Positions 1 to 64,000 of a stretch of DNA of 64,000 nt are shown piece after piece. The stretch is taken from positions 1,131,921 to 1,195,920 of the forward strand of contig NC_008942.1 of the NCBI RefSeq assembly GCF_000015765.1. The letters run 5' to 3'. This stretch comes from Methanocorpusculum labreanum Z. GTDB lineage: Archaea > Halobacteriota > Methanomicrobia > Methanomicrobiales > Methanocorpusculaceae. Under the pieces are notes generated by a model, which was given only the letters and a program-made list of their open reading frames with translations, had not been told where the DNA came from and made no database searches. Position 1 is the first letter of the stretch. Every line of letters starts with the position of its first letter. Made by a program: the position numbers and the translations under genes.

Positions 1-186
1 CGAGGCAATGTTTTGAAAAAAATGCTCGAACAAAAAAACGGTGACCCGGAGATGTTTGCAAAAGAGATGACTGAGGATCCGTCACGAGTCAGGAGGATCA
101 TGGATAAAATGACGGCCGAAGGGTTTTTCGTGAGAGAAGAGACTGGGACATACCGGTTAAGTGATAAAAAAAGAAGAGAGGAATAA
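1..186 (+). CDS. 3' end of a winged-helix-like protein (5' truncated)
   Basis: The reading frame is open from the window edge to a TAA at 184-186 and gives 61 residues, so the N-terminus lies outside the window. The visible part is charged and mostly helical. It reads like the recognition helix and wing of a winged-helix domain (a PSRVRRIMDKMTAEGFFVRE stretch, then TYRLS). It may be a small transcriptional regulator. I do not recognise the family, and its partner domains cannot be seen. It ends 28 bp before the convergent stop of purB. Confidence 0.55.
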   Translation, partial: RGNVLKKMLEQKNGDPEMFAKEMTEDPSRVRRIMDKMTAEGFFVREETGTYRLSDKKRREE

Positions 187-213
187 TACTTCCCGCTTGT
201 TTTCAGGACACGA

Positions 214-1557
214 TTACAGCGTGCAGTACGGCGCAAGTTTTCGGATCAGATTTTCCACCTGAACGCCCGCAAGCCCGGCGTAGCTTTCGGGCTTGAGCAG
301 TTTTGCGATCTCTTCAGCCGAGACATACTCAGTGACCTCCGGCTTTGCCGCAAGGATCTCGGCAAGCGGCATCTTTGCAGAAAGCGCCTCCATGCTTGCC
401 TCGCGGATGGTCTCGTGCGCATCCTCGCGCTTCATCCCGCGTTTCGTCAGCTCGATCATCACCGACTCGGCAAGATTGATGCCGTGCAGATATCTGAGGT
501 TTCGTTCGACCGCTTCCGTGTTGATGGTCAGATTTTCGATGACGCCCGTCATCACCTGCAGACAGTGATCGCACAGAATGCTGGTCTCGAGGAAGGTGAT
601 ACGCTCGGCCGACGAGTTCGTCAGATCCCGTTCGTCCCAGAGCGTATTGTTCAAAAGAGCCGGCTCGACCATACTGCGGACGATCCGTGCAAGACCGCAG
701 ACCTGCTCGCTCTTGATCGGATTTCTTTTATGCGGCATCGTGGAAGATCCTACCTGCTTTTTGGAGAAGGACTCTTCGACCTCGCCGATCTCCGTCCGCT
801 GCAGGGTCCTGACCTCAATTCCCACTTTGTCCAGCGTCGTTGCGATGTTTGCGAGCAGGAAGATGTACTCGGCATACCGGTCGCGTGAGATGACCTGGGA
901 CGAGACATCCACTGATCCAATGCCCAGATACTTCATCATCTCAGCCTGGACTTCAATGCCGTGTTCGCCCATGGCAGCCATCGTTCCAACCGCTCCGGTC
1001 ATCTGCCCGACGACCACACGCGGCCGGCTCTCTCTTAGTCTTATGAGATGCCGTGAGACCTCGGACGCCCAGATCGCAAACCGAAGGCCGTAGGTCGTCG
1101 GCACACCCTGCTGACCGTGGGTCCGGGCAATGCAGATCAGATTTTTGGTCTCCTCGGCACGTTTCAACAACACACCCATCAGCGTTGATAGTTTTTTCTC
1201 TAAGAGATCATACGCCTCTTTGAGCTGAAGACCGGTCGCCGTATCCAGAATATCGTTCGAGGTGGCCCCGTAATGGATCCAGCGTCCCGCATCCCCGCAG
1301 ACCTCCGAAATTGCCCGGGTTATTGCCATCGTATCGTGGCTGATCTCCGCCTCGATCTCTTTTGCACGGACGCGTGAAGCCGAAAGAGCGTTTTTCTCGA
1401 TGATCGCCGCATCCTCCGCCGGGATCATCCCGACGACTCCCTGAGCATGGGCCAGAGCAACCTCGGCCCTGACAATGCAGGTAAACCGGTTGTCTTCACT
1501 CCACACACGTTTCATTTCAGGAGTTCCGTACCGGAAATCTATCGGATGTATTGCCAT
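214..1557 (-). CDS. purB: Adenylosuccinate lyase
   Basis: This 447-residue protein catalyses two steps of purine synthesis: it splits SAICAR to AICAR and adenylosuccinate to AMP, releasing fumarate. The fumarase/aspartase superfamily signature SSTMPHKRNPIKSE lies near residue 270. The TSNDILDT stretch near residue 100 and the RTHGQQGVPTT segment near 145 are also as expected. Length is typical for archaeal and Gram-positive PurB. It is transcribed alone here: downstream is the convergent winged-helix fragment and upstream is the divergent PAPS-reductase fusion gene. It begins at an ATG (MAIHPIDFRYGT), the usual family start. Confidence 0.97.
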   Translation of the reverse strand: MAIHPIDFRYGTPEMKRVWSEDNRFTCIVRAEVALAHAQGVVGMIPAEDAAIIEKNALSASRVRAKEIEAEISHDTMAITRAISEVCGDAGRWIHYGATSNDILDTATGLQLKEAYDLLEKKLSTLMGVLLKRAEETKNLICIARTHGQQGVPTTYGLRFAIWASEVSRHLIRLRESRPRVVVGQMTGAVGTMAAMGEHGIEVQAEMMKYLGIGSVDVSSQVISRDRYAEYIFLLANIATTLDKVGIEVRTLQRTEIGEVEESFSKKQVGSSTMPHKRNPIKSEQVCGLARIVRSMVEPALLNNTLWDERDLTNSSAERITFLETSILCDHCLQVMTGVIENLTINTEAVERNLRYLHGINLAESVMIELTKRGMKREDAHETIREASMEALSAKMPLAEILAAKPEVTEYVSAEEIAKLLKPESYAGLAGVQVENLIRKLAPYCTL

Positions 1558-1670
1558 AGTAAAACTAGTATTGGTTTTCTTTGGTTATGAGTTTGTCCTG
1601 TAGAATAGAAACGCTGGGAATGTCCCCGGGGCAGTTCTTTTTCACCACGGAAAACAAATAGGTACGCATC

Positions 1671-4442
1671 GTGCCGCACGAATATAAGAAACCGCATTAC
1701 CGAAAGAAGGCAGAAAAACCAGCACGCATACGTGGAGAGAAAAAACCGGTTCCGAAAAAGGAGCTCAAGCCTGGATACTATATCAAGGAAACCGACGACT
1801 TTGTGACTAAATTTCTCTACTGGTGTCCGGCATGCAATATCCCCCTCCTTGCAAAGACCTGTGCCTGCGGGAACGAGAGCATAAAGATCTCCCTTCAGCA
1901 GCCGTACGATGTCCGTCCGGCCCTGAAGGCCGATCATGACCTCATCTCTTCCCTCATCAAACAACGGTTCGGGGATGCGGTGACTCTCCCAAAGATCCTC
2001 GTTCTCAACAAAGCCGGAGGTCTCGACCGTAACGATCTCATCATCGCAAACGGCGTACGGTTTGCCTGGCTCTGGTTCGATCCGGTCGCACGAAAGTTCA
2101 ATCTCGATCTCGAAGCCGAGGCGTTGCCCTATCTGATCGGCAAAGCCGAGAAGGGGATCATCGATCTCGAAAAGGACGCTCCCGGACTGCCTGAAGGAAG
2201 ACTCGGCGGCAAAAAGGTCAAGGTCACTACGACCGGGATCTCTGACGGCGTCGTCATCCTGCGGTACAAAAATAAATACGGGACCGGCATTCTTAAAGAC
2301 GGCTCGGTCAGAATAAAGGAACTCATCAGCGTTTCACCGATAAAATCCAAGGCAAACCCGTCGTGGGAGGACGCGGTCGAGAAGAACGCGTTCCACATCA
2401 AAAACATGGAGCGAAATGCCGTCCGCGAGATCAGACAGAATGCACCGCTCAAACCAAGGGTGAACTGTTCGTTCTCCGGCGGGAAAGACAGCACGGCCGT
2501 CTGGAACATCGCGAAAAAAGCCGGCGTGACCGAGGCGTTTTTCATAGATACCGGCCTCGAGTTCCCGGAAACGATTGATTTCGTCAAGTCACAGGACGTC
2601 GAACTCATCCAAAAGGCCGGGGACTTCTGGCAGGCAGTGGAAAAAGCCGGCCCTCCGGGAAAAGATCACCGGTGGTGCTGCAAACTCTTGAAACTCAACC
2701 CGCTGAAAGTCCATCTCAACGATACAGGAGAGTGTCTGACGATCCAGGGAAACCGCTGGTATGAATCATGGAGCCGGGCGTCGCTCGAAGCTCTCAGTCA
2801 GAATCCGACGAACCCTCTGCAGCTGAACCTCTCGCCGATCAGATCCTGGCGGGCTCTGGACGTTTTCTTCTATCTGTGGCTCCGCGAACTTCCCTACAAT
2901 CCGCTTTACGAACGCGGGTATGAAAGAATCGGCTGCTATCTTTGTCCAGCGATGCTTGAGTCGGAACTTGAAACGCTTCGCGTTACCCACCCGGAGATGG
3001 CGGACCGCTGGCATGAGTTTCTTACCCGATGGGCGGAGGAACGCGGTCTCCCGCCCGAGTTCGTTACCTGGGGTCTCTGGCGCTGGAAGGAGCTGCCGCC
3101 GAAAATGCAGGAGCTCGTCAAAGAAGCGGGCCTCGATCTGACGGAGAAAAAAATCAGACGAAGTACGCCCGCCTCGGTCGCTCATCTTATGCCGGCCGGC
3201 AAAACAACAGACATCGTCGAAGACCGCGTTACGCAGGAGCCGGAGCCGGAAAAAACACCGGAACCTGACTGGGACGCACTTCGCGGCGAGTTTCCCATGA
3301 TGGGGGATCTGATGTACTTCGACAACGGAGCGACGACCTGGTCGCCAGAGTGCGTTCTTGCGGCGACGGACGAATTTGAACGGGAGTATCGTGCAAACGT
3401 AGGACGCGGCGTTCACCGGCTGACGAGGATCGCGACACAGAAATACTGGCATGCTCACGAAAAGGTCGCCGAGTTCATCAACGGCTCTGCGGGAACGACC
3501 GTGTTTGTGAAAAACACCACCGAAGCGGTCAACACGATCGCCCGCGGTCTTTCGTTCAAGGAAGTGGACGTGATCGTAACGACGATCCTCGAGCACCACT
3601 CGAATCTTCTTCCCTGGCGGGCGCTCGAAGCAAAAGGAGTCACACTCCGCATCATCGGGCTCAACGATGATCTGACGCTGAATATGGATGAATTCGAAGC
3701 AGCGATGGATCCGTCTGTCCGGCTTGTTGCCGTGACCCATGCTTCGAACGTTACGGGGACGATCACGCCGATCGCTGAAATCTCACGGCTGTGCAAAAAA
3801 TACGGCTCGCTGCTTGCGGTCGATGCAGCTCAGTCGGTCCCGCGAATGCCGGTCGATGTCGAGAAACTCGGCGTGGATTTCCTCTCTTTCTCAGGACACA
3901 AGATGTTTGGTCCCATGGGGACCGGCGTTCTCTGGATGAGGGAACCGATCCTTGAACCCCTGCTCCTTGGAGGCGGTATGGTCGAGAGCGTCACCGAAGA
4001 CGGCTATGTGCCTGCCGAAGGGTATCATAAATATGAAGCCGGCACGCCCAACGTATCAGGCGGTATCGGCCTTGGGGCCGCCGTCGAATTTCTTTCCGGC
4101 ATCGTTATGGACCATATCGAAGCCCATGAACGAAAACTCACCGATATGCTGATCGACGGACTTGCCGCGATCCCCGGCGTTACCCTGTACTGCTGTCGAG
4201 ATAAAACTCAGCGTATCGGCGTTGTCTCCTTCACGGTCGAAGGCTTTGCGCCCCACGAAATCGCCGAGTGGCTGGATGACGAACACGGAATCGAGATCAG
4301 ATCGGGTCTCCACTGCGCCGAGCCGCTTATGCAGTATCTTTCTGCAGAAAAAGGAACGGCACGTGCGTGCATCTCTTTCTATAATACCGAAAGCGAAGTG
4401 AACACATTTATTGCCGTGATCAGGGAACTGACCGGCAATTAA
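1671..4442 (+). CDS. PAPS-reductase-like / cysteine desulfurase fusion protein
   Basis: This 923-residue protein joins two enzyme types. Residues 52-66 hold a CPAC...CAC zinc-ribbon-like motif. About 80-225 resembles the PUA-containing N-terminus of archaeal PAPS-reductase-like proteins. Residues 262-480 are an ATP-pyrophosphatase domain with the PP-loop SFSGGKDST (267-275), RWCC (335-338) and a C-x2-C pair (422, 425). A linker rich in Glu and Pro (about 495-540) leads to a class V aminotransferase domain (545-923) of SufS/CsdA type, with PLP lysine in SGHK (744) and catalytic Cys882 in RSGLHCAEP. Both halves look intact. It starts at GTG (1671), with no better ATG nearby. The likely role is sulfur transfer, to sulfide, Fe-S clusters or thiolated nucleosides. 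Substrate is not evident. Confidence 0.88.
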   Translation: MPHEYKKPHYRKKAEKPARIRGEKKPVPKKELKPGYYIKETDDFVTKFLYWCPACNIPLLAKTCACGNESIKISLQQPYDVRPALKADHDLISSLIKQRFGDAVTLPKILVLNKAGGLDRNDLIIANGVRFAWLWFDPVARKFNLDLEAEALPYLIGKAEKGIIDLEKDAPGLPEGRLGGKKVKVTTTGISDGVVILRYKNKYGTGILKDGSVRIKELISVSPIKSKANPSWEDAVEKNAFHIKNMERNAVREIRQNAPLKPRVNCSFSGGKDSTAVWNIAKKAGVTEAFFIDTGLEFPETIDFVKSQDVELIQKAGDFWQAVEKAGPPGKDHRWCCKLLKLNPLKVHLNDTGECLTIQGNRWYESWSRASLEALSQNPTNPLQLNLSPIRSWRALDVFFYLWLRELPYNPLYERGYERIGCYLCPAMLESELETLRVTHPEMADRWHEFLTRWAEERGLPPEFVTWGLWRWKELPPKMQELVKEAGLDLTEKKIRRSTPASVAHLMPAGKTTDIVEDRVTQEPEPEKTPEPDWDALRGEFPMMGDLMYFDNGATTWSPECVLAATDEFEREYRANVGRGVHRLTRIATQKYWHAHEKVAEFINGSAGTTVFVKNTTEAVNTIARGLSFKEVDVIVTTILEHHSNLLPWRALEAKGVTLRIIGLNDDLTLNMDEFEAAMDPSVRLVAVTHASNVTGTITPIAEISRLCKKYGSLLAVDAAQSVPRMPVDVEKLGVDFLSFSGHKMFGPMGTGVLWMREPILEPLLLGGGMVESVTEDGYVPAEGYHKYEAGTPNVSGGIGLGAAVEFLSGIVMDHIEAHERKLTDMLIDGLAAIPGVTLYCCRDKTQRIGVVSFTVEGFAPHEIAEWLDDEHGIEIRSGLHCAEPLMQYLSAEKGTARACISFYNTESEVNTFIAVIRELTGN

Positions 4443-4463
4443 ATATTCATAAAAAAAGGGGCG

Positions 4464-4486
4464 GCAGAGATTTTTCTCTGCAGATT
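4464..4486. terminator. Bidirectional hairpin terminator
   Basis: A 7-bp perfect hairpin (GCAGAGA, four-base loop, TCTCTGC at 4464-4481) with T-rich sequence on either side lies between the convergent stops of the sulfur fusion gene (4442) and the SIMPL gene (4487). It could end transcripts from both directions. Confidence 0.5.
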
Positions 4487-5227
4487 TTAGTAGGTGTACA
4501 CGATCGAAACCGTTGCAGTCGTTTTGATCTCGCCTGATTCGATGGTGGTGCGGACTCCGCTTGCTTCAGCCTTTGCGTAGCTGACAACATCCATGTTCGT
4601 GTAGGAGACCGGGGTGTAGCTCTGACCTACATTGATGGTGCCTGTACCGGCGATCTTCAGACCGAGTGCTGAAGAGACTGAATCCGCATCGGCACGTGCC
4701 GACTTGACAGCCGAGAGGATCGCGGCGTTTCTTTCAATGATCAGTTTTTCGTCGGAAAGACCGAACTGAAGACTGTTCACACTGTTTGCTCCGGCAGAGA
4801 CCGCGGCATCGATGTATGAACCGGCCTGATCGACATCATAGGAGATGATCTGCACGGTGTTAGTTACTTTGTAGACAGTAGTTCCATTTGCCCATTTACC
4901 TGGATTATAATCTCCAATGACATAGGAGTAGATGTTGTAACCGGTCGTCTGGATGTTGGAGTCTTTGATGCCGGCATTTTTGAGGGCGGCAACTACTTTT
5001 TCCATCAGTGCTGCATTTTCGCTCTGGGCGATTTTTGCATCAGGGTTTTCGGTCTCGACGCCGAAACTGATCGTTACTTTGTCGGGAGTTGTGGTCGAAA
5101 CGCCGTATCCGGAAACCAGAATGACTTTGTCGGTCTGTGAATCTTCTGCTGCCGCTGGGATAGCAAAGATCGCAAACACCGCAAAGAGAAGCAGGATTGC
5201 AATTACATTCTTTTTCATATGTATCAC
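4487..5227 (-). CDS. Secreted SIMPL-domain (DUF541) protein
   Basis: This is a 246-residue exported protein. The first 28 residues form a signal peptide: a KK positive end, then a hydrophobic run (NVIAILLLFAVFAIFAIP) and an AAAE cleavage zone. The rest matches the SIMPL/DUF541 fold: a V-x-GYG-x-STTPDKVT opening, an ENA..M..V..ALKNAGI segment, an NIQTTGYNIY strand and a C-terminal ...TIESGEI...VSIVYTY. Its role is unclear; family members are cell-envelope proteins sometimes linked to oxidative stress. A second in-frame ATG (MKK, 5218) could be the true start. It is divergent from cdc48. Confidence 0.85.
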   Translation of the reverse strand: MIHMKKNVIAILLLFAVFAIFAIPAAAEDSQTDKVILVSGYGVSTTTPDKVTISFGVETENPDAKIAQSENAALMEKVVAALKNAGIKDSNIQTTGYNIYSYVIGDYNPGKWANGTTVYKVTNTVQIISYDVDQAGSYIDAAVSAGANSVNSLQFGLSDEKLIIERNAAILSAVKSARADADSVSSALGLKIAGTGTINVGQSYTPVSYTNMDVVSYAKAEASGVRTTIESGEIKTTATVSIVYTY

Positions 5228-5249
5228 TACAGTAATAGTCCCTGGATTG

Positions 5250-5261
5250 ACATATACCTAT
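5250..5261 (-). promoter_or_regulatory. Putative TATA element of the SIMPL gene, repeated at cdc48
   Basis: On the minus strand this reads ATAGGTATATGT and lies 23-40 bp before the SIMPL start codons, a plausible archaeal TATA position. The same 12 bases (ACATATACCTAT on the plus strand) recur exactly at 5402-5413 near the expected cdc48 transcription start. Confidence 0.35.
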
Positions 5262-5379
5262 CCAAAACTACGAAAATTATTGTAATTATTACGTGCCCAT
5301 CTGCGCGCTTGGTGTTTTTCTGCATTGCAAGTCTATAAATAATATTCTATTGCACCAGTTTGCGTTGCCCCCAACAATA

Positions 5380-5388
5380 CTTTAAATA
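5380..5388 (+). promoter_or_regulatory. TATA box of cdc48
   Basis: CTTTAAATA lies 48-56 bp before the cdc48 ATG. Placing initiation about 25 bp downstream gives a leader of roughly 25-30 nt that includes the GGAAGTGAT ribosome-binding site at about 5421-5429. Confidence 0.5.
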
Positions 5389-5432
5389 GACGATGGGGAT
5401 TACATATACCTATAGCAACCTGGAAGTGATAA

Positions 5433-7868
<2,436 letters not shown>

Positions 7869-7905
7869 AGAGAAACCACACTCTTCACCTCGGAGATGAA
7901 ACAGA

Positions 7906-8325
7906 ATGCCGGAAACACCAGATGATGCATACAGGGAATTAATGGATATTATCCATAAGATATTGATCAATCACGTTTCTGGAGAGAATGAGGGCAAACT
8001 CCCGCCGGTCGTCGGCGTGAAGTTCGTCCTCTCCGGCGGTAAGATCCATCTGACACCCGACGAGGTCCACAATAAGACGATCCCGATCGAGATGTTCGAG
8101 GACAAGGGAACTGTAATCATCCAGACCGAACTCCCCTCCGAATGTCAGGATGATTTCTTCATCGCCTATCAGGACGGAAAACTCCAGCTCAATGCCGGCA
8201 CCAACCGTGAATACTCAGCAGTGATCCCGGTTGCCGGAATTGATCCGTCACAGACCCAGACACACCTGAAAAACGGTGTGCTGGAGATCATCTGTTACAA
8301 GAAGCTGGAACAAGCCGTCCAATAA
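7906..8325 (+). CDS. Small-heat-shock-like (Hsp20/alpha-crystallin fold) protein
   Basis: This 139-residue soluble protein lies 37 bp after cdc48. The C-terminal half looks like an alpha-crystallin domain: alternating strands (GTVIIQTELP, DFFIAYQDGKLQLNAG, EYSAVIPV) ending in LKNGVLEIICYK, which matches the NGVLEI strand typical of Hsp20. The N-terminal part is not recognised, and there is no C-terminal IxI motif. Start choice is supported by GGAG at 7892-7895, about 10 bp before the ATG. The position suggests a cofactor or holdase working with CDC48. Confidence 0.65.
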   Translation: MPETPDDAYRELMDIIHKILINHVSGENEGKLPPVVGVKFVLSGGKIHLTPDEVHNKTIPIEMFEDKGTVIIQTELPSECQDDFFIAYQDGKLQLNAGTNREYSAVIPVAGIDPSQTQTHLKNGVLEIICYKKLEQAVQ

Positions 8326-8346
8326 TAAAAGAAACTGGGAAACATG

Positions 8347-8381
8347 TGCGGCCGAAATACAACGGCCGCAGACTTTTTTTA
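8347..8381 (+). terminator. Strong intrinsic-type terminator after the cdc48 unit
   Basis: An 8-bp perfect inverted repeat TGCGGCCG / CGGCCGCA (8347-8354 and 8363-8370) is followed by a seven-T run at 8374-8380. It lies 22 bp after the Hsp20-like stop and just before the convergent end of the CDP-alcohol transferase gene. Confidence 0.7.
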
Positions 8382-8415
8382 TAATATTTCGAATTACTGT
8401 GGAATATCTTCTGCT

Positions 8416-9054
8416 TTACTGAGCGCGGGCATCTTTCAGCAGTTCTTTGAGCGTCATAACGAACCGCTGGATCGCCGTGATGTGCCCGAAGAAGCCGTAC
8501 ACGACAAGCATCCATCCCAAAAACGGCAGGCCGAAAAGGATCGGAGCCGGATAGATGACCTCGGCCAGACCGAAAAGCATCAGAAGGACCAGACGGTCGG
8601 CACGACCGAGGACCCCGCCGTAGTTTCGCTTAAGACCGACCGCCTGGGCCTGGGTCCCCATGTAGGAGGAAAGCAGAACGCCGGTGATAGCAAAGAGGCC
8701 GATCACCCATGCCGGAACCGGAGCCTGCCAGGTCTGGACCCCGTAGACGATGATGCCGGTGATGATGAACACATCCGCATACCGGTCGAAGACGTGGTCC
8801 AGATAGTCACCGATAGGACTTGCCGCTCCGGTGTGTCGTGCCAGCGCTCCGTCTAAAACATCCAGAAACGAGTTCAGGACAACAAAAAGCACGCCAAAAA
8901 GCGGCAGGCCGAATCCGAAAAATATCCCGGCGATGAGTGCGCAGAAAAGCGAGACAACGGTCCACATATTCGGCGTTATCGGAAGCTTTGAAAATGCCTC
9001 TGCGATAGGCGTTAATATCCACTGGACTTTCGGACGAAGCGAATCAAGACTCAT
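8416..9054 (-). CDS. CDP-alcohol phosphatidyltransferase (archaetidylinositol phosphate synthase-like)
   Basis: This 212-residue membrane enzyme has several hydrophobic segments. The full CDP-alcohol transferase signature is visible in DVLDGALAR...GDYLDHVFD: DG-x2-AR, eight residues, then G-x3-D-x3-D. Family members move a CDP-activated lipid onto an alcohol. In methanogens the closest role is making archaetidylinositol phosphate from CDP-archaeol and inositol phosphate. The headgroup cannot be proven from sequence. It overlaps the upstream kinase gene by 4 bp (ATGA), so it is translationally coupled as the last gene of the argD operon. Confidence 0.85.
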   Translation of the reverse strand: MSLDSLRPKVQWILTPIAEAFSKLPITPNMWTVVSLFCALIAGIFFGFGLPLFGVLFVVLNSFLDVLDGALARHTGAASPIGDYLDHVFDRYADVFIITGIIVYGVQTWQAPVPAWVIGLFAITGVLLSSYMGTQAQAVGLKRNYGGVLGRADRLVLLMLFGLAEVIYPAPILFGLPFLGWMLVVYGFFGHITAIQRFVMTLKELLKDARAQ

Positions 9055-9563
9055 ATGACATCTGCTATATATTCTGACCAGTCAAGCGATCCAAACGATG
9101 CGGGAGTCTCTCCTTTTGCAAAAGAGATGATACGCCGGACCACAGACTCTCTCTCTGTACTTGTAGTGTCTATCTCATAAATCTGTTCCGATGCAAAAGC
9201 ATCCGCCGTTTCGATCAGGATCACATCCAAAGCTTCGGCCTCCAGATTTTCACGGATCTTTTCTTTTGAATAGCCCCGTGAAGCGAGACGTTCACGTAAA
9301 ACATCGGGCCGGCATCTCAAAATGACGATCTTATCGCAGGGGAGATAATGGGCGAACCCTCCCTCGACAAACCCTTCGGTATAGGGAAACGCATCCGCCC
9401 AGGCATCCACGTCCACGATATCCGAACCCGATGCATCATCATGTTCCAGAACAAAAGGGCCGACGGTGGTTTTCAGATCGAGAACCGGATACCCCATATC
9501 CCGAAGGAGGTCTGCGACGGTCGTCTTCCCACATCCCGGGGTTCCGGTGATCCCGATCATCAT
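9051..9563 (-). CDS. AK6/Fap7-like adenylate kinase
   Basis: This 170-residue P-loop kinase begins MMIGITGTPGCGKTTVADLL, with Walker A GTPGCGKT at the extreme N-terminus. It continues with an ILRCRPDVLRERLASRGYSKEKIRENLEAE region that matches the lid of archaeal AK6/Fap7-type kinases. In eukaryotes and archaea this family acts in late small-subunit ribosome assembly and has adenylate kinase activity. The start is set by the ATG at 9563, which overlaps the hisC stop codon as ATGA. An open frame further upstream runs antisense-like through hisC and is not used. Confidence 0.85.
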   Translation of the reverse strand: MMIGITGTPGCGKTTVADLLRDMGYPVLDLKTTVGPFVLEHDDASGSDIVDVDAWADAFPYTEGFVEGGFAHYLPCDKIVILRCRPDVLRERLASRGYSKEKIRENLEAEALDVILIETADAFASEQIYEIDTTSTERESVVRRIISFAKGETPASFGSLDWSEYIADVI

Positions 9564-10615
9564 AGTTTTTTCACCGCAGCGAGGAACCGCTCGTTCTCCC
9601 AGTCGGCACCTACGCTTACGCGAATGAACGTATCTCCAAGACCCGGGAAACTGGTACAGGAACGAACCAGCACGCCGTGTTTTGCCAGGGATTCGGCCGC
9701 AGCGTCGCCTTTCTGCGGGGCGACATTGATGAGTATGAAGTTCGACCCGCTTGGGTAAACCGGGAACGGGATCTCCTGCATGAAAACATCCCGCCATTTT
9801 TGAACATGGGCGATGAATGATTCGCGGTAGGCGGCATCTGAAACGGCCACGGAGGCCGCGGCTTCAGAAAGACGATTCATCGTGAACGGCGTGGCGGCAA
9901 TATTATAGGGAGCCTCCAGCCATTCCGGGACGAATGCGTAGCCGATCCGAAGACCTGCAAGACCATACACTTTGGACATGGTCCGGCCGATGATCAGGTT
10001 GTCGCGGGAAAGAAGCGGCAGATAGTTGATGTCTGAAAACTCTACGTAGGCACAATCCAGGAATAAAACTCCCTCGATCCTATCGAGAATATATTCAATG
10101 TCCTCAACCGGGGTCACGGTCCCTGTTGGATTGTTCGGCGTGCAGAGGAACGAAAGACGTGCATCTTTGGCTTCGTTCAGGAATGTGTCGAGATCGACCG
10201 AGAAGTCGGCGCTTCGCGAGACATTGACCACACGGGCAGATGCGGCCTTTGCTGCAAGGCCGTACATAGAGAAGGTCGGCGTGGAGATGACAACTTTGTC
10301 ACCCGGCTCGACGATCGTTCGAATCACGGTCTCGATAACGCCGTCCATACCGAGTCCAGACGTAACGACGGGGCAATCGCAGATGTATGTACGGAGCGCG
10401 GCGTGAAATGCGGCGGCTTTTGGATCCGGATACCGGTTTACGCCTGAAAGCTCAGCTTCTGCTGCCCGAAGGACCTTGTCCGAAGGAGGGTAGGGGTTTT
10501 CGTTGCTGCCGAGCATGGCAACTTCGGTGAACCCGTATTCCTTTGCGATATCGGCCGGGGATTTTGCAAAGACGTAGCCTGATTTGACGAACTCAGATCT
10601 GACCCGCGGCTTCAT
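9560..10615 (-). CDS. hisC: Histidinol-phosphate aminotransferase
   Basis: This 351-residue class I/II PLP aminotransferase transaminates histidinol phosphate and imidazole-acetol phosphate in histidine synthesis. Family marks are LGSNENPYPPS near the N-terminus, FLCTPNNPTG, the D-x-A-Y-V-EF segment and the PLP lysine in RTMSKVYGLAGLRIGYA. Length is standard. The start lies inside the end of argD (23-bp overlap), so translation is probably coupled. It overlaps the AK6-like gene by 4 bp downstream. Aromatic transamination is a possible secondary activity. Confidence 0.95.
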   Translation of the reverse strand: MKPRVRSEFVKSGYVFAKSPADIAKEYGFTEVAMLGSNENPYPPSDKVLRAAEAELSGVNRYPDPKAAAFHAALRTYICDCPVVTSGLGMDGVIETVIRTIVEPGDKVVISTPTFSMYGLAAKAASARVVNVSRSADFSVDLDTFLNEAKDARLSFLCTPNNPTGTVTPVEDIEYILDRIEGVLFLDCAYVEFSDINYLPLLSRDNLIIGRTMSKVYGLAGLRIGYAFVPEWLEAPYNIAATPFTMNRLSEAAASVAVSDAAYRESFIAHVQKWRDVFMQEIPFPVYPSGSNFILINVAPQKGDAAAESLAKHGVLVRSCTSFPGLGDTFIRVSVGADWENERFLAAVKKL

Positions 10616-11720
10616 TGATCACTCCGACTGCATAGTTGATTTCGTCGGCCGAGATTGTCAGAGGCGGGACGATCCTGATGTTGCCGTCACCGGCAACATT
10701 GATGAGAACGCCCTTTTCCATACAGAGTTCGGCAAGTTTGGGAGCGGCTTCTCCGAGCGTGAACCCAACCATCAGACCCCGTACCCGCGGGTTGAATGCG
10801 GCCAGACCTTTTCTGAAAAGTTCGCCTTTTGCTGCAATTCCCGGGAGGAGCTGTTCGATGATGCCAAACGTGACATTTCCCGCGGCGCAGGCGATCGGAC
10901 CGCCGGCAAAGGTGCTGCCGTGTTCGCCTTTCGTGAACTCGAGTCCTTCCCGGGCGATGATCGCACCCATCGGGACACCGGAAGCGATTCCTTTTGCAAT
11001 GCTGATGATATCGGGCTGCACCTTCGAGTGCTGGAATGCGAACCATTTGCCGGTCCGTCCCATACCGGACTGGACTTCATCGCAGATCATAAGAGCTCTG
11101 GCGTCGTCGCAGATATCCCTGATTCCAGGCAGGAAGTCCTCGGGCGGGATGATGATGCCGGTCTCTCCCTGAATGGGTTCGAAGACAACAGCGGCGGTAT
11201 CTTTATTGACGGCAGCTTTGAGTCCCTCAAGGTCGCCGTAGTCGGGGAAATCACAGTGAATGCCGAGCGGCTCGAAGGGTTCCCTGATCTGGGGTTTGTG
11301 GGTGACGGCTAGAGACCCGATGGTCCTGCCGTGGAAATCATGATTGAATGAAACAAAGTTCTTGCGTCCTGAGCGGACTTTGGCGAGTTTGAGAGCCGCA
11401 TCTATTGCTTCGGCCCCGCTATTTCCGAAGAAGACCTTTCCCATGCCGCTTGCTTTGCTCAGTTTTTCTGCGAGTTCGGCCTGACCCGGTATGTAGTAAA
11501 GATTGGAACAGTGAATAAGTTCGTGTGCCTGGCGGCATATTGCGTCCACTACCTGCGGGTGGCAGTGTCCCGTACTGCAGACCGCGATACCTGCGACTAA
11601 GTCGAGGTATTTCTTCCCATTATCGTCCCAAACATTACATCCCTCGCCTTTGACGATCTCCATCGACCGTCCAAAGCAGGGCATGTAGTATTTTGCATCA
11701 AGTTCTTTGTAGGTGGACAT
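10593..11720 (-). CDS. argD: Acetylornithine aminotransferase
   Basis: This 375-residue class III PLP enzyme makes N-acetylornithine in arginine synthesis. The motif ALMICDEVQSGMGRTGKWFA and the PLP lysine in SIAKGIASGVPMGA are typical of ArgD, as is the FFGNSGAEAIDAALKLA region. Length is slightly short for the family (about 380-400), but no motif is missing. A GGGAGA ribosome-binding site lies about 9 bp before the ATG. It is the first gene of a tightly packed operon argD-hisC-kinase-CDP-alcohol transferase, mixing amino acid, ribosome and lipid functions. Confidence 0.95.
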   Translation of the reverse strand: MSTYKELDAKYYMPCFGRSMEIVKGEGCNVWDDNGKKYLDLVAGIAVCSTGHCHPQVVDAICRQAHELIHCSNLYYIPGQAELAEKLSKASGMGKVFFGNSGAEAIDAALKLAKVRSGRKNFVSFNHDFHGRTIGSLAVTHKPQIREPFEPLGIHCDFPDYGDLEGLKAAVNKDTAAVVFEPIQGETGIIIPPEDFLPGIRDICDDARALMICDEVQSGMGRTGKWFAFQHSKVQPDIISIAKGIASGVPMGAIIAREGLEFTKGEHGSTFAGGPIACAAGNVTFGIIEQLLPGIAAKGELFRKGLAAFNPRVRGLMVGFTLGEAAPKLAELCMEKGVLINVAGDGNIRIVPPLTISADEINYAVGVINEAAGQI

Positions 11721-11919
11721 GATTTTTTCTCCCTGGATATTTAGATAAGTATTTGTCGTTCTGTGTATTGAAACTGCATGTCGGCCTGGAAAAAATACGG
11801 CAAATTCGAGGGTTTTTCTATGGATTAGCGCTTCGGGGGTAATCCAGGTATACTTCGAAGTTCGTTTTTGCTCTCGCTTGGCTCATTGTGTCCATAACAA
11901 GAGGGTAGACCAACGTACG

Positions 11920-12609
11920 TCATACTATTGTGTTTATGCTGTATTCTTCGATAGTTACATTGGTAACATACTCTTTTTTCAATGACTGTAATCGTTGATA
12001 ATGTTCTGTTTTACTATGTAATGTCTGAGCTTTATTGCTTACCCAAATTTCCATTAAAAACAAGATGTCTTCTGAATCTACGGGTTTATAGCATTCATAT
12101 TTGTAATTGCCCGGCTCTGCCCTTGAAGCTGTAATAATATCATTTTCAACAACTTTTTCAAGAAACTCATCCCTTTTGCCTGGAATAACTGCATATTTGA
12201 CATTTACAAGAATTCGGTCATTAATTTTACTTAAAGCCTGCTCAAAACTTTTTGCTTTAACAACTGCAAAATACTTTCCGAACTCTTTTGTCCACATATC
12301 CATTTCGTCTTGAATATCCTCCGTCTCTGGCATGATGAATGCAACGTATTCACAATCAGTTTTTGATATATTGGGAAGCAACTCAGAAACCCCCCATTCT
12401 ACATCTTCTTTGTCATCCTCAAATCCATTCCTTGCATCAACAACAAAATTACTATGCGGAAATTGCTTCAATAAATCTAATGCAAATAAGGTAGGCTTTC
12501 TGTAATCATTCAAACGTGCAGATTTTTTCCATGTTAGAAACACCACCTTTTCATTTTTCATATATCTTACATTACAAAATTCCGAATCAAACTCCAATTT
12601 GCTGCTCAT
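11920..12609 (-). CDS. Two-part protein: STAS-like N-terminus, ABM (YgiN-like) C-terminus
   Basis: This 229-residue soluble protein is of uncertain function. The N-terminal half (MSSKLEFDSEFCNVRYMKNE...FALDLLKQFPHSNFVVDARNGFED) resembles SpoIIAA/STAS-like domains. The C-terminal half (about 140-229; VKYAVIPGKRDEFLEKV, then ITASRAEPGNYKYECYKP, and EIWVSNKAQTLHSKTEHYQRL) fits an antibiotic-biosynthesis-monooxygenase fold with a partner-histidine segment. The start at 12609 is chosen for a strong GGAGGAG 6-7 bp upstream rather than an in-frame ATG 33 bp earlier. It is notably AT-rich compared with neighbours and lies beside two flavoprotein genes, suggesting a shared redox role and recent arrival. 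Confidence 0.6.
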   Translation of the reverse strand: MSSKLEFDSEFCNVRYMKNEKVVFLTWKKSARLNDYRKPTLFALDLLKQFPHSNFVVDARNGFEDDKEDVEWGVSELLPNISKTDCEYVAFIMPETEDIQDEMDMWTKEFGKYFAVVKAKSFEQALSKINDRILVNVKYAVIPGKRDEFLEKVVENDIITASRAEPGNYKYECYKPVDSEDILFLMEIWVSNKAQTLHSKTEHYQRLQSLKKEYVTNVTIEEYSINTIV

Positions 12610-12706
12610 ACATACTCCTCCATCATTAGTAATTACATACACGTTCGCATGTTTTATTTATCATTTTGATCATAACGGGAATTAAATCGCACGAAAAATT
12701 TATTTT

Positions 12707-13246
12707 TCATCGAATGTGTTCGCCTAACTTCAAAGCTTCTGCCAGCGCCTGATTTCCCTTGATGTCGCCTTTATTTTTTAAGCCTTTTGCAACAACCCTT
12801 CCCGCATCCTGGAGATTGAAATAATCTAAAATTAATTGATACTGCAATTCTATCGAATCAAATACTGCCGGAAGTGTTTCCCCTGCAACTAATAATAATC
12901 CTAATTTTTTAACGTTAAACGTTTTTCTTAAAGGCGAATGTAAGCGGTCAACGATTGCCTTTAATTGTGCGCTGATTCCGTAAAAATAGACCGGAGATGC
13001 AATAATGATGATGTCTGCTTCTCTCAATATTTCATAAATTTTCGGCATATCATCATCCTGAAAACATGTATTCCCCTCTCTCGAAAAACAAGCATTACAA
13101 CCAATGCATGGATGTACCGTATAATCGGCAACGGAAATAATTTCCACGTTATTATTTTTCTTTGCCCCATCAACAAAGGCCTTCGCTAATATTTCTGTAT
13201 TCCCGTTTTTTCTAACGCTTCCAACAATTACTGCAATATTGCTCAT
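12707..13246 (-). CDS. NAD(P)H-dependent FMN reductase, flavodoxin fold with cysteine motif
   Basis: This 179-residue protein opens with VGSVRKNGNTEILAKAFVDGA, the FMN-phosphate loop of the NADPH-dependent FMN reductase family. HPCIGCNACFSREGNTCFQDDDM is a compact cysteine motif as in iron-sulfur flavoproteins and their non-cluster relatives. IIIASPVYFYGISAQLKAIVDRLH is the classic flavodoxin-fold middle segment. It probably moves electrons from NAD(P)H via FMN; the acceptor is unknown. AT-rich. It follows a close paralogue by 23 bp, so the two are likely co-transcribed. Confidence 0.85.
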   Translation of the reverse strand: MSNIAVIVGSVRKNGNTEILAKAFVDGAKKNNNVEIISVADYTVHPCIGCNACFSREGNTCFQDDDMPKIYEILREADIIIIASPVYFYGISAQLKAIVDRLHSPLRKTFNVKKLGLLLVAGETLPAVFDSIELQYQLILDYFNLQDAGRVVAKGLKNKGDIKGNQALAEALKLGEHIR

Positions 13247-13269
13247 GTTTTCCTCTTTAATATGTTGTT

Positions 13270-13908
13270 TTAGTTTATCTGCTCATTTTTTATATTCACA
13301 ATATTCTGTATTTTTTCTTTGAGCCGAATCGTTTTGACTAATTTTTTCCCGGCTTCTTCCAGCTCGCTTAATTGATCCGTATCCAGCAGCAGATCGGTTT
13401 TGTTATACACATTATAGATTTTAAGCTCATCCACGACTCTGTATCCGAGAGCCTGCAGGGATTTGGTCATTGTGACGGTAGTATACCCCATATCCTCCGG
13501 ATCTTTCTGCTCGCAAACGGCAACGACCGTTGCATATTTAATTCCCGTTGCTTCGTGTATGCCCATCCATACCGACCGGTCGTCTTCATCAAAAACCTCA
13601 TAGCAGTAGAGCCGGTCGATCATATTTTTTATGATCCCGGTTACGTTGTAAAAATAGGTTGGAGACCCGATGATAATACCATCAGCCTCCTGTATTTTAG
13701 CATATATTTTCTGCATATCGTCGCGGATAACACACTCGAATGTCGTTTTACACGCTTCGCACCCGACACAATCCGCTATTTCGTAATCTTTCAGATAGAC
13801 GGCTTCAACGTCTGCACCCAGATTCATCGCCCCCTCAAGAACGGTTCTTACAGCCGTATCGGTATTCCCGCCTTTCCGATAGCTTCCGATGAATCCGATT
13901 ATTTTCAT
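13270..13908 (-). CDS. Flavodoxin-family NAD(P)H oxidoreductase
   Basis: This 212-residue relative of the next gene has the same layout: GFIGSYRKGGNTDTAVRTVLEGA at the N-terminus, then DCVGCEACKTTFECVIRDDMQKIYAKI, then IIIGSPTYFYNVTGIIKNMIDRLY. A C-terminal Lys-rich helix extends past the fold. FMN binding and an NAD(P)H-linked reductase role are inferred from the family. It is the first gene of the AT-rich three-gene patch that reads leftward to 11920. Confidence 0.85.
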   Translation of the reverse strand: MKIIGFIGSYRKGGNTDTAVRTVLEGAMNLGADVEAVYLKDYEIADCVGCEACKTTFECVIRDDMQKIYAKIQEADGIIIGSPTYFYNVTGIIKNMIDRLYCYEVFDEDDRSVWMGIHEATGIKYATVVAVCEQKDPEDMGYTTVTMTKSLQALGYRVVDELKIYNVYNKTDLLLDTDQLSELEEAGKKLVKTIRLKEKIQNIVNIKNEQIN

Positions 13909-13991
13909 ACGTTACACCATCTAATCATCTTCCCGGATTTTAATCCCGGGATGGATATCTGCAAAGATTAGTCTCTGCAGCATCAGGTAAT

Positions 13992-15518
13992 TTATTCGTA
14001 CTCGATCGTTGCCGGAGGCTTGCTTGTAATGTCGTATAAGACCCGGTTCACGTGCCTGACTTCGTTGATGATCCGGCTTGAAACCTTTTCAAGCACCGCA
14101 AACGGGATCTGGGCCCAGTCGGCAGTCATGAAATCGGTCGTTGTTACGGCCCGCAAAACGACGGCGTAGTCATATGTCCTCTCATCGCCCATCACACCGA
14201 CGCTGCGCATATTCGTTAAGGCCGCAAAATACTGATTGATGTCCCGATCGATTCCGGCTTTGGCGATCTCCTCGCGGTAGATCGCATCGGCGTCGCGGAC
14301 GATCTCGAGTTTTTCTTTTGTGATGTCGCCGATCACCCGGATAGCAAGACCCGGGCCCGGGAACGGCTGACGCCAGACAAGCTTCTCAGGGATGCCGAGT
14401 TCGAGACCGGCCCGGCGGACCTCATCCTTGAAAAGGATACGAAGCGGCTCGATGATCTCCTTGAAATCCACATTGTCCGGCAGACCGCCGACATTGTGGT
14501 GGCTTTTGATCACGGCAGCCGCGCCCGGTCCTGACTCTATCACATCGGGATAGATCGTTCCCTGCACAAGGAAATCGACCGTGCCGATCTTTTTTGCCTC
14601 TGCTTCGAAGACGCGGATGAACTCCTCGCCGATGATCTTGCGTTTCTTTTCAGGGTCGGAAACGCCGGCGAGTTTTCCGAGGAACTGGTCCTCGACATTG
14701 ACGCGGATCAGATTGATATCGAACTGATTTCTGAAGATCTCTTCGACCTCGTTACCCTCGTTCTTTCTGAGAAGACCGTGATCGACAAAGATGCAGGTCA
14801 GTTGTTTGCCGACCGCTTTGTTGATCAAAACAGCGGCAACGGATGAGTCGACGCCGCCGGAGAGGGCACAGAGGACTTTTTTGTCGCCGATCTTCTCGCG
14901 AAGCTGCAGGACCTGATCCTCGACAAAAGAGGACATATGCCAGGTTCCTTTGCACCCGCAGACATCGTAAAGGAAGTTTTTGATCATCGTCATGCCCTCA
15001 GGGGTGTGCATGACCTCGGGGTGGAACTGGACCGCGTAGATCTTCTTTGCGGGGTTTGCCATGGCGGCGACCGGGCACACACTCGTGTGGGCGACCTTGA
15101 CGAATCCGGCAGGGACCTCGCTGATGTAATCCGTGTGGCTCATCCAGCAGGTCGTCTCTCTTGGGACATTTTTGAAGATAGGGGACTCTTCCGTTGAAAT
15201 GGAAGTTTTGCCGTACTCGCGGGTCGTCGCAGAAGCGACGTTTCCTCCAAGGAGATATGCCGTGAGCTGTGCGCCGTAGCAGATCCCGAGAATCGGGATT
15301 CCTAGCTCGAAGATACCGGCATCAACGGTCGGAGCGTTCTTCGCATACACGCTCGCCGGTCCGCCGGTGAAAATAATTCCCGCATAGTTTCCTTCTTTTA
15401 TTTCCGAAAGGGGGATCGTGCAGGGCTTTACTTCGCAGAAAACATGTGCTTCTCTGACGCGGCGGGAGATCAGCTGGTTGTACTGGCCGCCGAAATCAAG
15501 GACTAATATCGATTCCAT
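13992..15518 (-). CDS. guaA: GMP synthase, glutamine-hydrolysing, single-chain form
   Basis: This 508-residue enzyme converts XMP to GMP using ATP and glutamine. The class I glutaminase domain has its nucleophile in GICYGAQL (about residue 80) and the His-Glu pair in FHPEV. The ATP-pyrophosphatase domain has the P-loop ALSGGVDSS (about residue 218), and a dimerisation domain ends in [11 protein letters not shown]. Glutaminase and synthetase are on one chain, as in bacteria; many archaea encode them separately. It starts one base after the pyrG stop, so the two CTP/GMP amidotransferase genes form one operon. Confidence 0.97.
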
Positions 15519-15519
15519 G

Positions 15520-17103
15520 TTACTCCTTTCTCTTCATCTCACGGCAGGCTTTTACAAAACCGATGAACGGGGCCGACGGACGGGCCGGACGTGATCTGAA
15601 CTCCGGGTGGAACTGGGTCGCAACAAAATATGGGTGGTCGGCCAGTTCGAGCGCCTCCATACGTCTGCCGTTTTTGCCGACGAACTTCATGCCCTTTGCT
15701 TCGATCTCGTCGATGTAGGTTGGGTTGACCTCGTATCTGTGCCGGTGGCGTTCCACGATCTCTGTCGCACCGTAAAGCTCTGCGAGGCGGGAAGCCGGAT
15801 CGAGAGTGACCGGGTAGTCGCCAAGACGCATCGTCCCGCCAAGATCTTCAACGCCTTCCTGTTCGGGAAGAAGCGCGATCGCGTGGGTTCCCGCCCCCAT
15901 CTCTTCGCTCGTCGCATCCCAGTAGCCGACGACATTTCTCATGAACTCGATAACGCAGAGCTGGAATCCAAGACAAAGACCGAGAAGAGGTTTTTTGTGT
16001 TCGCGGGCATACTGGATCGCCGAGATCATTCCTTCGATACCGCGGTTGCCGAATCCGCCCGGGATCAGGATCCCGTCAAGATCGGCGAGGTCTTCAGGAG
16101 TGTAGAGTTCAGCATCCAGCCAGTGGATGACGACTTCGGTGGAGAGGTGGCGGCCTGCGTGCTTGAGGGCCTCTTTTATGGAAATATACACATCCTCAAC
16201 ACCGTATTTGGTGATGATTCCAACAGTGATGCGGCTCGTGTAATCGCGTGCAACCAGAGAATACCAGCCGTTGTCCGTTTTTCCGGACTCGAGATGGAGC
16301 TGCTTTAACAGGACATCGGCCATTCCCTCTTTCTCGAGTTCCATTGGAACGAGATAGGTATCCGGTGCCGTCTGAGCGCTGATGACCGCGTGGACGTCAA
16401 CATCGCAGAAGGAGGAGATCTTTCGTTTGGTGGAAAGGGAGACCGGTAAATTGCTTCTCCCGACAATGATGTCGGCTTCGAGACCGAGTTCGCGAAGGGC
16501 TTTTATTGAGTGCTGGGTCGGTTTCGTTTTCAGATCGCCCATCGTATCGGCAGGCAGAAGGGTGACGTGGACGAGGGCAAAGTCTCCGTTTCCATACTCC
16601 CAGTGCATCTGACGGACAGCTTCCAAAAACGGCATACTTTCGATATCGCCCACGGTCCCGCCGACCTCGACGATACATATTTCGGCATGATTGCCGTCTT
16701 TGTCGACCCATGACTCGGCGGCGTGTTTGATCCGGTCTTTGATTTCGTCGGTGATATGGGGGATGATCTGAACGGTGGCACCCAGATAATCGCCGTGGCG
16801 CTCCTTCGAGATGACCGATGAGTAGATCTTTCCCGTGGTCAGATTGTGATCGCTGGTGAGTTCGATGTCAAGAAACCGCTCATAGTTTCCAAGGTCAAGA
16901 TCGGCTTCACCGCCGTCTTTCAACACAAAGACCTCACCGTGCTGGGCCGGGTTCATCAGCCCCGCATCGATATTCAGATACGGATCGATCTTTACGCTCG
17001 TGACATGATATCCTCTGTTGATGAGAATGCGGCCTATGGAAGCGGCAGTGATGCCTTTTCCTAGTCCGCTCATTACTCCTCCGGTTACTACTACATATTT
17101 CAT
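15520..17103 (-). CDS. pyrG: CTP synthase
   Basis: This 527-residue enzyme aminates UTP to CTP with ATP and glutamine. The synthetase domain begins [24 protein letters not shown], and the glutaminase domain carries [10 protein letters not shown] with the nucleophilic Cys and the FHPEF His/Glu pair. Length is normal. The start at 17103 is preferred because GGAAGGG lies about 7 bp upstream and MKYVVVTGG is the family N-terminus; an earlier in-frame ATG would add nine residues. It is first in the pyrG-guaA operon. Confidence 0.97.
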
Positions 17104-17235
17104 TTTTTGCCCTTCCTTTTCCGAAATCAAATAATGTCTATCTATTGACTTTAAAGGCTATTAAGAATGCGGAATCGAGAGGAGAAAGAGACGGTGCAGG
17201 AGATTGTGGAGAAGAGAGATACTCGCGAAAAAAGA

Positions 17236-18138
17236 TTATTGAAGAAGTTTGAGCGCCTCTTCGGCGCTCTTTCCTTCAACGGTGACCGCATAGATCGCAT
17301 TGCAGAACTTTACCGCCTCGTCCAGTGACTTCTGATGGATGTTTCTGCCCGTAGCGTTGCCCGATGCCCCGCCGACATTTATCTGTTCGTAGAGTTCGCG
17401 AATGAACTTTTCCTCAGTTGTGGCCGAGCCGCCGGCACAAACCAGTTTGGTGCGTCCTGCCGCAAGGACCGCCTCGCGGAGGAGTTCGGGAGAGGATTTA
17501 CCGTCTTTTTTGGGTGCATTGACCTTGACGAAATCGCTGCCGAGGCATGCGGCCACACCAGCTGCCCCTGCGATAAGATGCGGATCCTTCTCGTCCCCGA
17601 CCGCCTTTCCTCTCGGATAGATCCAGAGAACGGTTACAAGACCGTAGAAGTGAGCCTCGTTGATGAGCTGGGCTGCCTCTGCGAGCATGTCGGCCTCCTT
17701 TTCGCTGCCGAGATATATCGTATACCCGATACCCGCGATCTTGATGCCATGCTCCTGAGCGATCTCGACAACCTGTTCGACGCTCCAGAGCTGCGGGGAG
17801 ACCGGATCCTTTTGAGACACGTTCACCAGATGCGACTTGGAGTTCATCTTCACCAGATAGGGGACTTCCGGATAATCCATCGCGTATCTGACAACAAGAC
17901 CGAGCTGAGCTGCCAGAACGCCGATGTTTGCCTTGGAGGCAATGCGGAAGAGGTGTTCGGGATCGGCGTCATCTTCGGGGATGCCGGCGCCGTAGAAATC
18001 ATCGTTCAGATGTTCTATTTTCTGATCTCCGGCAAAGAGCATCAGGCGACCCGATCCGGCAGTAATTAGATCGTAATTGGCAATATATGCTTCCCGCATG
18101 GCTTTGGGAACGTCGAGGGGGACCTTTATATCGGACAT
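17236..18138 (-). CDS. Class I aldolase of the DeoC/FbaB (DhnA) family
   Basis: This 300-residue TIM-barrel protein resembles archaeal class I fructose-bisphosphate aldolases. An FAGDQKIEHLNDDF segment holds the N-terminal active-site Asp/Lys region. SDFVKVNAPKK supplies a plausible Schiff-base lysine, and phosphate-binding glycines occur in VCAGGSATTEE and NVGGASGNATGRNIHQ. The role is probably gluconeogenic aldol condensation. The related 2-amino-3,7-dideoxyheptulosonate synthase of the archaeal shikimate route is an alternative that sequence alone does not exclude. It is transcribed separately from pyrG. Confidence 0.8.
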   Translation of the reverse strand: MSDIKVPLDVPKAMREAYIANYDLITAGSGRLMLFAGDQKIEHLNDDFYGAGIPEDDADPEHLFRIASKANIGVLAAQLGLVVRYAMDYPEVPYLVKMNSKSHLVNVSQKDPVSPQLWSVEQVVEIAQEHGIKIAGIGYTIYLGSEKEADMLAEAAQLINEAHFYGLVTVLWIYPRGKAVGDEKDPHLIAGAAGVAACLGSDFVKVNAPKKDGKSSPELLREAVLAAGRTKLVCAGGSATTEEKFIRELYEQINVGGASGNATGRNIHQKSLDEAVKFCNAIYAVTVEGKSAEEALKLLQ

Positions 18139-18150
18139 GATTGTATTACT

Positions 18151-18168
18151 CTCTGTAGTTCGACAGAG
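18151..18168 (-). promoter_or_regulatory. Inverted repeat in the aldolase leader
   Basis: CTCTGT and ACAGAG (18151-18156, 18163-18168) form a 6-bp inverted repeat with a 6-base spacer, 13-30 bp before the aldolase ATG. It could be an operator or the tail hairpin of the upstream protease transcript. Evidence is limited to symmetry and position. Confidence 0.25.
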
Positions 18169-18191
18169 ATTAACTTTATCTTTACCTGAAT

Positions 18192-18635
18192 TTACAAAAC
18201 AGGGATATTCCGAAGATTGTTTTCGTCAATCAACATCTTTGTTTCGATTAATGACGAAGCTACAGGGTCGCTCAGCCGGTCGCCCCAAGAAAGACTGGCC
18301 GGCTGGATTCCGATGATAGAGATTTCGCGCGATGACTCGGCCAGGAAATCGACCAGATGATACAAAGGAAGCATATGGGTTCCAATTGCGGTGTCGCGGA
18401 TCTTTTCCGGCGGAATGATCCTGACTGAACCCGCAGGAAGGCCCATATCTGCAGCGTCGGCGATGAGAAGAAGATCAGGGTTCAACTTTCGCACAAGACC
18501 GGTGAAATTCTCAGGGGCGGTCCCGCAGTTGAACGACGTGACATCATGTGAATCCAAAAACATTTCCGCAAGACGGGGGCCGGCGCCGTCGTCGGAGTGA
18601 AGAGAATTGCCGACGCCGAGAAGAACTACTTTCAT
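18192..18635 (-). CDS. hycI: Hydrogenase maturation protease (HycI type)
   Basis: This 147-residue protease removes the C-terminal tail of a [NiFe]-hydrogenase large subunit after nickel insertion. MKVVLLGVGNSLHSDDGAGPRLAE gives the G-N-x-L-x-x-DD metal-binding motif with the first acidic ligand. LLLIADAADMG supplies the second acidic ligand, and THMLPLYHLVDFL the histidine region. Length fits HycI/HyaD. No hydrogenase gene lies in the window, so the target is elsewhere in the genome, probably a coenzyme F420-reducing or Ech/Mbh-type hydrogenase. Confidence 0.92.
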   Translation of the reverse strand: MKVVLLGVGNSLHSDDGAGPRLAEMFLDSHDVTSFNCGTAPENFTGLVRKLNPDLLLIADAADMGLPAGSVRIIPPEKIRDTAIGTHMLPLYHLVDFLAESSREISIIGIQPASLSWGDRLSDPVASSLIETKMLIDENNLRNIPVL

Positions 18636-18680
18636 ACCAACCTTCGTAACAACATACCAGTTTTAGATGCCAAAAACAGA

Positions 18681-18752
18681 TGCATCGACCGGGACTCGAA
18701 CCCGAGTTTAGGCGTTGGCAACGCCTAGTGATAACCACTACACTATCGATGC
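18681..18752 (-). tRNA. tRNA-Gly (GCC anticodon)
   Basis: A 72-nt cloverleaf on the minus strand. The acceptor arms GCATCGA/TCGATGC pair fully, the anticodon stem is AGGCG/CGCCT and the loop TTGCCAA holds GCC. A GTTCGAGTC-type T-loop is present. The discriminator is A, CCA is not encoded and there is no intron. A TATA-like TTTATAC lies just upstream at about 18771-18779 (minus-strand sense). Confidence 0.95.
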
Positions 18753-18818
18753 TTGCACTAATTACAAGGACGTATAAACATTAAAAGGATTACGATTCGT
18801 TGTCACGGAGAGGGAGGA

Positions 18819-19565
18819 TTAATCCTCGTCTCCAGGCCAGTATTCACGGTCTTCGGCATCGTAGGCCTGACCGGGGTGTTTGAGATGCCACTCGGTTCTG
18901 CGCATGATACCATGTAACGTGCTTGCTTCGCGGACCGTAAGTCTCGTTCTTCCAAGCACTCTTCTTGCCAGAAGGACCGTCGTCTCGCGTTTTTCGATCG
19001 GATGCTGGATGCCTTCGAGGAACCGTTCGATGTGGGCATACAAAGCATTCATCTCAGTCTTGTTTGCGAGAAGATACTCGCCGCGCTGAAGATGAGCGAG
19101 TTCATAGCAGACGATACCGATCGCATGAGAGATGTTCATGATAGGATATTCATCGCTGGTCGGAATCGTGCAGACGATATCACACTTGGCGATTTCTTCA
19201 TTGTTCAGTCCCCAGTTTTCCCTACCGAACAGGATCGAGATCCTGCCGTCGATCCCCTCGATCATCTCGCGAAGCTCGGCGACCGAATAATACGGCATCC
19301 TCATCGGATTTGAGACGGATTTGGAAAGGCCGCCGGTCGTCGCGATACAGAGATCGCTTCGTGCAAAGACCTCTTCAAGGGAAATTCGTTCGGCATTCTC
19401 CAGAACATCCTTCGCGTGGGATGAGCGGGCTGTACATTCCATCGTGAGTTTAGGCGGGTTGACGAGGACCATGTTGTGAAAACCGAAGTTCTTCATTACC
19501 CGGGCGGCAAAGCCGATGTTCCCTTCGTACAGAGGTTCCACTAGCACGATGTCGATCTGGGGCAT
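18819..19565 (-). CDS. trmJ: tRNA 2'-O-methyltransferase, TrmJ/SPOUT family
   Basis: This 248-residue SPOUT methyltransferase probably methylates ribose at position 32 of tRNA. IDIVLVEPLYEGNIGFAARVMKNFG is the N-terminal TrmH/TrmJ motif, and ISILFGRENWGLNNEEIAKCD and PIMNISHAIGIVCYELA form the knotted SAM-binding region. The C-terminal helices are of archaeal TrmJ type. Its ATG shares one base with the stop of the GGGP synthase gene (TAATG), making it the last gene of the gatCAB-topA operon. Confidence 0.92.
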   Translation of the reverse strand: MPQIDIVLVEPLYEGNIGFAARVMKNFGFHNMVLVNPPKLTMECTARSSHAKDVLENAERISLEEVFARSDLCIATTGGLSKSVSNPMRMPYYSVAELREMIEGIDGRISILFGRENWGLNNEEIAKCDIVCTIPTSDEYPIMNISHAIGIVCYELAHLQRGEYLLANKTEMNALYAHIERFLEGIQHPIEKRETTVLLARRVLGRTRLTVREASTLHGIMRRTEWHLKHPGQAYDAEDREYWPGDED

Positions 19566-20245
19566 TATTTGACCGCCTTCACCGTCTCTTTCAAAACAGC
19601 AGGGCCGGCCTCGTAGACCGCGTTTCCGACAACGATCGTGTCGGCATACTGACCCATTTCTGCAGCTTTTGCGCCGGAGTTGATCCCTCCGCCGTAAAAG
19701 ACGCGGGTCGTTGAAAGGGCTTCGGAAACGGCACGAGTGACCGCCGGATCGCCGTACATCCCGCTGTACTCGATGTACAACACAGGCATCGAGTAGTATT
19801 TCTCAGCAACGATACCATAGGCCGCCACCTCTGCCGGGGTGAGGTCGCATTTGGCACGGGTGAGTTTGCCCACGGACGAGTTCGGGTTCAAAACCACATA
19901 CGCTTCCTGGACGACTTTGTCCCACAGGATATCCGCATGCTGTGCCCACTCTTTGTGCAGTCCGGTGATGAATGCCGGATGACCCGCATTGAACACGCTT
20001 GGAACGAACACATAGTCGATCCCTTCGAATCTCGCACAGGAGGGATCCGCCGGTTCGACGGTGAGCGGGAGACCCGCATCCCGAACATTGTCATACAGCT
20101 CGGCGAGGTTTTCAGGAGTAACGTCGAGAGTCCCGGAAAGCATGAGAGCGTCCGTTTCGCTTGCCGCGATCTCTGCGATCTCTTCTTTGGTTATGACCTT
20201 GTCGGGGTCAAGCTTCGTGATGTGGCGCCAGGTTTGCCAGTTCAT
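19565..20245 (-). CDS. Geranylgeranylglyceryl phosphate synthase
   Basis: This 226-residue TIM-barrel prenyltransferase joins sn-glycerol-1-phosphate to geranylgeranyl diphosphate, the first ether bond of archaeal lipids. Recognisable parts are KLDPDK near the N-terminus, [51 protein letters not shown] and the phosphate-binding [14 protein letters not shown] followed by [12 protein letters not shown]. Length is normal. It overlaps the topA stop by 4 bp and trmJ by one base, so all three are translated in tandem. Confidence 0.93.
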
Positions 20246-23049
20246 TTTTCTAACACCTTTTGTGCATACTTTTGCAGATTAACAATCTGTTTTTCATCGA
20301 TACCGGTAACTTTTGCAAGTGTCTTCGCATCGGCCTTTACCAGCAGATCAGGACTGTAAACGCCCGCAAGTGCCAGCGGGGTCAGAAGTTCGGGCTCGGC
20401 TTTTTTTCTAAGGGGAGCAATACCCTCCTCGAAAGCAGCTTTGCTGATCTTCTCCGGACACGGCCGGCAGAGCTTTTCTGCAACCAGTTTCTGGTGATTG
20501 CAGATCGTTGTGACCGACACGCCGGTCGCAAGCGACAGACCCGCTGGATGGACCGAGATGAACTTTTCCGGGTCATCGAATCCCGCATTGACGTACTTCT
20601 TCAGCGTGATCGCCGGAACGCCGTACTCCTTCATGCGGGAGATATTGACCATGCTCTTCGCCTCGGCCACGAGCGATGCGGCCTCCGCCTCGCTGAGTTT
20701 TGTTTCGAGAAGATCTTTGGGATCCGCCCGGGACAGAGCTTCCACATCGACGACCCCAAGCGAGATCAGGGCAGCACTAACTTTGGAGTGGCCGCGGCCC
20801 CTCTTGGGAGCGACATGAGACGATACGAACTTTTTCAGTTCGGTCCGTTTCTTTAAGAGAGCCAGAACGGATCCGGCTTCCCGGATAAGCTTCTCCGCCT
20901 CGGACTTGGAAAGGCCCAGACTCTTCGAAAGTTCCTCGGGACCTCGGGAGATCAGTTCGGATAACGTATAGATGTGAACGGCATTCAGCTTCTGCACGCC
21001 TTCCGCCGTCATGCCGGGCATCAGCAGGAAGGATTCGGTATTGGATTTTATGTGAGAACAGAGCGGGCAGCCGATCTTCCAGGCGGGAGCTCCTTTTCGA
21101 AGCAGCTGGACATGGTTCAGCCCGTGAATCCCGCACACCTCATCCATCTTGATGGCATTCCCCCAGGTCGCCGGCGGCAGACCCGTATTGAAAGTACAGT
21201 CGGGATACCCGGAGCAGCCGATAAACTGGGAGCTGCCGACCCGTTTTATCCGAAGGGGCTTGCCGCAGACGGGACAGGGGCCGATGGTCTGCTCTTCGCG
21301 GGTCCGCTCCATCAGATCTCTGCCGATCGCGGCCTCGTTCTTCTCCAGATCGTCGAAGATGCCGGTAAGCATTTTTCTCGATTCGGAAAGGACCGCGTTG
21401 ATCGTCTTGGTCCCGGCGGCAATGTCTCCCATGTGCTCTTCAAGCGTCTTGGTCATCGTCGGCTCCGTGATCGTGCCGGCGAACTCTTCGAGCGACTCGG
21501 TCACTGCCCGGCCGACGATCGTCGGCTTCATCGGGTTGCCTTCGATGTACTTTCTGCCGGAAAGTTTGCTGATGACCTCATGGCGGGTACTTTTCGTCCC
21601 AAGCCCCAGCTCCTCCATCCTCTGAATAAGCCGGCTCTGGGAGTAACGTGCGGGCGGCTGCGTCTCCTTTTCATCGGACGTTTTTGCAAGAAGCGGGAGG
21701 GTCTCTCCCAGTGTGAACGCCGGAAGGAGATTCTCCTCCGCTTTGCTGTATGGATAGATACCGCGCCAGCCGGCCTCGAGGATCCTGCCGCCCGTGATCG
21801 TGTAGGGTTCACTGCCTGCAAGCAGATTCACCTTCATCGTCTCCCACTCCGCATCGATACATATCGTCGCAAAGAATCTCCGCACGATGAACTCGTAGAG
21901 TTTCCAGGACACGTCGTCCCCGATCTCCTCGCGGTTTGCAAGCGAGGTAGGATAGATCGGCGGGTGGTCGGTCGTCTCTTTTTTGCCGCGTGTTGGAACG
22001 GAACGCAGATGATCCTTCACGTATCCGGCCTCTTTCGAGAATGCGCCGTGGGCAAAGATTGCCAGCTGCTCGGAGATTTTCAGACTCTTCGGATAAGCGG
22101 TGTTGTCGGTTCTCGGATACGAAATGAATCCGCGCATATAGAGATCTTCGGCACGATTCATCGCATACGATGCAGAAATGCCAAGCCTGCTCGCGCCGAC
22201 GATCAAAGCAGTCGTGTCCAGAGGAGTCGGCGCACGGTCGACCTTATGGCCGGTGATGACGTCCGTTACCCGAAGGGGTTCGACGGTCGCGTCGTATGCG
22301 GCCTTTGCTTCGGCGGAGTCAGTGAATCTTCCGTGTACATGGCGTGCCTCGACGCCGATCCCGGATTTCTCCGTTGCCAGCGAAAGCATCCAGTATTTGG
22401 TTGGAACGAACGCTTCGATTTCGCGTTCGCGGTCAACGATCATAGCAAGGGTCGGACTCTGCACGCGTCCGACGGAAAGAATGCTGTCTGCTCCGCGGTG
22501 GGCGGTTATCGAAAGAAAACGGGTAAGCGAAGCTCCCCACACGAGATCGATGATCTGACGGGATTCGCCCGCGGAGGCGAGATTGAAGTCGAGAGACGTC
22601 GCTTCCTTGATGGATTTGACGATCTCGTCTTTCGTGATCGCGGAGAATCTGGCACGGTCGATCGGGACCTTGGGATTGGCCGCACGGATGAGTTCGAACG
22701 CCTCCTTGCCGATCAGTTCTCCTTCGGTATCATAATCGGTTGCGATCGTCACGCGGGTCGCTTTCTTCCCAAACTTCTGCATAAGGCCGACGATCTTTTT
22801 TTCCGTCGGCTTCTTGACGATGTCCGCATTGATCAGAGATCTTGGAGGATGTTCGACGCTTCGCCAGTTGTTGTAGCCTTCCACGAAGTCGACCTCGACC
22901 ACGTGACCGCGAAGACCCATGACCACGGTGTCGTCGAAGACGTAATGCGCCGCGGCACCGTCCCGTGTGACCTGGACCTTCGCTTTGCCTGCAAGAAATG
23001 CTGCGATTCGCTCGGCAACAATATTCTTTTCGGCGATGATGAGATGCAT
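20242..23049 (-). CDS. topA: DNA topoisomerase I (type IA)
   Basis: This 935-residue enzyme relaxes negative supercoils by single-strand cleavage. The TOPRIM start is [19 protein letters not shown], followed by [12 protein letters not shown] (acidic triad). The active tyrosine lies in [16 protein letters not shown] four-cysteine zinc ribbon (CPVCGKPL...GCSGYPDC) lies near residue 600, and the long tail contains helix-hairpin-helix-like repeats ([47 protein letters not shown]). Such HhH tails are common in archaeal TopA. It begins 2 bp after gatB. Confidence 0.96.
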
Positions 23050-23051
23050 AC

Positions 23052-24485
23052 TTACTCTCCGAGGATTTCAGCAATCATCGCGTGGATTTCACGGGGATCG
23101 GACTTCCCTTTGGTTTCCTTCATAACCTGACCGACGATAAAGTTCAACGCGCCTTTCTTACCTGCTTTATGATCGGCTATCGCCTGCGGGTTTGCGGCGA
23201 GGATCTTTTCAACGATGCCGCGGAAGCTTTCTCCCGCTTCGCGGATGAGCCCTAGGCGTGCAACGATTCCAGCCGGGGATTCGGCCGAACCGTCCGCATT
23301 CAGGGAATCGAGCCAGACACGCAGGACATCGACGCCGGCTTTGTCGGTGATCGTCTTGTCCCGGACAAGGATGACGAGCTCTTTGAACTGATCCGCATGG
23401 GAGGTTACCTTCGACAGCGGCATGTCGCGGTAGTTGAGTTCGCCGATCAGAATGTCGGCGACCCAGGATGCCGTGATCTGGGCTCCGACCGGTGCAACGA
23501 GTTCGTAGAACTCCGCAAGATGCAGGTCACCCGTAAGGGTTCTCGCATGGTTTACGGCGATGCCGTACTGTGACATGAACCGGTCGCGGCGTGCATCCGG
23601 CAGCTCCGGGAGCGCGATCTTTTCCACCCAGTCGGAAACCCTGATCACAGGCAGATCCGGTTCGGGGAAGTACCGGTAATCATTCGCGACCTCTTTCGAA
23701 CGTGCAGAGGTGGTCGTGCCTTTTCCTTCCTGGAAGTGACGGGTCTCGCGGGAGATCGTGCCGCCTCTTCTGATCAGATTTTTCTGTCTCGTGATCTCGA
23801 AGGTCAGCGCTTTCTCCACGCCTTTGTAGGAGGAGATGTTCTTGATCTCGACACGCTCGTGTCCTTTGATCGAGATGTTCGCATCGACACGGATGCTTCC
23901 TTCCTTTTCCGGATCGAAGACGTCGAGATACTCGAGCGTCGCCCGCAGTTTGTTTAAGAGACGGCGTGCCTCTTTGGGAGAGGAGAGTTCCGGCTCGGTG
24001 ACCATTTCGATTAAGGGGATACCTGATCTGTTATAGTCAACGAGGGTGTAGTGCCCGCGTTCCTTGTTCCCCATGTGAACAAGACGACCTGGATCTTCTT
24101 CGACGTGGATCCGCGTTAAGTTGACGACTTTGGGGTTGCCTGCGTCGTCCTCGATCTCGATGTAGCCGCCGAGAGCCAGCGGGTTGTCGCCCATCGTGAT
24201 CTGATATGCCTTGACCAGATCGGGGTAGAAGTAGTTCTTTCTGCAGAACTCGCCTTCTTCCGGAATCCGGCAGTTAAGCGCCTTTCCAACCTTCAGCGCA
24301 TACTCGATCGCCTTTTTGTTCAGGACGGGCATCGCGCCCGGGAGGCCGAGACAGACCGGACAGACATGCGTGTTCGGGGCATCGGCGCGGAAATCGGCCG
24401 AACATCCGCAGAAAAGCTTGGACGCGGTATCCAGCTGACAGTGAACTTCCAGACCGATGATGACGGTGAAATCCTCATCCGCCAT
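23052..24485 (-). CDS. gatB: Asp/Glu-tRNA amidotransferase subunit B
   Basis: This 477-residue subunit binds misacylated tRNA and activates it in the GatCAB complex, which makes Asn-tRNA and possibly Gln-tRNA. TVIIGLEVHCQLDTASKLFCGC and CPVCLGLPGAMPVLN carry the zinc and N-terminal GatB signatures, and RIHVEEDPGRLVH and DYNRSGIPLIEMVTEPEL are the usual core. The C-terminal YqeY-like domain is present (LNFIVGQVMKETKGKSDP). It abuts gatA with no gap and precedes topA by 2 bp. Confidence 0.97.
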   Translation of the reverse strand: MADEDFTVIIGLEVHCQLDTASKLFCGCSADFRADAPNTHVCPVCLGLPGAMPVLNKKAIEYALKVGKALNCRIPEEGEFCRKNYFYPDLVKAYQITMGDNPLALGGYIEIEDDAGNPKVVNLTRIHVEEDPGRLVHMGNKERGHYTLVDYNRSGIPLIEMVTEPELSSPKEARRLLNKLRATLEYLDVFDPEKEGSIRVDANISIKGHERVEIKNISSYKGVEKALTFEITRQKNLIRRGGTISRETRHFQEGKGTTTSARSKEVANDYRYFPEPDLPVIRVSDWVEKIALPELPDARRDRFMSQYGIAVNHARTLTGDLHLAEFYELVAPVGAQITASWVADILIGELNYRDMPLSKVTSHADQFKELVILVRDKTITDKAGVDVLRVWLDSLNADGSAESPAGIVARLGLIREAGESFRGIVEKILAANPQAIADHKAGKKGALNFIVGQVMKETKGKSDPREIHAMIAEILGE

Positions 24486-25760
24486 TTAAACCGCCTCCTC
24501 ATAGGCAAGAGCGGCATTCAGGATCGTCTCCTCGCCGAACATTCTTCCCATCAGCTGGAGACCGACCGGCATTTTGTGGGCGATGCCGCAGGGGACCGAG
24601 ATCGCAGGGATCCCGGCGATATTTACGGGGACTGTCAGGATATCCGCCTGATACATCTGCAGAGGATCGGCGGTCAGTTCGCCGATCTTGGGCGCAATGT
24701 TGGGCATGGTCGGGCCGGCGAGCATATCGCAGGTCTCTAAAGCCGCTGCGAAATCCTTTGCGATGAGCTGCTTTGCGTGCTGGGCCTTGACGTAGTATTT
24801 TCCGTAGTATCCGGCGGAAAGAGCGAAGGTCCCAAGAAGGATCCGGCGCCGGACTTCAGCACCGAAACCTGCCTCGCGGACTTTGGTGTAGGCATCGTGC
24901 CAGGGAAGGTTCATCTCCGGCTCCGGACCGAACCTGACCCCGTCGAACCTGCCGAGATTCGAACTCGCTTCGCAGGTGCAGGTCACATAGTAGGCGGGAA
25001 GTGCATACTTCATCGAGGGAAGCGATACATCCACGATATTCGCACCAAGCTCCTCGAGCTTGCCGATCGCTTTACGGACCTCGGCCGCAACGCCGGCGTC
25101 GACGCCTTCGCCGAAGTACTCCTTTGGAATGCCGATCGTTTTTCCGCTGATCTCGGGAACGACGTTTCCGTCATAGGGTTTGTTCACGGACGTGGAATCC
25201 TTTATGTCGTGACCCGCGATCACGGAGAACAGTTTTGCCGCGTCGCGGACATTGGTCGTCATCGGGCCGATCTGCTCAAAAGAGTTGGCATAGGCGATCA
25301 GACCGAATCTGCTGACTCTGCCGTACGAAGGTTTCAGACCGACAACACCGCACCATGCGGCCGGACAGCGGACCGAGCCCCCCGTGTCGCTTCCAAGAGC
25401 CATTGAGACGAGACCGCCGGCAACCGCCGCGGCAGAACCACCGGAACTTCCGCCGGTAACTCTGGTCACGTCATGCGGATTCAAAGCGGCGCCAAAAGCG
25501 CTGTTTTCCGTGGTCGATCCCATACCAAACTCATCCATATTGGTCTTTCCGGCAATAACTGCCCCCTGCGCCTTCAGGCGGGTGATGACGTGGGCATCAT
25601 AGGGAGGGATGTATCCTTTGAGTATTTTGGAGGCGCAGGTCGTCTCGATGTCTTTTGTAGAGATATTGTCTTTTATGGAGACGCGGATGCCGGAAAGAAT
25701 GCCCGAACCGTTTCCTTTCACTTCGGTCGTATTGATATATGCATTATAGATATCGGTCAT
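24486..25760 (-). CDS. gatA: Asp/Glu-tRNA amidotransferase subunit A
   Basis: This 424-residue amidase subunit releases ammonia from glutamine for GatB. The Ser-cisSer-Lys triad is visible: Lys in VSIKDNI, and the serines in TGGSSGGSAAAVAGG and ALGSDTGGSVR. It is shorter than bacterial GatA (about 480) mainly in surface segments; archaeal members are often compact. It follows gatC by 1 bp and is directly followed by gatB, keeping the C-A-B order. Confidence 0.96.
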   Translation of the reverse strand: MTDIYNAYINTTEVKGNGSGILSGIRVSIKDNISTKDIETTCASKILKGYIPPYDAHVITRLKAQGAVIAGKTNMDEFGMGSTTENSAFGAALNPHDVTRVTGGSSGGSAAAVAGGLVSMALGSDTGGSVRCPAAWCGVVGLKPSYGRVSRFGLIAYANSFEQIGPMTTNVRDAAKLFSVIAGHDIKDSTSVNKPYDGNVVPEISGKTIGIPKEYFGEGVDAGVAAEVRKAIGKLEELGANIVDVSLPSMKYALPAYYVTCTCEASSNLGRFDGVRFGPEPEMNLPWHDAYTKVREAGFGAEVRRRILLGTFALSAGYYGKYYVKAQHAKQLIAKDFAAALETCDMLAGPTMPNIAPKIGELTADPLQMYQADILTVPVNIAGIPAISVPCGIAHKMPVGLQLMGRMFGEETILNAALAYEEAV

Positions 25761-25761
25761 C

Positions 25762-26031
25762 TCAGATCACCTTGGGGGCACGTACATATCCGTCTTCGGG
25801 GTTGTGAGAGTTTCGAAGTGCATCCTCTTGGGAAATGGAGGGCTTTACCTCATCTTCACGGAAGACGTTCACAAGGGAACGCATCAGAGGTTCCGATGCC
25901 TCTAACGTATCGAGAATGTCGAAATATTCAAGGATTGCGTTGAACTGTTCGGTAAACTTACCCAGTTCTGCGGATGAAATGCCGATATCCGCTAGCTCGG
26001 CGATATGGAGTACTTCGTTTTCTTTGACCAT
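25762..26031 (-). CDS. gatC: Asp/Glu-tRNA amidotransferase subunit C
   Basis: This 89-residue small subunit clamps GatA and GatB together. MVKENEVLHIAELADIGISSAELGKFTEQFNAILEYFDIL fits the GatC helix pair, and the tail ends EDGYVRAPKVI as usual. The start at 26031 is chosen because AAGGA lies about 9 bp upstream and the family begins at this point; an ATG 30 bp earlier would add an unsupported extension. It leads the six-gene operon. Confidence 0.92.
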   Translation of the reverse strand: MVKENEVLHIAELADIGISSAELGKFTEQFNAILEYFDILDTLEASEPLMRSLVNVFREDEVKPSISQEDALRNSHNPEDGYVRAPKVI

Positions 26032-26079
26032 GATGAAATGTCCTTTTTCGAATTGGTACATTTGTGGTGAGTGCTTATG

Positions 26080-26091
26080 GGGTTATAAGGA
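26080..26091 (-). promoter_or_regulatory. TATA box of the gatCAB-topA-GGGPS-trmJ operon
   Basis: CCTTATAACCCC on the minus strand lies about 50-60 bp before the gatC ATG, allowing initiation about 25 bp downstream and a short leader with the AAGGA site. Confidence 0.45.
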
Positions 26092-26360
26092 TTGTCACTC
26101 AGGCATGAAAAACAGGGGGAACAACGCAGATTATTCACACCAAAGCTTCCAGGCAAAACCAAAAGCGCATGGCTCATATTATAGTGCGGTTTGGAAGACA
26201 GCGAAAAAAACGGATATCCAGGGGACGATTATATCGCGCAGGACGTTGACGGATATTGTGATTGCGATGATACCGGCATGCAGCAGGAAGAGAGGTCCCC
26301 GAAAAAAGACCAGAACATAAAAGAAATAAAAAAAATATTTTGAGGGGGCAGAGAGCGCAC
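26092..26360. other. Intergenic region, gatC promoter side to AdoMetDC-like 3' end
   Basis: No gene is supported. Downstream of the AdoMetDC-like stop, a minus-strand run of T residues at about 26328-26340 may end its transcript. The rest holds no repeat or RNA that I can recognise. Confidence 0.4.
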
Positions 26361-26777
26361 TTAGATGGAGCGGAAGAACACGGTGTTGTTCATTCTCTTC
26401 GCACCGAAGAACTTGCGGCAGAACTCTGCGGCAACCGAGGGGGCATACTCTTTGCAGCTGAAGATATCGATATAGGCTGCGTTGGTGTCGTTGGCGAAGT
26501 GTGCCGAGAGGAGAGAGGTCTCAATGAGCTGGGTCATCGAATACCCGGCGACTCTCTCGTTTGGTCCGAAGTGAATGATCTGCGGTTCGCCGAAGCGTTT
26601 CATGTCGATCAGGTCCGCCAGTTCGAGAACGAACTGGTGGATCTTCTCTGCGTCACGGATTGTTGCCGGGTCGCACTCTTTCAGGTCGATAGAGGTGCAA
26701 AGACCCCAGCAATCGTCTTTCTTAAACTCTGCAATGACCTCTGCATCGGTCAGGTGGTTTGCTGTCATCTGTTTCAT
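26361..26777 (-). CDS. S-adenosylmethionine decarboxylase-like protein lacking the pyruvoyl serine
   Basis: This 138-residue protein resembles SpeH-type AdoMet decarboxylases in its core (WGLCTSIDLKEC, IIHFGPNERVAGYSMTQLIETSLLSAHF, AAYIDIFSCKEY). In canonical SpeH the ESH segment has the serine that self-cleaves to pyruvoyl; here the matching spot reads SAH (Ala92), and the later catalytic His is Asp97. The Cys equivalent (Cys108 in IFSC) is kept. A role other than self-processed decarboxylation is likely. Similar proteins occur in other methanogens, from memory. The start at 26777 is set by GGAAGGA 8 bp upstream. Confidence 0.72.
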   Translation of the reverse strand: MKQMTANHLTDAEVIAEFKKDDCWGLCTSIDLKECDPATIRDAEKIHQFVLELADLIDMKRFGEPQIIHFGPNERVAGYSMTQLIETSLLSAHFANDTNAAYIDIFSCKEYAPSVAAEFCRKFFGAKRMNNTVFFRSI

Positions 26778-26864
26778 AGATAAAGTCCTTCCAGCGTGGC
26801 GTGCCTGCCTCCCTGTCGGGCTGCATACCGCCTCAGACTCCGTCGCCTGGGGCTTCATCTATGA
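26775..26864 (-). promoter_or_regulatory. Structured mRNA leader that can hide the AdoMetDC-like start codon
   Basis: Minus-strand leader bases 26864-26853 can pair with 26785-26774, which include the ATG of the AdoMetDC-like gene, in a 12-bp stem with one G-U. The enclosed 67 nt are GC-rich, with inner complementarity (GGCG/CGCC, CCC/GGG), and contain the ribosome-binding site. Closing the stem would block the start codon. A TATA-like CAATATAACC at about 26877-26886 would start transcription just before the stem. I do not recognise a known riboswitch class. Confidence 0.4.
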
Positions 26865-26887
26865 GGTTTAGCACCGGTTATATTGGG

Positions 26888-27204
26888 TTTTGGAACACGG
26901 CTTATTTACTCTTTACAGCACACGTTGGATAATAATAGGTTAGCAGGTCAGCATTTAAACTTTTCCCAGAAAAAAGTCCGCGCATAATTGCCCGATTCGC
27001 CATCTGCTGACGTATTTTTCTCATTTTGGCTATCTAAGACCCATTTTCGCATGAAATTGAAATTTGCCCAATAATAGGGCACAAAATCGAAATCGGCACG
27101 ATTAAACGCGAATAAAAAAATCACGTCATTTCAGCCGGTGCGCCCTGGAAAAATGCGCGGAGAACGCCCTGAAAATAGAGAAGGGGAGGACAACCCGAAA
27201 ATGG
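26888..27204. other. AT-rich intergenic region
   Basis: No gene is supported. A small hairpin TGCCC/GGGCA (27065-27081) and a TTTAAA stretch at about 26957-26963 are the only structures seen. Other TATA candidates for the AdoMetDC-like gene may lie here. Confidence 0.4.
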
Positions 27205-29979
27205 TCAGCTGATCTTTCCAAGGATCTGCAGAATCGTGCGGTGAACGGAAGGCGCCTTGCTCTCGTCGATTGTATCCCGGAGATTTTCAAGGATCGAAAC
27301 AAGAGGCAGCTTCACCTCGTCCGCATACCTGTTCACATGCGAGAAGGCAGAAAGCATTCCGGTCGTCACATACTCGTTCACGGGTGCAAGACGCAGGATG
27401 GAGCTTTCCAGAAACTCTCTTCCTGCCGCCGTCTCGATAGAGATCTTTCTGTTCTGGGAAAACCGCAGATACAGGGCACGGCTCACACCGGCCTGCTCAG
27501 GGTCGAAGGCGGAGGAGGCCTCGATGGTTTTCAGATACAAAACAGTGTCAGGGGAACTCGTTGTCGACACGGCTGCTGTGAAGTTTTCGAATGCGATCGG
27601 ATTATCCTTGGCGCGGGCAAGTTCGGCCTCCAGCATCGTGATCCTGTCTTGGGCACTGCTCGAAAGATACAACGAAAGTGCCGCCATCCGGTCCGTCGCA
27701 CACACCGCTTTTTCGTATCGTTCCTTCAGCATCGCATGGATATCAGGCGTATCCAGTGTTGCAAGCAGAGATAAAATGAGATTTTTCACGCTTCGGGTCT
27801 TGAAAATCCTGGCAAGCTTCGCAGGAGAGTTCGTCTTCGCAGGTGATGAGGAGTAGGCCGAAAGAAGGACATGCAGCCGATCCCGATGCGAAGAGGCGAC
27901 CGCCGACATGAACCGCCGTTTTGCTTCGTAGAGTTTTGTATAGGAGTACATGTATTCGGGATCGCTCACCGACTCAAAGAGAGTAAGAGGAAGTGCGCCC
28001 ACGCGTTCCATCACGGCCGCGTTGGAGAGCAAACCAATGTACTCGTCCACCAGACGCGGCGAAACCTCGGCGGCCTCATCGCGGCAGAGTTTCACCATCT
28101 CACGCTCGAACAGCGTGCAGTGGGTCAAAAACGTGACAACGATGTCCGTGTCGTACTTAAGCTGGAGATAGAGTTCGTCGTCGGAGGCAGTGGTTTCCAT
28201 ACGCAGATAGGCGGCATGATTCAGGTTCCAGACGGCAAATGAAAAAGCTCCCGTGCACGGGACCTGAAACGTGAGCCTTTCAGAGTCGATCTTCTTGATG
28301 AACTCGGCAACGATCTCGCCTTTGTCGTTGATCAAGCGTCCAGTGAATGGAAAAATCCAGGGATTTTTGCCGGAAGGGATCTTCTGCGAGACGAATATCT
28401 CGGCGACATCGTTTTCGGCGTCATACTTCGCAGATGCGGAGACGATAGGGTAGCCGGTCTGTTTGAGCCACCTGTCCGCCATGAAGGAAAAGTCGGTCCG
28501 GCCGACATCCTCCATCGCATGAAGCCAGTCGCGGGGAGAGGCGTTTTTCCCGGCGAACCGTTTGTGATACAGATCGAGCGCCCAGGCAAAGGCCCGCTTT
28601 CCAAGCATCGTCTCGATCATCCGGGTAAACTCCGGAGCTTTGACATAGGTCACGGAGCTGATGAGATCGTTAGGGTCGTTGAAGCCTGACGGTTCAATCG
28701 GCATCGCGACAACGCCGGTGTCGAGAGAAAAGGTGCCTGTCCCTGGGGTGTACATCTGCAGGATGTTCTGAAGCCGGACATACTCGGTTCCAAAGAGGAA
28801 AGCAAGATACTCGTCTTCGATCATTACCGTCACGGCCTCGTTGAGCCAGATGGAAAACGGCGTGTCGCCGGTGACGCTCGATCCGTTCAGATTATGATAG
28901 AACTCGTGCTGCTTGACGCCGATCAGATACTCATACGATGCATCCGTTATCTCCATATCCGGCATGATCCGGCTTGCGATGATCGTAGTATTGCCGGTGT
29001 TTTCCATGCCGCCGAAATCGGAGTTCTGCATGGCGATCTCCCGGTAGACTTCATACGGGTACTGATACCCGCAGACGAGACGCTTCATGAGAGCGCTGAT
29101 TTGCCGCTGGACCGGATCGATCGCCTCTTCCAGTTCCGCAGGCTCTGCTTCGCGGGCTAAAGCATCCCGGACTTTGCAGAGCCGGTAGATCTCGTTTCTC
29201 AGATCGATGGACTCGTAGCGTTCCGGGCCGGTGTAGAGATAGGTCCATAAAATACAGTCGGCCATGATGCCGAGAGCATTTTTGGCGGATGACGGGTCCG
29301 AGTCCTTTGGGGCGAGGAGTCCGAGCCGCACAGTTTTGCCGTCCGGGTAGATGAAGTCTCGGGAAAACGTGTCCCATGTTCCGACCCCGAGGAAAAACAG
29401 GTAGGGCGGCATGGGTTCGTTATTCTGGTAGGTGATAGTGTCGCGTGTTTCGTCGTACCGCATCCGTTCGCGGATCACATTGCCGTTTGAAATGAGATTC
29501 GTGTACCGGGAATCGGCGATGATCGTCGTGGTCCAGGTGCATTTGGCCCGCATGTCGTCCAGGCAGGGGGCCATCCGCTGGAATCCCCACTGCTGGCACT
29601 GGGTTATCATGGTCCGGGGCAGACCCGGCGGGGTGACGTCGAAGTAGATTCCTTCAAGGATGTGAGAAGTGGGATGGCAGATAGTGTAGGTGACGAGTTT
29701 GAATTCAGCTCCTCTGGACAAGGGACGCTGGAGAGTTACGGTGATGAGGTCGTTTTCATAGATGTAATGGACCGGCCGGGTATTCTGCCGGATGCTTTGT
29801 ATTTCCAGATCCCTGGCGTTCAGGACGATTTCGCTGAGCTTGTCGGTACGGACGAGGAAGGTGGTTTCGGCGGAGACTCCGACGCGTTCTTCGGTTATAT
29901 CGAATGTGGCGGTGATGTGTTTGACCTGTACGAGCGGTTCGGGAAACTCGGCCGGGTGGTATCGGTAGGTATCTGCCAT
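27205..29979 (-). CDS. M1-family zinc aminopeptidase
   Basis: This 924-residue aminopeptidase is of ERAP/PepN type. GGMENTGNTT is the substrate-exopeptidase motif, and HEFYHNLNGS...WLNEAVTVMIE gives the HExxH-x18-E zinc site (near residue 355). The N-terminal beta domain and a large helical C-terminal domain are present. There is no signal peptide, so it probably trims peptides in the cytoplasm after proteasome action. The start is MADTYRYHPAEF at 29979, where homology begins and which avoids the divergent phosphoesterase gene; an upstream ATG would run 44 codons into that region. The ribosome-binding site is weak. Confidence 0.93.
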   Translation of the reverse strand: MADTYRYHPAEFPEPLVQVKHITATFDITEERVGVSAETTFLVRTDKLSEIVLNARDLEIQSIRQNTRPVHYIYENDLITVTLQRPLSRGAEFKLVTYTICHPTSHILEGIYFDVTPPGLPRTMITQCQQWGFQRMAPCLDDMRAKCTWTTTIIADSRYTNLISNGNVIRERMRYDETRDTITYQNNEPMPPYLFFLGVGTWDTFSRDFIYPDGKTVRLGLLAPKDSDPSSAKNALGIMADCILWTYLYTGPERYESIDLRNEIYRLCKVRDALAREAEPAELEEAIDPVQRQISALMKRLVCGYQYPYEVYREIAMQNSDFGGMENTGNTTIIASRIMPDMEITDASYEYLIGVKQHEFYHNLNGSSVTGDTPFSIWLNEAVTVMIEDEYLAFLFGTEYVRLQNILQMYTPGTGTFSLDTGVVAMPIEPSGFNDPNDLISSVTYVKAPEFTRMIETMLGKRAFAWALDLYHKRFAGKNASPRDWLHAMEDVGRTDFSFMADRWLKQTGYPIVSASAKYDAENDVAEIFVSQKIPSGKNPWIFPFTGRLINDKGEIVAEFIKKIDSERLTFQVPCTGAFSFAVWNLNHAAYLRMETTASDDELYLQLKYDTDIVVTFLTHCTLFEREMVKLCRDEAAEVSPRLVDEYIGLLSNAAVMERVGALPLTLFESVSDPEYMYSYTKLYEAKRRFMSAVASSHRDRLHVLLSAYSSSPAKTNSPAKLARIFKTRSVKNLILSLLATLDTPDIHAMLKERYEKAVCATDRMAALSLYLSSSAQDRITMLEAELARAKDNPIAFENFTAAVSTTSSPDTVLYLKTIEASSAFDPEQAGVSRALYLRFSQNRKISIETAAGREFLESSILRLAPVNEYVTTGMLSAFSHVNRYADEVKLPLVSILENLRDTIDESKAPSVHRTILQILGKIS

Positions 29980-30085
29980 AATTATACTGTTATTTCCATT
30001 GGGCGTGATATCAGATAAAATCCGACGGCGAAGGATTTGACCCATTTGCAAAGTTGATATCCTATGACGCGGATATATACAACCA

Positions 30086-30763
30086 ATGACAGAGATTGTA
30101 TTCATCACCGATATTCACGGGAAGTTCGATACCGTCTATGAGATCTTCAATAGAGAAAACCCGGACTATGTCTTCATCGGCGGAGACGTCACCGATCTCG
30201 GCCAGACGCTCGACGGCGTTATACCCTTTATGGAAGACATTCCTGCGCCGACGTTCGTCGTTCCCGGGAACTGTGACAATCGTAATATCCTCACCGTGCT
30301 CGAGGCATCCGACGCAATCCCCATTCACAGAAAAAGCATCGATCTTGGAAAACTGACCATCTCGGGGATCGGCGGCTCGAACGCCACGCCGTTTTCCACG
30401 CCGTTTGAACACACCGAAGAGGAGCTTACGGCAATCACCAAGGAGGTCGCCGCGAAAACCGGAAAGAACCGGTGGAACATCCTTATCACCCATGCGCCGC
30501 CGTTCGGGGCTCTTGACGAGGTCGCCCCGGACGTACATGTCGGCGCATTTCCGATCGCAAAAATCGTAAAGGATTTCGACATCATCTGCTGCGGACATAT
30601 CCACGAGCAGAAAGGCATCTGCGAACTGGAAAAGCGCATCTGCGTGAACCCCGGGCCGGCATACGATGGGAATTATGCACTCATCACACTGGATGATGAT
30701 GAGGACGAACCAAAAATCGTGCTGAAAAACATCAGCGACCCAATAGAAGTCACGAAAGAATAA
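30086..30763 (+). CDS. Calcineurin-like metallophosphoesterase
   Basis: This 225-residue protein shows the five metallophosphoesterase motifs in order: FITDIHGKFD (D-x-H), FIGGDVTD (GD), VVPGNCDNR (GN), LITHAPPFG (H) and CCGHIHEQKG (G-H-x-H), ending CVNPGPAYDGNYALI. It is a single-domain YfcE/MJ0936-like enzyme; the substrate is unknown. Its last 14 bases overlap the convergent UDG-like gene. Confidence 0.9.
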   Translation: MTEIVFITDIHGKFDTVYEIFNRENPDYVFIGGDVTDLGQTLDGVIPFMEDIPAPTFVVPGNCDNRNILTVLEASDAIPIHRKSIDLGKLTISGIGGSNATPFSTPFEHTEEELTAITKEVAAKTGKNRWNILITHAPPFGALDEVAPDVHVGAFPIAKIVKDFDIICCGHIHEQKGICELEKRICVNPGPAYDGNYALITLDDDEDEPKIVLKNISDPIEVTKE

Positions 30764-31304
30764 TCTCCATCATCTTTTTTATATCTTCAGTGATCATTTG
30801 GGTCTTGGATTTCTCGATCAGAAGATTCCCGCCGGTCATGATATACGATGGGATAACCCGCACGTTTCCAAAATAGAACTCGCCGGCCCGCAGTTTGTAG
30901 GTCGCACCGGACGGGATGCAGTTTTTACCGGTCTGCTTTTTTGCGATCGTATTGAACGACTTTTTTGCCGTATCGCCCATGAGCATGACAACGCGGAGAT
31001 TGGGGAAGCGGGAAAGCTCTTCCTCCAGCAGCGGCAGACTGCGTTTTATCGCGGATAGTTCCACGGCGTATCCGGTTTTAGGATATTTTACCGCGTTTGT
31101 AAGATAGATCCCGCGGTCGAGGAGATCCGAAACAGAGGAAACATCAACGCCCGCCTGCCGGAACAACGCGATCGCCGACTCTGCATACGAGGCCCCTGCG
31201 CTTCCGTAAAAATCCTCTTTGGGATCTTTTGGGACAACTTCGTTGATCATCACGACGTACACGGATGCAGGATCGACGAATATCTCAGGCGGCTGAGGGG
31301 TCAT
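30750..31304 (-). CDS. Uracil-DNA-glycosylase-superfamily protein
   Basis: This 184-residue protein has a UDG-like layout. An N-terminal VMINEVVPKDPKEDFYG stands where motif A (G-x-P-G-x-E-D) is expected, and GIYLTNAVKYPKTG resembles the family 4 ITNAVK strand. IPSGATYKLR and RVIPSYIMTGGN stand near motif B. The canonical HPS histidine is not present, so glycosylase activity is uncertain. Similar proteins are common in Firmicutes, from memory. The 14-bp 3' overlap with the phosphoesterase gene is unusual but both frames read cleanly. Confidence 0.7.
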   Translation of the reverse strand: MTPQPPEIFVDPASVYVVMINEVVPKDPKEDFYGSAGASYAESAIALFRQAGVDVSSVSDLLDRGIYLTNAVKYPKTGYAVELSAIKRSLPLLEEELSRFPNLRVVMLMGDTAKKSFNTIAKKQTGKNCIPSGATYKLRAGEFYFGNVRVIPSYIMTGGNLLIEKSKTQMITEDIKKMMEIILS

Positions 31305-31315
31305 GTTTTTGATAT

Positions 31316-31873
31316 TCAGGTTTTTCTGGAGTCCAGCAGGATCTCGAGATAGGATTTTGTCAGACGTTCGCCGACGATTCCTGCCATCTCTGCCGTTTTA
31401 TTGATAACTGCGATCGCCTCGTCCTCGGAAAGGTCGAAGGAGGCTTCGATCTCCGAGAAGGTCCCAATCCCAGGCAGCGTGTCCAGCGTGACGAGCGCAT
31501 TCTCGCACTGATACATCTCCCGGTGTTTGACGACCTCGGCGGTCAGACAAAATCCGAGCCGCTCGAGGATCGTGCAGTATTCTTCGGCCGAGGAGAGGTC
31601 AACGATGAGTTCTTCTCTGGATTTGAAACCCTCGCGGCCGACTTTTGGACCCTTGTAGGTCACGTTCGGCGGCATGGCTTTCCCGCAGATCTGGTTGGTC
31701 AGGTACCGGATCCTGAGCGCTTCGTCGGTCACGGCAAAATCCCGGTGGGGAGCATTATAATACAGATCATGCTCTACCTGGTCGGCTATCAGTTCCGCTC
31801 CGCTTGCGATGAGTTTTTCCCGGATCGGATCAAGCGAGGGGACCTTGACTTTTATCTCTATTTCCAGAGCCAT
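31316..31873 (-). CDS. CYTH-domain protein (class IV adenylate cyclase/thiamine-triphosphatase-like)
   Basis: This 185-residue protein begins MALEIEIKVKV, the E-x-E-x-K signature of CYTH phosphohydrolases and cyclases. Paired basic strands follow (ALRIRYL, VTYKGPK, HREMYQCENALVTLDTLPGIGTFSEIE), lining the tunnel. It acts on a triphosphate or polyphosphate with divalent metal; cyclase versus triphosphatase cannot be told. The start at 31873 is the family N-terminus. The region upstream has no clear ribosome-binding site, so a leaderless message is possible. Confidence 0.87.
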   Translation of the reverse strand: MALEIEIKVKVPSLDPIREKLIASGAELIADQVEHDLYYNAPHRDFAVTDEALRIRYLTNQICGKAMPPNVTYKGPKVGREGFKSREELIVDLSSAEEYCTILERLGFCLTAEVVKHREMYQCENALVTLDTLPGIGTFSEIEASFDLSEDEAIAVINKTAEMAGIVGERLTKSYLEILLDSRKT

Positions 31874-31965
31874 TGAAATATTATGTGCACGAGGAAATGT
31901 CATAAGCATTTGCATATTTGACACGGCGGGAACTTATTATACGATAAAAGTAAGATAAACGTTAC

Positions 31966-32349
31966 ATGAAAAAGCTGATAGTTTTACTCGGCCTTCTCGC
32001 GGTCCTCTTTGTCGCCTGTGCAGGATGTATTAGTCCTGATGTTCCGGCGGTAAACAACACGACGACGACCGATCCGATCGTCGGGACATGGCAGAGCACC
32101 CAGTCCTATACTGTGGACGGTAAAGAAGTCTACCTCCTCTATGAAATAAAAGACGACAACACCGGATATGCGATGATGGCGGAGGCCGGTTCAACCGAAG
32201 CAAAGAAGCTCGATATTTTCTGGGGCAACGACAACGGAAAATATGTCTTTGCCTACACAACAGACACATCAAAGGTCTACCCCCACACGTTATCTGCCGA
32301 CGGAAAGATTCTGACGGATCAGTACGGCGATACGTACACCAAGATCTAA
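31966..32349 (+). CDS. Small secreted lipoprotein
   Basis: This 127-residue protein has a lipoprotein signal: KK, then LIVLLGLLAVLFVACAG before Cys21 (CAGC), and a Thr-rich spacer (NNTTTTDP). The mature part is a small beta-rich domain (GTWQSTQSYTVDGKEVYLLYEI...) of a type seen in methanogen surface proteins; I do not know its function. A TATTATACG stretch about 27 bp before the ATG suggests a leaderless transcript. It is divergent from the CYTH gene. Confidence 0.75.
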   Translation: MKKLIVLLGLLAVLFVACAGCISPDVPAVNNTTTTDPIVGTWQSTQSYTVDGKEVYLLYEIKDDNTGYAMMAEAGSTEAKKLDIFWGNDNGKYVFAYTTDTSKVYPHTLSADGKILTDQYGDTYTKI

Positions 32350-32426
32350 CCTTTTTTTATCGCATATACCTCAAAGCATTCCCCAACTCTCATAAGCAAT
32401 GAAGGCACATATATTAAGGAATTCGT

Positions 32427-33143
32427 ATGGCTATCGAAAATGGTACATATATTAAACTCAGCTACACCGGATCTGTAAACGGTGTCCCCTTCGATACAAC
32501 CGACGCTGAAGTTGCAAAGACCGCAGGAATCTTCCGCGAAAAAGCACTCTACGGCCCTGCTGTCGTTAAAGTCGGCGCAGGTCATGTCCTTCCGGGTGTT
32601 GACGAGGATCTTGCCGGCAAAGAGATCGGCACGGAATACACCCTCGTTCTTCCGGCAGCAAAGGCATTCGGCGAGCACAAAACCGAAGAGATGAAAGCCT
32701 TCGACAAAAAAACCTTCGAGAAGAAACCCGAAGTCTTCGAGCGTGTAACGATCGAAGGACGCGAAGGTGTCGTTGTGAACAAAGTCGGTAACAGATACAT
32801 CGTCGATTTCAACCACCCGCTTGCAGGTCAGGAAGTTTCCTACGTCTACACCATCGAAGGTGTTGTCGAGGACGGCGCCGAGAAACTCGCCGGCATTATC
32901 AAGCTCCTCACCGGCCGCGATATGAAAGTCGATGCTGAAGACAAGACCTTTGTCTCCATCGAGATCCCCGCAATGATGGCAATGTACAACCAGAACTGGC
33001 TTATGACCCAGTATATGGTTTCCCAGGAAGCATTCGCGATCTTCCCGGAGATCGAAAACGTGAAGTTCGTCGAGTCTTTCCCACGCCCGAACTACAAGAC
33101 CGAAGAAGAGAGCGCCCCTGCTGAAGAGCAGGCAGCTGAATAA
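32427..33143 (+). CDS. Long archaeal FKBP-type peptidyl-prolyl isomerase
   Basis: This 238-residue cytoplasmic FKBP is of the SlyD-like long archaeal class. Its FKBP core (YIKLSYTGSVNGVPFDTT, VVKVGAGHVLPGVDEDLAGKEIG) is interrupted by an inserted IF domain (KKTFEKKPEVFERVTIEGREGVVVNKVGNRYIVDFNHPLAGQEVSY). A further C-terminal domain follows, and a Glu/Ala-rich tail. The likely role is folding of proline-limited proteins. AAGGA lies 6 bp before the ATG. Confidence 0.93.
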   Translation: MAIENGTYIKLSYTGSVNGVPFDTTDAEVAKTAGIFREKALYGPAVVKVGAGHVLPGVDEDLAGKEIGTEYTLVLPAAKAFGEHKTEEMKAFDKKTFEKKPEVFERVTIEGREGVVVNKVGNRYIVDFNHPLAGQEVSYVYTIEGVVEDGAEKLAGIIKLLTGRDMKVDAEDKTFVSIEIPAMMAMYNQNWLMTQYMVSQEAFAIFPEIENVKFVESFPRPNYKTEEESAPAEEQAAE

Positions 33144-33182
33144 CCCATACTCTTTTTTTCTGACGAATCCTATTATTCGTCA

Positions 33183-34199
33183 ATGACCCGATATCCTGCA
33201 CGTCTCTGGAAAGTTTCCGGTGACAAGATTTCCTGCGGGGTCTGCGCCCGCAGATGCAAGATTGCAAATGGCGAGAGAGGATTCTGCGGCGTGCGGGAGA
33301 ATACGGACGGTGTTTTGTATGCTGACTCGTATGGTCTTTTGACGGCGGCAAATCTCGACCCGATCGAAAAAAAGCCTTTGTATCATTTTCTGCCGGGGAC
33401 GACGACGTTTTCTGTGAGCGGTTTCGGCTGCAATTTTAGGTGTAAGCATTGCCAGAATTATACGCTTTCGCAGACGACGAGTGCCCCTGCGGAGTTTGTT
33501 TCTCCGGAAGCAGTCGTCAAAGAGGCGGTAAGGCTTGGAGCAGCAAGCATCTCGTTCACCTACAACGAGCCGACGATCTCATTCGAGTATGTGTATGATA
33601 CGGCAAAACTCGCGAAGGAACACGGGCTTACTTCGGCTTTTATCACGAACGGATATATGTCAAAAGAGGCTCTTTTAGAACTTGCCCCGTATCTTGGAGC
33701 GATTCGTATCGATCTGAAAGGATTCACGGATGAATTTTATAAGGATGTCTGCGGGGCACGGCTGAAGCCTGTTCTTGATACGATCCTGCTTTCCAAAGAG
33801 CTTGGTCTCCATCTGGAACTGGTGACGCTCGTGATCCCGGGATATAATGACAGTGTAGAAGAGATCGATTCGATGCTGGACTGGGTGACGGCCAATCTCG
33901 GGCCGGCAGTCCCGCATCATTTCACGGCGTTTATGCCGATGTACCATATGCAGAACGTTCCCCGAACGCCGTTTTCGACGCTGGATCGGATCTATCATCA
34001 GGCAAAGGCGCACGGTCTGTATTATCCGTATGTGGGAAATATGCCCCATGATCCGGGGTCGAAGACGTTTTGCCCAAAGTGCGGAGCGGTGCTGATCGAG
34101 AGAAACGGGTTTTCGTCGAGCGAACCGGGGCTTGAGGGGGGACACTGTAAAAAGTGCGGGCGAAAGATAGAGGGCGTTTTTTCGCTGGCGGATCTGTAA
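33183..34199 (+). CDS. amrS: AmmeMemoRadiSam system radical SAM enzyme
   Basis: This 338-residue radical SAM protein has the cluster motif GFGCNFRCKHCQNYTLS (CxxxCxxC) and is of the pyruvate-formate-lyase-activase-like AmrS type. The N-terminus has two Cys pairs (ISCGVCARRCKI), and the C-terminus a CxxC...CxxC zinc ribbon (CPKCGAVL...HCKKCGR). Its partners AmmA and MEMO are not in this window. The chemistry remains unproven. Confidence 0.92.
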   Translation: MTRYPARLWKVSGDKISCGVCARRCKIANGERGFCGVRENTDGVLYADSYGLLTAANLDPIEKKPLYHFLPGTTTFSVSGFGCNFRCKHCQNYTLSQTTSAPAEFVSPEAVVKEAVRLGAASISFTYNEPTISFEYVYDTAKLAKEHGLTSAFITNGYMSKEALLELAPYLGAIRIDLKGFTDEFYKDVCGARLKPVLDTILLSKELGLHLELVTLVIPGYNDSVEEIDSMLDWVTANLGPAVPHHFTAFMPMYHMQNVPRTPFSTLDRIYHQAKAHGLYYPYVGNMPHDPGSKTFCPKCGAVLIERNGFSSSEPGLEGGHCKKCGRKIEGVFSLADL

Positions 34200-34200
34200 G

Positions 34201-34222
34201 ATCTCTCACCCGAGATTTTTTT
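34201..34222 (+). terminator. Terminator of amrS
   Basis: ATCTC / GAGAT (34201-34205, 34212-34216) form a hairpin followed by a run of T residues, starting two bases after the amrS stop. Confidence 0.5.
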
Positions 34223-34265
34223 AGAAAAGGGAGTCTTTTATAGATTGAAATTGGGATATTCCACC

Positions 34266-34298
34266 GCGGGACGCTCCGCGCCGGAGTCGCGTCCCCGC
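34266..34298. repeat. Long GC-rich hairpin
   Basis: GCGGGACGC pairs with GCGTCCCCGC (one bulged C), enclosing a second small hairpin TCCG/CGGA. It lies between amrS and the ABC transporter 3' end, directly before the half-copy palindromic element. Confidence 0.5.
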
Positions 34299-34332
34299 AC
34301 CCCGAAATCAGAAAAATAATAACAAACAAAAA

Positions 34333-34490
34333 GAAAAACCCGCACGCGGGTTTTTCCAACAGCATTTTTCAAGAGAGGGTGCGATTCTGCGTAGGCGATA
34401 AGCCGGAGCAGAGCAGCCGAACGCAAGGAAAATGCGATTCGTGTTTATTCGCGGAGATTCGCGGTTGTTTTTCTTATGCATCCACATCCA
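34333..34490. repeat. Diverged single arm of the palindromic element family
   Basis: This segment matches one arm of the 56286-56774 and 62767-63257 elements: the AAAAACCCGC/GCGGGTTTTT hairpin, then AGCATTTTTCAAGAG, GCGATT-TGCGTAGGCGATAAG, CCGGAGCAGAGC, AAAATGCGATTCG and ATTCGCGGAGATTCGCGG. Similarity continues into a TCCACAT segment. Neither GGACTTACGC terminus is present, so it is a fragment. It lies between the convergent amrS and ABC substrate-binding genes. Confidence 0.8.
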
Positions 34491-34543
34491 AATAGACGCC
34501 CTTCTCTAAAAAATCACTAAAAAAATAGATTCCCTAGGAAATC

Positions 34544-35545
34544 TTACAACGCCGGATAGGTCAGGCCCGTGACATCGAAGTCCGTTCCAAAGCGAATGTT
34601 GAACTCGGTCAGGACACTCTCCACGCTCATATCCTCGAAGACTTCCGGATGGATCATTTTCGCAAGAGCGACCGCCGCGGCACAGGATCTCGGCCCGTAG
34701 GTAAGATCGTTTCTGAGAAGCCAGACCTTGTCATTCTCGACCGCACTGATAGTATTGAATCCGGTCCTTGATACAATCTCGTTATACGCGGCCTTTGGAT
34801 CGTTCATATTGTTCACCAGCTTCACGATGATCTCCGGACTGGATGAAACCACCCACTCGTCGGAGAGCTTTTTCGAACCGGCATCGTTCATGATATTGCT
34901 CCCGCCGGCAATCGTGATCAGCTGGCCCATGCCCGTATCCGTTCCCTGTCCCCAGTAAGCCGTGTAACTTTCCGCATAGACCGTGGGGGCCCAAGAGATC
35001 GGAGTGACCCTTGACTCGACCTCGGTAATCACCTCATTATAATACTCCGCGATTTGCTGAGCCTTTTCCGTATTGCCCGAGATCTTCCCGATCTCAACAA
35101 TATCCTGCGTCATCGTATTCGGTTTCGTGCAGTCGATATACACGATAGGAATCCCTGCAGACGCCAAAACCTCGGCATTCTTCGGCTTCGACGTCGCATA
35201 CCCAATCACCAGATCGGCATCGAGCGAAATCAGATACTCCACATCCGGCTCGTTCCAGGCTCCGACCACCGTTGCGTTCGGATACATCTTCACCTGCTCC
35301 GCGTTGTTTGCGATCGACTGGGAAATACCCACAACTTTATCGGCATCGCCCAGGAGATACAGGATCTCGCCCGCATTCGAGTTCAGCAGAACGATCCGCT
35401 CGGCCGTGTGGTTCAGCGTGACGGTCGACCCGTCCGAATTCATAATAACGATCGAACCCTGCGGGTCCTCGGAAATACAGCCTGCGGCGAAAACGATACA
35501 AAGCATTGTCAGAATGACACCCGACACAATCAGCAGTTTTTTCAT
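34544..35545 (-). CDS. Iron-complex/cobalamin-type ABC substrate-binding lipoprotein
   Basis: This 333-residue extracytoplasmic binding protein has a lipoprotein signal (KKLLIVSGVILTMLCIVFAAGC, Cys22). The mature part fits the two-lobed BtuF/FhuD fold: AERIVLLNSNAGEILYLLG, DADLVIGYATSKPKNAEVLASAGIPIVYID and a long bridging helix. The ligand may be a siderophore, haem, cobalamin or metal; sequence does not decide it. It follows the ATPase gene by 8 bp as the third gene of the operon. Confidence 0.9.
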   Translation of the reverse strand: MKKLLIVSGVILTMLCIVFAAGCISEDPQGSIVIMNSDGSTVTLNHTAERIVLLNSNAGEILYLLGDADKVVGISQSIANNAEQVKMYPNATVVGAWNEPDVEYLISLDADLVIGYATSKPKNAEVLASAGIPIVYIDCTKPNTMTQDIVEIGKISGNTEKAQQIAEYYNEVITEVESRVTPISWAPTVYAESYTAYWGQGTDTGMGQLITIAGGSNIMNDAGSKKLSDEWVVSSSPEIIVKLVNNMNDPKAAYNEIVSRTGFNTISAVENDKVWLLRNDLTYGPRSCAAAVALAKMIHPEVFEDMSVESVLTEFNIRFGTDFDVTGLTYPAL

Positions 35546-35553
35546 ATTAACCT

Positions 35554-36321
35554 CTATGATGGAGCGTAGGAAAGAATAAATTTCCCTTTCGCATTTTCAA
35601 CAAACTCGGCATCCACGCCGTAAACGTCGCGGACCGATTCGGTCGTCAGGACATCCTCCGGAGTCCCGTAGTCGTACATCTCTCCGTCTTTGAGCAGCAG
35701 AACCTTATCTGTATACCGAAGCGCCAGATTCAGATCATGCAGAGCAATGATCATCCCGGAGTTTTCTCTTCTCACGATCTCCCGCATCGTCGCAACCGTC
35801 TCCAGCTGATGCCGGAGATCGAGAGAACTCGTCGGCTCGTCGAACAGGAAAAAGTTCGGATCCTGGGCAAGAGCCCGGGCGATGAACACCCGCTGCCGCT
35901 GACCGCCGGAGAGCTCGTTCACGAACCGGTCGGAGAGATCGGCGATATTCATTGTCGTCATCGCCTCATCCACCGCGGAGAGATCGTCGTCTGACACGGA
36001 CCAGCTCATATACGGACGCCGCCCGATCAGAACGGTGTCGAGCACGGTCGTAAAGGGCGTGTAGTGGAAATACTGCGGGACATAGCCGATCATCTTCGCA
36101 CGGTCGATTCTGTCGATCTTCTGCACATCGACCCCGTCGATCGTGATCAAGCCGGACGAAGGCGTCAGTATATCGGCGATCGTTTTGATCAGCGTTGACT
36201 TTCCCGAACCGTTCGGCCCGAGAAGGGCGATGACCTCGCCCGATTTCGACTCGAAGCTGACGTCTTTCAGGACCACGTGACTGCCGTACTTCTGGCTCAC
36301 TGACGAGACCGAGATGTTCAT
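35554..36321 (-). CDS. ABC transporter ATPase (FepC/BtuD type)
   Basis: This 255-residue ATPase has Walker A ALLGPNGSGKSTLI, Q-loop YVPQYFHYTPF, ABC signature VNELSGGQRQRVFIARAL, Walker B NFFLFDEPTSSLDL and switch His in IIALHDLNLALRYTD. It powers the adjacent FecCD-type permease, with which it overlaps by 4 bp (ATGA). Confidence 0.96.
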   Translation of the reverse strand: MNISVSSVSQKYGSHVVLKDVSFESKSGEVIALLGPNGSGKSTLIKTIADILTPSSGLITIDGVDVQKIDRIDRAKMIGYVPQYFHYTPFTTVLDTVLIGRRPYMSWSVSDDDLSAVDEAMTTMNIADLSDRFVNELSGGQRQRVFIARALAQDPNFFLFDEPTSSLDLRHQLETVATMREIVRRENSGMIIALHDLNLALRYTDKVLLLKDGEMYDYGTPEDVLTTESVRDVYGVDAEFVENAKGKFILSYAPS

Positions 36322-37445
36322 GCCAGATACCTCCCGTGACCTCTGGTGATCAAGAAGAGGAAGAAGAGGCCGCCGAGGATGTACATGATGATCCCGACCG
36401 GGATCTCGATCGGGGCAAGGATGACCCGGGCAATCGTGTCGGAGACGAGAAGGATCAGAGCGCCGAGCAGAGCCGAGGCCGGCAGAAGATACCGGTAGTC
36501 GTTTCCGATAAGCATCCGGCAGAGGTGCGGGGCCATAAGGCCGACGAACCCGATGATGCCGGTAAACGCAAGGCAGGCGGACGCTGCGAAGCTGACGATC
36601 AAAAGACCGGAGATCCTGAACCGCTGGACGTTGATGCCGAGATTTTTCGCAACATCATCGCCGCTCGAGAGCGTGTTGAGATCCCAGGCCCGCCGTTCGA
36701 CGAGGAAGAAACAGATCAGAACGACCGGCAAAAGGAATGCGATCGCCTGCCAGGTGGCGCCCCACATCCCGCCCATCAGCCAGGTGACGATATCGCGGAG
36801 AGCATCGTCGTTGGATACATACTTGAGGCCGAGCAGGCCTGCCTGAAACAGATAGCCGATCACGACACCGGCGAGGATCATGATCGCCTGGGAGGTGTAT
36901 TTCGTCCGGGAGATGAGGTAGACGAGGACCACGCTCAGCCAGCCGAAGATGAAAGCCGAAAAGATGAGAAGAACGGATTTGACGGAAAACGTAACACCGG
37001 CAAGGATGATGCTTCCGGTAAAAAGCGAGCCGAAGATCGCCGGGCCGAGCACGATGATAAGGGCAGCCCCGAACGATGAAGCGGAGGAAAGGCCGAGAGT
37101 GAAGGGACTGACAAGCGGGTTTCTGAGAAGACCCTGCATGACTGCCCCGGCGGTTGCCAAAGCAACACCCGCAAGGATCGCGAGGAGGATTCGCGGCAGA
37201 CGGTAGTTCATCACGATCAGGTCGGCCATTCCGTCGTCGGGAGAGGCTATGGAGCCGGGGAACAGAGCGTGTCCGAATACAGCAAGCACATCGCCCGGCG
37301 GGATGTACACCGACCCGATCCCAACCGCAAGAATTGAGATGAGGACGAGGAGGACGGAAAGCGTGATCAGAACAAGCAGTTTTCGTTTCTGAATAGTGTG
37401 ATAAATGTGTGCGGATCTGGTGTTACCAATCTTCACATTTGTCAT
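36318..37445 (-). CDS. FecCD-family ABC permease
   Basis: This 375-residue permease has about ten membrane segments. Family motifs are visible: YRLPRILLAILAGVALATAGAVMQGLLRNPLVSPFTLGLSS and FTGIIGFVGLMAPHLCRMLIGND with the coupling region. It forms the membrane channel for a siderophore, haem or cobalamin. It is the first gene of the three-gene importer operon. Confidence 0.95.
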   Translation of the reverse strand: MTNVKIGNTRSAHIYHTIQKRKLLVLITLSVLLVLISILAVGIGSVYIPPGDVLAVFGHALFPGSIASPDDGMADLIVMNYRLPRILLAILAGVALATAGAVMQGLLRNPLVSPFTLGLSSASSFGAALIIVLGPAIFGSLFTGSIILAGVTFSVKSVLLIFSAFIFGWLSVVLVYLISRTKYTSQAIMILAGVVIGYLFQAGLLGLKYVSNDDALRDIVTWLMGGMWGATWQAIAFLLPVVLICFFLVERRAWDLNTLSSGDDVAKNLGINVQRFRISGLLIVSFAASACLAFTGIIGFVGLMAPHLCRMLIGNDYRYLLPASALLGALILLVSDTIARVILAPIEIPVGIIMYILGGLFFLFLITRGHGRYLA

Positions 37446-37469
37446 AAATATGTAGTGATTGGTTTTTCT

Positions 37470-37479
37470 ATTTAAATAA
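37470..37479 (-). promoter_or_regulatory. TATA box of the ABC importer operon
   Basis: A TTTAAATAG element on the minus strand ends about 25 bp before the permease ATG, and no ribosome-binding site lies between them. Transcription would begin at or next to the ATG, giving a leaderless mRNA. Confidence 0.5.
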
Positions 37480-37510
37480 AATGATAGGTTTTATACCCGG
37501 ACCTGGATTT

Positions 37511-38170
37511 TTACGGCAGTTCGAGCACATCGTCCGGCTGCATAATTTCGACATGCATCACGGTCGTCAGCTCGATGGCCCGCTTAAACGCCGGCATATC
37601 CTGCTCGATCTCCGGATACGTATTCACATGCATCGGAATGACCGTCTTCGCCCCAATCCATGCCGCGGCCATCATACACTCTTCGGGTCCCATCGTATAG
37701 CGGCCGCCGGCAGGAAGGATCGCGATGTCCGGGTGGTAGAGTTCGCGAATGAGTTTCATATCGGAGAAAAGCCCGGTGTCGCCAGCGTAATATATTACAT
37801 GCCCGTCCATCTCGACGACGAATCCGCAGGCCTGCCCCATATAGAGACTTGTGCCGTCTTTCTGGCGGATCGAGGACGAATGCGTTGCCGGGACCATTCG
37901 AACCGTGATCCCCTCCCATTCGACCGAGCCGCCGATGTTCATCCCGATCGTTTTGACGCCGAGCGATTTCAGATAGCCGGACAGTTCGTGGACCGCGATC
38001 GTGAGGGAGAAACGAGCAAAAGCATCACCGATATGATCGGCGTGCGCGTGGGATATCAGGGTGAGATCGGCCTCAACTGCCGCGGGATCTTCGAGCGGCA
38101 TGGGATCGAATAAAAGTTTCTTCGAGCCTTCGATGATGAAACAGGAGTGGCCGGCGTATCGTATCTGCAT
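37511..38170 (-). CDS. UPF0173-type metallo-beta-lactamase-fold hydrolase
   Basis: This 219-residue protein has the metallo-hydrolase zinc motif in ISHAHADHIGDAF (HxHxDH). Further metal ligands lie in VPATHSS and YAGDTGLFSDM and in the final VIPMHVNTYPEI. The MQIRYAGHSCFIIEG start is typical of the UPF0173/YtkL group. The substrate is unknown. It stands alone, between the ABC operon and an HTH gene. Confidence 0.9.
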   Translation of the reverse strand: MQIRYAGHSCFIIEGSKKLLFDPMPLEDPAAVEADLTLISHAHADHIGDAFARFSLTIAVHELSGYLKSLGVKTIGMNIGGSVEWEGITVRMVPATHSSSIRQKDGTSLYMGQACGFVVEMDGHVIYYAGDTGLFSDMKLIRELYHPDIAILPAGGRYTMGPEECMMAAAWIGAKTVIPMHVNTYPEIEQDMPAFKRAIELTTVMHVEIMQPDDVLELP

Positions 38171-38207
38171 GCGTAGATAATCGTCTTCGGCAAATAAAAA
38201 AATAGGG

Positions 38208-38819
38208 TTAGTTGAGTTCGGTCATATCCGTCGACTCGGCAACGTCGATGGACTCGCCGAGCGTATCTTCCTGGAGACCGGACGTCATTTTTTCCGTCAG
38301 ATCGCGGTCCTCCATAACGTCTTTGATGCGTTCGAGGTAGGGATCGAGCGTGGTATCCTCTTTCTGCTCGATCACGTGACGGTATTCACGCAGGGTGGTC
38401 GGAGAGATCCCCAGCACCTCGGAGATCTCCTTCATGGTCATTTCAGTACTCATCAGGGTCTTCATCTGATCCTGATCGAACGGCATATTGAAATCCAGTT
38501 CTCTAAACAGTTTCAGCTGTACCCTGGCACGTGCCACGGTCTTGGATAGTTTCTCGTCGCCGAGTTCTCTGGCGATCTCCGTATCGTTCTTCCCCGCATA
38601 AAACGACGTTATCAGGCGCGCGAGCTGGATCGGCTCGAGTTTTGTCTTGAAAAAACCGCGTTCCTGGATTTCCCGCATAATCAGAGCGATTTCACGCTCA
38701 ACCGCATCCTGGTCGCGCAGCGTCCCGTGAAGCGTCTTCATCGGTTCGACAATCTTCGTTTTCTGCGTCAGATTGGAAAATAACTGCATCAAATCTTTTT
38801 GTCTCTTTTTTGGTGCCAT
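38208..38819 (-). CDS. Archaeal HTH protein, possibly CMI4-like
   Basis: This 203-residue, highly charged protein has two helix-turn-helix-like segments: YAGKNDTEIARELGDEKLSKTVARARVQLKLF and TMKEISEVLGISPTTLREYRHVI. The overall layout recalls the haloarchaeal conditioned-medium-induced protein 4 family, which is only a tentative match. It probably binds DNA. The C-terminus is acidic. It reads away from glyS, and a roughly 250-bp gap separates them. Confidence 0.6.
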   Translation of the reverse strand: MAPKKRQKDLMQLFSNLTQKTKIVEPMKTLHGTLRDQDAVEREIALIMREIQERGFFKTKLEPIQLARLITSFYAGKNDTEIARELGDEKLSKTVARARVQLKLFRELDFNMPFDQDQMKTLMSTEMTMKEISEVLGISPTTLREYRHVIEQKEDTTLDPYLERIKDVMEDRDLTEKMTSGLQEDTLGESIDVAESTDMTELN

Positions 38820-39073
38820 ATTTAGTATCCCTCCATATTGACTATCCCTTCAACATGTATCTGCATCCATATAATGATTATGGAATGAAACGGAAAATCG
38901 AGGGGGCATGATTGGAAGATGCAAATTATTAATACCCGCGAAAACGGTATGATACTCCCATTCCAGAACGGACATCGGGCCAGGCCATTTTATAATTGAG
39001 AATACAGCGGATACGCGGGAAAACACAGTATATTCTATATGGATTCAAAGCCCATAAATATCCAGATATCCCC

Positions 39074-40804
39074 ATGGCAGAATATGAAGACACCTATGAA
39101 AAGGTCATCGAACTTGCACGCAGAAGAGGTTTTGTCTGGCCCTCGTCTGAAATATACGGATCCGTAGCCGGCTTCATCGACTACGGGCCCCTCGGAGCGA
39201 TGCTGAAACGCCGGATCGAAGCGACCTGGCGTCGTTTTTACGTAGTACAGGAGGGATACTACGAGATCGAATGCCCGACCGTTGGTATCGAGCCGATCTA
39301 CGTCGCCTCCGGACACGTCGGCGGATTCTCGGATAAAATGTTCCAGTGTCCCCACTGTCAGGAGTTCCTGCGGGCCGACCACGTCGCCGAAGCATTCGGC
39401 ATCCCCCATGCGGGAACCATGTCAAAAGAGGAACTCCAGAACGTCCTCGTCGACAAAGAATGCCCGGCCTGCGGAAAAGTTCTCGGTGAAGTGGAAGTCT
39501 TCGACTTCAACCTCATGTTCACCACCTCGATAGGACCCGGAGGCCAGAGAAAAGGCTACCTCCGTCCGGAAACAGCCCAGGGAATGTTCGTCGACTTCCC
39601 AAGACTTCTCAGATTCTATCGCGACCACCTCCCGTTCGGCGCAGTGCAGGTCGGAAAATCCTACAGAAACGAGATCTCCCCCCGTCAGGGAATGATCCGC
39701 CTCCGGGAATTCACCCAGGCCGAAGCCGAGATCTTCGTCCACCCCGAAGAAAAGGATCACCCGAACTTCTCCAGATATGCGGACTATAAAATGCCGCTGT
39801 GGGGCATTGCCCAGCAGGAGAAGGAAACGCCGGCTGTCGTCAAATCCATGCGGGAAGCCGTCGACGAAGGGATCATCGCAAACGAATACGTTGCCTACTA
39901 CGTCGCGATGACCCACGACATTCTCTGCACGGTCGGATTCAACCCCGACAAGATCAGATTCCGGCAGCACATGCCTGATGAGCGTGCCCACTACGCGACC
40001 GACTGCTGGGACGCCGAGGCGCTTTCAGACAGATTCGGGTGGGTCGAGATCGTCGGTATCGCCGACCGGACTGATTATGATCTGAAAGCCCATTCACGGG
40101 TCTCGGGTCAGAAAAACACCGTCTTTGTCCAGTATCCGGAAGCAAAGAAGGTCCACCACAAAGCGATCGTGCCGAACTTCGGCAAGCTCGGTCCGGCATT
40201 CAAAGGAAAGGCAAAGCCGATCTCCGAACAGATGCTCACCGCGACCCCGGAAGCAGACGGTATCCATCTTACAATAGACGGAGAGGAGATCCTTGTCGGC
40301 CCCGAGATGTACACCGTGAAAGACGAGATCGTCGATGTCTTCGGCGAAGATGTCATGCCCCATGTGATCGAACCTTCCTACGGTATCGACAGGATGTGTT
40401 ACATGGTGCTTGAGCACGCCTATGCCGAGGACGTTGCCGACGGAGAAGCACGCACGGTCATGCGGTTCAAGAAAGGCGTTGCCCCGATCCAGGTCGCCGT
40501 CCTTCCGCTGATGGCCCGCGACGGACTCGACGAAATCGCAAAGAACCTTGTCCTCGAACTGCAGAACGAAGGCATCCAGACCGAATACGACGATGCCGGA
40601 GCGATCGGACGAAGATACAGAAGACAGGACGAGATCGGAACACCGTACTGTATTACCGTCGACTACGACACCAAAGACGACGCTTCCGTGACCTTAAGGG
40701 ATCGTGATTCTATGCAGCAGATAAGGGGTCCCGCCGCAGCCGTTCTCAAAGCTCTTCCCGATCTTCTCAAAGGAAAACTTCCCTTCGATACATCCTCGTT
40801 ATGA
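39074..40804 (+). CDS. glyS: Glycyl-tRNA synthetase (alpha2 type)
   Basis: This 576-residue class II synthetase charges tRNA-Gly. MAEYEDTYEKVIELARRRGFVWPSSEIYG is the family N-terminus, then GFIDYGPLGAMLKRRIE. Motif 2 is in SYRNEISPRQGMIRLREFTQAE, and motif 3 in EPSYGIDRMCY. Zinc-type CxxC pairs (CPHCQ, CPACGK) and an anticodon-binding C-terminus are present. The start at 39074 is taken from homology; an ATG 78 bp earlier lies in a TATA-rich leader. It overlaps hef by 4 bp. Confidence 0.95.
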   Translation: MAEYEDTYEKVIELARRRGFVWPSSEIYGSVAGFIDYGPLGAMLKRRIEATWRRFYVVQEGYYEIECPTVGIEPIYVASGHVGGFSDKMFQCPHCQEFLRADHVAEAFGIPHAGTMSKEELQNVLVDKECPACGKVLGEVEVFDFNLMFTTSIGPGGQRKGYLRPETAQGMFVDFPRLLRFYRDHLPFGAVQVGKSYRNEISPRQGMIRLREFTQAEAEIFVHPEEKDHPNFSRYADYKMPLWGIAQQEKETPAVVKSMREAVDEGIIANEYVAYYVAMTHDILCTVGFNPDKIRFRQHMPDERAHYATDCWDAEALSDRFGWVEIVGIADRTDYDLKAHSRVSGQKNTVFVQYPEAKKVHHKAIVPNFGKLGPAFKGKAKPISEQMLTATPEADGIHLTIDGEEILVGPEMYTVKDEIVDVFGEDVMPHVIEPSYGIDRMCYMVLEHAYAEDVADGEARTVMRFKKGVAPIQVAVLPLMARDGLDEIAKNLVLELQNEGIQTEYDDAGAIGRRYRRQDEIGTPYCITVDYDTKDDASVTLRDRDSMQQIRGPAAAVLKALPDLLKGKLPFDTSSL

Positions 40805-43092
40805 GTTATATCAGCAGAAAAAACATCCCTGAAAACACGCTGGAAGAACGGGCATACCAGACGAATATTGCAAAACATGCCCTTTCGGGAAACACGCTCG
40901 TCGTTCTCCCGACCGGTATGGGAAAGACCGCGGTCGCTTTGCTTGTGGCTGCCGAGCGGATCCCTGTCGGAAAAATCCTGATGCTTGCGCCGACCAAACC
41001 TTTGGTCGAGCAGCATCTCCGCTATTTTTCAAAAAATCTTCTGATCGACACAGATGAGATCATCATGTTCACCGGCACGACGCCGCCGGCAAAGCGTATC
41101 GATCAGTGGAAAAAAGCACGGTTCTGCATTTCAACGCCGGAGGTCATCAAAAACGATCTGATCGCAGAGAGATACGACCTCAAAGACGTCTCTCTTCTGG
41201 TCGTCGATGAATGCCACCGGACGGTTGGAAACTATGCCTATGTCTTCATCGCCGAACGCTACAATGCCGAGGCAACTGACCCGCTTCTTCTCGGCATGAC
41301 GGCATCGCCTGGTTCGGACCCTGAGCAGGTCGCCGAGATCTGTCAGCATCTTTCGATCTCGGTCGTGGAGAGCCGGACCGAGTCGGACCCGGACGTCCGG
41401 CCGTATGTCCATGAACGCGAGATCGAATATCGGACGGTCGATCTCCCAGAAGATCTCTGGCTTGCGGTCTCGGTTCTGAATACGATGATCGATGACCGGC
41501 TCACGAGTCTTGCGGCCCTCAACTACCGCGTGCCGAAACGCGAGGCCCTTTCGATGAAAGCGCTCAACGCACTCATGGCCCAGATCCAGACCCGGATGCA
41601 GGAGAAGGATCCTTCGGCCTATGCGGCGATCTCGATCCATGCCGAGCTGATGAAGCTCCGGCACGGAGTCACGCTTGCCGAGTCGCAGGGAACAACCGCC
41701 TTCAAGGCCTACCTTCTCCGTCTCGAAACCGAAGGGGCGGGAGGCGCCGGAAGCAAAGCCGCAAAACGGATCTATGAGGATGCCCGGTTCAAGCGGCTTC
41801 TTGCTCTTTGCCAGAACTGGACGAAAGAGCTGCACCCGAAAGCCGATGAAGTCGTCAGAGTCATTCAGGAACAACTGATCACGGCTCCCGATTCCCGGAT
41901 CATCGTGTTTGCGACCTACCGTGACGGTGTTTCGATGCTCGTCGATCATCTGGCAAAAGCCGGCATTCCGGCAAAACGGTTCGTTGGGCAGGCATCCCGC
42001 GATACGGAGAAGGGCCTTTCGCAGAAAGAGCAGATCGAAGCGATCCGCCAGTTCCGCGAAGGTGAATACACCGTTTTGGTCGCGACCTCGGTCGGCGAAG
42101 AGGGACTCGATATCCCGTCGACGGATCTGGTGATCTTCTATGAGGCCGTACCCTCCGAGATCCGCAGTATCCAGCGAAAAGGGCGGACCGGCAGGAACTC
42201 CACCGGAAAGATCATCGTGCTCGTGACCCGCGGGACGACGGACGAGACCTACCGGTGGGTGAGCAATACCCGCGAAAAGCAGATGCAGAAAGGCGTAAAA
42301 GCGATGAGGACCGGAAACGTTCCCGTCCCGCAGTCGGCGAGGGTGCCTCCCGCAGGCGAAGCGGCATATGCCCCGGCAGAGGGACAGCTGACCCTTGCGG
42401 ATGCGGTAATACGGGCAGTCTCCGATGAAAACGACGAGCGGCCGGCCGTCACCGTCGACAACCGTGAGACTCATTCGCGGGTCGCCGAGCATCTCAGCAA
42501 TCTCGGCGTAAAGATCACGCTGGCGCAGCTATCCGTCGGCGATTACGCGGTCGGTGACCGGATCCTGATCGAACGAAAAACGATTCAGGACTTCGTGGAT
42601 ACGCTGATCGACCGGGATCTTTTTGGGCAGATGAAGGATCTCGCCGAGTCATCGATCCGTCCGATCCTGATCATCGAGGGGGGAAGCATCGCCGACCTCT
42701 ATAATCTGCGAAATCTTCACCCGAATGCGATCCGAAACGCGCTTGCATCGATCGCCGCAGACTTCGATGTCTCGATTTTGTTTACAAAAGATGCGGTTGA
42801 AACCGCAGAGATGATCCATGCGTTCGCAAAACGGGAGGCTGGGGGCCCAGGTTCACCGCGGGGTCTCCATAAATCGAAGACCGGACGATCCGGCAAAGCG
42901 GCAGTCGAGTATATTCTGACCGCATTTCCCGAGATCGGGCCGAAAGCCGCACGCGATCTCCTGCGGGAGTTCGGCTCTCTTCGAAGCATCCTGTCGGCTT
43001 CGAAAGAAGATCTTCTCCGTGTGAAGGGTGTTGGAGAAAAAACGGCAAATGCCGTTTTACAGACGCCCGACATCGAGTGGCGCGAAAGGTAA
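40801..43092 (+). CDS. hef: Hef helicase/nuclease
   Basis: This 763-residue repair enzyme acts on stalled forks; it is the archaeal relative of FANCM and XPF. The helicase half has Walker A LPTGMGKTAVALL, VVDECHR, MTASPGSD and the C-terminal helicase motifs (GEEGLDIPSTDLVI, QRKGRTGR). The nuclease half (from about 560) carries VDNRETHSRV, VGDYAVGDRILIERKTIQDF (GD-xn-ERK-x3-D) and tandem HhH (FPEIGPKAARDLLREFGSL, VKGVGEKTA). The ATG lies in ATGA with the glyS stop, so translation is coupled. Confidence 0.96.
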   Translation: MSYISRKNIPENTLEERAYQTNIAKHALSGNTLVVLPTGMGKTAVALLVAAERIPVGKILMLAPTKPLVEQHLRYFSKNLLIDTDEIIMFTGTTPPAKRIDQWKKARFCISTPEVIKNDLIAERYDLKDVSLLVVDECHRTVGNYAYVFIAERYNAEATDPLLLGMTASPGSDPEQVAEICQHLSISVVESRTESDPDVRPYVHEREIEYRTVDLPEDLWLAVSVLNTMIDDRLTSLAALNYRVPKREALSMKALNALMAQIQTRMQEKDPSAYAAISIHAELMKLRHGVTLAESQGTTAFKAYLLRLETEGAGGAGSKAAKRIYEDARFKRLLALCQNWTKELHPKADEVVRVIQEQLITAPDSRIIVFATYRDGVSMLVDHLAKAGIPAKRFVGQASRDTEKGLSQKEQIEAIRQFREGEYTVLVATSVGEEGLDIPSTDLVIFYEAVPSEIRSIQRKGRTGRNSTGKIIVLVTRGTTDETYRWVSNTREKQMQKGVKAMRTGNVPVPQSARVPPAGEAAYAPAEGQLTLADAVIRAVSDENDERPAVTVDNRETHSRVAEHLSNLGVKITLAQLSVGDYAVGDRILIERKTIQDFVDTLIDRDLFGQMKDLAESSIRPILIIEGGSIADLYNLRNLHPNAIRNALASIAADFDVSILFTKDAVETAEMIHAFAKREAGGPGSPRGLHKSKTGRSGKAAVEYILTAFPEIGPKAARDLLREFGSLRSILSASKEDLLRVKGVGEKTANAVLQTPDIEWRER

Positions 43093-43190
43093 ACCTCCAA
43101 TATTTCCCAGACCATCAGAATTTCCTCTAGGAAGAGAGCATTTTTCCCATTTTTACCCCGTTCCATAGATTAATTATAGAAAAACACCAC

Positions 43191-43505
43191 ATGTTTACCT
43201 ATTGCCGTATGGACAGCTATGCATTAAGACTCGAGATCCTGCGATTTTATCGGGCGTACGCATACACCGAAGGGCATTCACATGTCTGTTCCTGCGGGCA
43301 TCTTGCAAACAAGTTTTGCGTTCCCGAGGTCGATCTTGACAGGGAGGTCGATTATCTAAAGAGAAAGGGATATCTTGGCGGAAGCTATGTCTACGGAACA
43401 AGACCCGCCGACGGCGAATACAGGATCACCAAGCAGGGGAACGACTTTCTCGACGGGAAAAACTGTCCAAATGAGGGTAGAATAGCCTTCAGAAGAATAA
43501 TCTGA
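43191..43505 (+). CDS. Small winged-helix protein
   Basis: This 104-residue protein has a Cys/His-containing opening (GHSHVCSCGHLANKFCV) and a wing-like DGEYRITKQGNDFLDG end, typical of small archaeal wHTH regulators. Either 43191 or the ATG at 43209 (MDSYALRL) may be the start; neither has a ribosome-binding site. A TTAATTATAG element lies just upstream. Function is unknown. Confidence 0.55.
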   Translation: MFTYCRMDSYALRLEILRFYRAYAYTEGHSHVCSCGHLANKFCVPEVDLDREVDYLKRKGYLGGSYVYGTRPADGEYRITKQGNDFLDGKNCPNEGRIAFRRII

Positions 43506-43526
43506 TCAGGCAAAAATAAAATAGTG

Positions 43527-45878
43527 TTATTCTCTGACGACGCCGCGCAGGTAATGCCCTGCCGTGATGCCGCCGGAAGCGATATCTTTTATCTGTTCCT
43601 TGAGTTCTTTCGGGTCGCCGGTTCCGTCGACGACCGCCGTGTATATTGCCGTCATCCGCCGGATATACTCGGGACTTCGGCCGCGTGCATCGATCGAGAT
43701 GACGGAGACACCGGCCGACGCGAGTTTGCCGACATACTCGATCAGGCAGGTCTCAGACGAGTTCAGGATATGACCCCGGCACTGGGAATCGGTCCTGACC
43801 CGGAATATCCTGTTCGTTTTATCCTTCAGCGCCCAGGACTGACTGCAGCTCCGGCATCCCTGGACCATTGCAGGAATACAGTTCTCGGAGATCATCACCT
43901 CAAGACTTCCCTGAACGATCACCTCGGTCTTCGGCGGATGAGCATATGCAGAAAGATGCTCCATCAGCGTTCTGATCTGTTTTCCAGAGAGTTCCGGCGA
44001 AAGACAGACCTGACGGCAGCTCTTTCCATACGTAACGGCCGAACGGGCATTCGTGATGTTCAGACCCGACCCGCCGTATTTCGGCACGCCCTTGATACTC
44101 TCGGCAGCCCCGACACCGTCGACCATCACGCCGGCGGCTCCGGGGGGGATCTTTGAAAAAGCGGAAGCAAATTCGTGTTCCTGAACGATCCGCGGGAGTT
44201 TATAGATGATTGGAAGATCGTAGATCTCCTCAAATCCTTCGTAGACGACCTGTCCTGCTCCGGCCGAGTGGGCGGCCTTTGCCCCGACAACGCTGTCGGT
44301 ATAGACCTGAACGATCGGCGTCGTCCGCGCCGGGACCGCCGTGCCTTTTTCCGCATATGGACGGGTGGTCCGGACCGGTTTTCGGGCCAGAGCCGCCGCA
44401 TCCAGAAACTTCCGGCGAAGATCCGTGATAACGCTCATCGGCAAAAACATCGTGCCGTCGTACTGCATCGAAAGCGTTTGAATAAAGAACGGAGTCCCGC
44501 CGGTCTTTCGCATCTGGGTTTCGACCGACTCTTTGGACACGGGTTTGTTCAGCGCCTCAAGCATCGGCATCTCGGTTTTGACCTCCACACCATCCGAAGA
44601 GACGGTCAGACGCCCCGCTTTGTCGACCGAGACGACGATGTCGAGTGGGATTCTGCCGGCGGAAGGTTTTGAAAGGATCGCGGCCGCTTTTCGTTCGGTC
44701 TTCATCCGGCGGGTAATCCAGAGTTCGCTGCCTAAGACAACGTCAGCCGGAGCAGGGATCTTATAGGCGTCCCCTTCCGGGAAGATATACGGCTCTTTAT
44801 TTAGTGCGAACCCAGTCTCGCGGCCGGCGATCTTGAACACCAGACCGTCTCCCGTATCAGGGACCGGGCCTTCGATTTTCACGATCACCTTGCCGCGGGA
44901 CTCGTCCAGCCCGGACACAAATCCTGCATAGACACCGCGGTTGTCGGGCTTTTTCGCATTGATGAAGGTCCCCCACTTGTCGCCGAAAAGATATCCTTTC
45001 GTAAACCCGCGGTTGAACGCAAAGGCAAGATCCTCCATCGTTTCGTTATCGGGAACGAACTCTTCGCCTGCGGCGATCGTATCAAGACCCCGGCGGTAGG
45101 CATCGGTGACGATTCCTACATACTCAGGTGTCTTCATCCTTCCTTCGATCTTGACCGCCGCGACCCCGAGACTGCAGATCTCTTCAAGATAGGGATACAG
45201 ACACAGATCACGCGGGGAGAGATGATAATCTCCCTGGGTCGGCAGGGTCTCTCCATCGGCTAGGAGAGAGTAGGGTTTTCGGCACGGCTGGGCACAGGCC
45301 CCCTGATTCCCGCTTCGTCCGCCGATCACGGACGAAAAGAGACACTGGCCTGAATATGCATAGCAGATCGCTCCGTGAATGAAGATCTCCAGCTCGACGC
45401 CGACCTCTTTGGCAGCTTCGGCTATTCTGTTCACGTCATCGAACGGAAGTTCGCGGGCGAGCACCACACGCGAGACGCCGTGTTCGGCGGCGAACCGAAC
45501 ACCTGCCGCGTTATGGATCGTCATCTGCGTGCTTGCGTGCAGCGGAAGATCCGGCACGATCTCTCTTGCAAGAGAGAGAAGACCGACATCCTGTACCAGG
45601 ATCGCATCGACGCCGATATCCGAGAGGAACCGGAGATACCCGGCGATTCCCGGCATATCATCATCGTATGCGAGCGTGTTGACGGTCACATAGACTTTGA
45701 CGCCGTACTGATGGGCGAACAGAACTGCACTTTTCAATTCTTCGTTTGAGAAGTTCGCCGCATACTGGCGTGCACCAAATGATTTCCCGCCGAGATAAAC
45801 AGCATCGCACCCGGCAAATACAGCGGCTTTCAAAGCATCGGGCGAACCCGCAGGAGATAAGAGTTCAGGAATAACCAT
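43527..45878 (-). CDS. U32-family peptidase-like protein (DUF3656 type)
   Basis: This 783-residue protein has the U32 signature EIFIHGAICYAYSGQCLFSS with Cys residues later (CRKP; PCR). A C-terminal extension with LEVMISENCIPAMVQGCRSC adds further metal/Fe-S cysteines, and the middle resembles DUF3656. Family members hydroxylate RNA or degrade collagen-like substrates; recent work favours RNA modification (RlhA/TrhP). It starts 13 bp after rpoA2, so it rides on the RNA polymerase transcript. Confidence 0.88.
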   Translation of the reverse strand: MVIPELLSPAGSPDALKAAVFAGCDAVYLGGKSFGARQYAANFSNEELKSAVLFAHQYGVKVYVTVNTLAYDDDMPGIAGYLRFLSDIGVDAILVQDVGLLSLAREIVPDLPLHASTQMTIHNAAGVRFAAEHGVSRVVLARELPFDDVNRIAEAAKEVGVELEIFIHGAICYAYSGQCLFSSVIGGRSGNQGACAQPCRKPYSLLADGETLPTQGDYHLSPRDLCLYPYLEEICSLGVAAVKIEGRMKTPEYVGIVTDAYRRGLDTIAAGEEFVPDNETMEDLAFAFNRGFTKGYLFGDKWGTFINAKKPDNRGVYAGFVSGLDESRGKVIVKIEGPVPDTGDGLVFKIAGRETGFALNKEPYIFPEGDAYKIPAPADVVLGSELWITRRMKTERKAAAILSKPSAGRIPLDIVVSVDKAGRLTVSSDGVEVKTEMPMLEALNKPVSKESVETQMRKTGGTPFFIQTLSMQYDGTMFLPMSVITDLRRKFLDAAALARKPVRTTRPYAEKGTAVPARTTPIVQVYTDSVVGAKAAHSAGAGQVVYEGFEEIYDLPIIYKLPRIVQEHEFASAFSKIPPGAAGVMVDGVGAAESIKGVPKYGGSGLNITNARSAVTYGKSCRQVCLSPELSGKQIRTLMEHLSAYAHPPKTEVIVQGSLEVMISENCIPAMVQGCRSCSQSWALKDKTNRIFRVRTDSQCRGHILNSSETCLIEYVGKLASAGVSVISIDARGRSPEYIRRMTAIYTAVVDGTGDPKELKEQIKDIASGGITAGHYLRGVVRE

Positions 45879-45891
45879 GATAAAAAAAAGA

Positions 45892-47406
45892 TTACTGAGG
45901 TGCCACGCGGCGGACCATCAGTTTGACATCGCCGGTACCGAGAAGAATCGGCTGACCGACAATAACGTTTTCCGTGACACCTGAAAGTTCATCATATTCG
46001 TGAGCCACGGCCGCATCCAGCAGGTGGTTGACCGTAACTTCGAAGCTTGCACGGGAAAGGACCGATTCCTTCTCGCCGGCAATACCGTGACGACCGATCT
46101 GTTTGACCTCGCCGTCCATGCACATGATGTCTGAGACAAGCATGATGTGGCGGAGATCGACCGAGATACCCTGTTCTTTCAGGGTGGTGAATGCTTCGTA
46201 GATGATGGCGGAACGTGCGGCCTCGACACCGAGCGTGCTTGCGATCTCGGAGATGTTGTTTGTACGGGTCCTCGTACAGTCGACGCCGTCAATCTCGAAG
46301 ACATCTTTCAGGTTGGAACCTTCCGTATGGAGGATGTACTCGTCGTTTTCCTTTCGAACGACGACCCTCTTGATATCATCGATACCCTGAACGATGACCT
46401 GACGGACATGTTCTGCGAGCTGGAAGAGATTCTGATAGGAGTCCTCGTTTTTCGGGAGGAACTTCAAGACGCCGTTCGCCTCATCGACCTCGACCTCGAA
46501 GTCGCGGTAGTGACGCTTGTCTTTGATCTTCTGCGGAGCACGGGCAAGAACTTCGGATACGGCGATCTTACGTTTCTTGCAGACTTCTTTGTTGACCTGA
46601 ACGAGAACGCACATCTCTGCGATGTCGGTCTCGATGTCGCCGAACTCGTGAAGGGGTGCGGCTTCGATCTTCCAGGAGACCTCACGGGCCTTATCACGGC
46701 TCTCGCGGTAGTCCTTATCTAAGAAGATGGTCATGGTCGGCGTGGACGGCTCTTTTCTCGCGTCCATGATTTCGATAAGACGCGGCAGACCGAGGGTAAC
46801 GTTGATTTCCGCCACACCCGCGTAGTGGAACGTACGCATCGTCATCTGCGTACCCGGTTCACCTATGGAGTGGGCTGCGTTGATACCGACCGCTTCGCAG
46901 GGCTGAACGCGGGTGCGTTCGTACTCGGTGTTGATTCTGTCAACGATGTTTTCGAAGTTGGCGTCGGTTACCTCCTTGCCTGCATCATACTTCGAGATAA
47001 GGATCTTCGTGAGTTCCGTGGTCGTTGAGACCGGCATGTTCTCATCCACGAGTCTCCGGACACGGGACTTCATGCGGGCGAGATCGATAGCCTCGAGATC
47101 CTCTTCGGATTTGCTCTCTAGCCAGGTCTTCAACTGCTGGAAGAGAGTCTTTGGAAGACCCCAGCTGTGCAGCTCGGCGGCGATCGGTGACACGGGCTCT
47201 TCTGCGGCCTCTTCGGTCTTCTTGGCCTTCTTCGACCGGGTTTTCTTTTCTGCGGACTCGGCGGGGGTTTCCTCGGCAGATTCCGTTTCAAGAACCGCTT
47301 CGACCTTTTCTGCGAGGGATTTCTTTGAGGTCGTTACGGGAGTTTCTTCGATAACTTCCTCGAAGGTATCGAACTCCTCGTCGAACTCGTCATTGTTTGG
47401 AACCAT
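45892..47406 (-). CDS. rpoA2: RNA polymerase subunit A''
   Basis: This 504-residue C-terminal part of the largest subunit includes RVQPCEAVGINAAHSIGEPGTQMTMRTFHYAGVAEINVTLGLPRLIEI, containing the bridge/trigger-loop region, and a C-terminus with cleft motifs. The start is at 47406, with GGAGGAG upstream and one base after the rpoA1 stop. The first roughly 85 residues are an acidic and Lys-rich low-complexity extension (FDEEFDTFEEVIEE, then AEKKTRSKKAKKTEE) that is absent from typical A'' subunits. Confidence 0.97.
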   Translation of the reverse strand: MVPNNDEFDEEFDTFEEVIEETPVTTSKKSLAEKVEAVLETESAEETPAESAEKKTRSKKAKKTEEAAEEPVSPIAAELHSWGLPKTLFQQLKTWLESKSEEDLEAIDLARMKSRVRRLVDENMPVSTTTELTKILISKYDAGKEVTDANFENIVDRINTEYERTRVQPCEAVGINAAHSIGEPGTQMTMRTFHYAGVAEINVTLGLPRLIEIMDARKEPSTPTMTIFLDKDYRESRDKAREVSWKIEAAPLHEFGDIETDIAEMCVLVQVNKEVCKKRKIAVSEVLARAPQKIKDKRHYRDFEVEVDEANGVLKFLPKNEDSYQNLFQLAEHVRQVIVQGIDDIKRVVVRKENDEYILHTEGSNLKDVFEIDGVDCTRTRTNNISEIASTLGVEAARSAIIYEAFTTLKEQGISVDLRHIMLVSDIMCMDGEVKQIGRHGIAGEKESVLSRASFEVTVNHLLDAAVAHEYDELSGVTENVIVGQPILLGTGDVKLMVRRVAPQ

Positions 47407-47407
47407 G

Positions 47408-50077
47408 TTAGATCTCCTCCTTGAGAACGGATTCAGCAATACCTTTCACATCGACCGGCAGACCGGAAGCTGACTTGGCGGGGTCTGTACCGTCTTCTCC
47501 GTAGACGAACTGAATGATCTTTCCGCCGGTACTGCGGACAGTGCCGTCATACGCGACTTTGAGATCCTGCAGTGCGTTGATCATACGACGCTGGAGGTAA
47601 CCGGACTGGGACGTACGAACCGCAGTATCCACAAGACCTTCACGACCTCCGATTGCATGGAAGAAGAACTCGGTCGGGTTCAGACCGGACTTGTAGGAGT
47701 TTCTGACGAAACCGTGTGCGTCGGCCCCTTTGTCGCTGCGTTTGAAGTGCGGGAGGGTGCGATCTTCGTATCCACGAACGATACGCTCACCACGCACTGC
47801 CTGCTGACCGATACAACCGGCCATCTGTGCGATGTTCAGCATCGAACCGCGAGCTCCGGAAACGGCCATGACCACAGCGGAGTTTTCGAAACCTAAGTGA
47901 CGGGATGCGATATCACCGGTCCGGTCACGGGCTTTACCCAGCTCTTTCATGACCTGCATTTCAAGGGTCTCTTCGGGGGTTCTTCCGGGCATGGGCTCTA
48001 AGTGTCCCTGCTCGAAGATATTGATACGGTTGGCGACATCGTGTTCTGCAGTGTCGAGCACATCGCGAATCTGCTTGTACTCTTCTTTACCGAGATCGGT
48101 GTCGTTGATTCCGTAGGAGAATCCGTACAGCATGATCGCACGGATCGAGAGCTTGGTCAGATCGTCGATGTACTCTTTTGCACGCTGCGTGCCGTGGAGA
48201 CGGATGATCCTGTTAAGGATAGCGCCGTCCATTGCTCCGACAGACTTCTTGTCGATGGTTCCGCTGATGAGTTCTCCGTCGACGATCCTGACGAATGCAT
48301 CGTTCGGACAGAACGTGTTCTTCGTACAGGGGTCGCAGTTCCGGCAGCAGGTCGCTTTGTAGAACATGTTGACGTCTTTCGGCAGGATCATCGAGAATGC
48401 CTGTTTGTTGCTCCAGTAGGGAATACCGTTTTCGACCTTGCCCGGTTCGGGAAGGTGTTCCATTGCGGTATATTTCAGGAGATAGAGGAACTCGGACTTC
48501 GTGTACCACTTCAGCTGGTTTGTAAGCAGGAAGATACCGGAGATGTGGTCGTGAAGACCGCCGATGATCGGACCGCCGAAACGCGGCGAGAGAATGTTTT
48601 CCTGAACGGCGACGAGAAGCTCTGCTTCTGCGCGTGCTTCCTCGGTCTGAGGAACGTGCAGGTTCATTTCATCTCCATCAAAGTCTGCGTTGTACGGGGG
48701 ACATACTGCCGGGTTAAGGCGGAACGTTCTGCCGTTCATGACTTTGATGTGGTGGGACATGATGGACATACGGTGCAGAGACGGCTGACGGTTGAAGAGA
48801 ACGATATCTCCGTCACGCAGCTGTCTGTCGATCTTCCATCCGGGCTCGATCATTTCCGCAACCGTGTCGCAGTTTCCTTCTTCGCCGGCGATCAGTCTGA
48901 TACGGCGGCCGTCGGGTCTGTTGACATAGTTCGCACCGCAGGGGTCGCGAAGGGTCGGTCTGTGCGGGCCGATCCGGATCAGAGCACGCATATCCTCAAG
49001 GTTTTGCTTGGTCACTCTTACGGGAACAGACATCTCGTTTGCGATCGCAAGCGGGATACCGACTTCACCGATCGAAAGGTTCGGATCGGGGGAGATGACC
49101 GTACGTGCGGAGAAGTTGACACGTTTACCGGATAATGATCCGCGGAAACGGCCGTCTTTTCCTTTCAGACGCTGAGAGAGTGTCTTGAGCGGTCTGCCGG
49201 ACCGGTGTCTTGCCGGCGGGCATCCTGCGACCTCGTTGTCGAGGTAGGTGGTGACGTGGTACTGGAGAAGTTCCCACAGATCCTCAATAATGAGCTGCGG
49301 GGCACCTGCGTCCTGGTTTTCCTTAAAGCGCTGGTTGATCCTGATGATATCCACAAGCTTGTGGGTCAGATCATCCTCGGATCTCTGACCGTTTTCAAGG
49401 ATAATGGACGGACGGACCGTTACCGGCGGGACAGGAAGGACAGTAAGAACGGTCCATTCGGGTCTTGCGACTTCGGGGTCGATACCGAGAAGACGGAGGT
49501 CGTCGTCCGGGATCTTTTCGAGGCGTTCACGGATGTCGGCGGAGGTCAGTTTGCGTTCCGACTTGTGGACTTTTCCGTCCTCGCCCATCTCGGTAACGAT
49601 CTCAACGAATGAGGTCGGCTTCTCGAAGTTGATCTTGAACTGCTGATCACCGCAGTAGGGGCAGATACGCTCCTTCTTGATATCCTTCTCGCCAATGGTT
49701 TCGGCAGAGTAGGGATCGTCTTCAAGTGCGGAGAAGCGTTCGATCTCTTCTTTGTCGAGAAGAAGCCGGCCGCAGTCACGGCAGGTGACACGGAGAAGTT
49801 TTCTGATCAGGCGGGTGTATCCGACATGGATGACCGGTTTTGCGAGATCGATGTGACCGAAGTGGCCCGGACAGTCGCCCTGCTTCTGACCGCAGGTCTT
49901 GCAGCGAAGTCCCGGATCGATAACACCGAGACTCGGGTCCATGAGACCTTTCGGGTAGGGGAATCCGTCGTCGTCGTAGGTGTCCGGCCAGATGACCTTA
50001 CAGACACTCATGTCGCGGATCGCTTTCGGGGAAAGGATACCGAACTCGATCTTGCCGATTCTCTTTGGCGAGGTCAT
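47408..50077 (-). CDS. rpoA1: RNA polymerase subunit A'
   Basis: This 889-residue N-terminal part of the largest subunit has the absolutely conserved [15 protein letters not shown] with the three catalytic aspartates. The zinc-binding CxxC...C-x2-C elements at the N-terminus ([17 protein letters not shown] and CRDCGRLL...CPYCGDQ) are present. It overlaps rpoB1 by 4 bp. Confidence 0.98.
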
Positions 50078-51987
50078 ACCATATCCTCCAGTCTCAGTCT
50101 GGGAGCTATACCCATACTCTTCATCTCATCAAGGAGAAGTTTGAATGCGTAACTCATTTCGACTTCATAAATATCTGTTTCTGCGCCGCAGGCGAGACAG
50201 CGGGTCATCTTCTGCTTGGCATCATACATGGCGACCATTCCGCAGCGTGCGCAGACGTACTGCTTTACTGCATCGGATTCGTCAAGGAGACGCTCTTTGA
50301 GAGCCATTGCGGCACCGTGACCGATCATCACATCACGTTCCATTTCACCGAAACGAAGACCTCCCTCACGGGCACGTCCTTCGGTCGGCTGACGGGTAAG
50401 GACCTGGACCGGACCTCTGGACCGTGCATGCATCTTGGTAGATACCATGTGGTAGAGTTTCTGGTAGTAGATAACACCGATGTAAATGTCGGCCTGGAAT
50501 CTGCGGCCGGTGATACCGTCGTACATGACTTCACGGCCGGTGTGGGCGAATCCTGCCTCGGCAAGCTGGTGTCGTAAGACCTGCTCACGGGTGAGGGTGC
50601 TCGACTTCACGTCTTTGCCGATCTCTTTGTCGTTTAAGAGACGGTTCTGTGCGAAGGACGAGTCGAAGATCTTCTCGACCTGGGTCTTTCGGAAGGAAGT
50701 TGCATTCACGCGGGAACCTTCGAGTGCTCCGGCTTTGCCGCCGATCATCTCGAGCATATGACCGATGGTCATACGGGACGGGACTGCGTGCGGGTTGATG
50801 ACGAGATCGGGCGCGATACCTGCAGCGGTGAAAGGCATGTTTTCCTGCGGAGTGATAAGACCGCAGACACCTTTCTGACCGTGACGGGATGCGAACTTGT
50901 CGCCGATCTCCGGGATACGGAGATCACGTGTTCTGACTTTGACGAGGCGGGAGGAGTTCTCGGACTCGGTGATGATGACGGTGTCTACAATACCGGTCTC
51001 GTTACTTCTCATCGTGATGGACGTGTCGCGGCGTTTTTCAACGGCGATGAGTTCTCCGGTCGGTTCCTCGAGGAAACGCGGCGGAGAGGTCTTGCCGATG
51101 AGAACATCCTTTTCATTGACGACGGTCTCGGGGTTGATGATTCCATCAACATCGAGGTTTGCGTAGGAACCGATTCCATGGGAACCCTGGACATCCTCTT
51201 CGGGCAGCTCGATCCTGTCGACCTGTCCTCCGGGATATCTGCGTTCCTCTCCTTCATAGGTTCTGAAGAAGTGGGAACGGCCTACTCCGCGTTCGACCGA
51301 GGCTTTGTTGAAGATGAGTGCATCTTCAATATTGTATCCTTCGTAGGAGATGATGGCCACACAGAAGTTCTGACCCTGCGGGCGGTTGTCGGAACCGATA
51401 AGTTCGGCTGCCTGCGTGTGCACCATCGGGACCTGGGCGTAGTGAAGCATATGACCGCGGGTATCGGGCCTAAGCTTCATGTTTGCCTGGGCAAAACCCA
51501 GTGCCTGTTTGATCATACCCGCACCCATCGTAACACGCGGCGATGCGTTGTGTTCCGGGAACGGAACGTGTGCTGCTCCTATACCGAGGATAAGGGACGG
51601 ATCGATCTCAAGGTGGGTGTGTTCTGGAGTCAGATCGGATTCCTGCACCGCGATAAAGAGGTCATCCTCCTCTTCCGCATCGATGAACTCGATCTTACCC
51701 TGAGATACCAGTGCCATAAAGTCTTCAGCACCGGATCTGACGATCTCGATATCTTCGGGGGTGACTGCCGGGACGCCGTTTTCGACGACGATCAGGGGTC
51801 TGCGGGCCCGTCCGCGGTCGGTATTGATGACGATCTCGTTACTGTAATCTTTGTATGAAATATTGACTTCGGTCGAGACGTGCCCCGATCTGCGCATCTG
51901 TCTGAAGTTTCTGGTGAAGCCGTAGGCATCGTCGACTTTGCCAATCAAAGCACCGTCCACGAATACACGTGCCATTTTCTTTTCCAT
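50074..51987 (-). CDS. rpoB1: RNA polymerase subunit B'
   Basis: This 637-residue C-terminal half of the second-largest subunit contains [32 protein letters not shown] and a C-terminal zinc site ([11 protein letters not shown]...CLACGAE). An AGGAGCG site lies 8 bp before the ATG, 1 bp after the rpoB2 stop. Confidence 0.98.
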
Positions 51988-51988
51988 T

Positions 51989-53539
51989 TTATTCGCTCCT
52001 GATCGGCTGGATCTTCATGCCCTGTATTACACGGAGGACCTCGTCCTCATCGGTTCCTTTACTGATCTCGACAAGCTGGGCAAAGTTCTTCACTAAACCG
52101 CAGTTTGGTCCTTCCGGAGTTTCGGACGGACAGATGCGCCCCCACTGGGTTGGGTGCAGATCACGGGCCTCGAAGTGGGGCTGGGATCTGGACAGCGGAG
52201 AGATAACTCTTCGCAGGTGGGAAATGACCGACATGTGGTCGACGCGGTCCATAAGCTGGGAGACACCAGTCCTTCCGCCGACCCAGTTTCCGGTTGCAAG
52301 CGGGTGAATCAGGCGTTCGGTCAAGACATCCGCACGGACGACGGTTCCGATCGCGAGTTCTCTGTGTCTCATGCTCGCGCGTTCAAGCTGATACTTGACA
52401 TCGCGGGTAAGTCTGTTTAACGAGATACGGAACAGATCCTCCATCAGGTCACCTGCAAGTTTCAGGCGCTTGTTGGAGTAGTGATCTTTGTCGTCGATTC
52501 TCCTCTTGTTGAGTGCGAGGTCGAAACATGCCTCTGCCATTCTGCCGAGGAATTCGGCTTTGGCGATCCGGACATCCTTTGCATACACTTCGTAGCCTTC
52601 GTCTCCGGGTTTTAAGGAGCCGGGGATGGCGTAGTTTAAGTGCGGGAGAAGGTAGCTGTCCAAAACGAACTCGGCGCGTTTTCTCTGGTAATCCTTGGTC
52701 TGGTTGGGCGCAAGCTTCTTACCGACATACATGACACCCTCCTCGACGGTGGCGCATTCGCTTTCTTCGAGGTTCTGCATCATGTAGGTGAGGACGTCTT
52801 CTGAGAGGGAGACGGCCGATACGATCTCTTCATCGGACTCGAGACCAAGCGCACGCATGAGGTCCGCAAACCGCAGGTGGCCGGCAACGCTCGGGAAGGA
52901 GACGTCGAGGAGGTTCTTCTTGTTCTTCTCGACAACGACGAGAGCGCGGTAGCCGCGGAACTGGGAGAACACTTTGGATACATGGATCTGCTCGTTGTAT
53001 CTCTCGGTGAACTCGGTCATGATCTTGTTGCTGGCAAGATCTTCGAGCGTCATTAATACACGCTCGGTTCCGTTGACGATGAAGTATCCTCCGGGATCGC
53101 TCGGATCCTCGCCCTGCTCGGTTCTCTCTTCCTGGGACAGACCGCAGAGGTTACAGACCTGACTGCCGATCATGACCGGGAGCTGACCGATGGTCGTTTC
53201 CTGGACCGGATAGACTTTGTCTCCCTGGTGGAGGGTCATTTCAAGGATCATCGGGGCCGCATAGGAAAGGTTTCTTAGGCGGGCTTCGGCCGGATAGAGC
53301 TTGCTCTGCGAACCGTCTGCTTCCCTGACGATGGGTTTTTCAACACGGATTTTTCCCAGTTCGACCCACACGGCCTCCTGGTTCTTTCCTCTGTTGACGA
53401 TTTCGGTCTCGACGATACGCTGTTCGTCTACGACTTTCTGGAGGTTAAACTGGACAAAATTGTTATAGGAGTCCAGCTGGTGGCGTGCAACGTGTTCCTG
53501 GGAAAAGTACGCGCCTGATAATACACTTCTGTCGATCAT
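51989..53539 (-). CDS. rpoB2: RNA polymerase subunit B''
   Basis: This 516-residue N-terminal half of the B subunit, split from B' as in methanogens, carries [21 protein letters not shown] and the [39 protein letters not shown] region at the C-terminus. It lies 15 bp after rpoH. Confidence 0.98.
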
Positions 53540-53554
53540 GATTTCTGCCTCCGG

Positions 53555-53803
53555 TTATTTTTTCGGCCTTCTAACGACAAGGCGGTAGGATGTGGCTTCG
53601 CCTGCTGTCTGGCTCTTTCTTACGATCATAATGACGTTTCCGGGTTTTGCGCCGCAGGCTTTTACAGCCGGGTCATCATGATAGATTTTTGGAAGGTGAT
53701 CTTCCGTGATGTCGAAGGTTGTGAGAAGATTTTTGACGTCTTCGTCAGTCATGATCTGATGGTCGGGGACCATCTCATGCAGTAATACATTGAGTCTTGT
53801 CAT
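53555..53803 (-). CDS. rpoH: RNA polymerase subunit H
   Basis: This 82-residue subunit is related to Rpb5. [77 protein letters not shown] is characteristic. An AGGAG site lies just upstream of the ATG. It leads the RNA polymerase operon. Confidence 0.96.
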
Positions 53804-53867
53804 GTAGCTCCTAATCAGATTCGTGTGAATACGGGGTCTTGCTGCTGATTCTTTCAGGTAGCTGGTT

Positions 53868-53882
53868 CAATTTTTAAAAGTC
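53868..53882 (-). promoter_or_regulatory. TATA element of the RNA polymerase operon
   Basis: On the minus strand CTTTTAAAAATTG lies 65-80 bp before rpoH, leaving room for a leader of about 45 nt with the AGGAG site. Confidence 0.45.
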
Positions 53883-54020
53883 TGGTTCTTTGGCTTGTGA
53901 ATGGCCCAATGGGAATACATTCGCCGGTGGTGTGTGATGGATGATATACACGCATCGAATAAAATGAGATAAGGCATGCTATAAGCATTTTTCCTTGTCA
54001 AAAAACCCGAAGGCGTGAAG

Positions 54021-54094
54021 CGGGCCAGGAGGGAGTTGAACCCCCGACCTGCGGATTAAAAGTCCGACGATCTGCCTGACTGATCTACTGGCCC
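54021..54094 (-). tRNA. tRNA-Lys (UUU anticodon)
   Basis: A 74-nt cloverleaf on the minus strand. The acceptor GGGCCAG/CTGGCCC pairs fully, the D-stem is GATC/GATC and the anticodon loop CTTTTAA gives UUU. The T-loop is TTCAACT, the discriminator is G, CCA is not encoded and there is no intron. A TATA-like CTTTATATG on the minus strand (54139-54147) lies about 45-53 bp upstream of the mature 5' end. Confidence 0.94.
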
Positions 54095-54230
54095 TTGTGT
54101 TTCATCTAGGAAACAGCGGTAATAGAATGATGTCCGCACATATAAAGCTGACTATTTGCATCATCCATGCCCTGTTCGAACGATGGAACTGTTTTATTAC
54201 TTACAAATAGAACAGTATTCTACTTAAATT

Positions 54231-54707
54231 ATGGCAGATATGGATATGTTCCCACGGACCCAGCGGATTCTGGTGAAAGGATGCAGCCTGGTGACGATCG
54301 CAATATACGTCCTTATTGCAGCTCTTTTGATAATTACAGCCATTCTCGGAACGATCGAGACCCTTGGTCTGATCCGTATTGCGCTGGAAAGCCCCACGCA
54401 AGGATCCCTCACGAACGTGCTGCAGGGCATTCTTCTGATCATCGTTATCGCGACCTTAATCGATATGGTCCAGTCGTATGTGCGGGCAGGGCGCGTACTG
54501 ATCAGACCGATTCTGATAGCGGGCGTCACGACGATGGTAAGAAGACTTCTGGTAACCGATCTGACGTTTATCGATATCATCGGGACGACGATCGTGATCC
54601 TCGGCCTTACGGTCGCCATGATCTATCTCGGGCGTGAGGATCGGGATGTTGCCACCTTTTTGACAGCAAAAGATGGGAAAAACGAGAAGGAAGAAAGCCT
54701 GGAGTAA
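54231..54707 (+). CDS. PsiE-like small membrane protein
   Basis: This 158-residue protein has about four membrane helices (GCSLVTIAIYVLIAALLIITAIL; LQGILLIIVIATLIDMVQSYV; PILIAGVTTMVRRLLV; IIGTTIVILGLTVAMIYL) and a charged C-terminal tail. The pattern fits the phosphate-starvation-inducible PsiE family, whose function is unknown. Confidence 0.78.
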   Translation: MADMDMFPRTQRILVKGCSLVTIAIYVLIAALLIITAILGTIETLGLIRIALESPTQGSLTNVLQGILLIIVIATLIDMVQSYVRAGRVLIRPILIAGVTTMVRRLLVTDLTFIDIIGTTIVILGLTVAMIYLGREDRDVATFLTAKDGKNEKEESLE

Positions 54708-54789
54708 TCCCCCTCAAATTTTCAAATTATTCTTTTTTTCATTAAAAAAATCCGAAATTCAAACATAAGTATCAACTTATTTTTGGTGT

Positions 54790-54800
54790 GTTATATTAAG
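54790..54800 (+). promoter_or_regulatory. TATA element of the MATE gene
   Basis: TTATATTAAG lies about 42-52 bp before the preferred ATG at 54842 of the MATE exporter gene. Confidence 0.4.
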
Positions 54801-54841
54801 CTTTATTATCGTACCGGTTCCTTAAGTATGATACTGTGACG

Positions 54842-56233
54842 ATGAAAGAATCCAGCAATATCCTTACTGAAGGACCGGTCGGAAAAGCCCTTTTGATAGT
54901 GGCGCTTCCGATTATCATCAGTAATCTTCTTCAAAGCGTGCTGGAAGTCGTGGACATGTATTTCATCGGGAAACTGGGGGATGTGTCCATCGCGGGCGGG
55001 ACCATGAGCATTATGGTTTTAATGGTCCTGACCACGGTGATTTTCGGCATCGTGACGGCCACTGCCGCATTTGTTTCACGAGCCTACGGCTCGGAGAAGT
55101 TTGAACGTATTCAGGTCATCCTGCTTCATTCCCTGTATCTGGCGCTTGGGTTTTCCGCGATCCTTGCAGTGATAGGTTTGTTCTTTTCGGAGAATCTGCT
55201 TTTGCTGATGGGAGCGTATCCCGATGTCGCGGCAGAGGGGGCGAGGTTCCTTACGCCGATGCTTATGGGCCTCTTTGTAATGGTGATCCTGATTACGCTG
55301 ACGACGGTGTTCCAAAGTACGGGAGATTCAAGAACACCCATGTATGTGATGCTTGGGGTCAATGTAGTGAATATTATCCTGAACCCGACCCTGATTATGG
55401 GTCTTGGGGGCCTGCCGGCATGCGGGATCGCCGGTTCGGCGTATGCGTCGCTTCTCTCAAGAGCGATAGGCGTGATGCTTCTGATCGGCGTGATGTATCT
55501 TCTGCCGTCGAAGAAGAACAGTCCTATCAAGTTCCCGAAGAAGTGGACGTTCGAGCCGAAGCTGATCAAGGACATCGTCGTGATCGCGATACCGTCAGCA
55601 ATCCAGAGCGGTATTCGAAGCGTGGCGTTCCTCTCGATGACGACGATCATCGCCGTGTACGGGACGGCCGCGGTGGCGGCATACGGTATCTGCCTCAGGC
55701 TGGATATGATGGGCCTGATCATCGTGATGGGACTTTGTACGGGGGTCGCCGTGATGGTGGGTCAGAATCTCGGAGCGGGAAAAGTCGAGCGGGCGGTAAA
55801 AACGGTCAGGTATGCCGCGACAGCCAATGCGGTATTCATGATCGGTGTTGCGGCACTGTATCTGGTCTTTGCGACGGAGTTCCTGAAGTTCTTCGGAGCG
55901 ACCGGAGAATCGCTTGCCGACGGGACGATGTTTATGCAGATCGTGCCGCTGTCCTACTTCCTCGTGGCGATCGCCATGACCATGGGTTTTGCAATGAACG
56001 GCGCCGGCATGACGCGGCCGGGGATGTACTCGGCGATCGCCGGCCAGCTAATCGTGCAGGTCGGTCTTGCCGCGTTCTTCGCCTTCAGCGGGTATTCTAT
56101 CCAGTATATCTGGTATGCCGTCGTGTGCGGAACGGTCGTGATGTTCTGTTTCGATCTGTTCTTCTATATGCGCGGAGGCTGGAAGACGAAGAAGCTGAGA
56201 ATCGACAGCGACGAAACGCCTGCAGAAAACTGA
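54842..56233 (+). CDS. MATE-family cation/drug antiporter
   Basis: This 463-residue exporter has twelve membrane segments. EGPVGKALLIVALPIIISNLLQSVLEVVDMYFIGKLG is the MATE N-terminus, and GVNVVNIILNPTLI and VGQNLGAGKVERAVK are family motifs. It couples Na+ or H+ entry to export of a cationic compound. The ATG at 54842 is preferred over an in-frame GTG two codons upstream. Its stop precedes the first palindromic element. Confidence 0.93.
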   Translation: MKESSNILTEGPVGKALLIVALPIIISNLLQSVLEVVDMYFIGKLGDVSIAGGTMSIMVLMVLTTVIFGIVTATAAFVSRAYGSEKFERIQVILLHSLYLALGFSAILAVIGLFFSENLLLLMGAYPDVAAEGARFLTPMLMGLFVMVILITLTTVFQSTGDSRTPMYVMLGVNVVNIILNPTLIMGLGGLPACGIAGSAYASLLSRAIGVMLLIGVMYLLPSKKNSPIKFPKKWTFEPKLIKDIVVIAIPSAIQSGIRSVAFLSMTTIIAVYGTAAVAAYGICLRLDMMGLIIVMGLCTGVAVMVGQNLGAGKVERAVKTVRYAATANAVFMIGVAALYLVFATEFLKFFGATGESLADGTMFMQIVPLSYFLVAIAMTMGFAMNGAGMTRPGMYSAIAGQLIVQVGLAAFFAFSGYSIQYIWYAVVCGTVVMFCFDLFFYMRGGWKTKKLRIDSDETPAEN

Positions 56234-56495
56234 AAAACGATCGGGGTGCAGAATGCTGCACGGCCCGGTGAACCTTTTTTTAATAGGACTTACGCGGTGT
56301 TGTGATCTTGACCGAGATAAACTGACGTACGAGATGCACTTCGATTTCGTGTACGGCATTAATGTGGACGCAAGAGAAAAACCAACCGCGAATCTCCGCG
56401 AATTAACGCGAATCGCATTTTCCTTACGTTCGGGTGCTCTGCTTCGGCTTATCGCCTACGCAGGAATCGCACCCTCTCTTGAAAAATGCTATCGG

Positions 56496-56517
56496 AAAAA
56501 CCCGCATGCGGGTTTTT
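56496..56517. terminator. Hairpin in palindromic element copy 1 (MATE side)
   Basis: AAAAACCCGC then ATGCGGGTTTTT form a long perfect stem ending in T residues on both strands, which fits a bidirectional terminator. It lies about 260 bp past the MATE stop. Confidence 0.5.
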
Positions 56518-56569
56518 CTGTTGTTTCATTATTTTTTCGATTATATGCATAGAGAAGTTTTACGAAGAG

Positions 56570-56591
56570 AAAAACCGGCACGCCGGTTTTT
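56570..56591. terminator. Hairpin in palindromic element copy 1 (mutL side)
   Basis: AAAAACCGGCACGCCGGTTTTT is a perfect stem with A/T tracts on both sides, matching a similar hairpin in copy 2. Readthrough from mutL (ending at 56805) would meet it. Confidence 0.5.
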
Positions 56592-56804
56592 CCCCAGCAT
56601 TTTTTCCAGACGGCGTGAGATTCCTGCGTAGGCGATCAGCCGGAGCAGAGCACGAAGGCGCAAGAAAAATGCGATTCGCGTTAATTCGCGGAGATTCGCG
56701 GTTAAATAATCTCTTGTCTCCACACCCTGTAATTCCCTTCCCGAATTGGATTGAGGATAACACCTCGTAAATCCTATTTAAATCAATAACGATTTTTGAT
56801 CGGA

Positions 56805-58571
56805 TTATGTTCTCAGAAACATCCCGGCCAACCGCGATTTCGAGAGAACGATCGTCGTAGGGCGACCGTGAGGGCAGGTGTACGGGGATTTTGTCGCCAT
56901 AAGCTGGCGTAAGAGACGCTGCATCTGTTCGATCGTCAGCGGCGTGTTCCCCTTCACAACAGCACGGCACGCAGCGGTCTTCAGCACCCGATCAAGGACC
57001 TCGTCGGTGTTCCCCACCCCGTCCAGCGCCGCGTCCAGGATCGCATGGATGGTGTCCGGGTCGCCGAGCGTTGAGGAGACGACGGGGACGGAGCGGACCA
57101 TCCAGACGTCTTTTCCAAACGGTTCTAGAAGGTATCCCGCGGCGGCGAGGACATCCAGCAAATCGGGAAGGGCGGCGGTCTCCTTTTTCGAGAGAGTGAT
57201 CGGCTGGGGGACGATCAGTTCCTGCCCGGCCTCCGCTGACGAGGAGCGGGCGAGCAGCTGATCGTACATGATCCGCTCGTGGGCCGCATGCTGATCCACG
57301 ACGATAAGGTCGCCGGATTCATTCTTCGCAAGAATGTAGGTGTCCCCGATCTGCCCGAGGACTTCCGGGACGAACAGATCGGTCTCCGGCAGATCCGCAG
57401 ACTCGGTCCGCCGAAGCTGCTTCTCCGTCTGTTTGAGAGGGGCCTGTCTTGCCTCATGCATCTCCTGCTTCCCGGCATATACAGGCACCGGCTCGCCGAC
57501 GATCTCTACCGGAAGGGTCGTGATAGTCTCGCGGGCGAGGGTAGGCATGGGGGCGGTGGAAAAGACCCGCTCTTCATGCAGCGATGTATAGACCGCATCC
57601 TGAACGCACCGCATCACTTCCCTCTCGCGGGAGAGGCGGACCTCCCGCTTTGTCGGATGCACGTTCACATCCACGTCCCGGGGATCGAGGACGATATCAA
57701 GAAACGCCGCAGGGTACATGCCCTTTGGCAGAAGCGTGCCGTATCCTTCGCGGATCGCCCACTGCAGCTGGCGGGACGTCACCTGCCGGCCGTTTATCGA
57801 GAGATAAAACCGCGTCTGGGTCGTCTTCATCTCCGAGCCGGGACGCGTGATCCAGCCGTCGATTTTCACCGGCCCGAAACTGCCGGAGACCGGGGTCAGC
57901 TCTTTGGAAAAGGTGGAGCCGAACACCGCGGCGATCACGTCCGGATACGAGCCTGTCCCAAAGGTCTGGAACCGCTCTTTGCCGTTGTACAGCAGAACAA
58001 ACGAGATGTTCCTGTTCGAAAGGGCGATCCGCTCGACCATGTCGTAGACGTGGGACAACTCCGTTGGAACGGACTTCTGGAACTTGCGCCGGGCGGGAGT
58101 GTTGTAAAAGAGAGCGTCGATAAGAACGCTCGTTCCTTCCGGCGCACCAACAGCCGAGTGAGAGATCAGCTCGCCGCCGTGGATCACCACGCGGGCCGCT
58201 TCGGGCGAAGGGGAGCCGCGTTCCTTTGTCGTGAAGGTCACCTTCGAGATCGCCGCGATGCTTGCAAGAGCCTCGCCGCGGAACCCGAGCGTGGTGATCC
58301 CATCGAGATCCTCAGGGCGGGATATCTTGCTTGTTGCGTGCTGGCGGAATGCCAGAAGAGCGTCGTCGAAGTCCATCCCGATCCCGTCGTCCGTGACGGA
58401 GATTTTGGTTATCCCGGTTTTGTCGGCCGATATGCCGATCCGGATGATTTGGGCGTCCGCATCCACGGCGTTTTCGACGAGCTCTTTCACGACGGACGCC
58501 GCACGCTCGACCACTTCGCCCGCCGCGATGTGGCTGATCGTCTCCTCGTCGAGGATTTTGACCCGGCTCAT
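56805..58571 (-). CDS. mutL: DNA mismatch repair protein MutL
   Basis: This 588-residue GHKL ATPase has E-x-V-x-N (VVKELVENAVDADA), VTDDGIGM, ATSKI and GFRGEALASIAAIS. The C-terminal domain has the endonuclease metal site DQHAAHERIMYDQ (in DQHA-x2-E-x4-E the final Glu is Asp), ACRAVVKG and CPHGRPT. MutL nicks the unmethylated strand after MutS recognition. It overlaps mutS by 4 bp (ATGA). Confidence 0.96.
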   Translation of the reverse strand: MSRVKILDEETISHIAAGEVVERAASVVKELVENAVDADAQIIRIGISADKTGITKISVTDDGIGMDFDDALLAFRQHATSKISRPEDLDGITTLGFRGEALASIAAISKVTFTTKERGSPSPEAARVVIHGGELISHSAVGAPEGTSVLIDALFYNTPARRKFQKSVPTELSHVYDMVERIALSNRNISFVLLYNGKERFQTFGTGSYPDVIAAVFGSTFSKELTPVSGSFGPVKIDGWITRPGSEMKTTQTRFYLSINGRQVTSRQLQWAIREGYGTLLPKGMYPAAFLDIVLDPRDVDVNVHPTKREVRLSREREVMRCVQDAVYTSLHEERVFSTAPMPTLARETITTLPVEIVGEPVPVYAGKQEMHEARQAPLKQTEKQLRRTESADLPETDLFVPEVLGQIGDTYILAKNESGDLIVVDQHAAHERIMYDQLLARSSSAEAGQELIVPQPITLSKKETAALPDLLDVLAAAGYLLEPFGKDVWMVRSVPVVSSTLGDPDTIHAILDAALDGVGNTDEVLDRVLKTAACRAVVKGNTPLTIEQMQRLLRQLMATKSPYTCPHGRPTTIVLSKSRLAGMFLRT

Positions 58572-61162
58572 TTCTTCTCCAGCAGGGCCTTGAGTTCGTT
58601 GATGAACATAAGCGCCTGCATAGGGGTCATCATGTTCGGATCGGCGTCGCGGATCCGCTCTTCGACGGCGGACGGAGCCGGCTCGGCGTCCGTTAGAAGC
58701 ATCTGCGTGTAGTATTTCGTCCCGCCGGAGGATGCATCCTGCGTGAGAGCTTCTCTCAGGAGGTCCGATGCACGGACCAGGACTTTTTTCGGGACGCCGG
58801 CGATCTTTGCGACATGGATACCGTAGCTTCTGTCCGTCGCACCGGGGATGAGTTTTCGAAGGAACGTGATGTCGTGCTGGTCCTCTTTCACGGCGAAGTG
58901 ATAGTTTCTCACGCGGCGAAGCTCGGACTCCATCCCGATCAGCTGGTGGAAGTGGGTCGCAAACAGCGTGCGGGGACCCGCCCCTCCTTTTCCGTGGAGA
59001 TATTCGAGCACGGCCCGGGCGATCGCATACCCGTCAACGGTGCTCGTGCCCCTCCCTATCTCATCTAAGAGGATGAGGCTTTGATCGGTCGCATTGTTGA
59101 GGATGTTGGCGAGTTCGAGCATCTCGACCATGAACGTGCTCTGCCCGCCGGCGAGGTCGTCGGATGCCCCGACCCTGGTGAAGACCCGGTCGACGATCCC
59201 GATCCGGGCAAAGGATGCCGGAACGAAGCAGCCGGTCTGGGCCATGATACAGATGAGAGCGACGCTTCGCATGTAGGTGGATTTACCGGCCATGTTTGCG
59301 CCGGTGAGGATCAGGATCTGCTGGCCGATCGAACTCATCTCGGTGTCGTTAGGGACATAGCCTCCGGGAACGGTGTTTTCGACGATCGGGTGACGGCCGT
59401 CACGGATGAGGAGTTCCGTTCCGGGAACGAGTTCGGGGCGGACGTAGTTTCCGGAAAGGGAGAGGTCTGCGAACGCGGCGATCATGTCGATCGTGCCGAT
59501 CGAACGGGACGCCTGCTGGAGAGCCGGGACGAACTCCGAGAGATGCGTCAGAAGGGATTCGAAGAGCGAGATCTCGAGAGCGAGAACGCGGTCGTCGGCC
59601 TGGGCCATCACCGCTTCGCGTTCGCGAAGGGCGGGGATCGTGAACCGCTCGCCGTTTGCGGTGGTCTGTTTGCGTTCGTAGGTGTCTGGGACGAGATGGA
59701 GGTTTGCCTTCGTGATCTCGATGTAGTAGCCGAACACGTTGTTGTAGGCGATCTTGAGCGAACGGATCCCGGTGCGTTCCCGTTCGGTCTGCTGGAGTTC
59801 GGCGATCCAGTCGCGGCCGTTGGTGACGATGTTTCTGATTTGATCAAGGTCGCTGCTGTATCCTTCCCTGATGACGCCGCCGTTTTTGTAGACGAGAGGC
59901 GGCTCGTCGACGATCGCTGAAAGGATCAGATCGGCGACGCCGTCAAAGGAGGGGATCTGTTCGAGTTCGTCTTTGAGGAGACCTTCGGCGCCGCAGAGTT
60001 CGGCGGTGAGTTCGGGAACGGCGGCCAGACTCGAGGCGAGAGCGAGAAGATCACGCGGCGAGGCGTTTCCGTAGGCGATCCTGCCGGCGATCCGTTCGAT
60101 GTCGGTGAACCTGGAGAGGATGGTCCTGGTCCCGGAGAGGAGGACGGGGCGCCGGGTGAAGAACCCGACGGCGTCGAGACGATGATTTATCTTTTCCGGC
60201 GAGGTCAGCGGCCGGGTGATGGTGCTTCGCAGAACACGGCTCCCCATGGGGGTCTTGGTCCGGTTGAGGAAGCCGAAGAGGGTCGTATCATTCCGGTCGC
60301 CTCGGAGGGGATTGAGGATCTCGAGATTCCGGAGCGTGATCGCGTCCAGGATCATCGCGTCGTTTGCGTATTTTCTGGAGAATCCGCGGATGTGGGGGAG
60401 ACTTGTTTTCTGGGTCTCTTTTGCATAGCGGAGAGCGGCTGCGGCAGCATTGATGCATTCTGCGGAACTGACATCGAATCCGTCTAAGGAGGAGACGCAA
60501 AATGCGGCGGTGAGTTCGGCGGTGCCGTCAACGAAGAGACCGGAGCGGCCGGGAGTGAGGACCTTACATGTTGAGGCGAGGAAAGAGATGAGGTCCGCGG
60601 AGATGCCCTGCGGGACGAGGATCTCAAGAGGATTGTACTGTTCTATTTCGGTGGCGAGGGCGGAAAATCCCGGCTCGAAGGGGATCTCCCGGACGAAGAA
60701 TTCGCCGGTGGAGATGTCGAGGAAGGCAAGACCCATGACGGTTTTTTTGGCGTCGGAACACAGCGCCATGAGGTAGCGGGCGGTAGGACCGGGGATGACG
60801 TCGGCGTCGATCGCCGTTCCGGGAGTGACGACTCTGACGACGTCCCGCTTTACGACGCCTTTTGCAAGTTTCGGGTCCTCGACCTGTTCGCAGACGGCGA
60901 CTTTGTAGCCTTTGCGGATCATTCGGGGAAGGTAAAGGTCGACTGCGTGGTAGGGGATGCCTGCTAGAGGGATCGGGTTTCCTTCGGGGTCTTTGGAGCG
61001 GGAGGTCTGGACGATGTCGAGTTCGCGGGCACAGATCTCGGCGTCTTCGAAGAAGGTCTCGTAAAAGTCACCCATCCGCATGAAAAGGATACAGTCAGGG
61101 TATTTTTCCTTGAATGTTTTGACCTGTTCCATGGCGGGAGTGAGTTTTTTGGGAGAGACCAT
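58568..61162 (-). CDS. mutS: DNA mismatch repair protein MutS
   Basis: This 864-residue mismatch sensor begins MVSPKKLTPAMEQVKTFKEKYPDCILFMRMGDFYETFFEDA (GDFYE mismatch-binding loop region). Walker A LTGANMAGKSTYMRSVAL, Walker B ILLDEIGRGTSTVDG and the FATHFHQL switch are intact. The start at 61162 is at family homology; an upstream open extension of 45 codons runs into the repeat region and is not used. Confidence 0.96.
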   Translation of the reverse strand: MVSPKKLTPAMEQVKTFKEKYPDCILFMRMGDFYETFFEDAEICARELDIVQTSRSKDPEGNPIPLAGIPYHAVDLYLPRMIRKGYKVAVCEQVEDPKLAKGVVKRDVVRVVTPGTAIDADVIPGPTARYLMALCSDAKKTVMGLAFLDISTGEFFVREIPFEPGFSALATEIEQYNPLEILVPQGISADLISFLASTCKVLTPGRSGLFVDGTAELTAAFCVSSLDGFDVSSAECINAAAAALRYAKETQKTSLPHIRGFSRKYANDAMILDAITLRNLEILNPLRGDRNDTTLFGFLNRTKTPMGSRVLRSTITRPLTSPEKINHRLDAVGFFTRRPVLLSGTRTILSRFTDIERIAGRIAYGNASPRDLLALASSLAAVPELTAELCGAEGLLKDELEQIPSFDGVADLILSAIVDEPPLVYKNGGVIREGYSSDLDQIRNIVTNGRDWIAELQQTERERTGIRSLKIAYNNVFGYYIEITKANLHLVPDTYERKQTTANGERFTIPALREREAVMAQADDRVLALEISLFESLLTHLSEFVPALQQASRSIGTIDMIAAFADLSLSGNYVRPELVPGTELLIRDGRHPIVENTVPGGYVPNDTEMSSIGQQILILTGANMAGKSTYMRSVALICIMAQTGCFVPASFARIGIVDRVFTRVGASDDLAGGQSTFMVEMLELANILNNATDQSLILLDEIGRGTSTVDGYAIARAVLEYLHGKGGAGPRTLFATHFHQLIGMESELRRVRNYHFAVKEDQHDITFLRKLIPGATDRSYGIHVAKIAGVPKKVLVRASDLLREALTQDASSGGTKYYTQMLLTDAEPAPSAVEERIRDADPNMMTPMQALMFINELKALLEKK

Positions 61163-61226
61163 ACTGATGATATGTTGTTTGCGAAAGGGTATGAATGATT
61201 TGGAACGCGGGTTGACCCGATGGGGC

Positions 61227-61480
61227 AACCTCAGCGGAGCAAGTTTGAGTGAAGCGAAAACTTGCGACTGACGCGGGAAGGCCGAAGGGCTGACCAAGTC
61301 TGCGGGATAGAAGTGCCCTTAACGGAGCAAGTCTCTGCAAGAGACTTGCGACTGTGGGGTAGCCCGCTCTCTCAAACCTTCGGTTTGCTCGGCTAAGGTT
61401 GTCCGCTTTCAGCGTCCAACCCGCCCTCGCAAGGCAAAGCCTTGCTCAGCTGAGGCTGCCCTATTGGGCAGCCCGCTAAC
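61227..61480. repeat. Cluster of four hairpin repeat units, two in each orientation
   Basis: Four related units of about 60 bp share a GGGCAACCT-AGC-GAGCAA core and CTTGCGA. Their hairpins are 61239-61265 (GCAAGTTT/AAACTTGC), 61327-61349 (GCAAGTCTCT/AGAGACTTGC), 61373-61387 (CAAACC/GGTTTG) and 61429-61445 (GCAAGGC/GCCTTGC). Units 1 and 2 read one way and 3 and 4 the other, giving an imperfect palindrome centred near 61360. The cluster lies between divergent mutS and the C45 lipoprotein gene. Confidence 0.75.
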
Positions 61481-61537
61481 AAAACCCGTAAATACCATGA
61501 AAGAAAATACTGCAAATTATCCACAGAAGGTGCGATC

Positions 61538-62740
61538 ATTTCCACGAAATATACCACAACTTTCCTCATTGCCGGACTCTTTGCGGCGATCCTCGTTTCC
61601 GGGTGCATTGCCCCCTTAATCAGCCAGACGGCGACTGTCGAAAACTCCTCCCTGCAGTTTGTATCCTCATATGAAAACGGCGACCGGTATCTTGCCGGGA
61701 ACTACACTGTCATCGTCCTGAACGGAACCTACCGGGAGATGGGGCGGCAGTATGGCGGGCTCATGAAAGACGAACTGCTCGCCGAATACGCGATGATAAC
61801 AACCGAACTCCAGTCCAGAGGCTACACCATCGACGAGATCAGGTCCCTGGTCCGGGACAACGAACCGTTCCTGCCCGAACGGATAAAGGAGATCTATCGC
61901 GGGATGGCCGAGGTCACCGGCCTCACAGAAGATGACGCATATGTCCTCTACTACGGCCCGATCCTCTACCTGACAACGCCGTACGCCTGCTCCTACCTCG
62001 CCGTCTGGGATGAATACACCGTCAACGGATCCGTCGTCGTCTCGCGGAACTGGGACACCTCCGACGAACTCGAACCGTTCAACCAGTATTACGTCCTTGC
62101 CGTCTACAACCCGACCGATGGAAGCAACAGCGTTGCCACATTCTCGCCGGCCGCCGCGGCCCCCGAGACCCTCATGAACAGCAAAGGGCTCTACATCTCC
62201 GACGATGCCTCCGGCCAGGGAATTTCCGCACCGGAAAACCGGCAGGAGATCCTCGCCGCCTTCTTCGGTCTGATGCTCGACTTCTCCGACCTTGACGGAC
62301 TCGACGCAGGCATCCGGGCGCTTCGTCCAAGCGGGACCGTCATCGTGGACGCCGCCGGAGTGACCGGGGCATACGTCTATGAAGTCGGCCTCGTCGAAAC
62401 AAAACAGCGGACCGGCGACGGGGTCATTGCCGCAGCAAACCACTTCGTCGATCCCTTCTGGACCGGCATCGTCCCCGAGCCAAACTCCGTGATCCGGTAC
62501 GACAACCTGCTCGGGCAGGCCGAAGAGGCAAAGGGCAGCATCGACGGCGAGAAGATGGTCGGCATCCGTGATGTCGCCTACGAAGACGGCGGAGCGACCT
62601 TCACCCACACGGTCTTCGACGGGATCCCCTGCTCCTCGAACCACCAGATCGTCTTCGTCCCGGCGGATGAAACGCTCTGGTTCAAAGTCGTGGATATGAC
62701 GTGGCAGAAAGTCAGTCTCTCACCCCTTTTCGCAGAATAA
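61538..62740 (+). CDS. C45-type (penicillin-V-acylase-like) Ntn hydrolase lipoprotein, apparent AUU start
   Basis: This protein has 400 residues when read from ATT at 61538. The encoded N-terminus is a full lipoprotein signal (MSTKYTTTFLIAGLFAAILVSGC with the modified Cys23), preceded by AGAAGGTG 5 bp before ATT. There is no ATG, GTG or TTG in frame from the upstream stop (61451) to that point. The mature part has an Ntn nucleophile Cys151 in YACSYLAVWDEYTVNGSVVVSRNWD, as in acyl-CoA:6-APA acyltransferase-type (C45) hydrolases. The substrate is unknown. The next in-frame ATG (61739) would cut off the lipoprotein signal. Confidence 0.75.
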   Translation: MSTKYTTTFLIAGLFAAILVSGCIAPLISQTATVENSSLQFVSSYENGDRYLAGNYTVIVLNGTYREMGRQYGGLMKDELLAEYAMITTELQSRGYTIDEIRSLVRDNEPFLPERIKEIYRGMAEVTGLTEDDAYVLYYGPILYLTTPYACSYLAVWDEYTVNGSVVVSRNWDTSDELEPFNQYYVLAVYNPTDGSNSVATFSPAAAAPETLMNSKGLYISDDASGQGISAPENRQEILAAFFGLMLDFSDLDGLDAGIRALRPSGTVIVDAAGVTGAYVYEVGLVETKQRTGDGVIAAANHFVDPFWTGIVPEPNSVIRYDNLLGQAEEAKGSIDGEKMVGIRDVAYEDGGATFTHTVFDGIPCSSNHQIVFVPADETLWFKVVDMTWQKVSLSPLFAE

Positions 62741-62766
62741 TCACCCCAACCTCTTTTTTTCAGATA

Positions 62767-63257
62767 GGACTTATGCAGGGTTGTGATCTTAACCGAGAAA
62801 AAACTGATTTACTTATGACATGCACTTCGATTTCGTGTACGGCATTAGTGCAGACAAAAAGAAAACCAACCGCGAATCTCCGCGAATTAACGCGAATCGC
62901 ATTTTCCTTACGTTCGGGCACTCTGCTTCGGCTTATCGCCTACGCAGGAATCGCGCCCTCACTTGAAAAATGCTATCGGAAAAACCCGCCTGCGGGTTTT
63001 TCTGTTGTTTCATTATATTTCCAATTACACAAAAAAGAGAAGGTAACGAAGAGAAAAACCGGCACGCCGGTTTTTCCCCAGCATTTTTCCAGACGACGTG
63101 CGATTCCTGCGTAGGCGATAAGCCGGAGCAGAGCACGGTGGCGCAAGAAAAATGCGATTCGCGTTAATTCGCGGAGATTCGCGGTCAAATAATCTCTTGT
63201 GTCCATACCCAGTAATACTCTTCCCTAATTGAAGAGGGATTAACACCGCGTAAGTCC
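62767..63257. mobile_element. Palindromic MITE-like element, copy 2
   Basis: A 491-bp relative of copy 1 by eye, with similar inverted arms, central GC hairpins (AAAAACCCGC/GCGGGTTTTT and AAAAACCGGCACGCCGG) and inverted ends (GGACTTATGCAGGGTT and the reverse of GGACTTACGCGGTGTT) flanked by TA. It lies between the C45 lipoprotein stop (62740) and the convergent tpiA stop (63302). Confidence 0.8.
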
Positions 63258-63301
63258 TATTAAAAAAAAGTATTTGAGCTTATTTGAGTAGTATTCAGGA
63301 A

Positions 63302-63967
63302 TTATAAAAGGGACACCAGATCGCGAAGCACGGCCTCCGGATCCTTTGCCTTCACGACGCTGGATGCGAGCAGAACGCCGTCAGCTCCAAGATCGACCGC
63401 CGTTTTTACGCACTCGCCCGACTGGATGCCTGCACCGCAGAGGACCTTAACGTCCGAGCTGATCTTTTTCACTGCAGCAACCGAATTTCTGATGATATCG
63501 GGATCCGCTTTTGCGACCGAGATGCCCGAGCCGATAAGTTCCGGCGGCTCGACAGCCACATACGTCGGCGAAAACGCCGCGGCCGCTGCCGAAACGCCCA
63601 CATTGTTCGTGCAGACCACCGACTCCAGATGATTGAACTTCGCCGCTTCGACGCATGCCTCAATCTCTGCGATCGTCAGTCTTCGTTCCGAGTGATTGAT
63701 CAGCGACCCAACACAGCCGGCCGCCCGCACCGTGAATGCAGGGATCCGGCCGGTGAAAGCTCCTTCCACCGCATCGATGTGCTGGGCATACACCGGGATC
63801 TCGTAATGCTTGCAGAACGGGTGAAGCTCCACAAACTGCGGAGCGATACCGATAGTCACGCCCGACTCCTGCATCACAAGTTCGGCGGCCGAAGCTATCT
63901 GTCCTGCCGCATTGCCCGCTCCTTCGCGGTATGACTTGAAGTTCACCAGGATAAGCGGAGACGACAT
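63302..63967 (-). CDS. tpiA: Triosephosphate isomerase, archaeal type
   Basis: This 221-residue enzyme interconverts glyceraldehyde-3-phosphate and dihydroxyacetone phosphate. [31 protein letters not shown] and [12 protein letters not shown] (catalytic Glu) and [10 protein letters not shown] are the archaeal TIM motifs. It is shorter than bacterial forms (about 250), which is normal for archaea. Its ATG overlaps the stop codon of the next gene. Confidence 0.97.
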
Positions 63968-64000
63968 TACTTCCTCTTCACCTGAAGAACATCGCCGAGC
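63967..64000 (-). CDS. 3' end of an upstream gene (truncated)
   Basis: The frame [10 protein letters not shown] followed by TAA is open to the window edge. Its TAA shares one base with the tpiA ATG (TAATG), showing translational coupling. The product cannot be identified from ten residues. Confidence 0.45.

What the first reader, a model, noticed from the sequence alone, without database searches (positions are those of the whole stretch)
56286..56774. A 489-bp near-palindromic element with TA-flanked GGACTTACGC ends
The sequence shows inverted ends, TA on both flanks, two internal arms in opposite orientation and no transposase. TA target duplications are typical of IS630/Tc1-mariner elements, so a non-autonomous element moved by a transposase elsewhere in the genome is a fair inference. 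The internal hairpin pairs are far more structured than in simple MITEs.
Basis: partly seen in the sequence, partly recalled or inferred. Interest (0 to 1): 0.65.

Follow-up and report, generated by a model that had tools for sequence, protein, structure and literature searches.

The report
Hairpin mobile cassette in a methanogen
The 489-bp palindrome is one of about 47 copies of a transposase-less mobile element with IS701-type ends, in a methane-producing archaeon; related copies carry whole genes, several of them anti-virus defence genes, between their hairpin arms, and in one case that gene was swapped in place between two species.

Summary
In detail: 56286-56774 is a near-palindrome with inverted ends flanked by TA, and the genome holds about 47 related sites. 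The IS630 reading is wrong. TA is the start of the terminal repeat (TAGGACTTACGCGGTGTT). The target duplication lies outside it and is 5-6 bp: across 23 sites the match peaks at 6 bp (0 of 2000 shuffles), and empty sites exist in sister species. No IS630-type DDE domain (PF13358) was found in 25 genomes of the genus. The same ends bound a decayed IS701-type transposase in one sister species and intact IS701-type elements elsewhere in the order.

Inside, each arm starts with a triple 10-bp iteron (CCGCGAAT...CGCGAAT...CGCGAAT). Inverted triple iterons of this kind flank GxxExxY nuclease genes in many bacterial phyla (26 of 33 loci, 0 of 1089 control windows). The window copy lacks a gene. Other copies hold GxxExxY, a PD-Lambda-4-like defence protein, KAP NTPases, DUF4062 or YdjM between the arms. 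At one orthologous site, flanks and arms are conserved between two species but the enclosed gene differs.

Best reading: an IS701-type MITE or mobile insertion cassette whose core is an exchangeable GxxExxY-type cassette. No trans-acting IS701 transposase was found in this genome.

The parts
56284..56776 (+). Whole mobile unit (493 bp, TA included at both ends), non-autonomous, IS701-type ends
   Evidence: Ends and copies; TA belongs to the end, not to the duplication:
56284..56301 (+). Left terminal repeat TAGGACTTACGCGGTGTT
56759..56776 (-). Right terminal repeat TAGGATTTACGAGGTGTT (16 of 18 identical to the left)
56279..56283 (+). Left copy of the target duplication, TTTAA (5 bp; 5 of 6 match if read as 6 bp)
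   Evidence: relatives at this spot carry other repeats, so the empty site is only suggestive
56777..56781 (+). Right copy of the target duplication, TTTAA
56363..56486 (+). Left long inverted arm
56601..56724 (-). Right long inverted arm (83% complementary to the left)
56384..56413 (+). Left iteron triple AACCGCGAATCTCCGCGAATTAACGCGAAT
   Evidence: of six motif hits in 64 kb, five are in the three family members of the window
56674..56703 (-). Right iteron triple, inverted
56495..56518 (+). Left inner terminator-like hairpin GAAAAACCCGCATGCGGGTTTTTC
56569..56592 (-). Right inner terminator-like hairpin GAAAAACCGGCACGCCGGTTTTTC
56519..56568 (.). Central loop, gene-less here; in other copies a gene lies at this place
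62765..63259 (+). Second full copy of the family in the window
34306..34490 (.). Half copy (one arm with inner hairpin)

Best explanation
The window element is a non-autonomous transposable element of IS701 type (a MITE; gene-bearing sisters are mobile insertion cassettes). An IS701-like transposase acting in trans recognised the 18-bp ends TAGGACTTACGCGGTGTT and inserted the unit at T-rich gene ends with a 5-6 bp target duplication. Its core is a gene-less version of a palindromic 'GxxExxY cassette': two mirror-image arms, each an iteron triple, a stem and a terminator-like hairpin, meeting in a short loop. In sister copies the loop holds a gene, and the gene can be replaced while arms and flanks stay. 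Shown: ends, duplication, empty sites, IS701-type relatives with the same ends, gene-bearing copies, one in-place cargo exchange, the wide iteron-GxxExxY association. Inferred: the transposase acted in trans; exchange went through recombination in the near-identical arms; the GxxExxY nuclease (Cas4 / lambda-exonuclease-like fold) helps exchange or mobility; the inner hairpins insulate cargo transcription.
For: Same ends at about 47 sites. Duplication of 6 bp peaks over 23 sites. Empty sites in sister species. Same end pair around a decayed DDE transposase in G017. Intact relatives with ends TAGGA[CG]TTACGC, 1.08-1.15 kb, over the IS701_2 cut-off (355-402 bits vs 250), perfect 5-bp duplications in 9 of 12 elements. 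Gene-bearing copies. Empty sites of gene-bearing copies. Cargo exchange at one orthologous site. Iteron triples around GxxExxY, 26 of 33 vs 0 of 1089.
Against: No IS701-type transposase was found in the own genome and only a decayed one in one of 25 genus genomes. IS relatives duplicate 5 bp, the MITE family mostly 6 bp, and published IS701 members 4 bp (PMC2266710). Many gene-bearing copies have lost one or both outer ends. Arms of one element are not more alike than arms of different elements (p = 0.92), so selection for pairing is not shown. Most gene-less copies could be dead.
Confidence: 0.7

Rival explanations
1. The inner cassette is a mobile or exchange unit in its own right: the GxxExxY PD-(D/E)XK nuclease binds the inverted iteron triples and drives cassette excision, insertion or exchange. 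The IS701-type ends are a later shell in this genus, and gene-less cores such as the one in the window can be acted on in trans. This is partly compatible with the best explanation.
For: Inverted iteron triples flank 26 of 33 GxxExxY loci of many phyla, 0 of 1089 controls. Cassettes in unrelated places align as DNA only between the iterons, e.g. 97.5% over 444 bp for L116/L117. Genus genomes without IS701-type ends still have arms around GxxExxY. Own genome has five GxxExxY genes. Fold near Cas4 and lambda exonuclease.
Against: No target duplication or insertion chemistry was found for the bare cassette. GxxExxY is absent from several gene-bearing copies. In the genus most family members have, or had, the outer IS701-type ends. 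No functional data.
Confidence: 0.3
2. A MITE of IS630/Tc1-mariner type with TA duplication.
For: TA on both flanks.
Against: Duplication lies outside the TA and is 5-6 bp; no DDE_3 domain in 25 genus genomes; ends match IS701-type elements.
Confidence: 0.02
3. A fixed structural repeat (terminator, RNA gene or chromosome-structure element), not a mobile element.
For: Copies sit at gene 3' ends next to T-runs; the inner hairpins look like terminators; folding is very strong.
Against: Empty sites and target duplications show insertion. No Rfam family at gathering threshold. No within-element co-variation of the arms. Core sequence varies widely under the same ends.
Confidence: 0.05

Closest known systems
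IS701 family (NCBIfam NF049921 transpos_IS701_2) and MITEs derived from it
   Same: Ends TAGGA[CG]TTACGC, short duplication outside the ends, relatives with a DDE transposase over the IS701_2 cut-off
   Different: No transposase in the element; element about 0.5 kb; palindromic core with iterons; duplication 5-6 bp where published IS701 members have 4 bp and 1.4-1.55 kb length (PMC2266710)
Mobile insertion cassettes (e.g. qnrD and qnrS2 cassettes, PMC3913671, PMC5444012; abstracts seen only)
   Same: Passenger genes between IS-type ends without a transposase (gene-bearing sisters)
   Different: Genes lie between long mirror-image arms, and at one site the gene was exchanged in place
GxxExxY family (TIGR04256 / PF13366 PDDEXK_3)
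   Same: The arms of the window element are homologous to the arms around GxxExxY genes of the genus
   Different: The window copy has no gene; I know of no description of GxxExxY genes as a mobile cassette
23S rRNA intervening sequences with four-helix-bundle protein (recalled; Coxiella IVS, PMC4990558, abstract seen)
   Same: Long inverted arms that can fold, with a gene or nothing in the loop
   Different: No sequence relation tested or claimed
Foldback elements of eukaryotes (from memory)
   Same: Long inverted repeats that can enclose unrelated cargo
   Different: Analogy only; no homology tested

Membership tests
IS630/Tc1-mariner MITE | TA target duplication | tested here: not met
   Empty sites and flank statistics:
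IS630/Tc1-mariner MITE | IS630-type transposase (PF13358) with the same ends in genome or genus | tested here: not met
   0 of 25 genomes, controls positive:
IS701-type MITE | Terminal repeats shared with IS701-type elements | tested here: met
   TAGGA[CG]TTACGC in relic and intact relatives:
IS701-type MITE | Transposase of the family with those ends | tested here: met
   Relic in G017 and intact genes in the order, NF049921 355-402 bits:
IS701-type MITE | 4-bp target duplication (published for IS701) | tested here: not met
   5-6 bp here, 5 bp in the relatives. Hence 'IS701-type', not canonical IS701
IS701-type MITE | Transposase available in the same genome | tested here: not met
   No hit with the IS701-type query; other families not searched one by one
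MITE (general) | Short, no transposase, many copies, terminal inverted repeats, target duplication | tested here: met
Mobile insertion cassette (for gene-bearing sisters) | Passenger gene between the two ends, no transposase, site empty in relatives | tested here: met
   L046, 2.78 kb end to end, empty in four species: (ends degenerate)
GxxExxY cassette (proposed here) | Inverted iteron triples at both ends | tested here: met
   Window 56384-56413 and 56674-56703; other phyla:
GxxExxY cassette (proposed here) | GxxExxY gene inside | tested here: not met
   None in the window copy; present in L056, L068, L244 with homologous arms:
GxxExxY cassette (proposed here) | GxxExxY protein acts on the iterons | not testable with these tools
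   Needs binding and cleavage assays

The most novel reading that the evidence does not exclude
The inner arms belong to an undescribed class of mobile gene cassette, found in bacteria of many phyla and in archaea: inverted triple iterons of about 10-bp period around a Cas4-like GxxExxY nuclease. In Methanocorpusculum it became a platform whose palindromic arms hold interchangeable genes, often anti-viral defence genes, replaced in place while arms and flanks stay.
Probability: 0.45. Interest if true: 0.85.

Novelty: new variant of a known kind. Interest (0 to 1): 0.62.

Why it matters
If the cassette reading is right, it explains a large group of unexplained repeats (CACGGA / CGCGAAT arrays) around GxxExxY genes in many phyla, and shows a way in which a small archaeal genome could keep a rotating set of defence genes at fixed sites. 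It makes a direct test possible: does the GxxExxY nuclease act on its iterons, and do the arms mediate exchange? For the window itself, it corrects the family and the target duplication.

Tried and rejected
IS630 reading: rejected by the duplication and by the absence of DDE_3. RNA gene: no Rfam match in the window except two tRNAs. Hairpin kept by selection: within-element arm identity is not higher than between elements (p = 0.92). Autonomous copy in the own genome: end pairs there enclose at most about 0.8 kb with no transposase, apart from the gene-bearing copies, and the IS701-type query gave no hit; other transposase families were not searched one by one. Clean empty site for the window copy itself: relatives carry other repeats at that spot, so it is only suggestive. 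Defence enrichment: not claimed as a statistic; among 45 background proteins of the window ten PADLOC models each matched one protein at 1e-20, mostly generic ATPase or desulfurase models, and the cargo sample is small.

Full report
Observation. 56286-56774 starts GGACTTACGC and ends with the near-inverse, with TA on both sides. Inside are two long inverted arms (124 nt, 83% complementary) and two inner hairpin arms; the single-strand fold is 17.8 standard deviations below shuffles. The window holds a second full copy (62765-63259) and a half copy (34306-34490). The genome (1,804,962 bp, one contig) holds about 47 sites. The genus is Methanocorpusculum: sister genome G003 has a contig of 86,429 bp that matches, in length and in the position of its GxxExxY gene (494-925), the record titled Methanocorpusculum sp. 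UBA424.

Ends and target. In 23 copies with both ends, flanks were compared at every duplication length. Only 6 bp outside the TA stands out clearly (match 0.746, shuffled 0.523, 0 of 2000 shuffles; five perfect against 0.57 expected); 5 and 7 bp show a weaker signal, 2-4 bp none. Sister species give empty sites: CCTGAA, CTTAAA, and TTTCAG, TTCTTT and TTAAAA with one or two changes. So TA is the first two bases of the repeat. The window copy itself has TTTAA on both sides (5 bp). Insertions sit next to T-runs at gene ends.

Which transposase. PF13358 (IS630) is absent from 25 genomes of the genus, with positive controls. One sister genome (G017) has the same end pair 1.1 kb apart with a decayed DDE transposase between. 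Searching the order with that protein gives 42 of 232 genomes. Intact relatives are 1.08-1.15 kb, begin TAGGA[CG]TTACGC, carry about 330-aa transposases over the IS701_2 cut-off, and perfect 5-bp duplications are seen in 9 of the 12 elements examined, the relic included. The own genome has no hit, so the family looks orphaned there. De Palmenaer and co-workers give 4 bp and 1.4-1.55 kb for IS701 (PMC2266710), so this is an IS701-type branch, not the canonical form.

Gene-bearing copies. In several copies the loop holds a gene instead of about 50 bp: YdjM (L031), DUF4062 (L046), a 1278-aa protein matching PD-Lambda-4_A (L050), GxxExxY (L056, L068, L244); in sister species KAP NTPases of type PDC-S20 (L181, L182) and, less cleanly flanked (left arm complete, right arm a remnant), DrmD-like plus TmtA-like genes (L185). 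The DUF4062 copy runs end to end over 2.78 kb and its site is empty in four sister species; the KAP site of G012 is empty in G003; the L244 site appears empty in three species.

Cargo exchange in place. Own locus L031 and the G016 locus L182 are the same site. Homology runs at 95% from the far left flank through the left arm and stops at the end of the inner hairpin; it resumes at the start of the right arm and continues at 90% through the right flank. Between lie unrelated genes, YdjM in one and a KAP NTPase in the other. KAP proteins of L181 and L182 are only 44.5% identical while their right arms are 96% identical as DNA, which fits repeated cargo exchange between near-identical arms. The mechanism is inferred.

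The iteron layer. Each arm begins with CCGCGAAT...CGCGAAT...CGCGAAT. GxxExxY loci found in other genomes were tested with a fixed motif rule: 26 of 33 have an inverted triple on both sides, against 0 of 1089 control windows in the same loci. The motif rule was written after seeing the first matches (20 of 34 loci with inverted repeats, 0 of 34 controls), so the two tests are not independent. The letters differ between genomes (CACGGA, CACAGAT, CGCAGAT, CACCGAT, CACGAAT) but usually agree between the two ends of one locus. Cassettes from unrelated places and phyla align as DNA only between the iterons; some pairs of loci are orthologous and align further. In the genus, long inverted arms flank most GxxExxY genes, also in genomes without the IS701-type ends. 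The protein has an invariant PD-(D/E)XK set with QxxxY and a confident model (pLDDT 88.7) nearest to Cas4 SSO0001 and lambda exonuclease.

Limits. No experiment supports mobility today. The GxxExxY mechanism is a hypothesis. Arms do not co-vary within elements, so the palindrome need not be functional in gene-less copies. Genus genomes are partly incomplete, and searches score a limited number of candidates per genome. The paper library is partial: a few papers name GxxExxY or its Pfam family. I read only one passage, in PMC8934634, and nothing I saw describes it as a mobile cassette; absence from this library is not proof of novelty.

Verdict. The window element is an IS701-type MITE with a gene-less GxxExxY-type palindromic core: a new variant of a known kind. 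The wider cassette is the part worth following.

Noticed in passing
L091 about 800-1310; L093 1056-1125: The 3' end of mutL (next to the window element) is repeated in tandem with a spacer in two sister species, G020 (three extra copies) and G014 (one).
   Followed up: no
L050, L043, L032, L092, L044, L045, L053: Another repeat family of the genus (GGGGTGCGGGGCCGCGACTCCGGCGCGGAG...) lies nested inside or beside several members.
   Followed up: no
L270, L272, L274, L275, L276: A second class of GxxExxY genes, many copies per genome in G002, G007, G010 and G018, has a conserved leader (GGGGCACAGGCGTTTACCCGCGAGGAGATAA...) and no clear inverted arms.
   Followed up: partly
L056 site and its counterparts L312, L313, L315: The spot that holds the GxxExxY cassette in the own genome holds other genes, without arms, in sister species: a variable site.
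   Followed up: partly
L042, L058, L062, L063, L064: Elements of about 0.6 kb with the same ends have a different palindromic core with only two iterons per arm; the core appears exchangeable as a whole.
   Followed up: partly
L184 8936-14562; L187 674-2897: AAA_21 plus RloB-like genes and an OLD-type ATPase (AAA_15 with TOPRIM) lie near or beside half arms, further defence-like neighbours.
   Followed up: partly
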